From: Symbiodinium sp. CCMP2592
Taxonomy: Eukaryota > Sar > Dinophyceae > Suessiales > Symbiodiniaceae
NCBI GenBank assembly: GCA_905221615.1
Contig: CAJNDT010005919.1
Coordinates: 248,001 to 312,000, forward strand
Direction of reading: 5' to 3'
Length of the DNA stretch: 64,000 bases
Shown here piece after piece: positions 1-64,000 of the stretch. The position numbers were made by a program, and so were the translations under genes. The notes below the pieces were generated by a model. It was not told the DNA's origin. It saw only the letters and a program-made list of their open reading frames with translations, and made no database searches. The first letter of the stretch is position 1, and each line of letters begins with the position of its first letter.

Positions 1-1075
1 GTTGGATTTTTCCGATTGATTCGATGTTTTTGTATCTTTACACGCTGTTTAAGTGTTTGGACGGGGAAACAGTGTCCTTTTTTCAGGGGGTAGGTGGGGG
101 GCACTATGTGTATTGTTTTCCGCGGTTTAAGTGTTTGGAGGGCGAAACTGTGTCCTTTTTTCCGCGGGAAGGGGTGGGGGGACTATGTGTTTTGCATTGA
201 TTGTATTCCGCGGCTTAGATGTTTGGAAGGGGGAATCTGTATAATTTTTTCTGCGGGGGGGGAGGTGGGGGACTATGTTCTGTTTTTCAGGTTTAAGTGC
301 TTGAAGAGAAAAGGCTGTCCCTTTTTCTGCGTGGGGGGAGTGGGTGTGGTGGGGGGGCTATATGTGTTTTGTTTCCGCGGTTTAAGTGTGAGGTTTTCTC
401 CCGGAAGAGGGGGCGGGTCGGGGAACTCTGTGATTGTTTGTTATTCAGACTTAAGTGCTTGGAGGGGGAAACTGTGTCAGTTGTTTCCGTGAGAGGGGGT
501 GGGCCGACTATGTGTGTTGTTTTCAGCGGTTTAAGTTTTTGGAGGGGCGAGGGGACTGTGTGTATTGTTTTCCGCGGTTTAGGGGGAAGGCTGTGTAATT
601 TTTTTTTCCGCGGGAGGGGGTGGCGGGCAACTTTGTGTTTTGTTATTGATATTTAAATTTTTGGAGGGGCAACCGCTTCCTTTTTTTGTGAGGGGTGTGT
701 GGGGGGGGGGGGGGCCGTGTGTTTTGTTTTTCAGATTTATTTGCTTGAAGGGAAACTGTATCTTTTTTCCGCAGGAAGTGGGGAGACGATGTATGTTGTT
801 TTCCGTGGTTTAAGTGGTTGGAGGAGGAAACAGTGTCCTTTATTTTGTGCTGGGGGGTGGGGTAGGTGGGGGGACTGTGTGTTTTGGCTTTTGCGGTTTA
901 CGTGTTCGCAACGGAAACAGTGTCCTTTTTTTCCGCGGTTTTGTTGTTTCAGATTTAAAGTGTTTGGAGGGGGAAGCGGTGTAATTTTTTCTCCCCCCAA
1001 AAAAGACATGTGTTTTGTTGTTTCAAGTTTACGTGTTTGATGGCGGAGACTGTGTCAATTGTTTTTGCGGGAGGT
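1..1075 (+). repeat. Degenerate G/T-rich tandem repeat, unit about 80 bp
   Basis: About thirteen diverged units follow each other. Each has a TTTAAGTGTTTGGAG-like word (near 47, 125, 213, 291, 450, 530, 650, 735, 811, 895, 954 and 1027), then a GGGGAAACTGTGTCC-like word, a run of T, CCGCGG, a run of G, and ACTATGTGTTTTG. The top strand is strongly G+T rich with many G runs. Short open frames here only reflect the repeat and are not genes. The left edge lies outside the window. The repeat does not resemble the satellite that fills the rest of the window. Confidence 0.8.
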
Positions 1076-1935
1076 TGGAGGGACTATGGTTTCTCGAGTT
1101 CTCGTATTGTGTTTTGCCGCTAGCATCGCAACCGCACGTCGTGCCTACCGCAGCCGTTCGACCTAGGTGTTCCCGGTCCCGTACAGACGGGGCACTAGCG
1201 AGTTGATTGTAGACTGTCAAGGCTTGATGCCACGGGGATCCGACTCGTCACACTCCCCGCCGCGTCGTCGTAGACGAAGAGGCCGCATGAGGCATTCATG
1301 GTGATTCCATCTTTTCCGTTTGGCGACTCCGCAATGAAAGGCCAGCCAATACGAAGCCAGATGGGCAGCAGCAAGCTGCAAGCCAGGACGGGCCGCCGGC
1401 TGCTCCAGGCGGGCCAACAGCAACAGTAAGCTGAGCAGCTTGTTAAAAGGACGGTAAATCAGCGTTTGGACCAGGCCTTCACGAGCATCTTCGGGATCTA
1501 GTGGAGTCGAGTGAGAGGGCTGCGAAGGCAGCCGAGGCCCAGGCTCGACTGCGCAAACTGAATGTGGACCAGTGGAAACTCGAGTGCGAGAGGAGGAACT
1601 CCGTGCGTGGTGCGAGTGGTGGTTCAGCCTAGGTAACTACTTATCGCGCATGATGCAAGCTATGAGGACGACTTGAAGAACGTTGACCATGACACGGAGG
1701 TTGACGGCTTGCCAGGAGCATTGCGAGCATCATAATTAAGTTTGAAATCGGAGCAGCTAGGATGCAGAGGCCACTGGAGTGGATCAGCGTGTGAAGCACA
1801 GGGGAGGCCCGAATGATGTAGATGTCTAAGCCTAAGCAGCATGCAGCAAGTTGCACAGCAAGCTCCCCAAGCATCGCTTGTCCATGAGTTGATAAATCAT
1901 TTCCGTCTAGCCGAGTCTAGCCCCAGCTTCTGCGG
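1076..1935. other. Unassigned sequence with one helix-like coding fragment
   Basis: No repeat family of the window was recognised here. One short plus-strand frame, open from 1447 to the TAG at 1630-1632, reads like the end of a protein: a charged, helix-prone stretch with words such as LVESSERAAKAAEAQARL, then Gly/Ser and a stop. It has no ATG at a sensible place and no family was recognised. It may be a decayed exon or a retroelement gag fragment. The rest shows nothing identifiable. Confidence 0.3.
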
Positions 1936-2040
1936 AAGCGCTGGGTGCAATTGTGGTGCCGGGTGCTGGAGCGGACAAGCCTGTGTCACATGAGCTGATG
2001 AAGCCTCCGGGCGCTCTCCCCGAATTTCCTGGGATGTTGA
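1936..2040 (+). repeat. 3' tail of family B repeat
   Basis: The words GGAGCGGACAAGCCTGTGTC, CACATGAGCTGATGAAGCCTCC and CTCTCCCCGAATTTCC, followed by GGGATGTTGAGCGTAGTTGA, match the ends of family B at about 9711-9880 and 17800-17885. As in those copies, the satellite begins at GAGCGTAGTTGA. This is therefore a fixed family B to satellite junction. Confidence 0.65.
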
Positions 2041-3785
2041 GCGTAGTTGACACAACTGAAACGAATCGGTGTCGCTGAGCTCATTTAGCCATGTCACATT
2101 CAAGAGCCCGCAGCGTATCATGGTTACGGCGTGGTTTGTGTAATCTTTAATCTTTAACCAAGAAGGTAACAAAATATGCAAAGTGTGCAGCGGAAGCGTT
2201 GGTGGCCGAGACTGTGTAATTTTAGGGTTTCAGGTCTACACTTCGTTAAGCAACAAAAGAAGTAGTGGCTTACGCTACGTGATTGTCGTGTTTGGGTTCT
2301 GACGGACGAGATAGCTTGTCTAGATTGGTGTTGAAATGTTGAGTGTCAATCCTTGTCGCTGAGCTCTAACCGTCTCTATGTGTTTTTATGTTAAGTGTGC
2401 GGCAGAAACTTTGGTGACCTTTGTAGCGTTTGAGGCACTTGCTTAAGCAACAAAAAGCATGGTGATTTGTGCGACATGAGTTTCGGGCTTGGGCTCTGAT
2501 GCACGTTGGCGAGTTTAGATTGGTGCTGGGATGCTGAGTGTAGTTGACCAACCGTCAGTCGGTGTCGCCGATCTCATGAAGCTATGTCGTGCTCAAGAAT
2601 CGTCAGAGTATGATGGTTACGACACGGTTTGTGTAAGCTCTAACCGATAAAGTATGTTTATGTAGTGTGTAGCGGAAACTGTGGTGGTGTTCAAGACTGT
2701 AATTTAGGGTTGCGGATTTACATTTTAAGTAAGCGACAAAAGACATGGTGGCTTACGCCACGTGATTGTCGGGTTTGGGTTCTGATGGACGATAGCGTGT
2801 CTAGATTGGTGTTGAGTTGTTGAGCGGCATTTGCTGTCGCTGAGTTCTCACCGTTTCTACGTCTCTCGCCGATAAGGTGTTCTCATATTGGGTATGCAGC
2901 GGAAGCTTTGGTGACCTTCGCGGCCGAGACTTTGTAAGTTCAGGGTTTGAGGTGCTTGCTGCTGCCACAAAAGGCGTGGTTGTTTGCGCTACATTGAGCC
3001 CCTACATGGGTTTCGGGTTTGGGTTCTGATGCACGCTGGTGAGTCTAGATTGGTGCCATCGGTGTCGCTGATCTCATGAAGCGTCAGCGTGTGATTGTCA
3101 CAGCACGGTTTGTCCAAGCCTTGACCGATGAGATATTCTGATTTTAAAGTGTGCAGCGGAAGCTTTGGCCGAGAAGGTGCGTAGCGGGAGCCCCGGTGAC
3201 CGATGCTGTGTAGTTTAAGGTTTGAGGCATTTACTTACGCAACGAAAGGCATGGTGGTTTGCGTTACACGTGTTTCTGGTTTGCGTTCTGATGGACGATG
3301 GCTGGTTTAGATTGATGCTGAGCCCAGCCAGTCGGTGTCGCTGATGTCATGAAGCGATGTCGGGCTCAAGGGTCTTCAATGTATGATGGTTACGACAGCT
3401 GCTGAAATTTGTTTATGTTAATTAAGCTTTGGCGGCCGAGACTGTGTAATAATTGGGTTTCAGGTCCAACATCAGACATGGTGGCTTATGCGATGTGATT
3501 TAATTGGTCGACGATCGATCGTATGGTAACGGGATGCTGAGGGTAGTCACAAGCTGAATCCCGTCGGTGTCGTTGATCTCAGCAAGCATCTGCGTATGCT
3601 TGTCACGAATCAGACTGTGTAAGCTCTACCAGAAGGTTTGTTTGTTAAGTGTGCAGCGGAAACCGTGTTTCCGAGTCTGCGTAAATTTGCGGTTCGAGAC
3701 ACTTAATCAAACAACAAAAGGCATGGTGGCCTTACACCACGTTATGTGATTTTCGGGTTTGGGCATTCGTGGACTCTAGTTGAAG
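2041..3785 (+). repeat. Satellite array, block 1 (about seven units)
   Basis: This is a diverged tandem repeat whose units vary from about 200 to 300 bp. The recurring words, in order, are GATAGCTAGTCTAGATTGGTG, GAGCGTAGTTGA, GGTGTCGCTGATCTCATGAA, TCGTGCTCAAGAGTCTTCAG, GTTTGTGTAAGCTCTAACCG, AAGGTATTCTTATGTTAAGT, GCAGCGGAAGCTTTGG, TTTTAGGGTTTCAGGTCTAC, AGACATGGTGGCTTACGC and GATTTTCGGGTTTGGG. All units point the same way. Unit loss and internal deletions are common. No long open frame crosses a unit. Confidence 0.85.
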
Positions 3786-4067
3786 TCAAGTTTTCTCTGT
3801 GGTGCAGCGCTGCAGAGGCGAGGCCTTACCCAAGTCATGTGGGGCTGCTCATAAATTACATGAGGAGCGGCGGGAACAGCCTTGCTCGCGCGCACGTCTG
3901 AGGTCTGCTCTTACCGCTGTTGTTTTCCTTGAGAGGGCAGGGGGCATCAAGAAGGAGGCTGCGTTCTCTTCGCAGCCCATTGTGCTGAACCTGATCAGTG
4001 TGCGAACAGCAGAGCTTGAGGTGGGAGCCCCGCCAACGAGGCGGGCGGTTCCCTTTCCCATTTTCAT

Positions 4068-4746
4068 GGTCCGGCTGTTGCATCGAGTGAGTACCCCAAG
4101 TGTTTGCGGGCTTATGCATGGGTCAAGCTTTTCAAGTTTTGGACCTCGAGCCGGTCGGATGATCTCCAGGGTCCTGCTTTTGATATCATGGTTTTCTCGG
4201 AGCTGGGCTTGATGGGTCACTTCGGTCGCACCAAGACAAGCGGAGCCGGGAGGAAGGCTTGCTTCTTGCCATTCTTCATCTCGGCCGAGGCATGGCTTGT
4301 GAATTGTCACTGGTTGGAACAGGGGCTGAAGACTTGGAAGGGTGCCGAGTTCAGTTTCTAGCGTGATTTCGTGGTACCACGTCCTGCACGAGACTTGCAA
4401 GCATGTTGACCGGTGCTTGCATCGTACAATGACTTGGCCACTGCCTCAAGGTTGCTTCTCGCTTCTTTAAAGACCCCGGTCTTTTATGAGCACGACTGGT
4501 ATCTCCCCGAGGAGTTTTGTTTCGCAACGATGAACTGCTGAGGGTTTCACTGAGCATTCGGAGCGACGGTGTATGGCAGCTTTGGTGGCGGTTTGGGCTG
4601 GCATTGACGGAGAGCGTAGGGATTACTTTGGCCGCTGGCATATAGTGGAATCTGCTGATGTCTACGTGGGGTCTGCGTGGAATGTGGCTTCCAATTTGCA
4701 AACATTTCCTTCCAATGCGTTGGTTACGACTGCTGAGCTTTGCTAA
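4068..4746 (+). pseudogene. Decayed tyrosine recombinase of a dinoflagellate-type retroelement
   Basis: This is a broken gene for a tyrosine recombinase, the enzyme that integrates DIRS-type elements by cutting and rejoining DNA. The frame open from about 4068 to 4361 reads SSEYPKCLRAYAWVKLFKFW, then WTSSRSDDLQG with a candidate catalytic Arg at 4152, then GRTKTSGAGRK with a candidate Lys at 4233. After frameshifts and in-frame stops, a second frame (4552-4746) gives HSER with His at 4555 and Arg at 4564, then RRDYFGRW with Trp at 4636 and DVYV with Tyr at 4663. All five catalytic positions can thus still be seen, but in different frames and interrupted by stops. The FGRW version differs from the recombinase at 57.1-57.6 kb, so this comes from a different element lineage. 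There is no intact start. Confidence 0.7.
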
Positions 4747-5181
4747 AGTCCATGGAGTTGGGGCCGACCATGCTTGGGAGCGTGCAGAGACTTTGAAGGT
4801 CCCACAAGAATGGGCCACATGGACTCGGTTCTCCCCGCCCTCGACAGGCCTTCCGTGAACTTGGAAGGCGTGGAATTGGTGTCGCCGAATGTAAACACTG
4901 CTTTAGGTCCGAGCAGAGTGCGGCTTCGATTCCAGAAGCCGCGGAGTTCTTTGCCGAGGAGTCGTCTAGCACGTCGCTAGACGACTGTTCCTCGAGTAGT
5001 GATGGATCATGATGATGCTGTTCTGGCCGTGGAAGGTCAGTGCAGTGGATGTCAGTATAGAAGTCCCGGGTGCAGCTGGGTTGACTGGCCGGGTGGAGAG
5101 ACTTTACTTCTGCCTCTTTGAATATTTCATTTTGTGAACGCATGCAATATGCCGCATGGCCGTGTGATGGGCTGCACGGGT
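4747..5181 (+). other. Probable downstream remnant of the recombinase relic
   Basis: Several short plus-strand pieces in different frames look protein-like. One around 4774-4980 is rich in Arg and Pro and ends in SRLARR. Another around 5000-5110 contains CSGCQYRSPGCSW. They follow the recombinase relic directly and may be its C-terminal extension, but the frames are broken and no domain could be assigned. Confidence 0.3.
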
Positions 5182-6710
5182 ATGATGCGATATTCTTGCG
5201 GTGCTTAGCGCAGTGCTCACCAACGTCAGTGAAGTTTGTAGCTAAGTCGAGGGTTTTGATATCTTTTCCTGAACATGCACGAGCATGCTAAAGCTGCATG
5301 CGTCTGACCTCTGACCGCTGTTGTGACCTTGCTCTCAAGCGAGGTCCTGTATAGCTAAGCCAATGCATGATCACTTCATGTTTGCTCCAGCCATGGGTGG
5401 GTTTCGTGGGTTTGAATGCTCAGACTCAGAGGCTCGGGTTGGAGTCGACGTTGCCCTCGCACAGCCGGCATTTTGCGACAAGGAGAGTGGTACAGGGTAT
5501 TGCAATTGGTCTGACTTGACAGGCTCTGGCGACGGCATTTCTGTATTGGATAAGGCTTCGGCTGGCCGCCAAAGTGTACTGCTTCTGCTGGATGATTGTT
5601 CGTTGGTTTGCAATACTTCTCTCTTCCCCGGGACCAGCAGCGGGCAGTTTTCCCTTAGGGTTCGAATTTGGTGTACAGGCGGGTGGCTTACGCTCAGTCC
5701 ATCGTGAGTGGGGTCCTTTGACACGGCGCCTTTTACTTGTGGTGCAATGGTACTCATCCGGAGGCAGGATGGGTGACTATCATGGTGGACGTGGGATCTG
5801 CAGGCTGTGCCCCCTGCAGCGCGCATCTGTATGCCAGCATTGCTGGTTGTTGGTCTTTTGATCGTGCCGGCATGCTTCTAATTCACTGTCGCATCTGCCA
5901 AGCGATAGTGCATTTGCACGCCAAGCAAGCTTTGGGTCATGGAGTTCCTGCTGACTTTGCTTTGCAAACAGGCGGCTTTCTGAGAAAATGCCAGTGCTGG
6001 AGAGGTGGGATGCCACGCTTGCGCCAAAGGAGGTTTAACTTTGTACACGCACCTGGCCTCCTGTGGTTTTGCCAGCCTGAGAAGACTGGTGGCCACATGC
6101 TTGCATGTGTTTCTCTAACTCGAAGCCAGCCGCAGGCAGATTGGAACAAAAGCAGGTGGTGTGCAGTGCGACTGTGCATGTCTGCTCTTGTAACGTCAGC
6201 CCCTGGCAGCTGAAAAGGAGCCCGAGAAAGCTGGTAGCAAGAATGATGCGATATTCTTGCGGTGCTGTCTTAGTGCAGTGCTCACCAACGTCAGTGAAGT
6301 TTGTAGCTAAGTCGAGGGTTTTGATATCCTTTCCTGAACATGCACGAGCATGCTGAAACTGCATGCGTCTGACCTCTGACCGCTGTTGTGACCTTGCTCT
6401 CAAGCGAGGTCCTGTATAGCTAAGCCAATGCATGATCACTTCATGTTTTGCCCACCCGGCTACGCCCCGCCCTGGGGGGATGCCACGCTTGCACCAAAGG
6501 AGGTTTAACTTTGTACGCGCACCTGACCTCCTGTGGTTTTGCCAGCCTCAGAAGACTGGTGGCCTCATGTTTGCATGTGCTTCCCTAACTCGAAGCCAGC
6601 CGCAGGCAGATTGGAACAAAAGCAGGTGGTGTGCAGTGCGACTGTGCATGTCTGCTCTTGTAACGTCAGCCCCTGGCAGCTGAAGAGGAGCCCGAGAAAG
6701 CTGGTACCAA
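5182..6710 (+). repeat. Local direct duplications (X-Y-X-Y block)
   Basis: A segment of about 208 bp (X, 5182-5389) starting with ATGATGCGATATTCTTGCGG returns at 6242-6449 with small changes. A segment of about 233 bp (Y, 6007-6239) starting with GGGATGCCACGCTTGC returns at 6477-6710. X2 sits directly after Y1 and Y2 directly after X2, so one duplication of the Y-X neighbourhood explains the order. The stretch 5390-6006 between X1 and Y1 shows no recognised feature. Open frames inside are small and duplicated with the repeat. Confidence 0.75.
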
Positions 6711-8565
6711 GAATTACGGTTTTCATGCGACTCGTGGCATCCGGGCTGCAGTAGAATGTGCAACATTTGATCTGCCATGAACATTCATGCTGCACTTTGC
6801 AGGGTGATGCAGGCAAACTCGTATACTTCGCAGGGTGATCGGTTTGCGTTTGTGCGGGAACTGTTCACGAGGAAGGGGGCAAGGGGGCCGTGGAGGTCAA
6901 CTTCCGGCAGGCCCAAGCTGGGACAGGAGCGCATGACTCCAGAGCAGCCAGCTGTCCTGGCGCGCCTTAGTCCTAATCTGCGCTTTCCTCTTGATCAGTC
7001 AGGCTAATGTGGAAGGCCCTTGGCAGGCCCGCGTTGGCGAGCCGAACGAGCAACATGGCATGAGGGCGGCGGTTGAAGCTGTCATCGGCAAGCTCAAAGA
7101 TAAGGAGGTGCCATCTCGCTCGATGTTGGCCGCTAAGCTCGAGCAGATTGAGTCCAATCAGCCGGTGGTGAGCACGTAGCCCGGAAGTCGGCTTACAAGT
7201 GGTTGCGGGATGGGAAGGTCGCTTCTCTTGAAGAGGAATTCAATCGGGCTATGGTGGATACAGATCTCGGAGCCAGCAACTCAAGCACGCCAATCAGGAC
7301 CCTTCTGATCAGAAGGAGAAGCTTGCCAAGGATGCCAATGGTGACCCCATTTGTTGACGCTACAATCGCAAAGGCGGATGCAGTAACGACCAGTGCAGGT
7401 TCAAGCGTGTGTGTGTCAGCGCTGCCTTTCAGGTGCACGTGCTTATTACTCGTCAAGCGCCCGACTGGTGGCAACTGACTTGGAGCTTCGGCTCCGGTGG
7501 TGGAGGATGGCCATGGTGGACCAGCTGACTCTGCCTTGCTCTGCATGCTTTATCTTCATGCGGGTTCACCCCATAGGAGTGAGCTCGAGGCTTGGGTCGC
7601 GAAAGAATAGAATGCACTTTCTCTGTGGATGAGTTTGACATGTCTGTCCTTGAAGGTCCTAGCGAATTGCGCTGGGAGGAACTTCGGCGTGATTTCCGTG
7701 ACGGATGCAGCAACTTGGTGTTCCTCTGCTTCTACCTTTGCTCGGGGAGTTTTCACAGGCTCTTCTGGGCGGGCACCTCTGCGGGATAATCGGTGACCGG
7801 AAGGGAAAGTGAAAGTGCAGAGGGCGGAGGCGGGGACTCTGGCAATACGCATGGCTTTAGAGCTGGCTCGAAGCGCCAGCATGCTTCACGTTCCCTCGCG
7901 GAGCACCTCGGCAATACGTCTCGAGGTATGCCGGCTTCAGTTTGGACTTGGTCTGAAACCCGAAATTTCTTCCATCAGGTGCAAGCCCGCGCGGTTGCTC
8001 TAGCACAGTGTGCTTTCGGGGCTCTTCTCGATGGCCAACCTGGCTGACCATGTCCTGCCATGGGGACTCTGGGACATCCGGAAAGGCCCATACTGGATCG
8101 CGAAGGGCATTACCGAGGTCTTTGGCCCTTGCTGTAGGCATCAACATTCCGTGGCTCTGGATTCTTCGGCTTTCCCCCCTCCTCTTTGTCAGGCCTTGGC
8201 GTTGCTGGCTTGGAATGCTGTCTGTCCTGCTGCGGCCTCGGATGGGGGGGGTTCTCGGGCCTGGAGTGACACTTCAGGGAATGCTATTTCTTCTGCAGCT
8301 GCCAATACCATGAATCCGGAGGTTCTGGCTTCTTCCTGGCGTTTGCCAACTAAAGCACAGCTGCTTCGCATTTTGGATTTGCTTCCTACTGATGACCTTC
8401 CTCGGGGTGAGCTACACGAGGGCTTCTAACCTTTACGGTTGGTTCTTATGCAGTTGGGGGCGGCCTTCTGGGAGTCAGAAAAGGATACCAAGAACCCGGA
8501 GGTGACGAAAGCTCTTTGCCGCTTCGTGTCATCCCTTCATACATGATGGCGCGCGCGGACAACGT
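6711..8565 (+). other. Degenerate coding-like region upstream of the RT relic
   Basis: Short open plus-strand pieces in changing frames suggest one or more decayed proteins. They lie at about 6991-7179 (charged, containing AAVEAVIGKLKDKEVPSR), 7203-7478, 7592-7789 (ELRWEELRRDFRDG) and 8010-8429 (WGLWDIRKGPYW, and LPTKAQLLRILDLLPTDD near the end). They precede the reverse transcriptase relic on the same strand and could be its gag-like or N-terminal part. No domain was identified. Confidence 0.35.
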
Positions 8566-8905
8566 GTGAATGACCGGATCAAGGTCAGGGATGCTCAGAG
8601 TACGCCCGCGGGTGCAGATCTGTCTGCGTCGCTCGAAGAGCTTCCTGCAGCTTACTTTTCCATTTCTTGGGACATTTCTCGGGTGCATAGATTGGTCCTG
8701 CTCAGGAGGGCGGATTGGGCAAAGCAAGCGTGCCGGGCCCGGCGAAAGGATCGCCTTTTCTTGAAGGATGACACCACGCTTCTGACTTATGTCGATGATC
8801 TTATATGGCTTACACAGTCCTCGCAGGGTTTGCCTCGGATTCTCGCATCCATTTTCTTGCTTGAAATTTTGGGCATGCCTTTTGCCTGGCCCAAGTTCAG
8901 ACGGC
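8566..8905 (+). pseudogene. Decayed reverse transcriptase fragment
   Basis: This is a remnant of a retroelement polymerase. An open frame reads NDRIKVRDAQSTP, then SWDISRVHR, which matches RT motif A with its Asp at 8671, then LRRADWAKQACR. It ends in TYVDDLIWLT, motif C with the YVDD at 8788-8799. Only about 35 residues separate motifs A and C where a complete enzyme has far more, so motif B and most of the palm have been deleted. After about 8905 the frame runs into family B. It has no start codon of its own. The DIS(K/R)xHR style is known from dinoflagellate retroelements and differs from the RT at 54.2-54.5 kb. Confidence 0.7.
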
Positions 8906-9581
8906 GCAAGAGGAATCGATGCCAGAGTCTCAAGCGTGCCAAGAGACGTCGCTGGGCTGGGCGTGGCTCTTTTTGAACGAGGCTCGGAAGGCGAGAACGG
9001 CACGGAAGAAAGCCACCCGTAAGGGCTACGAAGCATGAGTCGGCCGGTTCAACAAGGATAGCAATTATGCTGTATCCCTCACCAGTGCCGGTTACACCCG
9101 CCGTTCGGTTCGTGTCATGGGCTTTGTGTGTTCGAATTACATGCCCAACCCTGGAGGTCAAATGCAAAGCGAAGGTTGGCGATTGGATCGAGCAGAACGG
9201 TGTCCCACGCTGCGAAGCGCCACCCCGCAATGCCGTTTGATTTGTTTCGATGAAGTGGTGCGAACCTCTGTGCAGCAGACTAACGTCCACGCCAAGTGAT
9301 ACGCCAATATCGCCTTTACCTGGTACGGTGCTAGTCTTTCCTCCAGTCTTACTTTTTGGACGCGGACAGCTGGAGCTCATAGGGTGTGGTGCATCAATTG
9401 TTGCGAATGACCTCAATACTCTGATTCATGATGAGCTCAAGTATGCAGTTGCTACTGTGGAGGAGAATCGTCGCCAAGCCGAAACGTCACAGCAGACCCA
9501 GCCAATGTGACCAGTTTCCACACCCGCGCATTGTCTTCCTGGTGCTTGGCGACGTTTAGAGCAGTCCGGCTAATTGAGCTA
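8906..9581 (+). repeat. Family B repeat, 3' half
   Basis: This region runs from GAATCGATGCCAGAGTCTCA through ACGGCACGGAAGAAAGCCAC, CCTCACCAGTGCCGGTTACA, TTTACCTGGTACGGTGCTAG and GTTGCTACTGTGGAGGAGAA to TCCGGCTAATTGAGCTAG. The same chain of words recurs at 16.5-17.2, 25.0-25.6 and 28.1-28.8 kb. One frame near 9385-9510 reads IVANDLNTLIHDELKYAVATV, which is preserved with changes in the other copies. The family was probably once protein coding. The product is unknown. Confidence 0.7.
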
Positions 9582-9860
9582 GACGTTTCAATGAACGCCC
9601 AGGGCTCTCAACAACACAGCTCTACCTCAGTTGATCGGTAACAATTGATCAAAGAGCGGCCGTGATGCTGCAGCAGCGCCGCAGGACCAGGATGCCCTTG
9701 CGTGCAATGCTCGGGGCCTTGAGCGGACAAGTCTGCGTCACATGAGCTTGACGACTTCCAGCACTGCGCACCACTGCGCCTGCGAGGCGTGCATAATGGA
9801 GAGAAATGCCCGCGGCCCTGAGCGGAGAAGCCTCCCGACGCTCTCCCCTATAGAACTTCC
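9582..9860 (+). repeat. Family B 3' tail at the left end of duplication copy 1
   Basis: This contains AGAGCGGCCGTGATGCTGCA, GATGCCCTTGCGTGCAATGC, TTGAGCGGACAAGTCTGCGT and CCTCCCGACGCTCTCCCC, matching the family B ends near 1.96-2.03 and 17.6-17.87 kb. It passes into satellite at GAGTGTAGTTGACCAAACTG. Confidence 0.65.
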
Positions 9861-12785
9861 TGACTATTGAGCTGAGTGTAGTTGACCAAACTGAAAGGAC
9901 TCGGTCTCGCTGATGTCATGTAGTCATGTAGCGATGTTGTGCTCAAGAGTTTTCAGCGTATGATGCTTACGACACGGCTTGTGTAAGCTCTAACCGATAA
10001 GGTACTCCGATGTTAAGTATGCAGCGGAGGCTTTTGGTGACCTTGGCGGCCGAGACTTTGCAAGCTTTGGCTACATTTCGTGTCTGGTTTCTGATGGACA
10101 TTAGCTATTCTGGATTGGTTTGGGATGTTGCGCGTGGCTTAGCGAAATCAAACCAATGCTGATCTCATGAACAAGAGTCTTCAGCATAAAGCGATAAGGT
10201 ATGCTTGTCTTGAGTATGCAGCGGAAGCTCGGGTGGCCGAGACTGTGTAATTTTAGGGTTTCATGTCTAAACTTCAGCAAGCAGCAACAGACACGGTGGC
10301 TAACGCTACGCGATTGTCGGGCTTGGGGACCGATGGTCTGAGTGTAGTTACATGGTCAAGATTTCGACATCGTCGTCGATGCATTAACAGACATGGTGGC
10401 TTCGGGGTTTGCGTTCTGATGAACGATGGCTGGTCTAGATTGGTGCTGAGACGCTGAGCATTAATCGCAGTCGCTGAGTTCTAATCGTCTCTAAGCGGTA
10501 AGGCGTTCTTATGTTAAGTGTGCAGCAGAGACGTTGGTGATCTTGGTAGCCAAGACGTTGTAAGTTTACGGTTTGAAGCGCTTACGTAAGCAACAACAGG
10601 CGTGATGATTTGCGGTGCCGCTAGGTGAGTTTCGGGTTTGGGTTCTGATGGACGTTCGCCGGTCTAGATGGGTGCTGAACAAACTGAAACGAACCGGTGT
10701 CGCTGATCGTGCTCAAGAGTCTTCGGCGCTTTTTATGGTTACGAAACAGTTTGTGTGAGCTTTATCCGATTCGGCATTCTTATGCTAAGCGTGCAGTGGA
10801 ATCTTTGGTGGCCGAGACTGTGTAATTTTGGGGTTTCGCGGCTTACGCTATGTGATTGTCGTGTTTGGGTTCTGATGGGCGAGATAGCCTGTCTAGATTG
10901 GTGCTGACATGTGGGGCATTAATCGCTGTCATTGAGCTCTAACCGTCTCTAACCGTTAAGGCATTCTTATGTCAAGTATGCAGCGGAAGTGTTGGTGATC
11001 ACGATGGCCGAGACTTTGTAAGTTTAGGGTTTGAGGCGCTTACTTAAGCAACAACAGGCATGATGATGTGCCCTACTGCTACATGTGTTCCGGGTCTGGG
11101 GTTCTGATGGACGTTAGCTAGTCTAGATTGGTCCTCAACGTATTATGGTTAGTTTGTGTAGGCTCTAACCGATAAGGTATTCTAAGGAAAAGTATGCAGC
11201 GTCTGCTTTGGTGGCCGAGACAGTGTACTGTTGGGGTTTCAGGTCTATACACCTAAATAAACAACGAAAGACATGGTGACTTACGCTACGTGAGAGTCGG
11301 GCTTGGGTAGCATTTGACGATAGCTAGTCAGCTATGAGTGTGCATGTGCAAACTCAAACCCATCGGTATCACTGATCTCAGCAGGCGTCAGCCTGTGATT
11401 GTCATGAAACGGTTTGTGTAAGCTGTAACCGTTACGGTGTTCTTACGTTAAGGCTGCAGCGGAAGCTTTGGTGGCCGCGACTGTTCATTTTTAGGGTTTA
11501 TGGTCTACACTTAAGTAAGCAACAAAAGACATGGTGGCTTACGCTACATGATTGTCGGGTTTGGGTTCTGACGGAGCTAGTAAAGATTGACGCAGCAATG
11601 TCGAGCGCAGTTGAGCTGGCTGAAACGAAGCGGTGTCGCTGATCTCCGGAGGCGATGTTGTGCGCAAGAGTCTTCAACGCATGACGGTTACGTTACGGCT
11701 GATGTCTTCTCTGACTCGTCTCCGACCCAAGGTTTTCGTGTGGTATGTATGCAGCAGAAGCTTCGGTGACGGATGCTGTATCGCTTTAGGGTTTGAGACA
11801 CTTACTTAAGCAACAATAGGCATGGTGGTCTACATTTTACGATTGTCAAGTTTGGGTTCTGATGGACGCTAACTTGTCTAGAAAGACGCTGAGATGTTGA
11901 GTGCACTTGACCAAATTGAAACCAATCGGTGTCGCTGACCTCGCGAAGCGATGTCGTGCTCAAGACTCTTCAGCCTATGATGGTTACGACTTGGCTGTGT
12001 GACTAATCGACTAGCCGATGAGTTATTCTTGTGTTAAGTATGCAAAGGAAGCTTTAGTGGCCGAGAATGTGCTAATGTTGGGTTTCAGGTCTGAACTTCA
12101 GTAAGCAGCATAAGGCATGGCGCTGTATGCTACGTGATTGTAGGGTTTGGGTACTAATCGACGATGTAGCTCTCTTGTATGTAGTAGCGAACTGAAACCG
12201 GAGGAAGCAGATTTTGTAAGCTCCAAGCTCGGGACTTTATGCTAAGTGTGGAGGGGAAGCTTTGCGAGACTGTGTAAAGTTGGGGTCTGAGGCAACTAAG
12301 CAACAAAAGGCATGGCGGCTTACACTACGTGATTTTCGGGCTGGGGCATTGCTGATCTCATGCAGCGATGTCGTGCTCAAGACTAGCCAGGAAGATATTC
12401 TTAAGCTAAGTGTGCAGCGGAAGCTTTGGTGGCCGAGACTATGTCATTTCAGGGTTTCAGTTCTACACTTGATTAAGCAACAGAAGAGATGGTGGCGTGC
12501 GCTACGTGTTTTTCGGGCTTGGGTATTGATGGACCAGGAATAGCTAGCATAGCGCTAAGAATTGAGCGTAGTTGAGCAATCTGGAACCAATCGCATTGAC
12601 CTCATGAGGTGTCAGCGTGTGATGGTCACGAAACGGTTTGTGTAAGCTCTGACCAAGAAGGTATCGTTATCTTACGTGTGCAACGGAAGCTTTGGTGGCT
12701 GCGACTGTTCAAGTTCAGGGTTTAAGCTTTACACTTAAGTAAGCAACAAAAGACATGGTGGCTTATGCTACACGACTTTCGGGCT
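9861..12785 (+). repeat. Satellite array, copy 1 block a
   Basis: About twelve units of the same satellite as at 2.04-3.79 kb. One unit near 10349-10395 carries a short remnant of the family B entry sequence (ACATGGTCAAGATTTCGACA, then the CATCGTCGTCGATG word) before returning to satellite. This shows that family B once stood there and was almost wholly lost. Confidence 0.85.
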
Positions 12786-13690
12786 TGGAAGTCGATGGAT
12801 GATGAGAAGATGGTGGTCGTGGCTGTTGAACTCGCTGCCAGTGAGAGTTTATTGCTACCTGAGAAGAGGACGCATCTTCAGCTGTTGCGCAGTCTTACTT
12901 TTGGCCACGGACAGCTGGAGCTCACAGGGCACAATGAATTAATTGTTGCTGATGACCTGAAGACGATCCTCGAGTGATGGGAGACTCGTCGCCACACCGG
13001 AATGTCCCAGAAGGCCCAGTCAAGGTGTCCAATGCGCCTTCCCCCGAAAATAGGTGAAGGGAATGGCAAAGCCAAGAGCCAAGCCAAGGCCGCTGGTCGC
13101 CCCGACCGTGAACGGTATCGTCGCTACCAGCGTGACTGGGATGGTGATGATCCTGGTGCAGCTGGTCCGGATCCGATTGTTATGTTTCTGGATAGTCCGT
13201 GTGCCGGCGGTCAGGGCCAAGCGCCGTTGCCGGCCAACGGGGGGAGTGTCTGGAGAAGCAACCTTGGGATGGAGCTGGCGCTGATCCCATCTTTTGTGTA
13301 CCGTACTTTTCCATGTGCCGCAGGCATGTTCGTCCGGCCAACGAGCCGGCGATGAAACAGCCAATCTGATCACCAGCTCAGTGGCTTGGGTTTTCAACCG
13401 CTGCGTAACTTTCTTGCAACGTACGTCAATGATGCGGAAGGCAACTCCATGCCGATCACTGAAACTCCGTGCCGAGCAATGATCTTCCACGTGCGGGCTG
13501 GTTACGTTATGTTTTCCATTATGCTGTCGTGCCGCTGGTGAGGGGGGGTTGTAGTTTGGCGTCGCGCCGTCTGTAGGAGTTTATGATGATCGCGCACAGT
13601 CATCATGTTGTTTGTTCATGCGACTGATGCTCATCCCCGCTGAGCAAAAGGAGTAGCGGTAGCGTATCCTGATGCTCATGGCTTAACGGT
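12786..13690 (+). repeat. Family B repeat with large internal deletion; small open frame
   Basis: The entry part (GATGGTGGTCGTGGCTGTTG) jumps at about 12884 from the word AGCTGTTGCG to CAGTCTTACTTTTGG, losing roughly 1 kb that other copies keep. The 3' part has an ATG-started open frame of 117 codons (13002-13355). It contains GEGNGKAKSQAKAAGRPDRE, then RYQRDWDGDDPGAAG, and is preserved in duplication copy 2. The fragment resembles a basic, low-complexity protein end. No family was recognised. Confidence 0.6.
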
Positions 13691-15195
13691 TCTTTGTGTA
13701 CTCTATACTATACCAACTGAAAGCAGTCGGTTTCGCTAATCTCATGAAGCGGCGTCGTGCTCACGAGTCTTCAGCAGCAGACGATAGTTACGAGACGGTT
13801 TGTGTAGATTAGGTATTCTTATGTCAAGTATGCAAAAGAAGCTTCCAGCCGAGACTGGGTAAGCAACAAGAGACATGGCGCGGCTGTTGGTGGCTTACAC
13901 TACGTGACTTTCGGGTTGGGATATTGATGGACGAAGACTAGCTGACCAGCTAGCTTGGTGCTGAGATGTTGAGCGTAGTTGAACGGCCTGAGACCAGTCG
14001 GTGTCGCTGATCTCATGAAGCGATGTCGTGCTCGAGAGTCTTCAGTCTCCAGCTAATGATGGTTACGAAAATTCTTGTGTAAGATCGAACCGACAAACTA
14101 TTCGTTTATGTTCAGAATGTAACCGAAGCTTTGGTGGCCGAGACGGTGTAATTTTAGGGTTTGCGCACTTGCTGACGCGACAAAAGACATTATGACGCGC
14201 CCTATGTGATTTTGGGGTTTGGGTACTGTGTTGGACGATAGCTGAGTTTAGATTGGTGCAGGGATGTTGAACGTAGTTTGACAAACTGAAACCAATTGGT
14301 CTCACTGATTTCATGCAGCGATGTCGTGCTTAAAAGTCTTCAGCGTATGATGGTTGCAACACGGTTTGTGTAGGCTCTATCCGGTAAGGTATTCCGATGT
14401 TATGCATGCCGCGTTGGTGGCCGAGACTGCGTAATTGTAGGGCTTAGCAACAAAGCGCATAGTGGATTACACTACGTGATTTTTGGGTAAGGGTACTGTT
14501 CGGCGATAGCTACTCTAGATTGGCGCAAAAAGTTGAGCGTAGTTCAACAAACTGAACCCAATCTGCATCACTGAATTCATGAAGCGATGTCGTGCTCAAA
14601 AGTCTTCAACATATGATGGCAGCGAAACGGTTTGTGTAAGCTCTAACCGATATGGTATTCTTATGTTACATGTGCAGTTGAAGCCTTGATGTTCGAGACC
14701 GCGCAGTTTAAGGGTTTCATGTCTAGACTTAAGTATGCAACGGAAGCTGTGGCATACTGGACTGGCTACTTATATGGCTTAAGCTTTAAGCTTGAGTAAG
14801 CATCGATAGACGCGGTGTCTGACACTACGCCGTTTTCCGTTGTGCACTCGTGAACGATAGCTGATCTAGATTGGTGCTGTAATGTCCCGCGAGCATGGTG
14901 TCGAAATACGACACCGCAACTAGGAACTATCCCTGCTTCGGCCTCGATCCATTATCTCTGCCTTGAAAAACTCTCGCCCCGGTTTAAGAGAGATATGGCC
15001 GAATCTATGAGGGTCGCAAACGGTTTATGTAAGCTCTAACCGTTTCAAGCCAATAAGGTATTCTTGTGTTTAAGGCTGAAACTTGGGTAAGCAACAAAAG
15101 ACATGGTGGTCGATGCTACGTGATTCTCGGATTTGGGTACGGATGGACGATAGCTCGTCTCGTTTGGTGACGGGATGGTGAGTGTCAAACTGAAA
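13691..15195 (+). repeat. Satellite array, copy 1 block b
   Basis: About six satellite units between family B and family C. Some are strongly shortened, for example around 14480-14900, where a unit is rearranged and includes two adjacent AAGCTT-containing words. Confidence 0.85.
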
Positions 15196-16025
15196 CGAAC
15201 CTCGTGACGAGGTACGAGTTGCGACTATGTGTGCTAGTGTCGTCTGTTCTGCCTACCGAAACCATCCTACTTCGTCACGAGGGACGTCCAAGAAGTGGGC
15301 TGACTGTAGGCTCGGCGAGAAGTCCAAGCTTGGGAAGCTCGGCGATGCAGCAAGGGATGGGTCAACTGGGCTATCGCCCCGGATTGGGAGAGACCCTTCC
15401 TGGACGCTTGCCGCTTGCATGCTTGGTCCACGTCCACATCGGGACAGGACGGGGTGACGGGCTACTCGCCATGCTACACCTCCTCATGACCTCGCTCGCC
15501 GATCCACTGGAGACCGGCCACACCTTGGGCGCCGAAGAACGTGATCGCTAGAATTGCTGGCGACCCTCGTCGGGATACGTTTCTGGGTCGTGGAGGGCGC
15601 AGATACGAAAACCGCGCGAGTTGCCGTTCGTGGCTACACGGAAAACAGGTCAGCCCTGCTACTACGGAAGGCAATGACGACCACGTATCCGTCTATCCTA
15701 GTTTTAACGGATTTGGCCGAAGAGGTATCCCACAAGAATCGTGAGGTATAGCTGTAGTGGATAAGAAGAGACCTTTATACCAGTCAGCGGACGACTTCAC
15801 CATCGAAGAGTTCCAGATCCCGAGCTGAGGATAGACTTCAAGGGAGAGGAGTTCGTCTGGAGGATAATGGACTAGGGTGTCAAGGCTCAGCCGAAAGGGC
15901 CGCAAACTAAATTCCTGGTAGCCTGAGTTGCGATGCTCGCGGAAGGCTAGCCGAAGGCGAGCGAGAATCTCCAGGTTAACTGGGATTTCTGCCACATCCA
16001 TGATAAAGGAGATTGTCCAGTGCTA
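15196..16025 (+). pseudogene. Family C: RNase H-like retroelement relic
   Basis: The family begins with the 13-nt palindrome CCTCGTGACGAGG (15200-15212). Between about 15541 and 15751, two overlapping frames together give VIARIAGDPRRDT, then YTENRSALLLRKAMTTTYPS and ILVLTDLAEEVSHKN. This resembles the C-terminal half of the RNase H of dinoflagellate retroelements, in which MTTKYPL and VLMELA words precede the last catalytic Asp. The frames are broken and no active enzyme is encoded. The downstream part (15750-16025) ends in TGATAAAGGAGATTGTCCAG. Confidence 0.55.
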
Positions 16026-16130
16026 GCTTGAGCAACGACGGGCTTCGTGGGTTACACACTAGTTACGCGATTTTCGGGTTTGGGTGCTGGTGGACGATAG
16101 CTCGTCTTGTTAGGTGATGCGATGCTGCGT
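16026..16130 (+). repeat. Short satellite fragment
   Basis: Less than half a satellite unit (GATTTTCGGGTTTGGGTGCT, GACGATAGCTCGTCTTGTTA) separates family C from family B. Copy 2 has the same at 41.56-41.66 kb. Confidence 0.7.
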
Positions 16131-17184
16131 GTAGTTAGATGTCGACATCGTCGTTTTATGAGGAGGTGGTGGTCGCGGCTGTTGAACTTGCTGTTGATGG
16201 AAGTTTATTGCTACAGCCACGTGAGGCGAACGCATCTTCAGCTGTTGCGGAGACTGTGCCCGAGGTCATTCCACCAGTGCGTGTCTCCGTGCCGCACTCA
16301 ATGCCCTCCGTAACGGACAGGCCGCTGCCGTCCAAGGGCATGCCGGTACGTGCCGTTGCCCCAAACCAGTGCACCTCCAATTCCTTCGAGGTATGGCGGT
16401 GCCAACGAGCAACCAACGCAGCCGCTTTTCTCGAGGATGTATCATGCTGCCATTGCCAGGCCCAGTGCTTTCAATGCTAGTGCGTTTGCTTCGACTTTGG
16501 TGGTCCTCGATGCGAGGCCCCGCCGGGCGAGGCATAACTTCTTGAGAAAAGGCGACGTTGTTCGGAAGGCGAGACCGGTACCCGGTACAGAAGAAAGCCA
16601 CCTTAAGACTGTAAGGCCTATTCGGCCTATCATCCATTGTCGACCGGTTCTGCCAGGACAGCGGTATTCCTCACCAATGCCGGTTACGCCCGAGTTCAGA
16701 TTGTTTGCCCAACCCTGGAAGGTCAAAGGGCCAGTGCAGATCAAGCAGAGCGGTGTCCCAAGCTGCACGCCGCCTTGGTGACATCCTACATTGCCGTTTG
16801 ATTCATTTCGAAGAAGTGTTGCGAAGTATACTTCCAAACAGCCTATTCTAATTACCAAGGCCCCTACATTCAGGGTTCGGGATGGAGTGCAGTGGTAGCC
16901 CATCGCCTTTACCTGGTACGGTGCTATTCGTTCCTTTCAGTACACGTCAATTTTGGCCGCGGATAGCTGGAGTTCATAGGGGGTGCAGCAATTGTTGCTG
17001 ATCACCTGAATACGATCCTTCGTGATGATCTCCAATCTGCAGTTGCTGCTGTGGAGGAGAATCGTCGCCATGCCGTCCCAGCAGGCCCAGCCAAAGTATC
17101 CGGTTTCCACGCACACACATTGTCTTCCCGGTGCCTAACGAAGTTTAGAGCATTCCGGCTAATTGAGCTATCTAAGACATTTCA
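16131..17184 (+). pseudogene. Family B relic, most complete 5' half
   Basis: A frame open from 16139 to 16480 reads VVVAAVELAVDGSLLLQPRE, then ASSAVAETVPEVIPPVRVSV and PSVTDRPLPSKGMPV. This acidic, Pro/Ala-rich stretch recurs with changes at 24.5, 34.7, 41.7 and 49.3 kb. The frame then breaks. Downstream words are GCGAGGCATAACTTCTTGAG, TGCCGGTTACGCCCGAGTTC and an intron-like border TTTACCTGGTACGG...CTTTCAG at about 16910-16960. The sequence once coded for a protein with a disordered N-terminal region, perhaps gag-like. The function is not known. Confidence 0.5.
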
Positions 17185-17561
17185 ATGATTACTGGACCAC
17201 CGAAGCCTATAAAGATGCATATAGTATACTACATGGAGATGCTAACGCTCTTGACGTCAATAAAATACAACGTCTACCAGCCAGAAATCGTCAAGGACCT
17301 TTTGTTGCATAATATGTAATTGATACATCGGGACGCTGTCCCAAAGGCCATCGGCCTCTCGCATCACTGTTGCTTGGGAAGTGTGGTGCCAAGTTTTCCA
17401 TTTCTGTTTACTCATTGCAGCACTCAATATCTTGAAGATAATGTATCCTCAATGAGTGCTGAACTTGTCTCACTGTCCTAGTGTACCTCCACTGGTTTTT
17501 TTGCATTCTCACAAGCCTGTTGGGAGCCCTCCTGCGCTCGACACAAAAGAAAGACGTTCCA
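17185..17561. mobile_element. Small A+T-richer insertion in family B (about 377 bp)
   Basis: Family B at 9.58 kb is continuous where this copy is interrupted. The insert is flanked by AAGACATTTCA (17174-17184) and AAGACGTTCCA (17551-17561), an 11-bp imperfect direct repeat like an old target-site duplication. The first 240 bp are clearly richer in A+T than the surroundings. It holds a hairpin with CAGCACTCA (about 17422) against TGAGTGCTG (about 17453). No open frame of note was seen. The same insert is present in copy 2, so it predates the duplication. Confidence 0.5.
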
Positions 17562-17868
17562 GTTGCACGCCCAGGACTCGCGACCGCACGACTCTACTAC
17601 AGTTGAGTGGAAACAGTTGTTTGAAGCGCGGCCGTGATTCTGCAGTTTCGTGGGGCCACGATGCCCTTGAAAGAAATGCTGGCGGCCCCGGGAGGACGAA
17701 GACTCCCGAAACCTTCCCAAGGCTTCTGGAGCCCGCTTGCTTTCGGCGTTACGCAGTGTTGCACCCCCGATGTGCGCAACATTGAAAGGAACGCCCGCGG
17801 CTCTGGAGCGGAAAGCCTGTTCTCATGAGTTGACTAAGCCTCCCCACGCTTTCTCCAAATTTCCCGGG
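17562..17868 (+). repeat. Family B 3' tail
   Basis: This resumes family B after the insert with ACGCCCAGGACTCG, GCGCGGCCGTGATTCTGCAG and GGGGCCACGATGCCCTTGAA. It ends at the usual joint CCCGGGATGTTGAGCGTAGT. Confidence 0.65.
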
Positions 17869-20800
17869 ATGTTGAGCGTAGTTGACCATGCTGAAACCGC
17901 TCCGTGTCGCTGTTCTCATGAAGCGATGTCGTGCGCAAGAGTCTTCAACGTATTATGTTTACTGAACAGTTTGTGTAAGCTCTAACCGATACGGTGTTCT
18001 TATGCTAAGCGTGCGGCGGAAGCTCTGGTGGCCGAGACAGTGTAATTTTAGGGTTTCAGCTTGACAGTTAAATCAGCAACGGAAGACATGGTGGCTTATG
18101 CTACGTGATTGTCGGGTTTGGCCGCTGATGGACGGTTGCTTCTCTAGATTGGTGCTGAGATGTTGAGCGTCAATCGCTGTCACCGAGCTCTAACGGTCTC
18201 TAACCGATAAGGTGTTCTTATGAGTATGCAGTGGGGGTTTTTGGTGACCTTGGCGGCCGAGACTACAGTAAGCTCAGAGTTTCTCAGCACTTACTTTAGT
18301 AACAAAAGGCACGGTTGTTTGGGCCACATAGTCTAGATGTGTGCTGGGACGTTGAGCGTAGTTGAACAAGCTGAAACCGCTCGGTGTCGGATATCACGAG
18401 GCCATGTCGTTCCCAAGGGTCTTCAGCGTATGATGGTTACGACGTGGTTTGTGTAAGCTCGAACCGATAAGGTATTCTCATGTCAAGTATGCGACTCAAG
18501 CTCCGGTGGCCGAGGCTGTGTAATTTTTGGTTTTCAGGTCTAAACTTAAGAAAGCAACAAAAGACATGGTGGCTTAGGCTACGTGATTGTCGGGCCCGGG
18601 TTCCTTCAATCGCTGTCGCTGCGCTCTGTAAGCTGGAAGCGATAAGGTGTTCTGATGTTAAGTACGCAGCAGAAACTCTGGACACCTGGGTGGCAAGACT
18701 TGGTAAGTTCAGGGTTTGCGGCACCTACCGAATCATCGAAGCGCATGGTGGTTTGCACGACATGAGTTTCGTGGTTTGATTCTGATGGACGTTCGCTAGT
18801 CTGGCTTGGTGCTGGGATGTTAAGCGTAATTGAACAAACTGAAACCGCTCGGTGTCGCTGATCTCATGAAGCGATGTCATGTGCAATTATGTTTACGAAA
18901 CAGTTTGTGTAAGCTCTTTCGGATAAGGTATTTTTTGGATAAGTATGCAGCTGAAGCTCTGGTGGCCGAGGCAGTGAATTTAGGGTTTCAGGTCTACAGT
19001 TAAATCAGCAACGAAAGACATGGGTGCTTATGCTACATTTCAGTCGGGCTAGGGTAGTGTTCGACGATAGGCAGTCAGCTGGTCTAGCTGTCTGTGTGCG
19101 CTGACTGTCAATTTCAGGGTTTAAGGTCTACGCTTGAGTAAGCAACGAAATTCATGGTGGCTTCCGTTACATGATTGTCGGGTTTGGGTTCTGATGCCGG
19201 ATAGCTAGTCTAGATTGCCGTAGCAATGTCGAGCGTAGTTGAACAACTGAAACGAAGCGGTGTCGCTGATCTCATGAAGCGATGTTGTGCGCAAGAGTTT
19301 TCAACGTATGACGGTTGCGTTACGGCTTATGTGTACTCTGACCCATACGGTTTTCGTCGGGCTCAAGAGTCTTCGAAATATTATGTTTACGAAACAGTTT
19401 GTGTAAGCTCTATAACCGACAAGGTACTCTTATGTTAAGCATGCGGCGGAAGCTCTGGTGGCCGAGACAGTGTAATTTTAGGGTTTCAGGTTTACACCTA
19501 AACAGCAACAAAAGGCATGCTCTGATAGACGATAGCTTGTCTAGATTGGTGCTGAGATGCTGACCGTCAACTCTAACCGACTCTAACCGATAAGGTGTTC
19601 TTATGAGTGTGCAGCGGGGGCTTTGGTGACCTTGGCGGCCGAGACTTTGTAAGCTTAGGGCTTAGGGTTTCTCAGCACTTACTTTAGCAACAGAAGGCAT
19701 GGTTGTTTGGGCCACATGAGTTTCGGGTTAGGGTTCTGATGGACCTCCCCTAGTCTAGATGGGTGCTGGGATAGCGTATGATGGTTACGACATGGTTTTT
19801 GCAAGCTGTAACCGATAAGGTAATCTTGTGCTAAGTATGCAGCGGAAGCCCTGGTGGCCGAGACACTGTAATTTTGGGGTTTCAGGGTTACACGTAAATA
19901 AGCAGCGAAATACATGGTGGCTTACGCTACGTGACAGTCCGGCTTGGGTAGCGTTTGACGATAGGTAGTCAGCTAGTCTAGCTTGGTGCTGAGTTGTTGA
20001 ATGTGGCTGTACAAACTCAAACCCGTCGGTGTCACTGATCTCAGCATGCGTCAGCGTGTGATTGTCGGGAGATGTCTCTGTTTGCTGTAACCGATATGGT
20101 GTTCCTATGTTAAATATGCAGCGGAAGCTTTGGTGGCCGCGACGGTCACTTTTCGGGTTTAAGGTCTACGCTTAATTAAGCAGCCACAGACATGCTGGCT
20201 TCCGTTACATGATTGCCGGGTTTGGGTTTTGGTGGAGGATAGCTAGTCTAGACTGCCGTAGCAATGCATAGTTGACAAGTTGAAACGAGGTGGTGTCGCT
20301 GATCTCATAAAGCGATATTGCGCGCAAGAGTCTTCAACGTGTAACGACCCATAAGGTTTTCTTGTGGTCTGTCTGCAGCAAAAGCTTTGGTGACCGATGC
20401 GGTGTTGTTTTGGGGATGGAGACAGGTGCTGAAACTGTCAGGTTTGGGTGCTGATGGGACGATAGCTAGTCGTGTCGTTGATCTCATGAAGCATCTGCGT
20501 ACGATGGTCAGGAAGTTTGTGTTTTAAGTGTGCAGCGGAAGCTTTCCGAGACGGAAAAATTAGGATTTGAGGAAGTAGTTGAACAAGCTGAAGCCAATCG
20601 ATGTCGCTGATCTCACGAAGTGCTGTCGTGCGCAAGCGTCTGCAGCGTATGATGGTTACGACACGACTTGTGTAAGCTCTAACCGACAAGGTATTCTTAT
20701 GTTAAGTGTGCAGCGGAAGCCGAGACGGTGTAATTTTAGGGTTTCAGGTCTACGCTTAATCAAGCCACAAGGGACATCGTGGCTTACGCTACGTGAATCT

Positions 20801-21300
20801 CGGGCTTGCTAGCGTAGTGCTGAGATGTTGAGCTTATTTGAACAATCTGGAACCAATGAGGCTGATTTCATGAAGCGTCAGCATGTGATGGTCACGAAAC
20901 CGTTTGTGTAAGCTCTAACCGATAGGTGTTATTTTTTTACGTATGCAACGGAAGGTTTGGTGGCCGCGACTGCTTAAGTTCAGGGTTTGAGGTCTACTCT
21001 TAGGCAACCGACCAAAGACATGGTGGCTTATGCTACATGATTTTCGGGCTTGCGTACTGATGGACGATGGCTAGTCTAGCTTGGTGCTGCGTTGTTGAGC
21101 GTAGAGATACAAGCGAAACCCATGTGTTGCTGATTTCAATAAGCCGCAAAGTCGATGGTCACGAAACGGTTTGTGTAAACTTTAACTGCTCCACACCAAT
21201 GTTAAGTGTGCAAAGGAGGGTTTCAGGTCTAAACTTTGCAATAGCAGACATGGTGGCTTACACTACACAACCTTCGGGCTTGGAGACTGATGGACGATAG
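17869..21300 (+). repeat. Satellite array, copy 1 block c
   Basis: About thirteen units, the longest satellite block here apart from 28.8-32.6 kb. Several neighbouring units end with GGTTTCAGGTCTACA followed by TAAATCAGCAACGAAAGACA, suggesting local unit-by-unit duplication. Confidence 0.85.
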
Positions 21301-21681
21301 GAGAAGCCGATGCCGTTTAAGGGAGGGATCGTTGCTCAGCCAGGTCCTGCGTGGAAACGACTTATACTTCCCTTGGAGTGGCCACCCGCGTCGCACGCAA
21401 ACCTGAAAACATCCCAGTGGACGCCCTTCCCCAATGCAGGGCACTTCCACAGGTGTGGCGGTACCGACGAGCAGCCAACAGCGGTTTTGCTCGAGCACGT
21501 ATCATGCTGCCGTTTCCAGGCCCAGCCAGCGCGTTTGATTCGAGTGCGGTGGTCCTGTCAAGCCCGGCCGACACCCAAGAGTAATCGATGCCAGAGTCTC
21601 AATCGCGTCGAGAGATGTCGCCGGACGAGACATGACTTCTGCGAGAACGGCACGGAAGAAACCCACCCTTAAGGTTATTAA
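21301..21681 (+). repeat. Family B fragment (middle part)
   Basis: Starting from GCCGATGCCGTTTAAGGGAG, this covers the middle of family B as far as GGCACGGAAGAAACCCACCC. One frame reads LGVATRVARKPENIPVDALP and RIMLPFPGPASAFDSSAVVL. The equivalent words occur at 24.7 and 35.0 kb. It stops at the TTAA where the terminal-inverted-repeat element is inserted. Confidence 0.65.
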
Positions 21682-22443
21682 GGTTGGGGGTGTTCTCTAC
21701 CATCATGTGTGGGCCTCTACTATGACAGAAACCCTGGCGACTCCGTGCCGGCAACGGGGCTTACAACAGAAACTGTAACGGAACGTAGTGGAGCTGTAAC
21801 GGATTTGTCGCTCAGCTGTAACGGACCTGTAAAGGAGCTGTAACGGAGCTGTGACGGAAGCTGTAACGGAGCTGCAGAAGCTGCAGCGGAGCTGTAACGG
21901 ACCTGCTACGGAGCTGTAACGGAGCTGTAACGGAGCTGCAACGGGAGCTGTAACGGAGCTGTAACGGGGCTGTAGCAGAAGCGGTAGCGGGTCTGTAACG
22001 GACCTGCAACGGAGCTGTGAAGGACCTGCAACGGAGCTGTAGCGGAAGCTGTAACGGACCTGCAACGTAGCTGTAACGGACCTGCAACGGAGCTGTAACG
22101 GAAGCTGTAACGGAGCTGTAATGGAGCTGTAGCAGAAGCTGTAACGGAGCTGTAACGGAGCTGTAACGGGGCTGTAGCAGAAGCTGCAGCGGGGCTGTAA
22201 CGGACCTGCTACGGAGCTGTAACGGACCTGCGACGGAGCTGTAACGGAGCTGTAACGGAAGCTGTAACGGAGCTGCAACGGAGCTGTAGCAGAAGCTGTA
22301 GCGGAGCTGTAACGGACCTGCAACGGAGCTGTAACGGACCTGCAACAGAGCTGTAGCGGAAGCTGTAACGGAGCTGGTAACTGAGGGCCCAGGGCGGGTA
22401 GCGCAAATCCCATAGTAAATGATGGTAGAGAACACCCCCAACC
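21682..22443. mobile_element. Nonautonomous TIR element in a TTAA site
   Basis: The two ends (21682-21705 and 22420-22443) are perfect 24-bp inverted repeats starting GGTTGGGGGTGTTC. They are flanked on both sides by TTAA (21678-21681, 22444-22447). Duplication copy 2 lacks the element and has only a short TTAAGGCTTAAGGGC at 47228-47242. A TTAA target duplication is characteristic of piggyBac-type and some other cut-and-paste transposons. There is no transposase gene, so mobilisation would need an enzyme from elsewhere. Almost all of the interior is minisatellite. Confidence 0.8.
21768..22377. repeat. 11/12-bp minisatellite inside the TIR element
   Basis: Some 55 units of GAGCTGTAACG type follow each other, mixed with GACCTGCAACG and the 12-bp GAAGCTGTAACG variants. 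Because unit lengths vary between 11 and 12 bp, long minus-strand open frames full of LQLRYSSVTAP appear by chance. They are not genes. Confidence 0.85.
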
Positions 22444-22447
22444 TTAA

Positions 22448-22965
22448 GGGCTACGAAGGCATAAAGGCACGCTAGGGCGGTGAGACCAGAAGGCTTGTAT
22501 GGCGGCACAGGCGGCGAGGTCTGTGAGCTGGCTATCTGCTTTAATTGTCATCGTCGAAAACGAGGAGAAGTGCAAGAAACTCCACGATGCCACCCACGGC
22601 GAACAACCGGATGCAGTATACCGCCTTCTCCGTATAGTCGCTCTGGCCCACCTACGCTTGAACCGCCCACATGTACAAGGTTGTCGGGCTACGGGCCAAG
22701 AAGAGATTGACAGAACTTTTGATGAGCTTCGGTCCTGGATCACTCGGGGCGGACTGTGTGGAGTGGATAGGACCTAGGCAGCTGTGCGTTCGCCGAGGGC
22801 AACCCGAAGAAGGTGATCGCTAGAGTTTCTAGCAACCGTCATCGAAGTACGTCTCTGGGTTTCGGAGGTTGCGGATAGGAGAACTTCGCGAGTTGCCATC
22901 CGGGACTGTGCGGACAACAAGTCCAACGAAGCCCTGCTATGGAAGGCAATGCGGCTAGCACATAC
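22448..22965 (+). repeat. Family C fragment (5' shortened)
   Basis: The words GAAGGTGATCGCTAGAGTTT, GTCTCTGGGTTTCGGAGG and AACTTCGCGAGTTGCCATCC correspond to the family C core at 15.5 and 33.6 kb. The part with the MTTKYPS codons is lost at GGAAGGCAATGCGGC. An open frame at 22499-22777 (SVSWLSALIVIVENEEKCKK) was not recognised. Confidence 0.5.
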
Positions 22966-24470
22966 TCTGGTGCTATTACTACCCGGTGGAATGCTGGGGA
23001 TGGTGGTGGGTTGGATAGGACGCTAGTGCACCCGTCTGTGTCTCTGATCTCCGTTTGATGGTCATGAAACGGTTTGTGTAAGCTCTAACCGTTTCCAGCC
23101 GATAAGGTATTCGTATGTTAGGCATGCAACGAAAGCTTTGATGGCTGAGACCGTCTGCTTTTTAGGGTGTAAGGTCTAAACTTACGTGCGCAACGGAGGA
23201 CATGGTGGGTTATACACTATGCGATTTTCGAGTGTTGTGTACTGATGGGTGATAGCTCTTCTGGCTAGGTCATGGGATGCTGATTGTAGTCACATGGTCA
23301 AGATGTCGACGTGTCGACGTCGTCGTCGATGAGGAGATGGCGATCGTGGCTGTTGAACCTGCTGCGGATGAAAGTTTATTGCTGAGCGGCATGAAGAGAA
23401 AGCGTCTCCAGCTGTTGTGGAGAATGTGCCTGATGAGGGTGGTAACAAACCGAAACCGGTCGGTGTCGTTGCTCTCCTGAAGCATCTACGTATGATGGTC
23501 AGGAAGCAGATTGTGTAAGCCAGTGTAAGCCAGGTTTGTATGCTAAGTGTGCAGCGGAAGCTTTCCGAGACTTTGTAAACTTGGGGCTTGAGGCAGTTAA
23601 GCAACAAAAGGCATAGTGGCTTGCTTACGCTACGTGATTTTCGGGTTTGGGCATTGATGGACAGTGGCTAATGTGGATCGGTGCTGGGATGTTGAGCCTA
23701 GTTGAGCAAACTGAAGCCAATCGGTGTCGCTGATCTCATGAAGCGATGTCGTGCTCAAGAGTCTTTAGCGTATGAGGAATACGATACGGCCTGTGCAAGC
23801 TCCAGCCGATGAGGTGTTCTTATGCTAAGCATGCAGCGGAAGCTCTGGTGGCCGAAACGGTTCAATTTTTGGGTTTAAGGGTTAACTTAAGTAGCAACAC
23901 AAGACATGGTGGCTTCTAGGCTTTTCTTGAGTTTGGGTACTTTCGACGATAGCTAGTCTAGCTTGGTGCTGTGAGTACTCTTCAGAGGCTTCAGCGGCTG
24001 ATGGTTACGATGCGGCTTGTGTAAGCTCTAACCGATTAGGTATTCTTATGTTAAGTATGCAGCGGAAACGGTGTAATTTTAGGGTTTCAGGTCTACACTT
24101 GATGAAGCAACAGAAGATGTGGTGGACGTGATTTTCGGGCTGGGGTACTGGTGGACGATAGCTAGTCTAGCTTGGTGCTGAGTTGTCGAGCGTGGTGGAA
24201 AACTGAAACCCATCGGTGTCGGAATCCCCCACTATGCTGCAAAGTGTGATGGTCACGAAACGGTTTGTGGAAACTGTAGCCGTAGTACACCGATAAGGTT
24301 TCTTATATTAAGTATGCAATGATAGGTGTGCAAAGGAGGGTTTCAGGTCTAAACTTGACTAAGCAACAACAGACATGGTGGCCTACACTAGGCGACTTTC
24401 GGGCTTGGAGACTGATGGACGATAGCTCGTCTTGTTTGGTGATGGGATGCTGAGTGTAGGTACATCGTCA
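22966..24470 (+). repeat. Satellite array, copy 1 block d, with a 150-bp family B start inside
   Basis: About six units. At 23290-23447 a unit switches to the family B entry (ACATGGTCAAGATGTCGACG, GGAGATGGCGATCGTGGCTG) for only about 150 bp and then returns to satellite at AACAAACCGAAACCGG. This is a truncated family B at the usual insertion position of the unit. Confidence 0.8.
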
Positions 24471-26195
24471 AGATGTCGACCTCGTCGTCGTTGAGGAGAT
24501 GGTGGTCGTGGCTGTTGAACTTGAATGCTACCGCCGCATGAGGGACTGTGCCCGAGATCATTCCACCAGTACATGTGTGGGTGCTGCAGCAGGAAGGTTC
24601 AAGTACCCGTTGAAGCACACGAGTCAATGCCCTCCGTCACGGAGAGGCCGATGCCGTCGCAGGGCAGGATCGTCGCTCAGCCAGGTCCTGCGTAAAACGC
24701 TTGTGTTTCGACTGGAGTGGCCGCCCGCGTCACGTGCAATGCTGAGGACATCTCGGTGGACGCCGTCACTTCCTTTGAGGTATGGCTGTACCGACGAGCA
24801 ACCAACAGCTGCTTTGCTCGAGCATGTGTCGTGCTGCCGTTACCAGACCAAGTTCCTTAAAGGCCAGCACATTTGGAGTGTGATGGTCCTGTCAACCCCG
24901 TCAGCTCAAGTCACAAGGCCGAAGGACCACTTTGGCTCGTGGGCGCGAGGCACTGCTCATCCCAGAAGCTGCAGCTCGCCAAGGCCCAAGAGCAATCGAT
25001 GCCAGAGTCTCAAGCCCGTCGAGAGATGTCGCCGGACGAGGAATCAGATGTCGTGCGAGGTCCTTCGCAAGGCAAGAACGGCGAGGAAGAAAGCCACCCT
25101 TCAGGGCTACTGTTGTCTGGTTGTCCTTCACCAATGCCGGTTGCATTCGCTGCGCGGTTCGCACCATGGACTATTTGTGTTTGAACTAGTTATTTGCCCA
25201 GCCTGGGAAGGTCAAACAAAGGCCCAGCACAGGTTGGCGGTTGGATCGAGCAGAACGGTGTCCAATGCTGCGCAGCGCCGGTTCACGCCGAGTGATACCC
25301 TGTATCGTCTTTACCTGGTACAGTGCTATTCTTTCCTTTCAGGATTTCATCCGCAATGCTACGATAGCCGAAATCTGAAAACGGTGTACGCAGTCTTAAA
25401 CTGTTGGCCACGGACAGCTGGAGCTACTGGGCGTGATGCATCAATTGTTGCTGATGACCTGAATACGATCCTTCGTGATGATCTCGAGTGTGCAGTTGCT
25501 ACTGTGGAGGAGACTCGTCGCCGTGCCGAAATGTCGCAGCAGGCCCAGCCAAAGTATCCAACGCACCTTCTTCCGGGAAAAGGTGAAGGGAGTGGCAAAG
25601 CCAAGAGCCAATTCAAGGCCGCTGGTCTCCCCGACCGTGAACGTCATCGTCGCTGCCAGCGCTAATGGGATGCTGATGATGACGGTTGTGGTGGAACTGG
25701 TCCGGATCCGGACGGTCCTTTTGGAGTGGCTGGGGGAGCAACTGTGGGATGGAGCTGGCGCTGATCCCAGATCCTTCGTGTGCCGAAATTTTCCATGTGC
25801 TTGCGCAGGTAAGTTCGCCCGGCCAACGACTTACTGGCGGCAAAAGCTGTTTTTTTGCGTGCGATGCGCACCCCCTCACGAGCGTGCTTTTCCAGCCGCA
25901 TAAATAGTTAGCTTTTGAACCGCTGCGTAACTTTCTTGCAACGTCGATGGTGTCGGAGGCAGCTCCATGCCGATCACTGAGGCTCCGCGCCGAGTAATGA
26001 TCTTCCACGTGCAGGCTGGTTATGCTTGGTTTTCCACTATGCGGGCAGGGTGTAGTTTGGCGTCCTGCCGTGTGTAGGACTTTATGTGATCGTGTGCAGT
26101 CATCATGTTGTTTGTTCATGCGACCGATGCTCGTGCCCACTGAGCAAAAAGGAGTAGCGTATCCTGAAGCTCATGGCTTAACGGTTCTCGGTTTA
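24471..26195 (+). pseudogene. Family B relic, longest copy, with the empty retrotransposon site
   Basis: This spans family B nearly end to end. Plus-strand frames include MVVVAVELE at 24499 and, from about 25435 to 25665, ASIVADDLNTILRDDLECAV followed by EETRRRAEMSQQAQPKYP and GKGEGSGKAKSQ. The long frame 24499-25665 joins unrelated phases across frameshifts and is not taken as a gene. An intron-like stretch of 41 nt (25302-25342) runs from GTATCG to CTTTCAG. The sequence at 25294-25306 is the palindrome GATAC-CCT-GTATC. In copy 2 that site holds the 8.1-kb retrotransposon. The function of the original protein is unknown. Confidence 0.5.
25294..25306. other. Empty target site of the DIRS-order retrotransposon
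   Basis: The 13-bp palindrome GATAC-CCT-GTATC is intact here. In copy 2 the left part lies at 50082-50090 and the right part at 58185-58189, with the element between. The pair defines the insertion point exactly. No bases are duplicated beyond a TG shared by target and element ends. Confidence 0.9.
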
Positions 26196-27010
26196 TGGTG
26201 TATCAACTGAAACCAATCGGTGTCACGATCTCAGGAAGCGATGTCGTGCTCAAAGTTCAGCGTATGACGGTTGCAGCACGGTTTGTGTAAGCTCTATCCG
26301 GTAAGGTACTCTTATGTTACATATGCCGCTCTGGTGGCCGAAACTGTGTAGTTTTGGGGTTTAGCAACAAAATGCATGGTGGATACGACTACGTGATTTT
26401 TGGGTAGGGTTACTTTTCGACGATAGCTAGTCTAGATTGGCGCAGGGAAGGTTGGGCGTAGTTTTTGTGTTCTGCTGTTAATTATGCAGTTGAAGCCTTG
26501 GTGTTCGAGAGCTTGCAGTTTTGGGGTTTCAGGTCTAAAATTAAGTATGCAACGGAAGCTGTGGCAGACTGGACGGGCTACTCATATGGTTTAGGCTCTA
26601 AACTTGAAACACGGTGTCTGACACTACGCCATTGTAGGGTTTGCATGCTTGTGAACGATGGCTGGTCTAGATTGGTGCTGAACTGTTCTGCGAGCACGGT
26701 GTCTAAATATAGAAACCATAACTAGGAACTATCCCTGCTGCAGCCTCGATCCCTCGCCGCGGTTTAAAGGAGATATAGCCGGATCTTTGAGGGTCGCGAA
26801 ACAGTTCGTGGAAGCTCTAACCGCTTCAAGCCGATAAGGTATTCTTATATAGCAGAAGCTTGTGTGGCCGAGACTGTGTAATTTAAGAGTTTAATGCTTA
26901 AACTTGAGTAAGCAACAAGAGACATGGTGGCCGACGCCACGTGATTTTCGGCGCGGAATGACGATAGCTCGTTTCGTTTGGTGATGGGATGCTGAGTGTA
27001 TTTACAAATT
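26196..27010 (+). repeat. Satellite array, copy 1 block e
   Basis: Three to four units, some rearranged near 26440-26800 where GTATGCAACGGAAGCTGTGG is followed by GACTGGACGGGCTACTCATA. The same rearranged form occurs at 14.7 kb, so these blocks share ancestry within the copy. Confidence 0.8.
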
Positions 27011-27890
27011 GAAACGCACCTCGTGACGAGGTACGAGTTACGACTATGTGTGCTAGCATCGTCTATTCTTCCCACCGAAGCCATCGTAGGTGTATCGGCT
27101 ACAAACGTCGCTCGACAGGGCTGATGTGCTTGCAGTCAGTCGGTGTGAGCCAGAGATAGCTTGACTTGGAATGGCTCGGAAGACTTGGATCCATCCGTTG
27201 CCATTCTGGCTAAAGTCCGCCTGTTCAGGGAGGAATTGTGGGGGAAGCGAAGGGGAACGTGGATAGGATCCATGCGAGATGTCGAAGCCTCCTCCGTCCC
27301 CGTAACAGCTACTGTGTGGAGTAGCCGGGGATGGAGACTGCTACTCGTCCTACATGTGAGGGATGTCGAGAAGCTCAAGCTTGGCAAGGTCACGGTGAAG
27401 GAGATGCAGAAAGGGTGGGTCGACTGGGCTATCGCCCTGGATTGTATTCGTTACTTCCTGTGAAAGGTGAGGAAGAAGGTGATCGCTAGAGTTGCTAGAG
27501 GCCCTCGTCGGGATACGTTTCTGGGTCGCAGGGCCAGGACAGGCTATGACGACCAAGTACCCGTCTATCTTTTTTATGCTAGTTTCAATGATCTATTTCA
27601 CGAACTGCGAGCTACAGCTGCAGTGGATAGGAAGAGACCTTAACCGCCTAGCGGACGATCTCCCGTTCCAGATCCCGGGCTCCAGATCCCGGGCTGAGGA
27701 TAGACCTCAAGGTAGAGGAGTTGGTCTGCAGGATATTGGGCCGGCTACTCGTGTGCTCTGATAGTTTCAAGCATAGCCGTGTTAGGTGTTTCTCAGTCGT
27801 CGCTCGGCTAGCACGTACTCTGGTGCTACTATTCGGTGGGTTGCTGCTGATGATGGTGGGTTGGAGGATGCTAGTGCGCTCGTCGATGTC
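27011..27890 (+). pseudogene. Family C: RNase H-like retroelement relic
   Basis: This starts with the palindrome CCTCGTGACGAGG near 27019. An open frame at 27161-27463 reads AILAKVRLFREELWGKRRGT and VEKLKLGKVTVKEMQKGW. Downstream, MTTKYPS at about 27547 and ELQLQWIGRDLNRLADDL near 27610-27660 correspond to the end of RNase H. The N.LADDL word would be the place of the last catalytic Asp. A frame change separates the two parts, so this is a relic. The last 100 bp resemble the sequence after family C at 22.95 and 34.1 kb. Confidence 0.6.
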
Positions 27891-28845
27891 GCTGATCTTG
27901 GTGGGCGTGGATGCCGTTGCCACAAACCGTTGCACCTCTGCTCCCTTAGAGGTATGGCGGTGCCAACGAGCAACCGACAGCTGCTTTTCTTGAGGGTGTA
28001 TCATGCTGCCATTGCCAGGACCAAGTGCTTCCAGTGCTAGCGCATTTGCTGGGAGTGTGGTGGTCTTCGATGCGAGGCAATGCTCATCACACTGCAGCTC
28101 GCGAAGGGTCAAGAGCGTCGGAGAGACGTGACCGGGCGAGGCATGAATCCTTTTGAAGGCGACGTTGTTCGGAAGGCGAGGCCAGTACGGAAGAAAGCCG
28201 CCCTTAAGGGCTTCCTATTCATCGTTGACAGGTTGTGCCAGGATAGCAGGACTTATGCTGTATCCTGTAACCCTCACCAGTGCCGGTTACACTCGTGTTC
28301 GAATTATTTGCCCAGACCTGGAAGGTTAAAGGCCCAACGCAGATTGGCAATTGGGTCAAGCAGAACGGTGTCCCAAGCTGCGCGCCGCCGTGGTGACATC
28401 CCATCATGCCGTTTGACTGACTTCGACGAAGTTGTGACAACCTGTGTGCAGCAGGACCTAACGTCCGTGCCAAGTGATACGCCTGTCGTCTTTACCTGGT
28501 AGGCTGCTATTCTTTTCTTTCAGTATGCGTTCTTGGTTTTGGCCACTGACAACTGGAGCTCACTGGGCGTGATGCATCAGTTGTTGCTGATGACCTGAGT
28601 ACTATCCTGCATGATGGTCTCGAGTATGCAGTTGCTAGTGTGGAGGAGCATCGTCGCCAGGCCGAAATGTCCCAGCAGGCCCGGCCAAAGTATCCAGTTT
28701 CCACACACTCACCGTCTTTCTGGTACCTAGCTGCGTGCCCAGGGCTCTCGTCCATGCAGCTCTACCTAGGTTGATTGGAAACTGTTTACAGCGCGGCCGC
28801 GATTCCGCAGTTTGGTGGGGCCACGATGCCCCTGAAAGCAGCGTC
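27891..28845 (+). pseudogene. Family B relic directly after family C
   Basis: A frame near 28080-28330 reads VRKARPVRKKAALKGFLFIV, DRLCQDSRTYAVSCNPHQCR and LHS before breaking. The equivalent at 60956-61270 runs on to FELFAQTWKVKGPTQIGNWV and QNGVPSCAPPW. The last part reads ASVVADDLSTILHDGLEYAV in another frame. The entry sequence of family B is missing, so this copy is 5' truncated. Confidence 0.5.
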
Positions 28846-31800
28846 AAGGTATTCTTACAGTAAGTATGCGCGGAGGCTTTGGCGTTCGAGGCACTTTAAT
28901 TGTGAGGTTTCAGGTCTACACTTAATTGCGCAACAACGGACACACTACGTGATTGTCGTGTCTGGGTGCTGATGGACGACAGCTTGCCTAGGTTGTTGTT
29001 GAGATGTTGAGCATATGTCGCTGTCGCGGAGTTCCAATCGATAAGGTGTTCTTACGCTAAGTATGCAGGGGGGAAGTGTTGGTGATCTTGGTCGCCGAGA
29101 CTTTGTAAGTTTAGGTTTGAGGCGCTTCAGGCGTGGTGATTTGCCTTACATGAGTTTCGGATTTTGGATTCTGATGGACGTTAGTTCGTCTAGATCGGTA
29201 CTGGGATGTTGAGCGTAGTTAGTTGAACAAATTGAAACCGCCCGGTGTCGCTGATCTAATGAAGCGATGTCGTGCTACTGAGTCTTCAGTGTGCTGTGGT
29301 TACGAAACGGTTGGTGTAAGCTCCAACCGATAGGGTATTCCCAGGAAAAGCACGCAGCGGAAGCTCTGGTGGGCGAGAGAGTGTAATTTTAGGGTTTCAG
29401 GTCGACACTTACAGAAGCAACGAAAGACATGGTGGCTTACGCTACGGCTTGCATAGTCTATGACGATAGCTAGTCAGCTAGTCTAGCTTGGTGCTGTGTC
29501 GTTGAGTGTAGCTGTACAAACTCAAAACCATCGGTGTCACTGATCTCAGCATGCGTCAGCGTGTGGTTGTTAGGAAACGGTCAGCGTGTGATTGTTAGGA
29601 AACGGTTTGTGTAAGAGCGTAAGCTGTAACCGATACGGTGTTCGATGTTAAACATGCAGCGGAAGCTGTGGTGGCTGCGACTGTCACTTCTATGGTTTTA
29701 GGTCCATTAAGTAAGCAACGAAAGACATGGTAGCTTATGCTACATGATTGTCGGTTTTGGGTTCTGTTGGACAGTAGCTCGTCTAGATTGCCGCAGCCAT
29801 GTTGAGCGTAGTTAAACAAACTGAAGCGAAGCGGTGTCGCTGATCTCATGAAGCGGTGTTGTGCGCAAGAGTATACAAAATATGAGGGTTACGTTACGGC
29901 TTGTGTGTTCTCTGACCCATGAGGTTTTCTTCAGGTATGTGTGCAGCAGAAGCTTCGGTAACCGAAGCTGTGTCGTTTTAGGGTTTGGGACACTTACTTC
30001 AGCAACAGCAGGCGTGGTGGTTCATACTTTATGATTGTAAGGTTTGGGTTCTGATGGGCGATAGTCTAGATTGGTGCTGCGATGTTGAGCGCAGTTGACC
30101 AAATTGAAAGCAATCGGTGTCGCTGATCTCAGAGATGTCGTGCTCAAGACTCTTCAGGCTATGATGGTTACGACACGGCTGTGTGACTAGCCGATGAGAT
30201 ATTCTTATGTTAAGTATGCAAAGGAGGCTTTGGTGCACGGCGGCTTAGGCTGCGTGATTGTCGGGTTTGGGTATTGATCGACGATGTAGCTCGTCTTGTG
30301 TGGTGGTGTGGTGCTGAGGGTAGCAACAAACTGAAACCCGTCGGTGTCGTTGATCTCATGAAGCATCTGCGTGTGATGGTCAGGAAGCGGATTGTGTAGG
30401 ATCTAAGCTAAGGTTTGCGTGTTAAGTGTGCAGCGGAAGCTTTCCGAGACTGTGTACATTTGGGGTTTGAGGCAATTAAGCAACAAAAGGCATGGTGGCT
30501 TGCTTACGCTACGTGATTTTCGGGTTTGGGCATTGATGGACGGTGGCTAGTGTGGATTGGTGCTGGGATCTTAAGCCTAGCTGAGCAAACTGAAACCAAT
30601 CGGTGTCGCTGAGCTCATGAAGCGTTGTCGTGCTCAACAGTTTTGAGCGCATGATGGTTACAACACGGGTTGTGTAAGCTCTAGCCAGTAAGGCTTTCTT
30701 GGATTCAGTGTGCAACGGAAGCTTTGATTGCTGAGACAGAGGGAGTTTAGGGTTTCAGGTCTACACTTAATTAAGAAAAAAAGGATATGGTGGCTTACGC
30801 TACGTGATTTTCGGGCTTGCCAGGGTAGTGCCGAGATGTTGGGCGTAGTCGAACATCACGAAACGGTTTATGTAAGCTCTAACCGATAAGTTGTTGTATG
30901 TTACGTGCGTGTGCGACGGAAGCTTTGGTGGCCGCACTGTTCCAGTTTAGGGTTTAAGGTCTACACTTACAAGTAGGCAACCAAAGACATGGTGGCTTAC
31001 GCTACATGATTTTCGGGCTTGGGTACTGATGGACGATAACTAGTCTAGCTTGGTGATGAGTTGTTAAGTGTACATGCATAAATTCAAGCCTATCTGGGCC
31101 TATCTGTGTCGTTGATCTCAGCATGCATCACCGATTGTCGTGAAACGGTATGTGTAAGCTGTATCCAGCAGCGGAAGCTTTGGTGGCCGCGACTGTTCAA
31201 TTTTAGGGTTTAAGGTTTACACTTAAGGAAGCAACACAAGGCATGGTAGCTTATGCTACATGATTGCCGGGTTTGGGTTCTGATGGAGCCAGTCTATATT
31301 AGCGCAGCAATGTTGAGCGTAGTTGAACCAGCTGAAACGAAGCAGTGTCGCTGATCTCCCGAAGCGATGTTGTGTGCGTGCGAGTCCTCAGCGTGTGTGT
31401 AATGTCTGACCCATGATAAGGTTTTCTTCAGGTATGTGTGCAGCAGAAGCTTCGGTGACCGATGCCGTGTCGTTTTGGGTTTGAGACACTTACTTCAGCA
31501 ACAGCAGGCGTGGTGGTTTACACTTCATGATTGTAAGGTTTGGGTTCTGATGGACGATAGTCTAGATTGGTGCTGAGATGTTGAGCGCAGTTGACCAAAT
31601 TGAAAGCAATCGGTGTCGCTGACCTCGCGAAGCGATGTCGTGCTCAAGACTCTTCAGCCTATGATGGTTACGACACGGCTGTGCGACTAGCCGATGAGAC
31701 ATTCTTATGTTAAGTATGCAAAGGAGGCTTTGGTGCACGGCGGCTTACGCTGCGTGATTGTCGGGTTTGGGTACTGATCGACGATGTAGCTCGTCTTGTG

Positions 31801-32570
31801 TGGTGGTGTGGTGCTGAGGGTAGCAACAAACTGAAACCCGTCGGTGTCGTTGATCTCATGAAGCATCTGCGTGTTATGGTCAGGAAGCGGATGGTGTAGG
31901 ATCTAAGCTAAGGTTTGTGTGTTAAGTGTGCAGCGGAAGCTTTCCGAGACTGTGTACATTTGGGGTTTGAGGCAATTAAGCAACAAAAGGCATAGTGGCT
32001 TGCTTACGCTACGTGATTTTCGGGTTTGGGCATTGATGGACGGTGGCTAGTGTGGATTGGTGCTGGGATCTTAAGCCTAGCTGAGCAAACTGAAACCAAT
32101 CGGTGTCGCTGAGCCCATGAAGCGATGTCGTGCTCAACAGTTTTGAGCGCATGATGGTTACGACACGGGTTGTGTAAGCTCTAGCCAGTAAGGTTTTCTT
32201 GGATTCAGTGTGCAACGGAAGCTTTGATTGCTGAGACAGAGCGAGTTTAGGGTTTCAGGTCTACACTTAATCAAGCAACAAAAGATATGGTGGCTTATGC
32301 TACGTGATTTTCGGGCTTGCCAACGTAGTGTTGGGATGTTTGGCGTGGTCGAACATCACGAAACGGTTCATGTAGGCTCTAACCGATAAGTTGTTGCTAT
32401 GTTACGTGCGTGTGCGACGGAGGCTTTGGTGGACGCGCTGTTCAAGTTTAGGGTTTAAGGTCTACACTTATAAGTAGGCAGCCAAAGACATGGTGGCTTA
32501 CGCTGCATGATCTTGGGGCTTGGGTACTGATGGACGATAACTAGTCTAGCTTGGTGCTGAGTTTTTGAGC
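28846..32570 (+). repeat. Satellite array, copy 1 block f, with a 1.5-kb higher-order repeat
   Basis: About fourteen units. From about 29915 to 31065 the array repeats at 31415-32565 with an offset of exactly 1,500 bp and few changes, so a group of about six units was duplicated as a block. The 68-codon minus-strand frames at 30509-30715 and 32009-32215 are a by-product. Confidence 0.85.
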
Positions 32571-33035
32571 GTAGTTTCTGGTACAAACGATGTGGAAAGT
32601 CCATTGCGACCGCCTGGACGCTCGAGCAAAGCAGCTGTTAGTTGCTCGTTGGCGCCGCCAGACCTCAATTGTATAGAAGAAGTGGAGGTGCGCTCGTTTG
32701 GTCATTGGCGTGGGAAGCGCGCAGCGAGTAGCCACTCCAATGGAAGTGCAAGTCGTTTTCCACGTAGTAGCTTGCTTAGCAACGATCGTGCCCTGAGACG
32801 GCATCGGCCTCTCCGTGACGGAGGGCATCGACCCGTCTGTTTGAACAGTGCCTCCAGGTCCTGTCAAGCCCAGCCAACCACAAGGCCGAAGGGCCATGTA
32901 GGCACTGCTCATCACAGAAGCTGCCACGGCCCAGAGCTATCGATGCCAGACTCTCAAGCGCCCAGCTTAGACCTCCAAGACAAGAGCGATCCAGCACCAC
33001 CGCGTCAAGAGTGCGCATTGAAAACGTGACCGTTT
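32571..33035. repeat. Family B fragment with internal inversion
   Basis: Positions about 32600-32835 match family B in reverse. On the minus strand one reads PSVTERPMPSQGTIVAKQAT and VWRRQRATNSCFARA. From about 32850 (CCTCCAGGTCCTGTCAAGCC) to 33000 the plus strand is again family B. The joint near 32815-32850 is therefore an inversion breakpoint. Confidence 0.7.
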
Positions 33036-34055
33036 GTGCCCTCAACTTGGCGGACTGCCTTCTGGCTAGGTGCTACGAGGTTTGTGGGAGAAGCGTGAGA
33101 GAAGGTGGCCAAGCTAGGCCAGGGTAGCCGGCTGACAGCAGGCAGAAACATTGCCAGCTATCGCTGCCTGAAATCGGAGCTACTCCTGTACGCCAACGAC
33201 CTCGAATTAGGGCTGAGGGAAGACAGAGAGAAAGGAACCGCTGCTTGTCTTCCCCTTGCACTGTGCGGAGTGGCTGGGATGTCCTACAGGCGAGTGATGT
33301 CCAAAGCTGATTGGCTAGCAAGTTGGCTCTGCGAGAAGCTTGGCAAGGTCAGCGGTGTGAAAGAGATGATGTTGATGCAGGGAGAGGAGACTCATTAGCT
33401 GGACCACGCTACAATGCTACCTGGCTTGCCGATGCACTGAAAACCGGCTACAACGTCCCGTCAAGCTGCATTCTGGGCTACCGTGAGTTTCTACACTGAC
33501 GCTATAGCTGAGACGGATAGAGCTTGGATGGGGCGCTTCCTCGAGATAGGAAAGGGCAAGCCGGGTTCGGGACCCTGGTTGTCACTTAAATTGGATAGGA
33601 CTTGTGCGCCTTGCGCCACAAGGTGATCGCACGAGTTGCTACCGACCCTAGTCGGGATACGTCTCTGGTTTTTTTGAGGGCGAGGATAGGACAACCTCGC
33701 GAGTTGCTGCCCGGGCTACGGAAAACAAGTCCAATGAAGCTGCAATGGAAGGCAATGACGACCAAGTATCCGTCTATGCTAGTTTTAATGGAGATGGCCG
33801 AAGAGCTATCGCACAAGAACTGGGAGCTACAGCTGAAGCAGATGAGAAAAGACCGCAACCGGCTCACCAATCAAGAGTTCCAGGGCGTCGATCCTGTAGG
33901 GCCGGCTGCTCGTGCGCTCCGAAATGTTCAACCAGGAGTTAGGAGTGCGAAAGCGAGAGGCGCCGGCTAGGGTGTCCGAAAGGTAGCCTGAGTGGCGATT
34001 CGGCTAGCGATAATGCGATAATCTCCAGGCTAACTGGCGGTTCTGGCACGTACAT
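33036..34055 (+). pseudogene. Family C: RNase H-like relic with the clearest open frame
   Basis: The frame at 33602-33970 reads VIARVATDPSRDTSLVFL, then KTSPMKLQWKAMTTKYPSML, VLMEMAEELSHKNWELQL and DRNRLTNQEFQGVDP. This is the pattern of the second half of RNase H in dinoflagellate retroelements (MTTKYP, VLMELA, then an LTN.(E/D)F word). The catalytic Asp residues before KYP are not seen. An upstream frame at 33105-33398 (LASWLCEKLGKVSGVKEMM) was not assigned. There is no start codon in context, so this is a relic. Confidence 0.6.
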
Positions 34056-34665
34056 TAGACAGGAGATTTTCCAGTGCTAGCTGCTAGCTGTGTTAGGTGT
34101 TTCTCGATCGTAGTGCTACTACTACCCTGTGGAAGGCTGGGGATGGTGATGGATGGGACGCTAGTGTTCCCGTCGGTGTCGCTGATCTCATGAGTCGGCG
34201 TGTGATGGTCACGAAACGGTTTGTGTAAGCTCTAATCGTTTCCAGCCGATAAGGTATTCGTATGTTAGGTCAACAAAAGACATGGTGGCGTGCGCTGCGT
34301 GTTTGTCGGGTTTGGGTGCAGGTGGACGATAGCTACTGTTGAGCGTAGTGACGCAGTAACGCAGTAGTACAAACTGAAAGCGATCGGTGTCGCTGACCTC
34401 ATGATGCATCAGCGTGTGATAGTCATGAAACGGTTTATGTAAGCTCTAGACTGAAAGCGTTTCAAAAGCCGATATAAAAGGTCGATAAGTTGGCTAGACA
34501 CGCAGCGGACGCTTTGGTGGCCGAGACTGTGTAGTTTTCGGGTTTAAGGTCAGTAATAGCAACAACGGACTTGGTGGGTTACGCTGCGCGATTTTCGGGT
34601 TTGGGTACTGATGGACGATAGCTCGTCTTGTGTGGTGATGCGATACTGAGTATAAATACATGGTC
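34056..34665 (+). repeat. Satellite array, copy 1 block g
   Basis: Two to three units between family C and the last family B of the copy. The first unit starts in mid-sequence at GTCGGTGTCGCTGATCTCAT. Confidence 0.8.
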
Positions 34666-35149
34666 AAGATGCCGACATCGTCGTCGATGAGGAGAGGGTG
34701 GTCGTGGCTGTTGGACCTGCTGCTGATGAAAGTTTATTGCTACAGCCACGTGGAAAGAGCGCATCTTCTTTCTGCTGTTGCGGAGATTGTGCCCGAGGTC
34801 ATTCCACCAGTACCTGTCGCCGTGCCGCAGTCAATGAATGCCCTCAAGAACGCAGAGGGCCGATGCCGTCCAAAGGGCACGATCATTGCTCAACCAGGTC
34901 CTGGAAAACGACGTGTCTTTCCACTGGAGTGGCCACCCACGTCACGCGCAATGCTGAGGGAATTCCGGTGCTCGCCGTTGCCCCAAACCGTGCACCTCCA
35001 CGTCCTTACAGGTGTGGCGGTGCCAACGAGCAACCAGCGGCTTCGGGTCCTTGACGCGAGGCAACGCTCGTCACAGAGGCTGCAGCTCGCCAAGGCATCA
35101 GAGGAATCGATGCCAGAGTCTCAAGCGCGTCGAGAGACGTCGCCGGGCG
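34666..35149 (+). pseudogene. Family B relic cut by the duplication joint
   Basis: The entry (ATGGTCAAGATGCCGACATC) and the frame AADESLLLQPRGKSAS at about 34698 are followed by LSTGVATHVTRNAEGIP and APPRPYRCGGANEQPAA. The family stops abruptly at CGTCGCCGGGCG (35149), where duplication copy 2 begins. In other copies the next words are AGGCATGAATCC or GGCATGACTTC. Confidence 0.6.
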
Positions 35150-35440
35150 GACGTTTCAATGAACGCCCAGGGCTCTCAACAACACAGCTCTACCTCAGTT
35201 GATCGGTAACAATTGATCAAAGAGCGGCCGTGATGCTGCAGCAGCGCCGCAGGACCAGGATGCCCTTGCGTGCAATGCTCGGGGCCTTGAGCGGACAAGT
35301 CTGCGTCACATGAGCTTGACGACTTCCAGCACTGCGCACCACTGCGCCTGCGAGGCGTGCATAATGGAGAGAAATGCCCGCGGCCGTGAGCGGAGAAGCC
35401 TCCCGACGCTCTCCCCTATAGAACTTCCTGGGATATTGAG
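35150..35440 (+). repeat. Family B 3' tail, copy 2
   Basis: Equivalent to 9582-9860. The word CCTGGGATATTGAGC is one base longer than the CCTGACTATTGAGC of copy 1. Confidence 0.65.
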
Positions 35441-38328
35441 CTGAGTGTAGTTGACCAAACTGAAAGGACTCGGTCTCGCTGATGTCATGTAGTCATGTAG
35501 CGATGTTGTGCTCAAGAGTTTTCAGCGTATGATGCTTACGACACGGCTTGTGTAAGCTCCAACCGATAAGGTACTCCGATGTTAAGTATGCAGCGGAGGC
35601 TTTTGGTGACCTTGGCGGCCGAGACTTTGCAAGCTTTGGCTACATTTCGCGTCTGGTTTCTGATGGACATTAGCTAGTCTGGATTGGTTTGGGATGTTGC
35701 GCGTGGCTTAGCGAAATCAAACCAATGCTGATGTCATGAACAAGAGTCTTCAGCATAAAGCGATAAGGTATGCTTGTCTTGAGTATGCAGCGGAAGCTCG
35801 GGTGGCCGAGACTGTGTAATTTTAGGGTTTCATGTTTAAACTTCAGCAAGCAGCAACAGACACGGTGGCTAACGCTACGCGATTGTCGGGCTTGGGGACC
35901 GATGGTCTGAGTGTAGTTACATGGTCAAGATTTCGACATCGTCGTCGATGCATTAACAGACATGGTGGCTTCGGGGTTTGCGTTCTGATGAACGATGGCT
36001 GGTCTAGATTGGTGCTGAGACGCTGAGCATTAATCGCAGTCGCTGAGTTCTAATCGTCTCTAAGCGGTAAGGCGTTCTTATGTTAAGTGTGCAGCAGAGA
36101 CGTTGGTGATCTTGGTAGCCAAGACGTTGTAAGTTTACGGTTTGAAGCGCTTACTTAAGCAACAACAGGCGTGATGATTTGCGGTGCCGCTAGGTGAGTT
36201 TCGGGTTTGGGTTCTGATGGACGTTCGCCGGTCTAGATGGGTGCTGAACAAACTGAAACGAACCGGTGTCGCTTTTTATGGTTACGAAACAGTTTGTGTG
36301 AGCTTTATCCGATTCGGCATTCTTATGCTAGGCGTGCAGTGGAATCTTTGGTGGCCGAGACTGTGTAATTTTGGGGTTTCGCGGCTTACGCTACGTGATT
36401 GTCGTGTTTGGGTTCTGATGGGCGAGATAGCCTGTCTAGATTGGTGCTGACATGTGGGGCATTAATCGCTGTCATTGAGCTCTAACCGTCTCTAACCGTT
36501 AAGGCATTCTTATGTCAAGTATGCAGCGGAAGTGTTGGTGATCACGATGGCCGAGACTTTGTAAGTTTAGGGTTTGAGGCGCTTACTTAAGCAACAACAG
36601 GCATGATGATGTGCCCTACTGCTACATGAGTTCCGGGTCTGGGGTTCTGATGGACGTTAGCTAGTCTAGATTGGTCCTCAACGTATTATGGTTAGTTTGT
36701 GTAGGCTCTAACCGATAAGGTATTCTAAGGAAAAGTATGCAGCGTCTGCTTTGGTGGCCGAGACAGTGTACTGTTGGGGTTTCAGGTCTATACACCTAAA
36801 TAAACAACGAAAGACATGGTGACTTACGCTACGTGAGAGTCGGGCTTGGGTAGCATTTGACGATAGCTAGTCAGCTATGAGTGTGCATGTGCAAACTCAA
36901 ACCCATCGGTATCACTGATCTCAGCAGGCGTCAGCCTGTGATTGTCATGAAACGGTTTGTGTAAGCTGTAACCGTTACGGTGTTCTTACGTTAAGGCTGC
37001 AGCGGAAGCTTTGGTGGCCGCGACTGTTCATTTTTAGGGTTTATGGTCTACACTTAAGTAAGCAACAAAAGACATGGTGGCTTACGCTACATGATTGTCG
37101 GGTTTGGGTTCTGACGGAGCTAGTAAAGATTGACGCAGCAATGTCGAGCGCAGTTGAGCTGGCTGAAACGAAGCGGTGTCGCTGATCTCCGGAGGCGATG
37201 TTGTGCGCAAGAGTCTTCAACGCATGACGGTTACGTTACGGCTGATGTCTTCTCTGACTCGTCTCCGACCCAAGGTTTTCGTGTGGTATGTATGCAGCAG
37301 AAGCTTCGGTGACGGATGCTGTATCGCTTTAGGGTTTGAGACACTTACTTAAGCAACAATAGGCATGGTGGTCTACATTTTACGATTGTCAAGTTTGGGT
37401 TCTGATGGACGCTAACTTGTCTAGAAAGACGCTGAGATGTTGAGTGCACTTGACCAAATTGAAACCAATCGGTGTCGCTGACCTCGCGAAGCGATGTCGT
37501 GCTCAAGACTCTTCAGCCTATGATGGTTACGACTTGGCTGTGTGACAAGCCGACTAGCCGATGAGTTATTCTTGTGTTAAGTATGCAAAGGAAGCTTTAG
37601 TGGCCGAGAATGTGCTAATGTTGGGTTTCAGGTCTGAACTTCAGTAAGCAGCATAAGGCATGGCGCTGTATGCTACGTGATTGTAGGGTTTGGGTACTAA
37701 TCGACGATGTAGCTCTCTTGTATGTAGTAGCAAACTGAAACCGGAGGAAGCAGATTGTGTAAGCTCCAAGCTCGGGACTTTATGCTAAGTGTGGAGGGGA
37801 AGCTTTGCGAGACTGTGTAAAGTTGGGGTCTGAGGCAACTAAGCAACAAAAGGCATGGCGGCTTACACTACGTGATTTTCGGGCTGGGGCATTGCTGATC
37901 TCATGCAGCGATGTCGTGCTCAAGACTAGCCAGGAAGATATTCTTAAGCTAAGTGTGCAGCGGAAGCTTTGGTGGCCGAGACTATGTCATTTCAGGGTTT
38001 CAGTTCTACACTTGATTAAGCAACAGAAGAGATGGTGGCGTGCGCTACGTGTTTTTCGGGCTTGGGTATTGATGGACCAGGAATAGCTAGCATAGCGCTA
38101 AGAATTGAGCGTAGTTGAGCAATCTGGAACCAATCGCATTGACCTCATGAGATGTCAGCGTGTGATGGTCACGAAACGGTTTGTGTAAGCTCTGACCAAG
38201 AAGGTATCGTTATCTTACGTGTGCAACGGAAGCTTTGGTGGCTGCGACTGTTCAAGTTCAGGGTTTAAGCTTTACACTTAAGTAAGCAACAAAAGACATG
38301 GTGGCTTATGCTACACGACTTTCGGGCT
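35441..38328 (+). repeat. Satellite array, copy 2 block a
   Basis: Equivalent to 9861-12785. A 26-bp piece present at about 10703-10728 is missing after GAACCGGTGTCGCT at 36272. Confidence 0.85.
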
Positions 38329-39235
38329 TGGAAGTCGATGGATGATGAGAAGATGGTGGTCGTGGCTGTTGAACTCGCTGCCAGTGAGAGTTTATTGCTA
38401 CCTGAGAAGAGGACGCATCTTCAGCTGTTGCGCAGTCTTACTTTTGGCCACGGACAGCTGGAGCTCACAGGGCACAATGAATTAATTGTTGCTGATGACC
38501 TGAAGACGATCCTCGAGTGATGGGAGACTCGTCGCCACACCGGAATGTCCCAGAAGGCCCAGTCAAGGTGTCCAACGCGCCTTCCCCCGAAAATAGGTGA
38601 AGGGAATGGCAAAGCCAAGAGCCAAGCCAAGGCCGCTGGTCGCCCCGACCGTGAACGGTATCGTCGCTACCAGCGTGATTGGGATGGTGATGATCCTGGT
38701 GCAGCTGGTCCGGATCCGATTGTTATGTTTCTGGATAGTCCGTGTGCCGGTGGTCAGGGCCAAGCGCCGTTGCCGGCCAACGGGGGGAGTGTCTGGAGAA
38801 GCAACCTTGGGATGGAGCTGGCGCTGATCCCATCTTTTGTGTACCGTAATTTTCCATGTGCCGCAGGCATGTTCGTCCGGCCAACGAGCCGGCGATGAAA
38901 CAGCCAATCTGATCACCAGCTCAGTGGCTTGGGTTTTCAACCGCTGCGTAACTTTCTTGCAACGTACGTCAATGATGCGGAAGGCAACTCGGCAACTCCA
39001 TGCCGATCACTGAAACTCCGTGCCGAGCAATGATCTTCCACGTGCGGGCTGGTTACGTTATGTTTTCCATTATGCTGTCGTGCCGCTGGTGAGGGGGGGT
39101 TGTAGTTTGGCGTCGCGCCGTCTGTAGGAGTTTATGATGATCGCGCACAGTCATCATGTTGTTTGTTCATGCGACTGATGCTCATGCCCGCTGAGCAAAA
39201 GGAGTAGCGGTAGCGTATCCTGATGCTCATGGCTT
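38329..39235 (+). repeat. Family B with internal deletion, copy 2
   Basis: Equivalent to 12786-13690, including the same deletion joint and the 117-codon ATG frame (38545-38898). That frame still contains RYQRDWDGDDPGAAG and remains open. The deletion therefore predates the segmental duplication. Confidence 0.6.
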
Positions 39236-40738
39236 AACGGTTCTTTGTGTACTCTATACCAACTGAAAGCAGTCGGTTTCGCTAATCTCATGAAGCGGCG
39301 TCGTGCTCACGAGTCTTCAGCAGCAGACGATAGTTACGAGACGGTTTGTGTAGATTAGGTATTCTTATGTCAAGTGTGCAAAAGAAGCTTCCAGCCGAGA
39401 CTGGGTAAGCAACAAGAGACATGGCGGCTGTTGGTGGCTTACACTACGTGACTTTCGGGTTGGGATATTGATGGACGAATACTAGCTGACCAGCTAGCTT
39501 GGTGCTGAGATGTTGAGCGTAGTTGAACGGCCTGAGACCAGTCGGTGTCGCTGATCTCATGAAGCGATGTCGTGCTCGAGAGTCTTCAGTCTCCAGCTAA
39601 TGATGGTTACGAAAATTCTTGTGTAAGATCGAACCGACAAACTATTCGTTTATGTTCAGAATCTAACCGAAGCTTTGGTGGCCGAGACGGTGTAATTTTA
39701 GGGTTTGCGCACTTGCTGACGCGACAAAAGACATTATGACGCGCCCTATGTGATTTTGGGGTTTGGGTACTGTGTTGGACGATAGCTGAGTTTAGATTGG
39801 TGCTGGGATGTTGAACGTAGTTTGACAAACTGAAACCAATTGGTCTCACTGATTTCATGCAGCGATGTCGTGCTTAAAAGTCTTCAGCGTATGATGGTTG
39901 CAACACGGTTTGTGTAGGCTCTATCCGGTAAGGTATTCCGATGTTATGCATGCCGCGTTGGTGGCCGAGACTGCGTAATTGTAGGGCTTAGCAACAAAGC
40001 GCATGGTGGATTACACTACGTGATTTTTGGGTAAGGGTACTGTTCGGCGATAGCTACTCTAGATTGGCGCAAAAAGTTGAGCGTAGTTCAACAAACTGAA
40101 CCCAATCTGCATCACTGAATTCATGAAGCGATGTCGTGCTCAAAGTCTTCAACATATGATGGCAGCGAAACGGTTTGTGTAAGCTCTAACCGATATGGTA
40201 TTCTTATGTTACATGTGCAGTTGAAGCCTTGATGTTCGAGACCGGGCAGTTTAAGGGTTTCATGTCTAGACTTAAGTATGCAACGGAAGCTGTGGCATAC
40301 TGGACTGGCTACTTATATGGCTTAAGCTTTAAGCTTGAGTAAGCATCGATAGACGCGGTGTCTGACACTACGCCGTTTTCCGTTGTGCACTCGTGAACGA
40401 TAGCTGATCTAGATTGGTGCTGTAATGTCCGCGAGCATGGTGTCTAAATACGACACCGCAACTAGGAACTATCCCTGCTTCGGCCTCGATCCATTATCTC
40501 TGCCTTGAAAAACTCTCGCCCCGGTTTAAGAGAGATATGGCCGAATCTATGAGGGTCGCAAACGGTTTATGTAAGCTCTAACCGTTTCAAGCCAATAAGG
40601 TATTCTTGTGTTTAAGGCTGAAACTTGGGTAAGCAACAAAAGACATGGTGTTCGATGCTACGTGATTCTCGGATTTGGGTACGGATGGACGATAGCTCGT
40701 CTCGTTTGGTGACGGGATGGTGAGTGTCAAACTGAAGC
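39236..40738 (+). repeat. Satellite array, copy 2 block b
   Basis: Equivalent to 13691-15195, with only a few base changes and small indels visible. Confidence 0.85.
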
Positions 40739-41560
40739 GAACCTCGTGACGAGGTACGAGTTGCGACTATGTGTGCTAGTGTCGTCTGTTCTGCCTACCG
40801 AAACCATCCTACTTCGTCGCGAGGGACGTCCAAGAAGTGGGCTGACTGTAGGCTCGGCGAGAAGTCCAAGCTTGGGAAGCTCGGCGATGCAGCAAGGGAT
40901 GGGTCAACTGGGCTATCGCCCCGGATTGGGAGAGACCCTTCCTGGACGCTTGCCGCTTGCATGCTTGGTCCACGTCGACATCGGGACAGGACGGGCTACT
41001 CGCCATGCTACACCTCCTCATGACCTGGCTCGCCGATCCACTGGAGACCGGCTACACCTTGGGCGCCGAAGAACGTGATCGCTAGAATTGCTGGCGACCC
41101 TCGTCGGGATACGTTTCTGGGTCGTGGAGGGCGCAGATACGAAAACCGCGCGAGTTGCCGTTCGTGGCTACACGGAAAACAGGTCAGCCCTGCTACTACG
41201 GAAGGCTATGACGACCAAGTATCCGTCTATCCTAGTTTTAACGGATTTGGCCGAAGAGGTATCCCACAAGAATCGTGAGGTATAGCTGTAGTGGATAAGA
41301 AGAGACCTTTACCAGCCAGCGGACGACTTCACCATCGAAGAGTTCCAGATCCCGAGCTGAGGATAGACTTCAAGGGAGAGGAGTTCGTCTGGAGGATAAT
41401 GGACTAGGGTGTCAAGGCTCAGCCGAAAGGGCCGCAAACTAAATTCCTGGTAGCCTGAGTTGCGATGCTCGCGGAAGGCTAGCCGAAGGCGAGCGAGAAT
41501 CTCCAGGTTAACTGGGATTTCTGCCACATCCATGATAAAGGAGATTGTCCAGTGCTAGCT
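40739..41560 (+). pseudogene. Family C relic, copy 2
   Basis: Equivalent to 15196-16025, with the palindrome CCTCGTGACGAGG near 40742. Here AMTTKYPSILVLTDLAEEVS (frame at 41088-41285) keeps the Lys that copy 1 has changed to Thr. The frame is still broken upstream. Confidence 0.55.
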
Positions 41561-41662
41561 TGAGCAACGACGGGCTTCGTGGGTTACACACTAGTTACGC
41601 GATTTTCGGGTTTGGGTGCTGGTGGACGATAGCTCGTCTTGTTAGGTGATGCGATGCTGCGT
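41561..41662 (+). repeat. Short satellite fragment, copy 2
   Basis: Equivalent to 16026-16130. Confidence 0.7.
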
Positions 41663-42717
41663 GTAGTTAGATGTCGACATCGTCGTTTTATGAGGAGATG
41701 GTGGTCGCGGCTGTTGAACTTGCTGTTGATGGAAGTTTATTGCTACAGCCACGTGAGGCGAACGCATCTTCAGCTGTTGCGGAGACTGTGCCCGAGGTCA
41801 TTCCACCAGTGCGTGTCTCCGTGCCGCACTCAATGCCCTCCGTAACGGACAGGCCGCTGCCGTCCAAGGGCATGCCGGTACGTGCCGTTGCCCCAAACCA
41901 GTGCACCTCCAATTCCTTCGAGGTATGGCGGTGCCAACGAGCAACCAATGCAGCCGCTTTTCTCGAGGATGTATCATGCTGCCATTGCCAGGCCCAGTGC
42001 TTTCAATGCTAGTGCGTTTGCTTCGACTTTGGTGGTCCTCGATGCGAGGCCCCGCCGGGCGAGGCATAACTTCTTGAGAAAAGGCGACGTTGTTCGGAAG
42101 GCGAGACCGGTACCCGGTACAGAAGAAAGCCACCTTAAGACTGTAAGGCCTATTCGGCCTATTCATCCATTGTCGACCGGTTCTGCCAGGACAGCGGTAT
42201 TCCTCACCAATGCCGGTTACGCCCGAGTTCAGATTGTTTGCCCAACCCTGGAAGGTCAAAGGGCCAGTGCAGATCAAGCAGAGCGGTGTCCCAAGCTGCA
42301 CGCCGCCTTGGTGACATCCTACATTGCCGTTTGATTCATTTCGAAGAAGTGTTGCGAAGTATACTTCCAAACAGCCTATTCTAATTACCAAGGCCCCTAC
42401 ATTCAGGGTTCGGGATGGAGTGCAGTGGTAGCCCATCGCCTTTACCTGGTACGGTGCTATTCGTTCCTTTCAGTACACGTCAATTTTGGCCGCGGATAGC
42501 TGGAGTTCATAGGGGGTGCAACAATTGTTGCTGATCACCTGAATACGATCCTTCGTGATGATCTCCAATCTGCAGTTGCTGCTGTGGAGGAGAATCGTCG
42601 CCATGCCGTCCCAGCAGGCCCAGCCAAAGTATCCGGTTTCCACGCACACACATTGTCTTCCCGGTGCCTAACGAAGTTTAGAGCATTCCGGCTAGTTGAG
42701 CTATCTAAGACATTTCA
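41663..42717 (+). pseudogene. Family B relic, copy 2
   Basis: Equivalent to 16131-17184. The frame at 41671-42012 keeps VELAVDGSLLLQPRE and VPEVIPPVRVSV unchanged. Confidence 0.5.
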
Positions 42718-43094
42718 ATGATTACTGGACCACCGAAGCCTATAAAGATGCATATAGTATACTACATGGAGATGCTAACGCTCTTGACGTCAATAAAATA
42801 CAACGTCTACCAGCCAGAAATCGTCAAGGACCTTTTGTTGCATAATATGTAATTGATACATCGGGACGCTGTCCCAAAGGCCATCGGCCTCTCGCATCAT
42901 TGTTGCTTGGGAAGTGTGGTGCCAAGTTTTCCATTTCTGTTTACTCATTGCAGCACTCAATATCTTGAAGATAATGTATCCTCAATGAGTGCTGAACTTG
43001 TCTCACTGTCCTAGTGTACCTCCACTGGTTTTTTTGCATTCTCACAAGCCTGTTGGGAGCCCTCCTGCGCTCGACACAAAAGAAAGACGTTCCA
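42718..43094. mobile_element. A+T-richer insertion in family B, copy 2
   Basis: Equivalent to 17185-17561, with the same flanking imperfect direct repeats and hairpin. Confidence 0.5.
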
Positions 43095-43400
43095 GTTGCA
43101 CCCCCAGGACTCGCGACCGCACGACTCTACTACAGTTGAGTGGAAACAGTTGTTTGAAGCGCGGCCGTGATTCTGCAGTTTCGTGGGGCCACGATGCCCT
43201 TGAAAGAAATGCTGGCGGCCCCGGGAGGACGAAGACTCCCGAAACCTTCCCAAGGCTTCTGGAGCCCGCTTGCTTTCGGCGTTACGCAGTGTTGCGCCCC
43301 CGATGTGCGCAGCATTGAAAGGAACGCCCGCGGCTCTGGAGCGGAAAGCCTGTTCTCATGAGTTGACTAAGCCTCCCCATGCTTTCTCCAAATTTCCCGG
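43095..43400 (+). repeat. Family B 3' tail, copy 2
   Basis: Equivalent to 17562-17868. It ends in the joint CCCGGGATGTTGAGCGTAGT. Confidence 0.65.
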
Positions 43401-46400
43401 GATGTTGAGCGTAGTTGACCATGCTGAAACCGCTCCGTGTCGCTGTTCTCATGAAGCGATGTCGTGCGCAAGAGTCTTCAACGTATTATGTTTACTGAAC
43501 AGTTTGTGTAAGCTCTAACCGATACGGTGTTCTTATGCTAAGCGTGCGGCGGAAGCTCTGGTGGCCGAGACAGTGTAATTTTAGGGTTTCAGCTTGACAG
43601 TTAAATCAGCAACGGAAGACATGGTGGCTTATGCTACGTGATTGTCGGGTTTGGCCGCTGATGGACGATTGCTTCTCTAGATTGGTGCTGAGATGTTGAG
43701 CGTCAATCGCTGTCACCGAGCTCTAACCGTCTCTAACCGATAAGGTGTTCTTATGAGTATGCAGTGGGGGTTTTTGGTGACCTTGGCGGCCGAGACTACA
43801 GTAAGCTCAGAGTTTCTCAGCACTTACTTTAGTAACAAAAGGCACGGTTGTTTGGGCCACATAGTCTAGATGTGTGCTGGGACGTTGAGCGTAGTTGAAC
43901 AAACTGAAACCGCTCGGTGTCGGATATCACGAGGCCATGTCGTTCCCAAGGGTCTTCAGCGTATGATGGTTACGACATGGTTTGTGTAAGCTCGAACCGA
44001 TAAGGTATTCTCATGTCAAGTATGCGACTCAAGCTCCGGTGGCCGAGGCTGTGTAATTTTTGGTTTTCAGGTCTAAACTTAAGAAAGCAATAAAAGACAT
44101 GGTGGCTTAGGCTACGTGATTGTCGGGCCCGGGTTCCTTCAATCGCTGTCGCTGAGCTCTGTAAGCTGGAAGCGATAAGGTGTTCTGATGTTAAGTACGC
44201 AGCAGAAACTCTGGACACCTGGGTGGCAAGACTTGGTGAGTTCAGGGTTTGCGGCACCTACCGAATCATCGAAGCGCATGGTGGTTTGCACGACATGAGT
44301 TTCGTGGTTTGATTCTGATGGACGTTCGCTAGTCTGGATTGGTGCTGGGATGTTAAGCGTAATTGAACAAACTGAAACCGCTCGGTGTCGCTGATCTCAT
44401 GAAGCGATGTCATGTGCAAGAGTCTTCAACATGTTATGTTTACGAAACAGTTTGTGTAAGCTCTTTCGGATAAGGTATTTTTTGGATAAGTATGCAGCTG
44501 AAGCTCTGGTGGCCGAGACAGTGAATTTAGGGTTTCAGGTCTACAGTTAAATCAGCAACGAAAGACATGGGTGCTTATGCTACATTTCAGTCGGGCTAGG
44601 GTAGTGTTCGACGATAGGCAGTCAGCTGGTCTAGCTGTCTGTGTGCGCTGACTGTCAATTTCAGGGTTTAAGGTCTACGCTTGAGTAAGCAACGAAATTC
44701 ATGGTGGCTTCCGTTACATGATTGTCGGGTTTGGGTTCTGATGCCGGATAGCTAGTCTAGATTGCCGTAGCAATGTCGAGCGTAGTTGAACAACTGAAAC
44801 GAAGCGGTGTCGCTGATCTCATGAAGCGATGTTGCGCGCAAGAGTTTTCAACGTATGACGGTTGCGTTACGGCTTATGTGTACTCTGACCCATACGGTTT
44901 TCGTCGGGCTCAAGAGTCTTCGAAATATTATGTTTACGAAGCAGTTTGTGCAAGCCCTATAACCGACAAGGTACTCTTATGTTAAGCATGCGGCGGAAGC
45001 TCTGGTGGCCGAGACAGTGTAATTTTAGGGTTTCAGGTTTACACCTAAACAGCAACAAAAGGCATGCTCTGATAGACGATAGCTTGTCTAGATTGGTGCT
45101 GAGATGCTGACCGTCAACTCTAACCGACTCTAACCGATAAGGTGTTCTTATGAGTATGCAGCGGGGGCTTTGGTGACCTTGGCGGCCGAGACTTTGTAAG
45201 CTTAGGGCTTAGGGTTTCTCAGCACTTACTTTAGCAACAGAAGGCATGGTTGTTTGGGCCACATGAGTTTCGGGTTAGGGTTCTGATGGACCTCCCCTAG
45301 TCTAGATGGGTGCTGGGATAGCGTATGATAGTTACGACATGGTTTTTGCAAGCTGTAACCGATAAGGTAATCTTGTGCTAAGTATGCAGCGGAAGCCCTG
45401 GTGGCCGAGACAGTGTAATTTTGGGGTTTCAGGGTTACACGTAAATAAGCAGCGAAATACATGGTGGCTTACGCTACGTGACAGTCCGGCTTGGGTAGCG
45501 TTTGACGATAGGTAGTCAGCTAGTCTAGCTTGGTGCTGAGTTGTTGAATGTGGCTGTACAAACTCAAACCCGTCGGTGTCACTGATCTCAGCATGCGTCA
45601 GCGTGTGATTGTCGGGAGATGTCTCTGTTTGCTGTAGCCGATATGGTGTTCCTATGTTAAATATGCAGCGGAAGCTTTGGTGGCCGCGACGGTCACTTTT
45701 CGGGTTTAAGGTCTACGCTTAATTAAGCAGCCACAGACATGCTGGCTTCCGTTACATGATTGCCGGGTTTGGGTTTTGGTGGAGGATAGCTAGTCTAGAC
45801 TGCCGTAGCAATGCATAGTTGACAAGTTGAAACGAGGTGGTGTCGCTGATCTCATAACGCGATATTGCGCGCAAGAGTCTTCAACGTGTAACGACCCATA
45901 AGGTTTTCTTGTGGTCTGTCTGCAGCAAAAGCTTTGGTGACCGATGCGGTGTTGTTTTGGGGATGGAGACAGGTGCTGAAACTGTCAGGTTTGGGTGCTG
46001 ATGGGACGATAGCTAGTCGTGTCGTTGATCTCATGAAGCATCTGCGTACGATGGTCAGGAAGTTTGTGTTTTAAGTGTGCAGCGGAAGTTTTCCGAGACG
46101 GAAAAATTAGGATTTGAGGAAGTAGTTGAACAAGCTGAAGCCAATCGATGTCGCTGATCTCACGAAGTGCTGTCGTGCGCAAGCGTCTGCAGCGTATGAT
46201 GGTTACGACACGACTTGTGTAAGCTCTAACCGACAAGGTATTCTTATGTTAAGTGTGCAGCGGAAGCCGAGACGGTGTAATTTTAGGGTTTCAGGTCTAC
46301 GCATAATCAAGCCACAAGGGACATCGTGGCTTACGCTACGTGAATCTCGGGCTTGCTAGCGTAGTGCTGAGATGTTGAGCTTATTTGAACAATCTGGAAC

Positions 46401-46860
46401 CAATGAGGCTGATTTCATGAAGCGTCAGCATGTGATGGTCACGAAACCGTTTGTGTAAGCTCTAACCGATATGTGTTATTTTTTTTACGTATGCAACGGA
46501 AGGTTTGGTGGCCGCGACTGCTTAGGTTCAGGGTTTAAGGTCTACTCTTAGGCAACCGACCAAAGACATGGTGGCTTATGCTACATGATTTTCGGGCTTG
46601 CGTACTGATGGACGATGGCTAGTCTAGCTTGGTGCTGCGTTGTTGAGCGTAGAGATACAAGCGAAACCCATGTGTTGCTGATTTCAATAAGCCGCAAAGT
46701 CGATGGTCACGAAACGGCTTGTGTAAACTTTAACTGCTCCACACCGATAAGTATGCAATGTTAAGTGTGCAAAGGAGGGTTTCAGGTCTAAACTTTGCAA
46801 TAGCAGACATGGTGGCTTACACTACACAACCTTCGGGCTTGGAGACTGATGGACGATAGG
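43401..46860 (+). repeat. Satellite array, copy 2 block c
   Basis: Equivalent to 17869-21300. Near 44415 copy 2 keeps AGAGTCTTCAACATG, which copy 1 lost at 18890. Confidence 0.85.
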
Positions 46861-47233
46861 AGAAGCCGATGCCGTTTAAGGGAGGGATCGTTGCTCAGCC
46901 AGGTCCTGCGTGGAAACGACTTATACTTCCCTTGGAGTGGCCACCCGCGTCGCACGCAAACCTGAAAACATCCCAGTGGACGCCCTTCCCCAATGCAGGG
47001 CACTTCCACAGGTGTGGCGGTACCGACGAGCAGCCAACAGCGGTTTTGCTCGAGCACGTATCATGCTGCCGTTTCCAGGCCCAGCCAGCGCGTTTGATTC
47101 GAGTGCGGTGGTCCTGTCAAGCCCGGCCGACACCCAAGAGTAATCGATGCCAGAGTCTCAATCGCGTCGAGAGATGTCGCCGGACGAGGCATGACTTCTG
47201 CGAGAACGGCACGGAAGAAACCCACCCTTAAGG
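46861..47233 (+). repeat. Family B fragment, copy 2, without the TTAA element
   Basis: Equivalent to 21301-21681. It ends in TTAAGGCTTAAGGGC, the empty or emptied TTAA site. Confidence 0.7.
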
Positions 47234-47755
47234 CTTAAGGGCTACGAAGGCATAAAGGCATGCTAGGGCGGTGAGACCAGAAGGCTTGTATGGCGGCACA
47301 GGCGGCGAGGTCTGTGAGCTGGCTATCTGCTTTAATTGTCATCGTCGAAAACGAGGAGAAGTGCAAGAAACTCCACGATGCCACCCACGGCGAACAACCG
47401 GATGCAGTGTACCGCCTTCTCCGTATAGTCGCTCTGGCCCACCTACGCTTGAACCGTCCACATGAACAAGGTTGGCATGTCGGGCTACGGGCCAAGAAGA
47501 GACAGACAGAACTTTTGATGAGCTTCGGTCCTGGATCACTCGGGGCGGACTGTGTGGAGTGGATAGGACCTAGGCAGCTGTGCGTTCGCCAAGGGCAACC
47601 CGAAGAAGGTGATCGCTAGAGTTTCTAGCAACCGTCATCGAAGTATGTCTCTGGGTTTCGGAGGTTGCGGATAGGAGAACTTCGCGAGTTGCCATCCGGG
47701 ACTGTGCGGACAACAAGTCCAACGAAGCCCTGCTATGGAAGGCAATGCGGTTAGC
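47234..47755 (+). repeat. Family C fragment, copy 2
   Basis: Equivalent to 22448-22965. A small insertion (GGCATGTCG, near 47472) distinguishes it. Confidence 0.5.
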
Positions 47756-49260
47756 ACATACTCTGGTGCTATTACTACCCGGTGGAATGCTGGGGATGGT
47801 GGTGGGTTGGATAGGACGCTAGTGCACCCGTCTGTGTCTCTGATCTCCGTTTGATGGTCATGAAACGGTTTGTGTAAGCTCTAACCGTTTCCAGCCGATA
47901 AGGTATTCGTATGTTAGGCATGCAACGAAAGCTTTGATGGCTGAGACCGTCTGCTTTTTAGGGTGTAAGGTCTAAACTTACGTGCGCAACGGAGGACATG
48001 GTGGGTTATACACTATGCGATTTTCGAGTGTTGTGTACTGATGGGTGATAGCTCTTCTGGCTAGGTCATGGGATGCTGATTGTAGTCACATGGTCAAGAT
48101 GTCGACGTGTCGACGTCGTCGTCGATGAGGAGATGGCGATCGTGGCTGTTGAACCTGCTGCGGATGAAAGTTTATTGCTGAGCGGCATGAAGAGAAAGCA
48201 TCTCCAGCTGTTGTGGAGAATGTGCCTGATGAGGGTGGTAACAAACCGAAACCGGTCGGTGTCGTTGCTCTCCTGAAGCATCTACGTACGATGGTCAGGA
48301 AGCAGATTGTGTAAGCCAGTGTAAGCCAGGTTTGTATGCTAAGTGTGCAGCGGAAGCTTTCCGAGACTTTGTAAACTTGGGGCTTGAGGCAGCTAAGCAA
48401 CAAAAGGCATAGTGGCTTGCTTACGCTACGTGATTTTCGGGTTTGGGCATTGATGGACAGTGGCTAATGTGGATCGGTGCTGGGATGTTGAGCCTAGTTG
48501 AGCAAACTGAAGCCAATCGGTGTCGCTGATCTCATGAAGCGATGTCGTGCTCAAGAGTCTTTAGCGTATGAGGAATACGATACGGCCTGTGCAAGCTCCA
48601 GCCGATGAGGTGTTCTTATGCTAAGCATGCAGCGGAAGCTCTGGTGTTCAATTTTTGGGTTTAAGGGTTAACTTAAGTAGCAACACAAGACATGGTGGCT
48701 TCTAAGCTTTTTTGAGTTTGGGTACTTTCGACGATAGCTAGTCTAGCTTGGTGCTGTGAGTACTTTTCAGAGGCTTCAGCGGCTGATGGTTACGATGCGG
48801 CTTGTGTAAGCTCTAACCGATTAGGTATTCTTATGTTAAGTATGCAGCGGAAACGGTGTAATTTTAGGGTTTCAGGTCTACACTTGATGAAGCAACAGAA
48901 GATGTGGTGGACGTGATTTTCGGGCTGGGGTACTGGTGGACGATAGCTAGTCTAGCTTGGTGCTGAGTTGTCGAGCGTGGTGGAAAACTGAAACGCATCG
49001 GTGTCGGAATCCCCCACTATGCTGCAAAGTGTGATGGTCACGAAACGGTTTGTGGAAACTGTAGCCGTAGTACACCGATAAAGTTTCTTACATTAAGTAT
49101 GCAATGATAGGTGTGCAAAGGAGGGTTTCAGGTCTAAACTTGACTAAGCAACAACAGACATGGTGGCCTACACTAGGCGACTTTCGGGCTTGGAGACTGA
49201 TGGACGATAGCTCGTCTTGTTTGGTGATGGGATGCTGAGTGTAGTTACATCGTCAAGATG
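47756..49260 (+). repeat. Satellite array, copy 2 block d
   Basis: Equivalent to 22966-24470, including the 150-bp family B start at about 48085-48240. Confidence 0.8.
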
Positions 49261-50090
49261 TCGACCTCGTCGTCGATGAGGAGATGGTGGTCGTGGCTGT
49301 TGAACTTGAATGCTACCGCCGCATGAGGGACTGTGCCCGAGGTCATTCCACCAGTACATGTGTGGGTGCTGCAGCAGGAAGGTTCAAGTACCCGTTGAAG
49401 CACACGAGTCAATGCCCTCCGTCACGGAGAGGCCGATGCCGTCGCAGGGCAGGATCGTCGCTCAGCCAGGTCCTGCGTAAAACGCTTGTGTTTCGACTGG
49501 AGTGGCCGCCCGCGTCACGTGCAATGCTGAGGACATCTCGGTGGACGCCGTCACTTCCTTTGAGGTATGGCTGTACCGACGAGCAACCAACAGCTGCTTT
49601 GCTCGAGCATGTGTCGTGCTGCCGTTACCAGACCAAGTTCCTTAAAGGCCAGCACAACATTTGGAGTGTGATGGTCCTGTCAACCCCGTCAGCTCAAGTC
49701 ACAAGGCCGAAGGACCACTTTGGCTCGTGGGCGCGAGGCACTGCTCATCCCAGAAGCTGCAGCTCGCCAAGGCCCAAGAGCAATCGATGCCAGAGTCTCA
49801 AGCCCGTCGAGAGATGTCGCCGGACGAGGAATCAGATGTCGTGCGAGGTCCTTCGCAAGGCAAGAACGGCGAGGAAGAAAGCCACCCTTCAGGGCTACTG
49901 TTGTCTGGTTGTCCTTCACCAATGCCGGTTGCATTCGCTGCGCGGTTCGCACCATGGACTATTTGTGTTTGAACTAGTTATTTGCCCAGCCTGGGAAGGT
50001 CAAACAAAGGCCCAGCACAGGTTGGCGGTTGGATCGAGCAGAACGGTGTCCAATGCTGCGCAGCGCCGGTTCACGCCGAGTGATACCCTG
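49261..50090 (+). pseudogene. Family B relic, left part, split by the retrotransposon
   Basis: Equivalent to 24471-25302. The apparent open frame 49284-50420 runs from family B across the insertion edge into the retrotransposon leader, so it is a chance fusion. The part up to GATACCCTG at 50090 is host-side sequence. Confidence 0.55.
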
Positions 50091-50141
50091 ATAAGTAAGC
50101 TGCCTGCGAAGCCTTCAGTTTCCGTCGTTGCTCAAGTTCAC
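50091..50141 (+). repeat. Split direct repeat A1 (left end)
   Basis: This runs from ATAAGTAAGCTGCC to CTCAAGTTCAC. It is identical over 51 bp to A2. It is followed at once by the palindrome GGGGGCCCCC (50142-50151). Confidence 0.9.
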
Positions 50142-50406
50142 GGGGGCCCCCTGGTGATGGATCTTGGTAGTCTTTTGAGGGTCATTCACTCAGGGGTCTC
50201 TTCAAATTTCTGGGGCCTCGGGTGTCCCTTCTATTGTGGGCCCTCCTCTTTCGCTTCCTTGGCCTTGGCCTTCATCCTCGGCTTCTTGTGCGCTGCTGGT
50301 CTTGCGGCTTGGGCCCTTCTTTACGTTTGGGTGCACAGCAGGCCGGCTACTGGGCCGGTCCCTGCTACCTCTTCTGCCTCTGCCCTTCGCCTTCGTCAGT
50401 ACTTGG
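50142..50406 (+). other. 5' leader of the retrotransposon
   Basis: About 265 bp between A1 and the first in-frame ATG of ORF1. It is GC-rich and begins with a 10-bp palindrome of G5C5. The ORF1 frame is open through most of it without an ATG, so a non-ATG start upstream cannot be excluded. It would be the place for a promoter or leader, but no motif was recognised. Confidence 0.5.
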
Positions 50407-51108
50407 ATGCAAGGCGGTGATCAGGGGGTTGTTGCCTTGACAGCCTCCTTTGGTCAGCTCGAGGTTACTGTGCGAGGCCCTTTGCCTGAGGCCACTCGGT
50501 TGCTTCAGCACCTTCAGTTGTTTGATCGTGTGGGCTCGGCTTGCCCTCCTTCTCCTGCACCTTCTGCTCAGAGCTCCGTGGCTCAGCCTGCTACTCCTTT
50601 GCCATTGCCTACCGAGGCAGCTGCTAGCCCTTCCTCTCTTGACTTCCAGGCCCCGGCTTCGTCATATCATCCAGCCCCTGCTGCTCAGGTTCCCTTGCAG
50701 GGCCGTGTGCCCCCTCTGCCGGTGCAGAGCAAGCGTGCTGCTGAGCAAGCTTTTCCTGCCTGCCCGTCGACTTGGTTGGATCGTGCCAGCTCGCTGGGAG
50801 CTGCAAACTTGAGCCCTCGCTCTCGTGTGACACGAGCTTGGCGTGCGGGTCAGTGGGCCCGTCTTGTGCTCGCCGGCCAATACGCCGCGCCTCTGCCCTC
50901 CGAGAACCTCACTCTGGCCTCTCGCTTTTACGCTGTTGTGGGGGGTGGCTCTACCAGGCCCGCCTTGTACCGAGGCTACCGTGAGTTCAGTGCGGCCATT
51001 GGGCCCCTTGCCTCTTCGCCTTCGGTGTCTCACGGGTTCCCTTCGGAGCTGGAGGCCCGGGTGTACGTTGACGCAGCTGGCCTGTCGTGGTCGGCCCTTT
51101 CGGAGTGA
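50407..51108 (+). CDS. Retrotransposon ORF1 with viroplasmin-like hybrid-binding domain
   Basis: A protein of 233 residues counted from the ATG at 50407, the first ATG in the frame. The N-terminal part (about 8-36) reads VALTASFGQLEVTVRGPLPE, a small beta-rich module. Residues 45-110 are Pro/Ala/Ser-rich and probably disordered. Around residue 150 lies SRVTRAWRAGQWARLVLAGQ. From residue 173 (nt 50923), RFYAVVGGG with a later YRGYREFSAAIG and HGFPSELEARVYVDAAG fits the fold of the caulimovirus viroplasmin / RNase H1 N-terminal domain (Cauli_VI), which binds RNA/DNA hybrids. A role in nucleic-acid handling during reverse transcription is inferred. The stop TGA (51106-51108) shares its A with the ATG of the next ORF, giving TGATG, a known reinitiation arrangement. 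Confidence 0.7.
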   Translation: MQGGDQGVVALTASFGQLEVTVRGPLPEATRLLQHLQLFDRVGSACPPSPAPSAQSSVAQPATPLPLPTEAAASPSSLDFQAPASSYHPAPAAQVPLQGRVPPLPVQSKRAAEQAFPACPSTWLDRASSLGAANLSPRSRVTRAWRAGQWARLVLAGQYAAPLPSENLTLASRFYAVVGGGSTRPALYRGYREFSAAIGPLASSPSVSHGFPSELEARVYVDAAGLSWSALSE

Positions 51109-52779
51109 TGGAAGCCATTTTGGCTTTCGGGGAGCAGGCCGCGCTTTGGATCTACGAGCACCCGTCAGGTGTGGGCGCATTGGAGGCCCTTTCCGTGGTA
51201 CTTGCAAAGCGGCCGAATGGGCTGTTGGTGGCGGTTCCGCTGGGTGTTTTCTCGGAGGAGGAGCTGGCTGCTGCCCACGCAGCAGAGATGGACGATTTAG
51301 TCGGGTCCTCGCTTGTGACCGAGGCCCCTGCTTTGGCCTTTACCGGAGACGATTTTGTCTCGGTGCCCGACCAAGGCGTGTCGGCTGTGATCGTGGATTT
51401 GTCAATAGAGGCTGTGCCGAGGTTTACTCAGATGCTGCCAGGTGCCTCTTTGGACCTTGTTGTTCCGTTCGACAGTGCTCGCCCGGAGCTACTGCCGGAT
51501 CCTGCCATCCTTCTCCAGCTGGCCTTGGATTGGGCTGCCACTGCAGGAGCTCCCGAGAGGCTCCAATATTACTCTGCCGAAGAGGGTCCAGCCGAGCCAG
51601 CACAGAAGCAAAAGCGCCCTGTGCTGCGCCTGTCAAAGGGAGATGCTCAGCCGCCGGCCGGCTCGGTTTTGCCTTCAGGAGGTGTGCAGCCAAAGCAGCC
51701 AGCCCCAAAGAGGATCACCACAGCGACCTTGGCCTCCCAACTCGACACCTTGACGTCCACTTTGCCCGGATTGATGAAGTCGATGGAGGACCTTGCCTCG
51801 AAACAGGCAGCTATGGAAAAGCAGATGGCCGGGGGGCCCGCGGCCCCGCTAAGCCAGCCTTTGGGTTTAGGAAGCCGCCCCAAGACTGGGGGTCCTCCGG
51901 CTCTAGGGTTGCTAGGCCCTCCCCCGCGCACTGCCCGCCTGAGTCCCCAGCCCCAGCTTCCTGTGACCGGACAGCCAGGACTAGCAGAGGCCACGGCCGA
52001 GGAGGCAAGAGACGAGCTTGGTGCCCAGCCCGCGGTGGACCCACTGTCCCAAGCGGTCTTGGAACAATCAAGGGCCCTCACGGCTCTTGTGGCCCAGATT
52101 TCCGGGGCCTCGGGAGATCTGTTTTCGGAGGGGGCTGCTTCCGGATCTCACTTGAGTGCTCGAGGAGCAAGCCAGCGGGCAAGGATGCAGGAAGAACTGG
52201 CCAGCGACCGCGGCACATTCTTCACAGCAGTCCTGCAAAACATGTCCCGCCGCATGGCCCCAGCTGTGAGCCCAAGCACGGATCCTGCCGAAATGCTCCA
52301 GCAAGGAGTGTGCCTGTCTCGGTATTGGGAGCGCTTCGGGGGTTTTGCCGGGCAGCGGGACCTGGGAGCCATTGCCCATGCCTTGGCTCACGCGATGGAC
52401 TCACTGGCGGGTGAATCAGGCCTCAGATCACTTGGCACTCCTCGCCGTGTGCATCGAGCAGATGAGCATGGACTCGGGCCGCGCCGAGCTTGGGTACCAG
52501 CTCACTTGGCTGGAGGACCCGCCGGCCGCAATGTTTGCTGCCAGGCCGGGAAGGAGCACCATGCATACAAGGGCTTTTGCTCCTCTGGCTGCGCAACGGT
52601 GGGTGGCAATTGTCCTCAGCTATGTCAAAGAGCTAGATGTGATAGCGGCAAAGCGGGCAGACATGAAGAAGGGCGGCTCTCCTTCGGGAAATGGGTCAGG
52701 GACTCAGGACGGCGAGGGGGACGATGCGGCCACACCTTCCCGCCCACGGCGGCCACCTCGAAAAAAGCAGGGCCAGTGA
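51108..52779 (+). pseudogene. gag: Gag-like ORF with an apparent +1 frameshift lesion
   Basis: The first part (51108 to about 52410) is in the frame starting at ATG 51108. It contains LALDWAATAGAPERLQYYSA, a helix with ASQLDTLTSTLPGLMKSMED that may form a coiled coil, a Pro-rich linker, and near its end RYWERFGGFAGQRDLGAIAH. The natural continuation is in another frame: NQASDHLALLAVCIEQMSMD, GYQLTWLEDPPAAMFAARPG, then FAPLAAQRWVAIVLSYVKEL and a basic end PRKKQGQ before TGA (52777-52779). Words like LLEDPP and FAPL..QRW follow the GG.G.QRDLG word in related dinoflagellate proteins as I recall them. One extra G in the GGG at 52409-52411 would explain the shift. A programmed +1 shift or an assembly error are alternatives. 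The product would be the structural protein of the particle. Confidence 0.65.
52761..52767 (+). promoter_or_regulatory. Candidate -1 ribosomal frameshift site, A AAA AAG
   Basis: In the gag C-terminal frame the codons are CGA AAA AAG CAG, so the heptamer A AAA AAG is in the correct X XXY YYZ phase. It lies 9 nt upstream of the gag stop TGA at 52777. A one-base backward slip there continues directly in the frame that carries pol. The sequence GGGCC at 52770 can pair with GGCCC around 52796, and GGGGCCCC at about 52793 is itself a palindrome. These might be stimulating structures, though the spacing was not tested. Confidence 0.65.
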
Positions 52780-55700
52780 ACTTCAGCGTCGGGGCCCCTC
52801 TCGTGTTGCCCCCTGCTGCTGCAGACGCCTCGGCTTCTGCTGTGCCTCCGCTCTTCAGTGCTTCTCGGGGCCAGCCTCCTACTCGTAAGCAGCCAGGGGT
52901 TGGGAACTGTACTGTGCTGGGGAAGGGGAGCCTTTTCTCTCCGCCGTGTGGCTCCGCGCCTGCTTCTGTCTGTGATGGGCCGTCAGCTGTTTCCTGCACT
53001 CCCGCCCGGGCCTGTGCTGCTGATGGTGCCTCTAGCCTGCAGCCCAACGTGGGTGCTGCTAATCCTGCCTTTTGCTCGTGCCCTGGCGCCTCCTTTGAAG
53101 ATTTAAGTGGCTTGCCTCGGCCATCGCCAAATGCCGGTCCTCGTGACCAATTCGATGCAACTTTGTCTTTTCGTGAGTGGTCGGCCGCTTTGCCGCGCTG
53201 GGTCTTGGACTCCAGGACTCCCTTTGCTGCTCTGCTTGCCCGTACCCTTCTTTCGCCTGCCAGCCGGTGGGGACCTGCCCCACCTTCCGCAACTTTTCCT
53301 TTGCCTCTTCCCCACCTGGGGCTCTTTGAGGCAAGTGGCCCACGGCTTTCAAAGGCTCTTTGGCGCCGCCTGCGTCTGAGACGGGTCCTGCATGTCTTGG
53401 TTTTGGCCTTGAACTATGCCTACGAGGGCCTCCGTTTCCTGCCTTATGAGCTGCTGTGGAGGGAGCCGAACACCCACCAGAGGAGAGTCTATGATCGACT
53501 CATGCGGCACCTTGTTGCGTGTGACTCTCGCACCGAGCGTTTCCCTCTTCCGCCGGGCCGGTCTGGTCCCGAGAGTCTTGCACGCCTTTTGCATTTGGAG
53601 CACGTATCTCAGGTACTGCTCTCCGACGGCCACGGCTACTCTGGCCCTTCGGGCCCTTCTGCCTGCCCTGCCGACCTTCTTTCTGGGCCAATCGGTGACT
53701 CTTCTTTCGGCGGGAGGCCTGATGATCGGCCTGAGCTTCGTCCTTATCGGCCCCTTGATACCTCACGGCTAAAGCTGACTGGCAGGGGCCTTTGGGATGC
53801 CGAGCCGTGGCTCCAAGGTTCTTTGTGGCTCCCTTTCGTCGAGCCAGCCTGTATGCTTCACGGCCGGTCCGTCACGAGCACTGACTGCCCGAACTTTGAA
53901 GCCGAGGACCGCGCCGAGAATCGGGACCTCGCCTTGCTCTGGTCTTCTCAAGGCCTCTTAGCTCTTGCGCCGGGGGACCCCAATCCGGGCTACCAGTCCC
54001 GGGTCTTTAACGCTTACAAAGACCCGACACGGGACAGACAAATTGGGGACCGCCGTGTCCCGAATGCTGGGGAAAGGCATATGAAAGGACCATCTTCACA
54101 TCTCCCCCCAGGCTTCTTGCTGTCTGCCCTGGAGGTCCCCAAATTCCGGTCCCAGATCACAGGATACTGCAGTGATAGGAAGGATTTTTACCATCAATTT
54201 AAGATTACGCCAGAACGAGCCCTCACCAACTCCCTGGCTTTTTCTTATGGTGCTGAAGAGCTTGGGCCTGACACCTTTGCAAGGTCCCCTGTGCTTTGGG
54301 AGGAGCCGCCTGCCGCTGATCTCGCCTCCCGTTGGACGCCCTGCTTCAACTCACTGTTTCAAGGCGACCATATGGGCGTGGAGTTTGCTTTGGCTGCACA
54401 CGCGGCTTTGCTCCGGTATGGTGGGGCCCTGCCCTCGCACTCCTTGCTGCAGAACCACGCCGCCTTTCCCCTAGGGAATACGGTTCAAGCCTTAGTCATT
54501 GATGACCTTGTGGGTGTAAGCATCATCCCTTCCTCTGCCGACCCAAAGGGACCCTCTCCAGCCAGGGAGCTCCATAAAGCGGCCGGGGAGGTCTACGATA
54601 GGTTCTCCGTGTTGGGCTCCCCTGAGAAGGACGTCGAGGGTGAGACCCTCTTCACTGCCATTGGGGCCGAGCTTGACTCTAGAAGGGCGTGTGTGCGAAG
54701 CGGTCTTGTTACCGCCGCGGCCCCACTTGGCCGCCGACTTAGCCTGGCTGCGATCAGCTTGCGAGCGGCCCGCCTTCCGATCACCTCTTCTGGCCTGATC
54801 TCGCGCCTGACTGGGGCTTGGACTTCGGCTTTCCTTTTCCGGCGGTGCTGCATGGTTGTGCTCTCCGAGGCTTTCGGTGTCGCGAACCTTGCTGCCGAGG
54901 ACCCGAAGAGCAGCAAAAGGGCCATACCACTATCTAGGCGGCTTTCGCAAGAACTGGTCCTTGCGTCTGTGCTCTCGCCGCTTGCCTGTGCCGACCTCAC
55001 TGCTGGCCTCGCAGACAGGGTCTTTGCGACTGATGCCTCGTTGGCCCGAGGGGCAGCTTGCTCCTGCATTTTGCCTCCCGCTGTGAGCCGCTCTCTTTGG
55101 CAAAACGGTGACCGTAGGGGCGCTTACTCTAGGTTAGAGGAGGGTCCCCGTACTTTGCTAAAGGCTGCCGGCCTGGCACCTTACCAGGAGGACATTCTTG
55201 AGGACACTGTGCAGGCCTCCTCCTCCCAGGCCGTCCCTTTTGTGCTGGATGTGCTTGAGATTGGGTGCTGCGGGGGCTTCCTCGGAGGGCCGGGCCTCCG
55301 TGACGGCCTCGACCTTGGTCCTCTCATTTCGCCGTCTGCCTCGAGGCACTATGATGTCACCTCGGCCTCCTTTGTCGGCTGGCTCAGCGATGCTCTTCAG
55401 GAAGGTTTGGTGAGGAGCCTCCTGATCGCACCTCCTTGCCCCCTTTGCGGACCTCACTCTGGCTGTGCCTATGCAAAGCGCTGCCTGGCGATCTTTGCTC
55501 TCGCCCGGGCCTCTGACGTTCCGGCCTTGCTGTTGCTTCCGGGGCCTGCCTATGCCGCTCTGTCCCCTGAGATCGACCGGCTTTGCTCTGTCGGTGCCGC
55601 TCTGAGGTGGCTCTCCCTTGAGCGTCTTGGTGCACTCAGCCCTGGGAGCTGTGCATGCCTAAGCACAAAGCTTGACGTAGGAGCCCTCGACGCCTTTGCT

Positions 55701-57728
55701 GGCTCTCCTGACCTCTGCGCCCCCTTTGCCTTGAGGAGCACTGAGCGTGACGTCTTTGGGAAGGAGCTCCTGCGGTGCTTTTCGCGGGCTCTTCTGGGTA
55801 CCACAGCTGCCCTTGAGAAAGCTGGCATTGAGTCTATAGCTGTCAATGATGTGCTATCTGGGGCCCAATGGAGCGTTGATGTGGTCTTCCCCTGGCGCGG
55901 CAGCTCGCACATCAATGTTCTGGAGCTCGCCACGATTGTCGCTCTTCACCGCCGCCTTGCTGTCTCTCACGCCGACCGGCGCGTCGTTATCTTTGTTGAC
56001 AGCCAGGTCGCAAAAAGTGCCGCGGCAAAGGGGCGTTCCTCTTCAAAGGCCTTGGGTTTTGCCCTCCTGAGATCCTCTGCCACGCAACTCGCCTTTGGGC
56101 TCTTTGTCTCCTACGGCTTTGCGCCTACTAGGCTAAATGTGGCCGATGATCCGACTCGCTTTGCTGAGCTCCGCACCCCTGCCGACCATTGCCTTTTTGA
56201 GCTGTTGCCAGAAACCGTCTGGCATGCTGTGTCTGCCCTTCGCATGCGGCGTCCTCTCGCCTCCTGGGCCCGGCTCTTCCTTATGGCTTCGGTGCGGCTT
56301 TTGCCTGACAGTGGTCGTCTCATGTCCCTCCTCGCGGGCCCCTTCTCTCCTTGGTTCCAACCGGGGCCGGGCCACTGCCGACTGGACTTTGATTCCACCT
56401 TGGGCTTTCCTGGTGAGGGACCTTCTGGCTTTACGGCCCTTCCTCTTGGTCCTCCCTTTCGGGGCTCTGGCCTCCCTTCTTCTTTCCGGCCTTCGGGCCC
56501 TCGTGCTGGCTCCCACTGCTTTGACTTCGTGGTTGAGCCCCTTTCTCCCTTTGCAAAGGTTTCTGCCAATCACTCCTGTCCTCTGGACTTTGATGCCACC
56601 TTGGGCTTTCCTGGTGAGGGTTGGGTTTTCTTCAGGTTCTGGGTTTCTGTAGCTACTGCCATGGCCGTTGTCGCTCCGCGGACGCCTGCCGAACAAGAGA
56701 GAGCTCTGCGGCGCTCCCCTGTGCTACTTGTGGCCGACCGCGTGATCCGACCGGTGACCCGAAACAACCGGGAGCGACTAGCTGCAGGTTTCGATGAATG
56801 GCTTCTGGAAGCACACGGCGTGTCCTTACGTGGTATTCTGGATGCCCCTGGCGATGTGTCTGAAAAGGTCGCAGGCTTATTGGTGGCCTATGGTCAGGCT
56901 CTTTTCCGTGGAGGCCAGCCCTACTACAAGTACTCTGAAACTATAAATGCTGTTGCTGCACTTAAGCCGAGTATCCGGCGCAGCCTTAGCTATGCTTGGG
57001 ACTTGGCGTTTGCTTGGCTGACGGAGGAGCCCCACTGCCACCACAAGGCCATGCCACTTGGGATTTTGTTGGCTATACTGACTGCTGCTCTGGCTTGGGG
57101 CTGGGCTGCTGAAGCAGCCATCTTCGCAATGTCCTGGACGGGTTTTCTTCGGCCGGGGGAGGCACTGAGTGCCCGCCGGTCCGACCTGATTCTCCCCAGA
57201 GATGCTGCCCCTGGCACACAGCATGCCTTACTGGTTATTCGAAACCCCAAGACACGGGGCCGTGCGGCTCGCCACCAGAGCGCCCGGATCGACCCGGTCG
57301 ACATTATCGAGCTTCTTGACGCTGTGTTTGGAGCCCTGCCCAGCCATGCTCTGCTTTGGCCCCAGTCTGGTGCAACCTTGCGCAGGAGACTTGAGCAATT
57401 GCAAGAGCGCCTCGGTTTGCTGGAGCAGGGAAAACCGGTCTTTGACTTGAGCTCTTTTCGACCGGGCGGCGCAACGTGGGCTTTAAGCTTAACAGAAAAC
57501 TCAGAACTTGTTCGACGTCGTGGACGCTGGCTTTCTCTCCGCGTTATGGATATCTACCTGCAAGAGGTTGTGGCAATCACTTATCTGCCCTCTTTGGACA
57601 CGAACACTCGTGAGTGCATCGATGCCTTGGCGGCCGAATTCCCTGCCACGCTGCAACGGGTGCGATTTTTCATCTCGCGGGCCATACCACGAGCGGTCTG
57701 GTATTCTTTACTCAGGCCTTCTTCTTGA
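52767..57728 (+). CDS. pol: Retrotransposon pol: RT, RNase H with nested methyltransferase-like domain, tyrosine recombinase
   Basis: About 1,653 residues counted from the frameshift site. The same frame is open back to 51108, which I attribute to the gag lesion. Order of parts: a Pro/Ser/Cys-rich linker (1-200). RT with YKDPTRDRQIGDRRVPNAGE, motif A SDRKDFYHQ (Asp at nt 54174, residue 470), LFQGDHMGVEFA (about 530) and VIDDLVG (Asp-Asp from nt 54501, residue 579). RNase H start FATDAS (nt 55032, residue 756). A methyltransferase-like stretch (about 825-1010) with VLDVLEIGCCGGF and APPCPLCG. The rest of RNase H, with HINVLELAT (Glu 1053), FVDSQVA (Asp 1078) and NVADDPTR (Asp 1127). A linker with the twice-repeated LDFDxTLGFPGEG. 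Tyrosine recombinase with FLRPGEAL (Arg 1462), NPKTRG (Lys 1495), SSFRPGGATWA (Arg 1565), RRGRW (Trp 1588) and MDIYLQE (Tyr 1597). It copies the element RNA and integrates the product. The usual His of the HxxR box is Ser here. GC content is visibly higher than in the flanking repeats. Confidence 0.88.
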   Translation, partial: AGPVNFSVGAPLVLPPAAADASASAVPPLFSASRGQPPTRKQPGVGNCTVLGKGSLFSPPCGSAPASVCDGPSAVSCTPARACAADGASSLQPNVGAANPAFCSCPGASFEDLSGLPRPSPNAGPRDQFDATLSFREWSAALPRWVLDSRTPFAALLARTLLSPASRWGPAPPSATFPLPLPHLGLFEASGPRLSKALWRRLRLRRVLHVLVLALNYAYEGLRFLPYELLWREPNTHQRRVYDRLMRHLVACDSRTERFPLPPGRSGPESLARLLHLEHVSQVLLSDGHGYSGPSGPSACPADLLSGPIGDSSFGGRPDDRPELRPYRPLDTSRLKLTGRGLWDAEPWLQGSLWLPFVEPACMLHGRSVTSTDCPNFEAEDRAENRDLALLWSSQGLLALAPGDPNPGYQSRVFNAYKDPTRDRQIGDRRVPNAGERHMKGPSSHLPPGFLLSALEVPKFRSQITGYCSDRKDFYHQFKITPERALTNSLAFSYGAEELGPDTFARSPVLWEEPPAADLASRWTPCFNSLFQGDHMGVEFALAAHAALLRYGGALPSHSLLQNHAAFPLGNTVQALVIDDLVGVSIIPSSADPKGPSPARELHKAAGEVYDRFSVLGSPEKDVEGETLFTAIGAELDSRRACVRSGLVTAAAPLGRRLSLAAISLRAARLPITSSGLISRLTGAWTSAFLFRRCCMVVLSEAFGVANLAAEDPKSSKRAIPLSRRLSQELVLASVLSPLACADLTAGLADRVFATDASLARGAACSCILPPAVSRSLWQNGDRRGAYSRLEEGPRTLLKAAGLAPYQEDILEDTVQASSSQAVPFVLDVLEIGCCGGFLGGPGLRDGLDLGPLISPSASRHYDVTSASFVGWLSDALQEGLVRSLLIAPPCPLCGPHSGCAYAKRCLAIFALARASDVPALLLLPGPAYAALSPEIDRLCSVGAALRWLSLERLGALSPGSCACLSTKLDVGALDAFAGSPDLCAPFALRSTERDVFGKELLRCFSRALLGTTAALEKAGIESIAVNDVLSGAQWSVDVVFPWRGSSHINVLELATIVALHRRLAVSHADRRVVIFVDSQVAKSAAAKGRSSSKALGFALLRSSATQLAFGLFVSYGFAPTRLNVADDPTRFAELRTPADHCLFELLPETVWHAVSALRMRRPLASWARLFLMASVRLLPDSGRLMSLLAGPFSPWFQPGPGHCRLDFDSTLGFPGEGPSGFTALPLGPPFRGSGLPSSFRPSGPRAGSHCFDFVVEPLSPFAKVSANHSCPLDFDATLGFPGEGWVFFRFWVSVATAMAVVAPRTPAEQERALRRSPVLLVADRVIRPVTRNNRERLAAGFDEWLLEAHGVSLRGILDAPGDVSEKVAGLLVAYGQALFRGGQPYYKYSETINAVAALKPSIRRSLSYAWDLAFAWLTEEPHCHHKAMPLGILLAILTAALAWGWAAEAAIFAMSWTGFLRPGEALSARRSDLILPRDAAPGTQHALLVIRNPKTRGRAARHQSARIDPVDIIELLDAVFGALPSHALLWPQSGATLRRRLEQLQERLGLLEQGKPVFDLSSFRPGGATWALSLTENSELVRRRGRWLSLRVMDIYLQEVVAITYLPSLDTNTRECIDALAAEFPATLQRVRFFISRAIPRAVWYSLLRPSS
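56382..56621 (+). repeat. Internal 39-bp direct repeat in pol linker
   Basis: The codons for LDFDSTLGFPGEG (56382-56420) return as LDFDATLGFPGEG (56583-56621), exactly 201 bp or 67 codons apart, so the frame is kept. A looser relative, DQFDATLSFREW, lies at about 53149. The spacer is Pro/Phe-rich between RNase H and the recombinase. Confidence 0.75.
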
Positions 57729-57793
57729 GCAACTGCGGGAAAAGTTTGGTTGAGGTTGAAAGCTATACATGTGTGGCTCTTGCTGGGATGATC

Positions 57794-57955
57794 TGGATAC
57801 TTGTACAGAGGTGGCTCATTGCTCCCCCGGCTTCTCAGCCCCGTGGAGCAATGGCCACCTTCGGGAGTGGCTCCGGCTTTGCCTTCGCTGCCACGTATGG
57901 CTTACCGATCTCATGCCTGGGCTGGCGGAAAATATGTGCGAAGCTCGGCTGCTTG
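57794..57955 (+). repeat. Split direct repeat B1 (internal)
   Basis: 162 bp from TGGATACTTGTACAGAGG to CTCGGCTGCTTG. It looks identical to B2 and abuts A2 without a gap. Confidence 0.92.
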
Positions 57956-57969
57956 ATAAGTAAGCTGCC
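57947..57969. other. Recombinase core-like site at the B1/A2 joint
   Basis: GGCTGCTT (57947-57954) and AAGCTGCC (57962-57969) are inverted arms with one mismatch around the 7-bp spacer GATAAGT. Tyrosine recombinases bind two inverted arms around a 6-8 bp crossover region. The same joint would form if the outer ends B2 and A1 were closed into a circle. The TG at 57954-57955 is the dinucleotide shared with the target. Confidence 0.6.
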
Positions 57970-58006
57970 TGCGAAGCCTTCAGTTTCCGTCGTTGCTCAA
58001 GTTCAC
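57956..58006 (+). repeat. Split direct repeat A2 (internal)
   Basis: 51 bp identical to A1. It is followed by a 17-bp pyrimidine-rich spacer (58007-58023) before B2. Confidence 0.92.
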
Positions 58007-58023
58007 CCGCCCTCCCTCCCTTG

Positions 58024-58185
58024 TGGATACTTGTACAGAGGTGGCTCATTGCTCCCCCGGCTTCTCAGCCCCGTGGAGCAATGGCCACCTTCGGGAGTGG
58101 CTCCGGCTTTGCCTTCGCTGCCACGTATGGCTTACCGATCTCATGCCTGGGCTGGCGGAAAATATGTGCGAAGCTCGGCTGCTTG
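58024..58185 (+). repeat. Split direct repeat B2 (right end)
   Basis: 162 bp matching B1 at an offset of 230. Its last bases CTGCTTG are followed directly by host TATCG, which completes the target palindrome. Confidence 0.92.
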
Positions 58186-59070
58186 TATCGTCTTTACCTG
58201 GTACAGTGCTATTCTTTCCTTTCAGGATTTCATCCGCAATGCTACGAAAGCCGAAATCTGAAAACGGTGTACGCAGTCTTAAACTGTTGGCCACGGACAG
58301 CTGGAGCTACTGGGCGTGATGCATCAATTGTTGCTGATGACCTGAATACGATCCTTCGTGATGATCTCGAGTGTGCAGTTGCTACTGTGGAGGAGACTCG
58401 TCGCCGTGCCGAAATGTCGCAGCAGGCCCAGCCAAAGTATCCAACGCACCTTCTTCCGGGAAAAGGTGAAGGGAGTGGCAAAGCCAAGAGCCAATTCAAG
58501 GCCGCTGGTCTCCCCGACCGTGAACGTCATCGTCGCTGCCAGCGCTAATGGGATGCTGATGATGACGGTTGTGGTGGAACTGGTCCGGATCCGGGCGGTC
58601 CTTTTGGAGTGGCTGGGGGAGCAACTGTGGGATGGAGCTGGCGCTGATCCCAGATCTTTCGTGTGCCGAAATTTTCCATGTGCTTGCGCAGGTAAGTTCG
58701 CCCGGCCAACGACTTACTGGCGGCAAAAGCTGTTTTTTTGCGTGCGATGCGCACCCCCTCACGAGCGTGCTTTTCCAGCCGCATAAATAGTTAGCTTTTG
58801 AACCGCTGCGTAACTTTCTTGCAACGTCGATGGTGTCGGAGGCAGCTCCATGCCGATCACTGAGGCTCCGCGCCGAGTAATGATCTTCCACGTGCAGGCT
58901 GGTTCTGCTTGGTTTTCCACTATGCGGGCAGGGTGTAGTTTGGCGTCGCGCCGTGTGTAGGACTTTATGTGATCGTGTGCAGTCATCATGTTGTTTGTTC
59001 ATGCGACCGATGCTCCTGCCCGCTGAGCAAAAAGGAGTAGCGTATCCTGAAGCTCATGGCTTAACGGTTC
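58186..59070 (+). pseudogene. Family B relic, right part after the retrotransposon
   Basis: Equivalent to 25303-26195. The frame reading DASIVADDLNTILRDDLECA (about 58318-58548) is unchanged from copy 1. It ends with GAGCAAAAAGGAGTAGCGTA and CTCATGGCTTAACGGTTCTC. Confidence 0.55.
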
Positions 59071-59900
59071 TCGGTTTATGGTGTATCAACTGAAACCAAT
59101 CGGTGTCACGATCTCAGGAAGCGATGTCGTGCTCAAAGTTCAGCGTATGACGGTTGCAGCACGGTTTGTGTAAGCTCTATCCGGTAAGGTACTCTTATGT
59201 TACATATGCCGCTCTGGTGGCCGAAACTGTGTAGTTTTGGGGTTTAGCAACAAAATGCATGGTGGATACGACTACGTGATTTTTGGGTAGGGTTACTTTT
59301 CGACGATAGCTAGTCTAGAGTCTAGATTGGCGCAGGGAAGGTTGGGCGTAGTTTTTTGTGTTCTGCTGTTAATTATGCAGTTGAAGCCTTGGTGTTCGAG
59401 AGCTTGCAGTTTTGGGGTTTCAGGTCTAAAATTAAGTATGCAACGGAAGCTGTGGCAGACTGGACGGGCTACTCATATGGTTTAGGCTCTAAACTTGAAA
59501 CACGGTGTCTGACACTACGCCATTGTAGGGTTTGCATGCTTGTGAACGATGGCTGGTCTAGATTGGTGCTGAACTGTTCTGCGAGCACGGTGTCTAAATA
59601 TAGAAACCACAGCTAGGAACTATCCCTGCTGCAGCCTCGATCCCTCGCCGCGGTTTAAAGGAGATATAGCCGGATCTTTGAGGGTCGCGAAACAGTTCGT
59701 GGAAGCTCTAACCGCTTCAAGCCGATAAGGTATTCTTATATAGCAGAAGCTTGTGTGGCCGAGACTGTGTAATTTAAGAGTTTAATGCTTAAACTTGAGT
59801 AAGCAACAAGAGACATGGTGGCCGACGCCACGTGATTTTCGGCGCGGAATGACGATAGCTCGTTTCGTTTGGTGATGGGATGCTGAGTGTATTTACAAAT
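59071..59900 (+). repeat. Satellite array, copy 2 block e
   Basis: Equivalent to 26196-27010. A GTCTAGA word is doubled near 59312-59325, a slippage difference from copy 1. Confidence 0.8.
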
Positions 59901-60769
59901 TGAAACGCACCTCGTGACGAGGTACGAGTTACGACTATGTGTGCTAGCGTCGTCTATTCTTCCCACCGAAGCCATCGTAGGTGTATCGGCTACAAACGTC
60001 GCTCGACAGGGCTGACGTGCTTGCAGTCAGTCGGTGTGAGCCAGAGATAGCTTGACTTGGAATGGCTCGGAAGACTTGAATCCATCCGATGCCATTCTGG
60101 CTAAAGTCCGCCTGTTCAGGGAGGAATTGTGGGGGAAGCGAAGGGGAACGTGGATAGGATCCATGCGAGATGTCGAAGCCTCCTCCGTCCCCGTAACAGC
60201 TACTGTGTGGAGTAGCCGGGGATGGAGACTGCTACTCGTCCTACATGTGAGGGATGTCGAGAAGCTCAAGCTTGGCAAGGTCACGGTGAAGGAGATGCAG
60301 AAAGGGTGGGTCGACTGGGCTATCGCCCTGGATTGTATTCGTTACTTCCTGTGAAAGGTGAGGAAGAAGGTGATCGCTAGAGTTGCTAGAGGCCCTCGTC
60401 GGGATACGTTTCTGGGTCGCAGGGCGAGGACAGGCTATGACGACCAAGTGCCCGTCTATCTTTTTTATGCTAGTTTCAATGATCTATTTCACGAACTGCG
60501 AGCTACAGCTGCAGTGGATAAGAAGAGACCTTAACCGCCTAGCGGACGATCTCACGTTCCAGATCCCGGGCTCCAGATCCCGGGCTGAGGATAGACCTCA
60601 AGGTAGAGGAGTTGGTCTGCAGGATATTGGGCCGGCTACTCGTGTGCTCTGATAGTTTCAAGCGTAGCCGTGTTAGGTGTTTCTCAGTCGTCGCTCGGCT
60701 AGCACGTACTCTGGTGCTGCTGCTGATGATGGTGGGATGGAGGATGCTAGTGCGCTCGTCGATGTCGCT
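59901..60769 (+). pseudogene. Family C relic, copy 2
   Basis: Equivalent to 27011-27890. The frame now reads ELQLQWIRRDLNRLADDLTF at about 60500-60560. A stretch near 60715 (ACTATTCGGTGGGTTGC in copy 1) is missing. Confidence 0.6.
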
Positions 60770-61720
60770 GATCTTGGTGGGCATGGATGCCGTTGCCACA
60801 AACCAGTGCACCTCTGCTTCCTTAGAGGTATGGCGGTGCCAACGAGCAACCGACAGCTGCTTTTCTTGAGGGTGTATCATGCTGCCATTGCCAGGACCAA
60901 GTGCTTCCAGTGCTAGCGCATTTGCTGCGAGTGTGGTGGTCTTCGATGCGAGGCAATGCTCATCACACTGCAGCTCGCGAAGGGTCAAGAGCGTCGGAGA
61001 GACGTGACCGGGCGAGGCATGAATCCTTTTGAAGGCGACGTTGTTCGGAAGGCGAGGCCAGTACGGAAGAAAGCCGCCCTTAAGGGCTACCTATTCATCG
61101 TTGACAGGTTGTGCCAGGATAGCAGGACTTATGCTGTATCCTGTAACCCTCACCAGTGCCGGTTACACTCGTTCGAATTATTTGCCCAGACCTGGAAGGT
61201 TAAAGGCCCAACGCAGATTGGCAATTGGGTCAAGCAGAACGGTGTCCCAAGCTGCGCGCCGCCGTGGTGACATCCCATCATGCCGTTTGACTGACTTCGA
61301 CGAAGTTGTGACAACCTGTGTGCAGCAGGACCTAACGTCCGTGCCAAGTGATACGCCTGTCGTCTTTACCTGGTAGGCTGCTATTCTTTTCTTTCAGTAT
61401 GCGTTCTTGGGTTTGGCCACTGACAACTGGAGCTCACGGGGCGTGATGCATCAGTTGTTGCTGATGACCTGAGTACTATCCTGCATGATGGTCTCGAGTA
61501 TGCAGTTGCTAGTGTGGAGGAGCATCGTCGCCAGGCCGAAATGTCCCAGCAGGCCCGGCCAAAGTATCCAGTTTCCACACACTCATTGTCTTTCTGGTAC
61601 CTAGCTGCGTGCCCAAGGCTCTCGTCCATGCAGCTCTACCTAGGTTGATTGGAAACTGTTTACAGCGCGGCCGCGATTCCGCAGTTTGGTGGGGCCACGA
61701 TGCCCCTGAAAGCAGCGTCA
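60770..61720 (+). pseudogene. Family B relic, copy 2
   Basis: Equivalent to 27891-28845. The open frame at 60956-61270 is the longest intact version of this part, from KKAALKGYLFIVDRLCQDSR to the stop after CAPPW. Copy 1 is shifted by two extra bases near 28303. Confidence 0.5.
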
Positions 61721-64000
61721 AGGTATTCTTACAGTAAGTATGCGCGGAGGCTTTCGCGTTCGAGGCACTTTAATTGTGAGGTTTCAGGTCTACACTTAAT
61801 TGCGCAACAACGGACACACTACGTGATTGTCGTGTCTGGGTGCTGATGGACGACAGCTTGCCTAGGTTGTTGTTGAGATGTTGAGCATATGTCGCTGTTG
61901 CGGAGTTCCAATCGGTAAGGTGTTCTTACGCTAAGTATGCAGGGGGGAAGTGTTGGTGATCTTGGTCGCCGAGACTTTGTAAGTTTAGGTTTGAGGCGCT
62001 TCAGGCGTGGTGATTTGCCTTACATGAGTTTCGGATTTTGGATTCTGATGGACGTTAGTTCGTCTAGATCGGTACTGGGATGTTGAGCGTAGTTAGTTGA
62101 ACAAATTGAAACCGCCCGTTGTCGCTGATCTAATGAAGCGATGTCGTGCTACTGAGTCTTCAGTGTGCTATGGTTACGAAACGGTTGGTGTAAGCTCCAA
62201 CCGATAGGGTATTCCCAGGAAAAGCACGCAGCGGAAGCTCTGGTGGGCGAGAGAGTGTAATTTTAGGGTTTCAGGTCGACACTTACAGAAGCAACGAAAG
62301 ACATGGTGGCTTACGCTACGGCTTGCATAGTCTATGACGATAGCTAGTCAGCTAGTCTAGCTTGGTGCTGTGTCGTTGAGTGTAGCTGTACAAACTCAAA
62401 ACCATCGGTGTCACTGATCTCAGCACGCGTCAGCGTGTGGTTGTTAGGAAACGGTCAGCGTGTGATTGTTAGGAAACGGTTTGTGTAAGAGCGTAAGCTG
62501 TAACCGATACGGTGTTCGATGTTAAACATGCAGCGGAAGCTTTGGTGGCTGCGACTGTCACTTCTAGGGTTTTAGGTCCATTAAGTAAGCAACGAAAGAC
62601 ATGGTAGCTTATGCTACATGATTGTCGGTTTTGGGTTCTGTTGGACAGTAGCTCGTCTAGATTGCCGCAGCCATGTTGAGCGTAGTTAAACAAACTGAAG
62701 CGAAGCGGTGTCGCTGATCTCATGAAGCGGTGTTGTGCGCAAGAGTATACAAAATATGAGGGTTACGTTACGGCTTGTGTGTTCTCTGACCCATTAGGTT
62801 TTCTTCAGGTATGTGTGCAGCAGAAGCTTCGGTAACCGAAGCTGTGTCGTTTTAGGGTTTGGGACACTTACTTCAGGAACAGCAGGCGTGGTGGTTCATA
62901 CTTTATGATTGTAAGGTTTGGGTTCTGATGGGCGATAGTCTAGATTGGTGCTGCGATGTTGAGCGCAGTTGACCAAATTGAAAGCAATCGGTGTCGCTGA
63001 TCTCAGAGATGTCGTGCTCAAGACTCTTCAGGCTATGATGGTTACGACACGGCTGTGTGACTAGCCGATGAGATATTCTTATGTTAAGTATGCAAAGGAG
63101 GCTTTGGTGCACGGCGGCTTAGGCTGCGTGATTGTCGGGTTTGGGTATTGATCGACGATGTAGCTCGTCTTGTGTGGTGGTGTGGTGCTGAGGGTAGCAA
63201 CAAACTGAAACCCGTCGGTGTCGTTGATCTCATGAAGCATCTGCGTGTGATGGTCAGGAAGCGGATTGTGTAGGATCTAAGCTAAGGTTTGCGTGTTAAG
63301 TGTGCAGCGGAAGCTTTCCGAGACTGTGTACATTTGGGGTTTGAGGCAATTAAGCAACAAAAGGCATGGTGGCTTGCTTACGCTACGTGATTTTCGGGTT
63401 TGGGCATTGATGGACGGTGGCTAGTGTGGATTGGTGCTGGGATCTTAAGCCTAGCTGAGCAAACTGAAACCAATCGGTGTCGCTGAGCTCATGAAGCGTT
63501 GTCGTGCTCAACAGTTTTGAGCGCATGATGGTTACAACACGGGTTGTGTAAGCTCTAGCCAGTAAGGCTTTCTTGGATTCAGTGTGCAACGGAAGCTTTG
63601 ATTGCTGAGACAGAGCGAGTTTAGGGTTTCAGGTCTACACTTAATTAAGAAAAAAAGGATATGGTGGCTTACGCTACGTGATTTTCGGGCTTGCCAGGGT
63701 AGTGCTGAGATGTTGGGCGTAGTCGAACATCACGAAACGGTTTATGTAAGCTCTAACCGATAAGTTGTTGTTATGTTACGTGCGTGTGCGACGGAAGCTT
63801 TGGTCTTTGGTGGCCGCACTGTTCCAGTTTAGGGTTTAAGGTCTACACTTAACACTTACAAGTAGGCAACCAAAGACATGGTGGCTTACGCTACATGATT
63901 TTCTGGCTTGGGTACTGATGGACGATAACTAGTCTAGCTTGGTGATGAGTTGTTAAGTGTACATGCATAAATTCAAGCCTATCTGGGCCTATCTGTGTCG
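61721..64000 (+). repeat. Satellite array, copy 2 block f (runs out of the window)
   Basis: Equivalent to 28846-31107. It contains only the first of the two 1.5-kb higher-order repeats. Near 63800 and 63845 short words (TCTTTGG, AACACTTA) are doubled relative to copy 1. Confidence 0.85.

Follow-up and report, generated by a model that had tools for sequence, protein, structure and literature searches.

Split direct repeats (A1, B1, A2, B2) combined with reverse transcriptase (RT), RNase H and a tyrosine recombinase (YR) are known from PAT-like elements, and the arrangement A1 - B1 A2 B2 is also described for Ngaro and VIPER, in these accounts without a methyltransferase domain (PMC4157794, PMC6681497). 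In DIRS1-like elements the terminal repeats are inverted and internal complementary regions are present; their YR-mediated integration adds no target duplication and is modelled as passing through a circular junction (PMC3266345). In the DIRS group, PAT included, the methyltransferase is reported to be of Dam-like type, with a place in Pol downstream of RNase H (PMC3266345, PMC3783388). A zinc finger in Gag is a mark of PAT1. In Symbiodinium itself, de Mendoza et al. (2018) reported DIRS elements whose repeats follow the order A-coding-B-A-B and whose Pol includes a methyltransferase; these SymbioDIRS elements are presented in two domain orders with varying DNMT conservation, DNMT-less DIRS elements were found as well, and the RTs aligned poorly to Pfam (PMC5890265).

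In this study we analysed a 64,000-nucleotide stretch of the Symbiodinium sp. CCMP2592 genome (the window), which carries an element of this kind. It has RT, RNase H and YR together with the split direct repeats of PAT-like elements, repeats that it also shares with Ngaro and VIPER. The absence of a target duplication and the circular-junction model are shared with DIRS1-like elements, whereas the repeats are direct and split instead of inverted; none of the six inverted pairs found (0/6) connects both ends. The presence of RT, RNase H and a tyrosine recombinase in one element with no target-site duplication agrees with the order DIRS. The A-coding-B-A-B repeats, the Pfam-poor Pol, the YR and the host group are as in SymbioDIRS-Dnmt3 and the DNMT-less Symbiodinium DIRS elements, and with SymbioDIRS-Dnmt3 the element further shares a methyltransferase region within Pol. 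The preliminary description had suggested an undescribed dinoflagellate lineage. Because Symbiodinium DIRS elements with this repeat order and a methyltransferase in Pol have been in print since 2018 (PMC5890265), the kind of element is already described, and the suggestion holds in part only. For the placement of a methyltransferase-like domain within RNase H we found no description at the level of abstracts, in mostly open literature and outside Figure 1e of PMC5890265. The notable part of the element is this degenerate domain rather than its termini.

Features of the element and of its uninterrupted site (positions in the window)
Feature	Position	Strand	Remarks
Whole element	50091..58185	+	8,095 bp; boundary able to slide 2 bp leftwards
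A1, left terminal repeat	50091..50141	+	identical to A2, 51/51
ORF1 (stop to stop)	50179..51108	+	72% identical to L012 ORF1
ORF2, gag by position	51108..52779	+	frame change near 52407; single frame in L012
Reverse transcriptase, IDDL catalytic motif	53841..55010	+	model and fold matches
RNase H, N-terminal part, first catalytic Asp	55011..55130	+	conserved residues, model
Methyltransferase-like insert with degenerate motifs, nested in RNase H	55239..55835	+	alignments, model, trees
RNase H, C-terminal part, Glu, Asp, Asp	55866..56210	+	conserved residues, model
Tyrosine recombinase	56622..57725	+	fold match; open frame of the RT
B1, internal repeat	57794..57955	+	identical to B2, 162/162
B1-A2 joint: arms GGCTGCTT and AAGCTGCC, spacer GATAAGT	57947..57969	+	same arms in two relatives
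A2, internal repeat	57956..58006	+	directly abutted by B1
C-rich 17-bp spacer, A2 to B2	58007..58023	+	25 and 21 bp in two relatives
B2, right terminal repeat	58024..58185	+	identical to B1, 162/162
Uninterrupted (empty) site, TG^TATCG	25301..25302	.	in unit 1 of tandem duplication

The element is laid out as A1 (51 bp), genes, B1 (162 bp), A2 (51 bp), a 17-bp spacer and B2 (162 bp), so that the order A1-genes-B1-A2-B2 proposed earlier was borne out, with both repeat pairs identical and B1 abutting A2. The proposed gene set of RT, methyltransferase-like region and recombinase was likewise recovered, the first and the last through their folds and the insert through its relatives. RT, RNase H, the insert and the recombinase lie in one frame (51072-57728, stop to stop), and they do so in the relative L012 as well. 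The best-scoring relative of the pol product is a Symbiodinium microadriaticum protein (68% identity over 67% of the query), which makes a dinoflagellate host likely. Pfam detected nothing in the window ORFs, RT, RNase H and YR included; PDB sequence profiles returned nothing useful for pol, YR or the insert (one irrelevant match, E 2.1), and the element's proteins gave only a weak integrase match in PHROGs (E 0.37). Structures were predicted from alignments of 70 rows (RT-RNase H-insert) and 54 rows (YR). The RT-RNase H-insert model (pLDDT 91.4, pTM 0.90) matches retroviral RTs and the YR model (pLDDT 83.0, pTM 0.63) matches Cre, XerA and lambda integrase. Because these predicted structures correspond to a retroviral-type RT and a Cre/XerA-type recombinase, the element is, as judged from the models, a tyrosine-recombinase retrotransposon; the lack of useful sequence-profile matches to RT, RNase H and YR counts against this reading. 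For RNase H the assignment relies on conserved DEDD residues and on a position following the RT.

Residue counts and the tree described below were based on 121 rows, namely the best 120 of 615 matches and the window, a sample that is biased to the kin of this element. Nine catalytic residues were scored across RT, RNase H and YR in these best 120 of 615 relatives; each is kept in 111-119 of them, the RT Asp pair in 117 and 116, and all misses but two are gaps. The YR has Ser in place of the His of the HxxR motif, which is usual in tyrosine recombinases, and this too counts against our explanation.

The first Asp and the Glu of the RNase H are separated by 297 residues, and in the model the insert follows strand 2 of RNase H (model residues 433-440) and precedes strand 3 (708-714), both strands being assigned by eye. 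In canonical relatives the insert contains, in order, FDFVEICGG, PPCTTFSPAAHPAVRSY, LEQPRLSKMAW, SCQFGSPHxKEFR and CPGGHxH, an order that we take to be that of cytosine C5 methyltransferases. The PC nucleophile motif is a mark of DNA cytosine methyltransferases. A full motif IV of the PPCTTFS type is present in 86 of the best 120 of 615 relatives, and the cysteine position is occupied by Cys in 99, by another residue in 11 and by a gap in 10. The window element and its five nearest relatives have kept PPC and lost the remainder of the motif together with about 25 residues; other members of the same motif-loss clade are without the cysteine.

Profile comparisons of 14 canonical inserts gave matches to phrog_757 in four (best E 7.4e-6) and to phrog_363 in six (best E 0.011), both of which are named DNA methyltransferase. 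Of two whole proteins, P0019 matches phrog_757 at 0.0058 and P0012 does not match. The window's own insert had no PHROGs match, and the canonical inserts had none in Pfam, NCBIfam or PDB sequence profiles. Free-standing relatives of the insert were sought by a profile search as well, and among the best 120 of 176 matches none carries a methyltransferase name or Pfam domain. Nor does a methyltransferase appear among the 50 rows listed for the fold comparison of the RT-RNase H-insert model, but RTs fill those lists. The missing Pfam, NCBIfam and PDB matches of the canonical pieces, the small number of PHROGs matches and the silence of the window's own insert would all be expected if the insert were some other alpha/beta domain peculiar to this family. 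We consider this improbable, since both matching PHROGs are methyltransferases by name, PPCTTFS and the further motifs follow the cytosine-methyltransferase order, and the predicted order of strands and helices, read by eye in an insert modelled within RT-RNase H, fits a class-I methyltransferase.

With the insert excluded, and with three partial rows and one poorly filled row left out, a tree built from RT, RNase H and YR placed the window element within a clade of 17 rows, none of which has the canonical motif. The clade was supported by an SH-aLRT of 100 in this tree and by 100/100 in a second tree of 50 rows, for which every one of the 23 motif-loss rows was taken together with 27 of the 94 canonical ones. 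With the rows P0049, P0069, P0096, P0099 and P0101, whose motif IV is near-canonical, scored as canonical by hand, the motif state requires at least three changes on the tree. The tree covers this element's family only. The catalytic residues of RT, RNase H and recombinase stay fixed where the motifs of the insert are lost. Between the window element and L012, with dS saturated, pN/pS was 0.46 (0.38-0.55) for the insert and 0.44 for the adjoining linker, in comparison to 0.19 for RT, 0.18 for the C-terminal part of RNase H and 0.14 for YR. The value of the insert points to purifying selection, though not above that on the linker, and because the constraint is no greater than the linker's, a functional role of the insert is not demanded. 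Since the motifs were lost while the place was kept, the insert of the motif-loss clade probably serves RNase H in a structural or regulatory capacity and no longer acts as an enzyme. This poses the question of why a methyltransferase-type domain persists inside another enzyme after motif loss.

The similarities to SymbioDIRS-Dnmt3 raised the possibility that this is an ordinary element of that group and that the insert is its eroded Dnmt3. The host group, the A-coding-B-A-B repeats and the methyltransferase in Pol all agree with such an origin, and the two domain orders and variable DNMT conservation reported for SymbioDIRS would accommodate it (PMC5890265). However, the Dnmt3 of those elements was detected by PF00145, whereas the insert here, situated in RNase H and with its motifs lost, is unmatched by that profile (window ORF, E up to 1), and so are five whole relatives (0/5) and the 14 inserts with canonical motifs (0/14; E up to 10). 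Moreover, the YR is a separate ORF in the published description, with which the comparison was made, while RT and YR share one frame here and in L012 (PMC5890265). We therefore regard the eroded Dnmt3 as unlikely, though as the most serious of the alternatives. Dam-like methyltransferases placed after RNase H, as listed for PAT, also differ from the PPC-type insert nested within it (PMC3266345, PMC3783388); a Dam-type methyltransferase gave no Pfam match here, but Pfam misses the RT and YR of the same protein too. The methyltransferase-type insert, identified through relatives, would likewise set the element apart from Ngaro and VIPER as described (PMC4157794, PMC6681497). A more far-reaching reading, somewhat less likely than not, is that a large dinoflagellate family of YR retrotransposons has a cytosine-type methyltransferase in RNase H, invisible to Pfam and NCBIfam, whose catalytic motifs switched state three times or more and which in the clade of this element, though dead as an enzyme, has turned into a working component of RNase H. 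If this is true, the earlier "DNMT-less" DIRS elements may belong to the family with the RNase H insert; and if the canonical insert is active, the PF00145-based counts of DNA-methylating dinoflagellate retrotransposons would have missed a second family.

The ends of the element could be defined to the base because the insertion and an uninterrupted site occur on one contig. The 50-bp flanks outside 50091 and 58185 are contiguous at 25302/25303 with no base added or removed, which upholds the claimed lack of a target duplication. Nucleotide-level boundaries had also been claimed; the ends are exact, but their position is not unique, since a TG common to the target, to the end of B2 and to the two bases preceding A2 (TG at 50089-50090) allows the crossover to be placed anywhere within 2 bp. 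When the window was compared with itself and with neighbouring sequence, a 25.6-kb duplication became apparent, whose two units (9582-35149; 35150-68097) stand head to tail and of which unit 2 runs past the window into L007; three long blocks are 98.2-98.7% identical, and only unit 2 has the element. Thus, the exact empty site at 25302/25303 was confirmed, but its interpretation as an allele was rejected: the exact head-to-tail units make the two sites paralogues. Each unit is internally rich in 70-85% repeats, and a stretch of about 768 bp with many internal tandem repeats (21675-22442) is present in unit 1 and missing from unit 2 (joint 47233/47234).

Near-identical tandem units are typical spots of assembly failure, and an unrelated element-bearing contig could have been joined at 50090 and 58185. 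This is extremely improbable, given that both flanks match the empty site to the base, that the termini look like those of a complete element and have homologous counterparts in two relatives, and that on either side, beyond the 433 bp to the left and 62 bp to the right of the insertion point without any difference once the element is removed, the two units again differ at their usual density. Recombinases of this class can act in both directions, and an exact cut would leave the same sequence as an empty site; hence the element might be older than the duplication, with 25302/25303 a healed site from which it was precisely excised. Because A1/A2 and B1/B2 are identical at 213 of 213 positions, in comparison to the 1.3-1.8% divergence of the long blocks of the duplication, an insertion after the duplication is favoured, though not proven, and such an excision appears very unlikely. 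We infer that the 25.6-kb duplication came first and that the element was inserted into unit 2 later.

Recombination sites of this class consist of conserved arms flanking a variable spacer of 7-8 bp. When the B1-A2 joints of three elements were aligned, GCTGCTT preceded and AAGCTGC followed the differing spacers GATAAGT, GATCTTGT and GAACGTT; in 20,000 shuffles, inverted arms of equal quality arose at the joint with a frequency of 0.6% for the window element and 4.2% for L004/L005. With base-exact ends and two relatives at hand, this pattern of inverted arms makes the joint the likely place at which a circular intermediate recombines, a probable recombinase site that is directly testable through its conserved arms and variable spacer. 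Following the PAT/Ngaro model, the cDNA would circularise to give a B2-A1 joint identical in sequence to B1-A2, the recombinase would open this joint immediately left of the 7-8 bp spacer, and the opened joint would recombine with a genomic site with no strict homology and no bases added. The targets are CCCT^GTATCG (window), CACT^GTCAAG (L012) and CACC^AAATCG (L004/L005); because the three differ, homology between joint and target is not strict, and the absence from the L004/L005 target of the TG present at the other two counts against our explanation. In the same scheme, Pol would contain a methyltransferase-type domain embedded in RNase H that lost its motifs and kept its place in the clade of this element, and the element would have entered unit 2 following the duplication. 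As one account, a split-repeat DIRS-like YR retrotransposon with circle integration, a motif-lost RNase H insert and post-duplication entry very probably describes the locus. A palindrome, CATTGCTCC...GGAGCAATG, lies inside each B repeat (57817-57853 and 58047-58083).

The genome search for further copies with like ends, proposed in the preliminary description, covered 1.098 Gb and sets lower bounds on copy number. Both ends recovered the element itself; in addition, the right end gave a single diverged relative and the left end another relative plus a weak match. The first relative (L004/L005, contig C5289:107839-114154, 6,316 bp) has A repeats identical at 54/54 and B repeats at 158/158 positions; the second (L012:722-8826, contig C238, 8,105 bp) has 54/54 and 159/160 and matches the window element in three long blocks with 71-74% identity. 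The two diverged elements to which the check for other ends was applied agree with the window element in layout, and their ends are homologous to its own. Hence the exact subfamily has at least one copy and the architecture at least three. At the weak fourth locus (C744/L013) no terminal repeats were resolved. The published Ngaro/PAT model of reverse transcription requires near-identical repeats at insertion (PMC6681497). In L004/L005, a badly decayed relative extending from L004:3839 to L005:154, stops and frame changes occur throughout the genes and about 390 Pol residues are missing, yet the repeats are perfect, which suggests that it was copied in its decayed state by the proteins of another element or that its repeats were homogenised. 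The L012 element lies within coding-like sequence (L012:1-721) that is 71-76% identical to protein P0241; when its empty site was checked at the protein level, the sole homologue found ends at the join.

The element had been described as complete, which holds for its structure but not for gag, which changes frame near 52407 while that of its relative is in one frame. A programmed frameshift was rejected, as the L012 gag passes the same place in one frame. With its gag split into two frames, the copy at 50091-58185 would depend on gag supplied by another source for any further movement. The end of ORF1 (50944-51090, FYAVVGGG...HGFPSELEARVYV) had no Pfam match; it presumably resembles an RNase H1 hybrid-binding domain. 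In the window element and in L012 the stop of ORF1 overlaps the ATG of ORF2 in a TGATG (51106-51110 and L012:1738-1742), and stop-restart translation of the two frames is possible.
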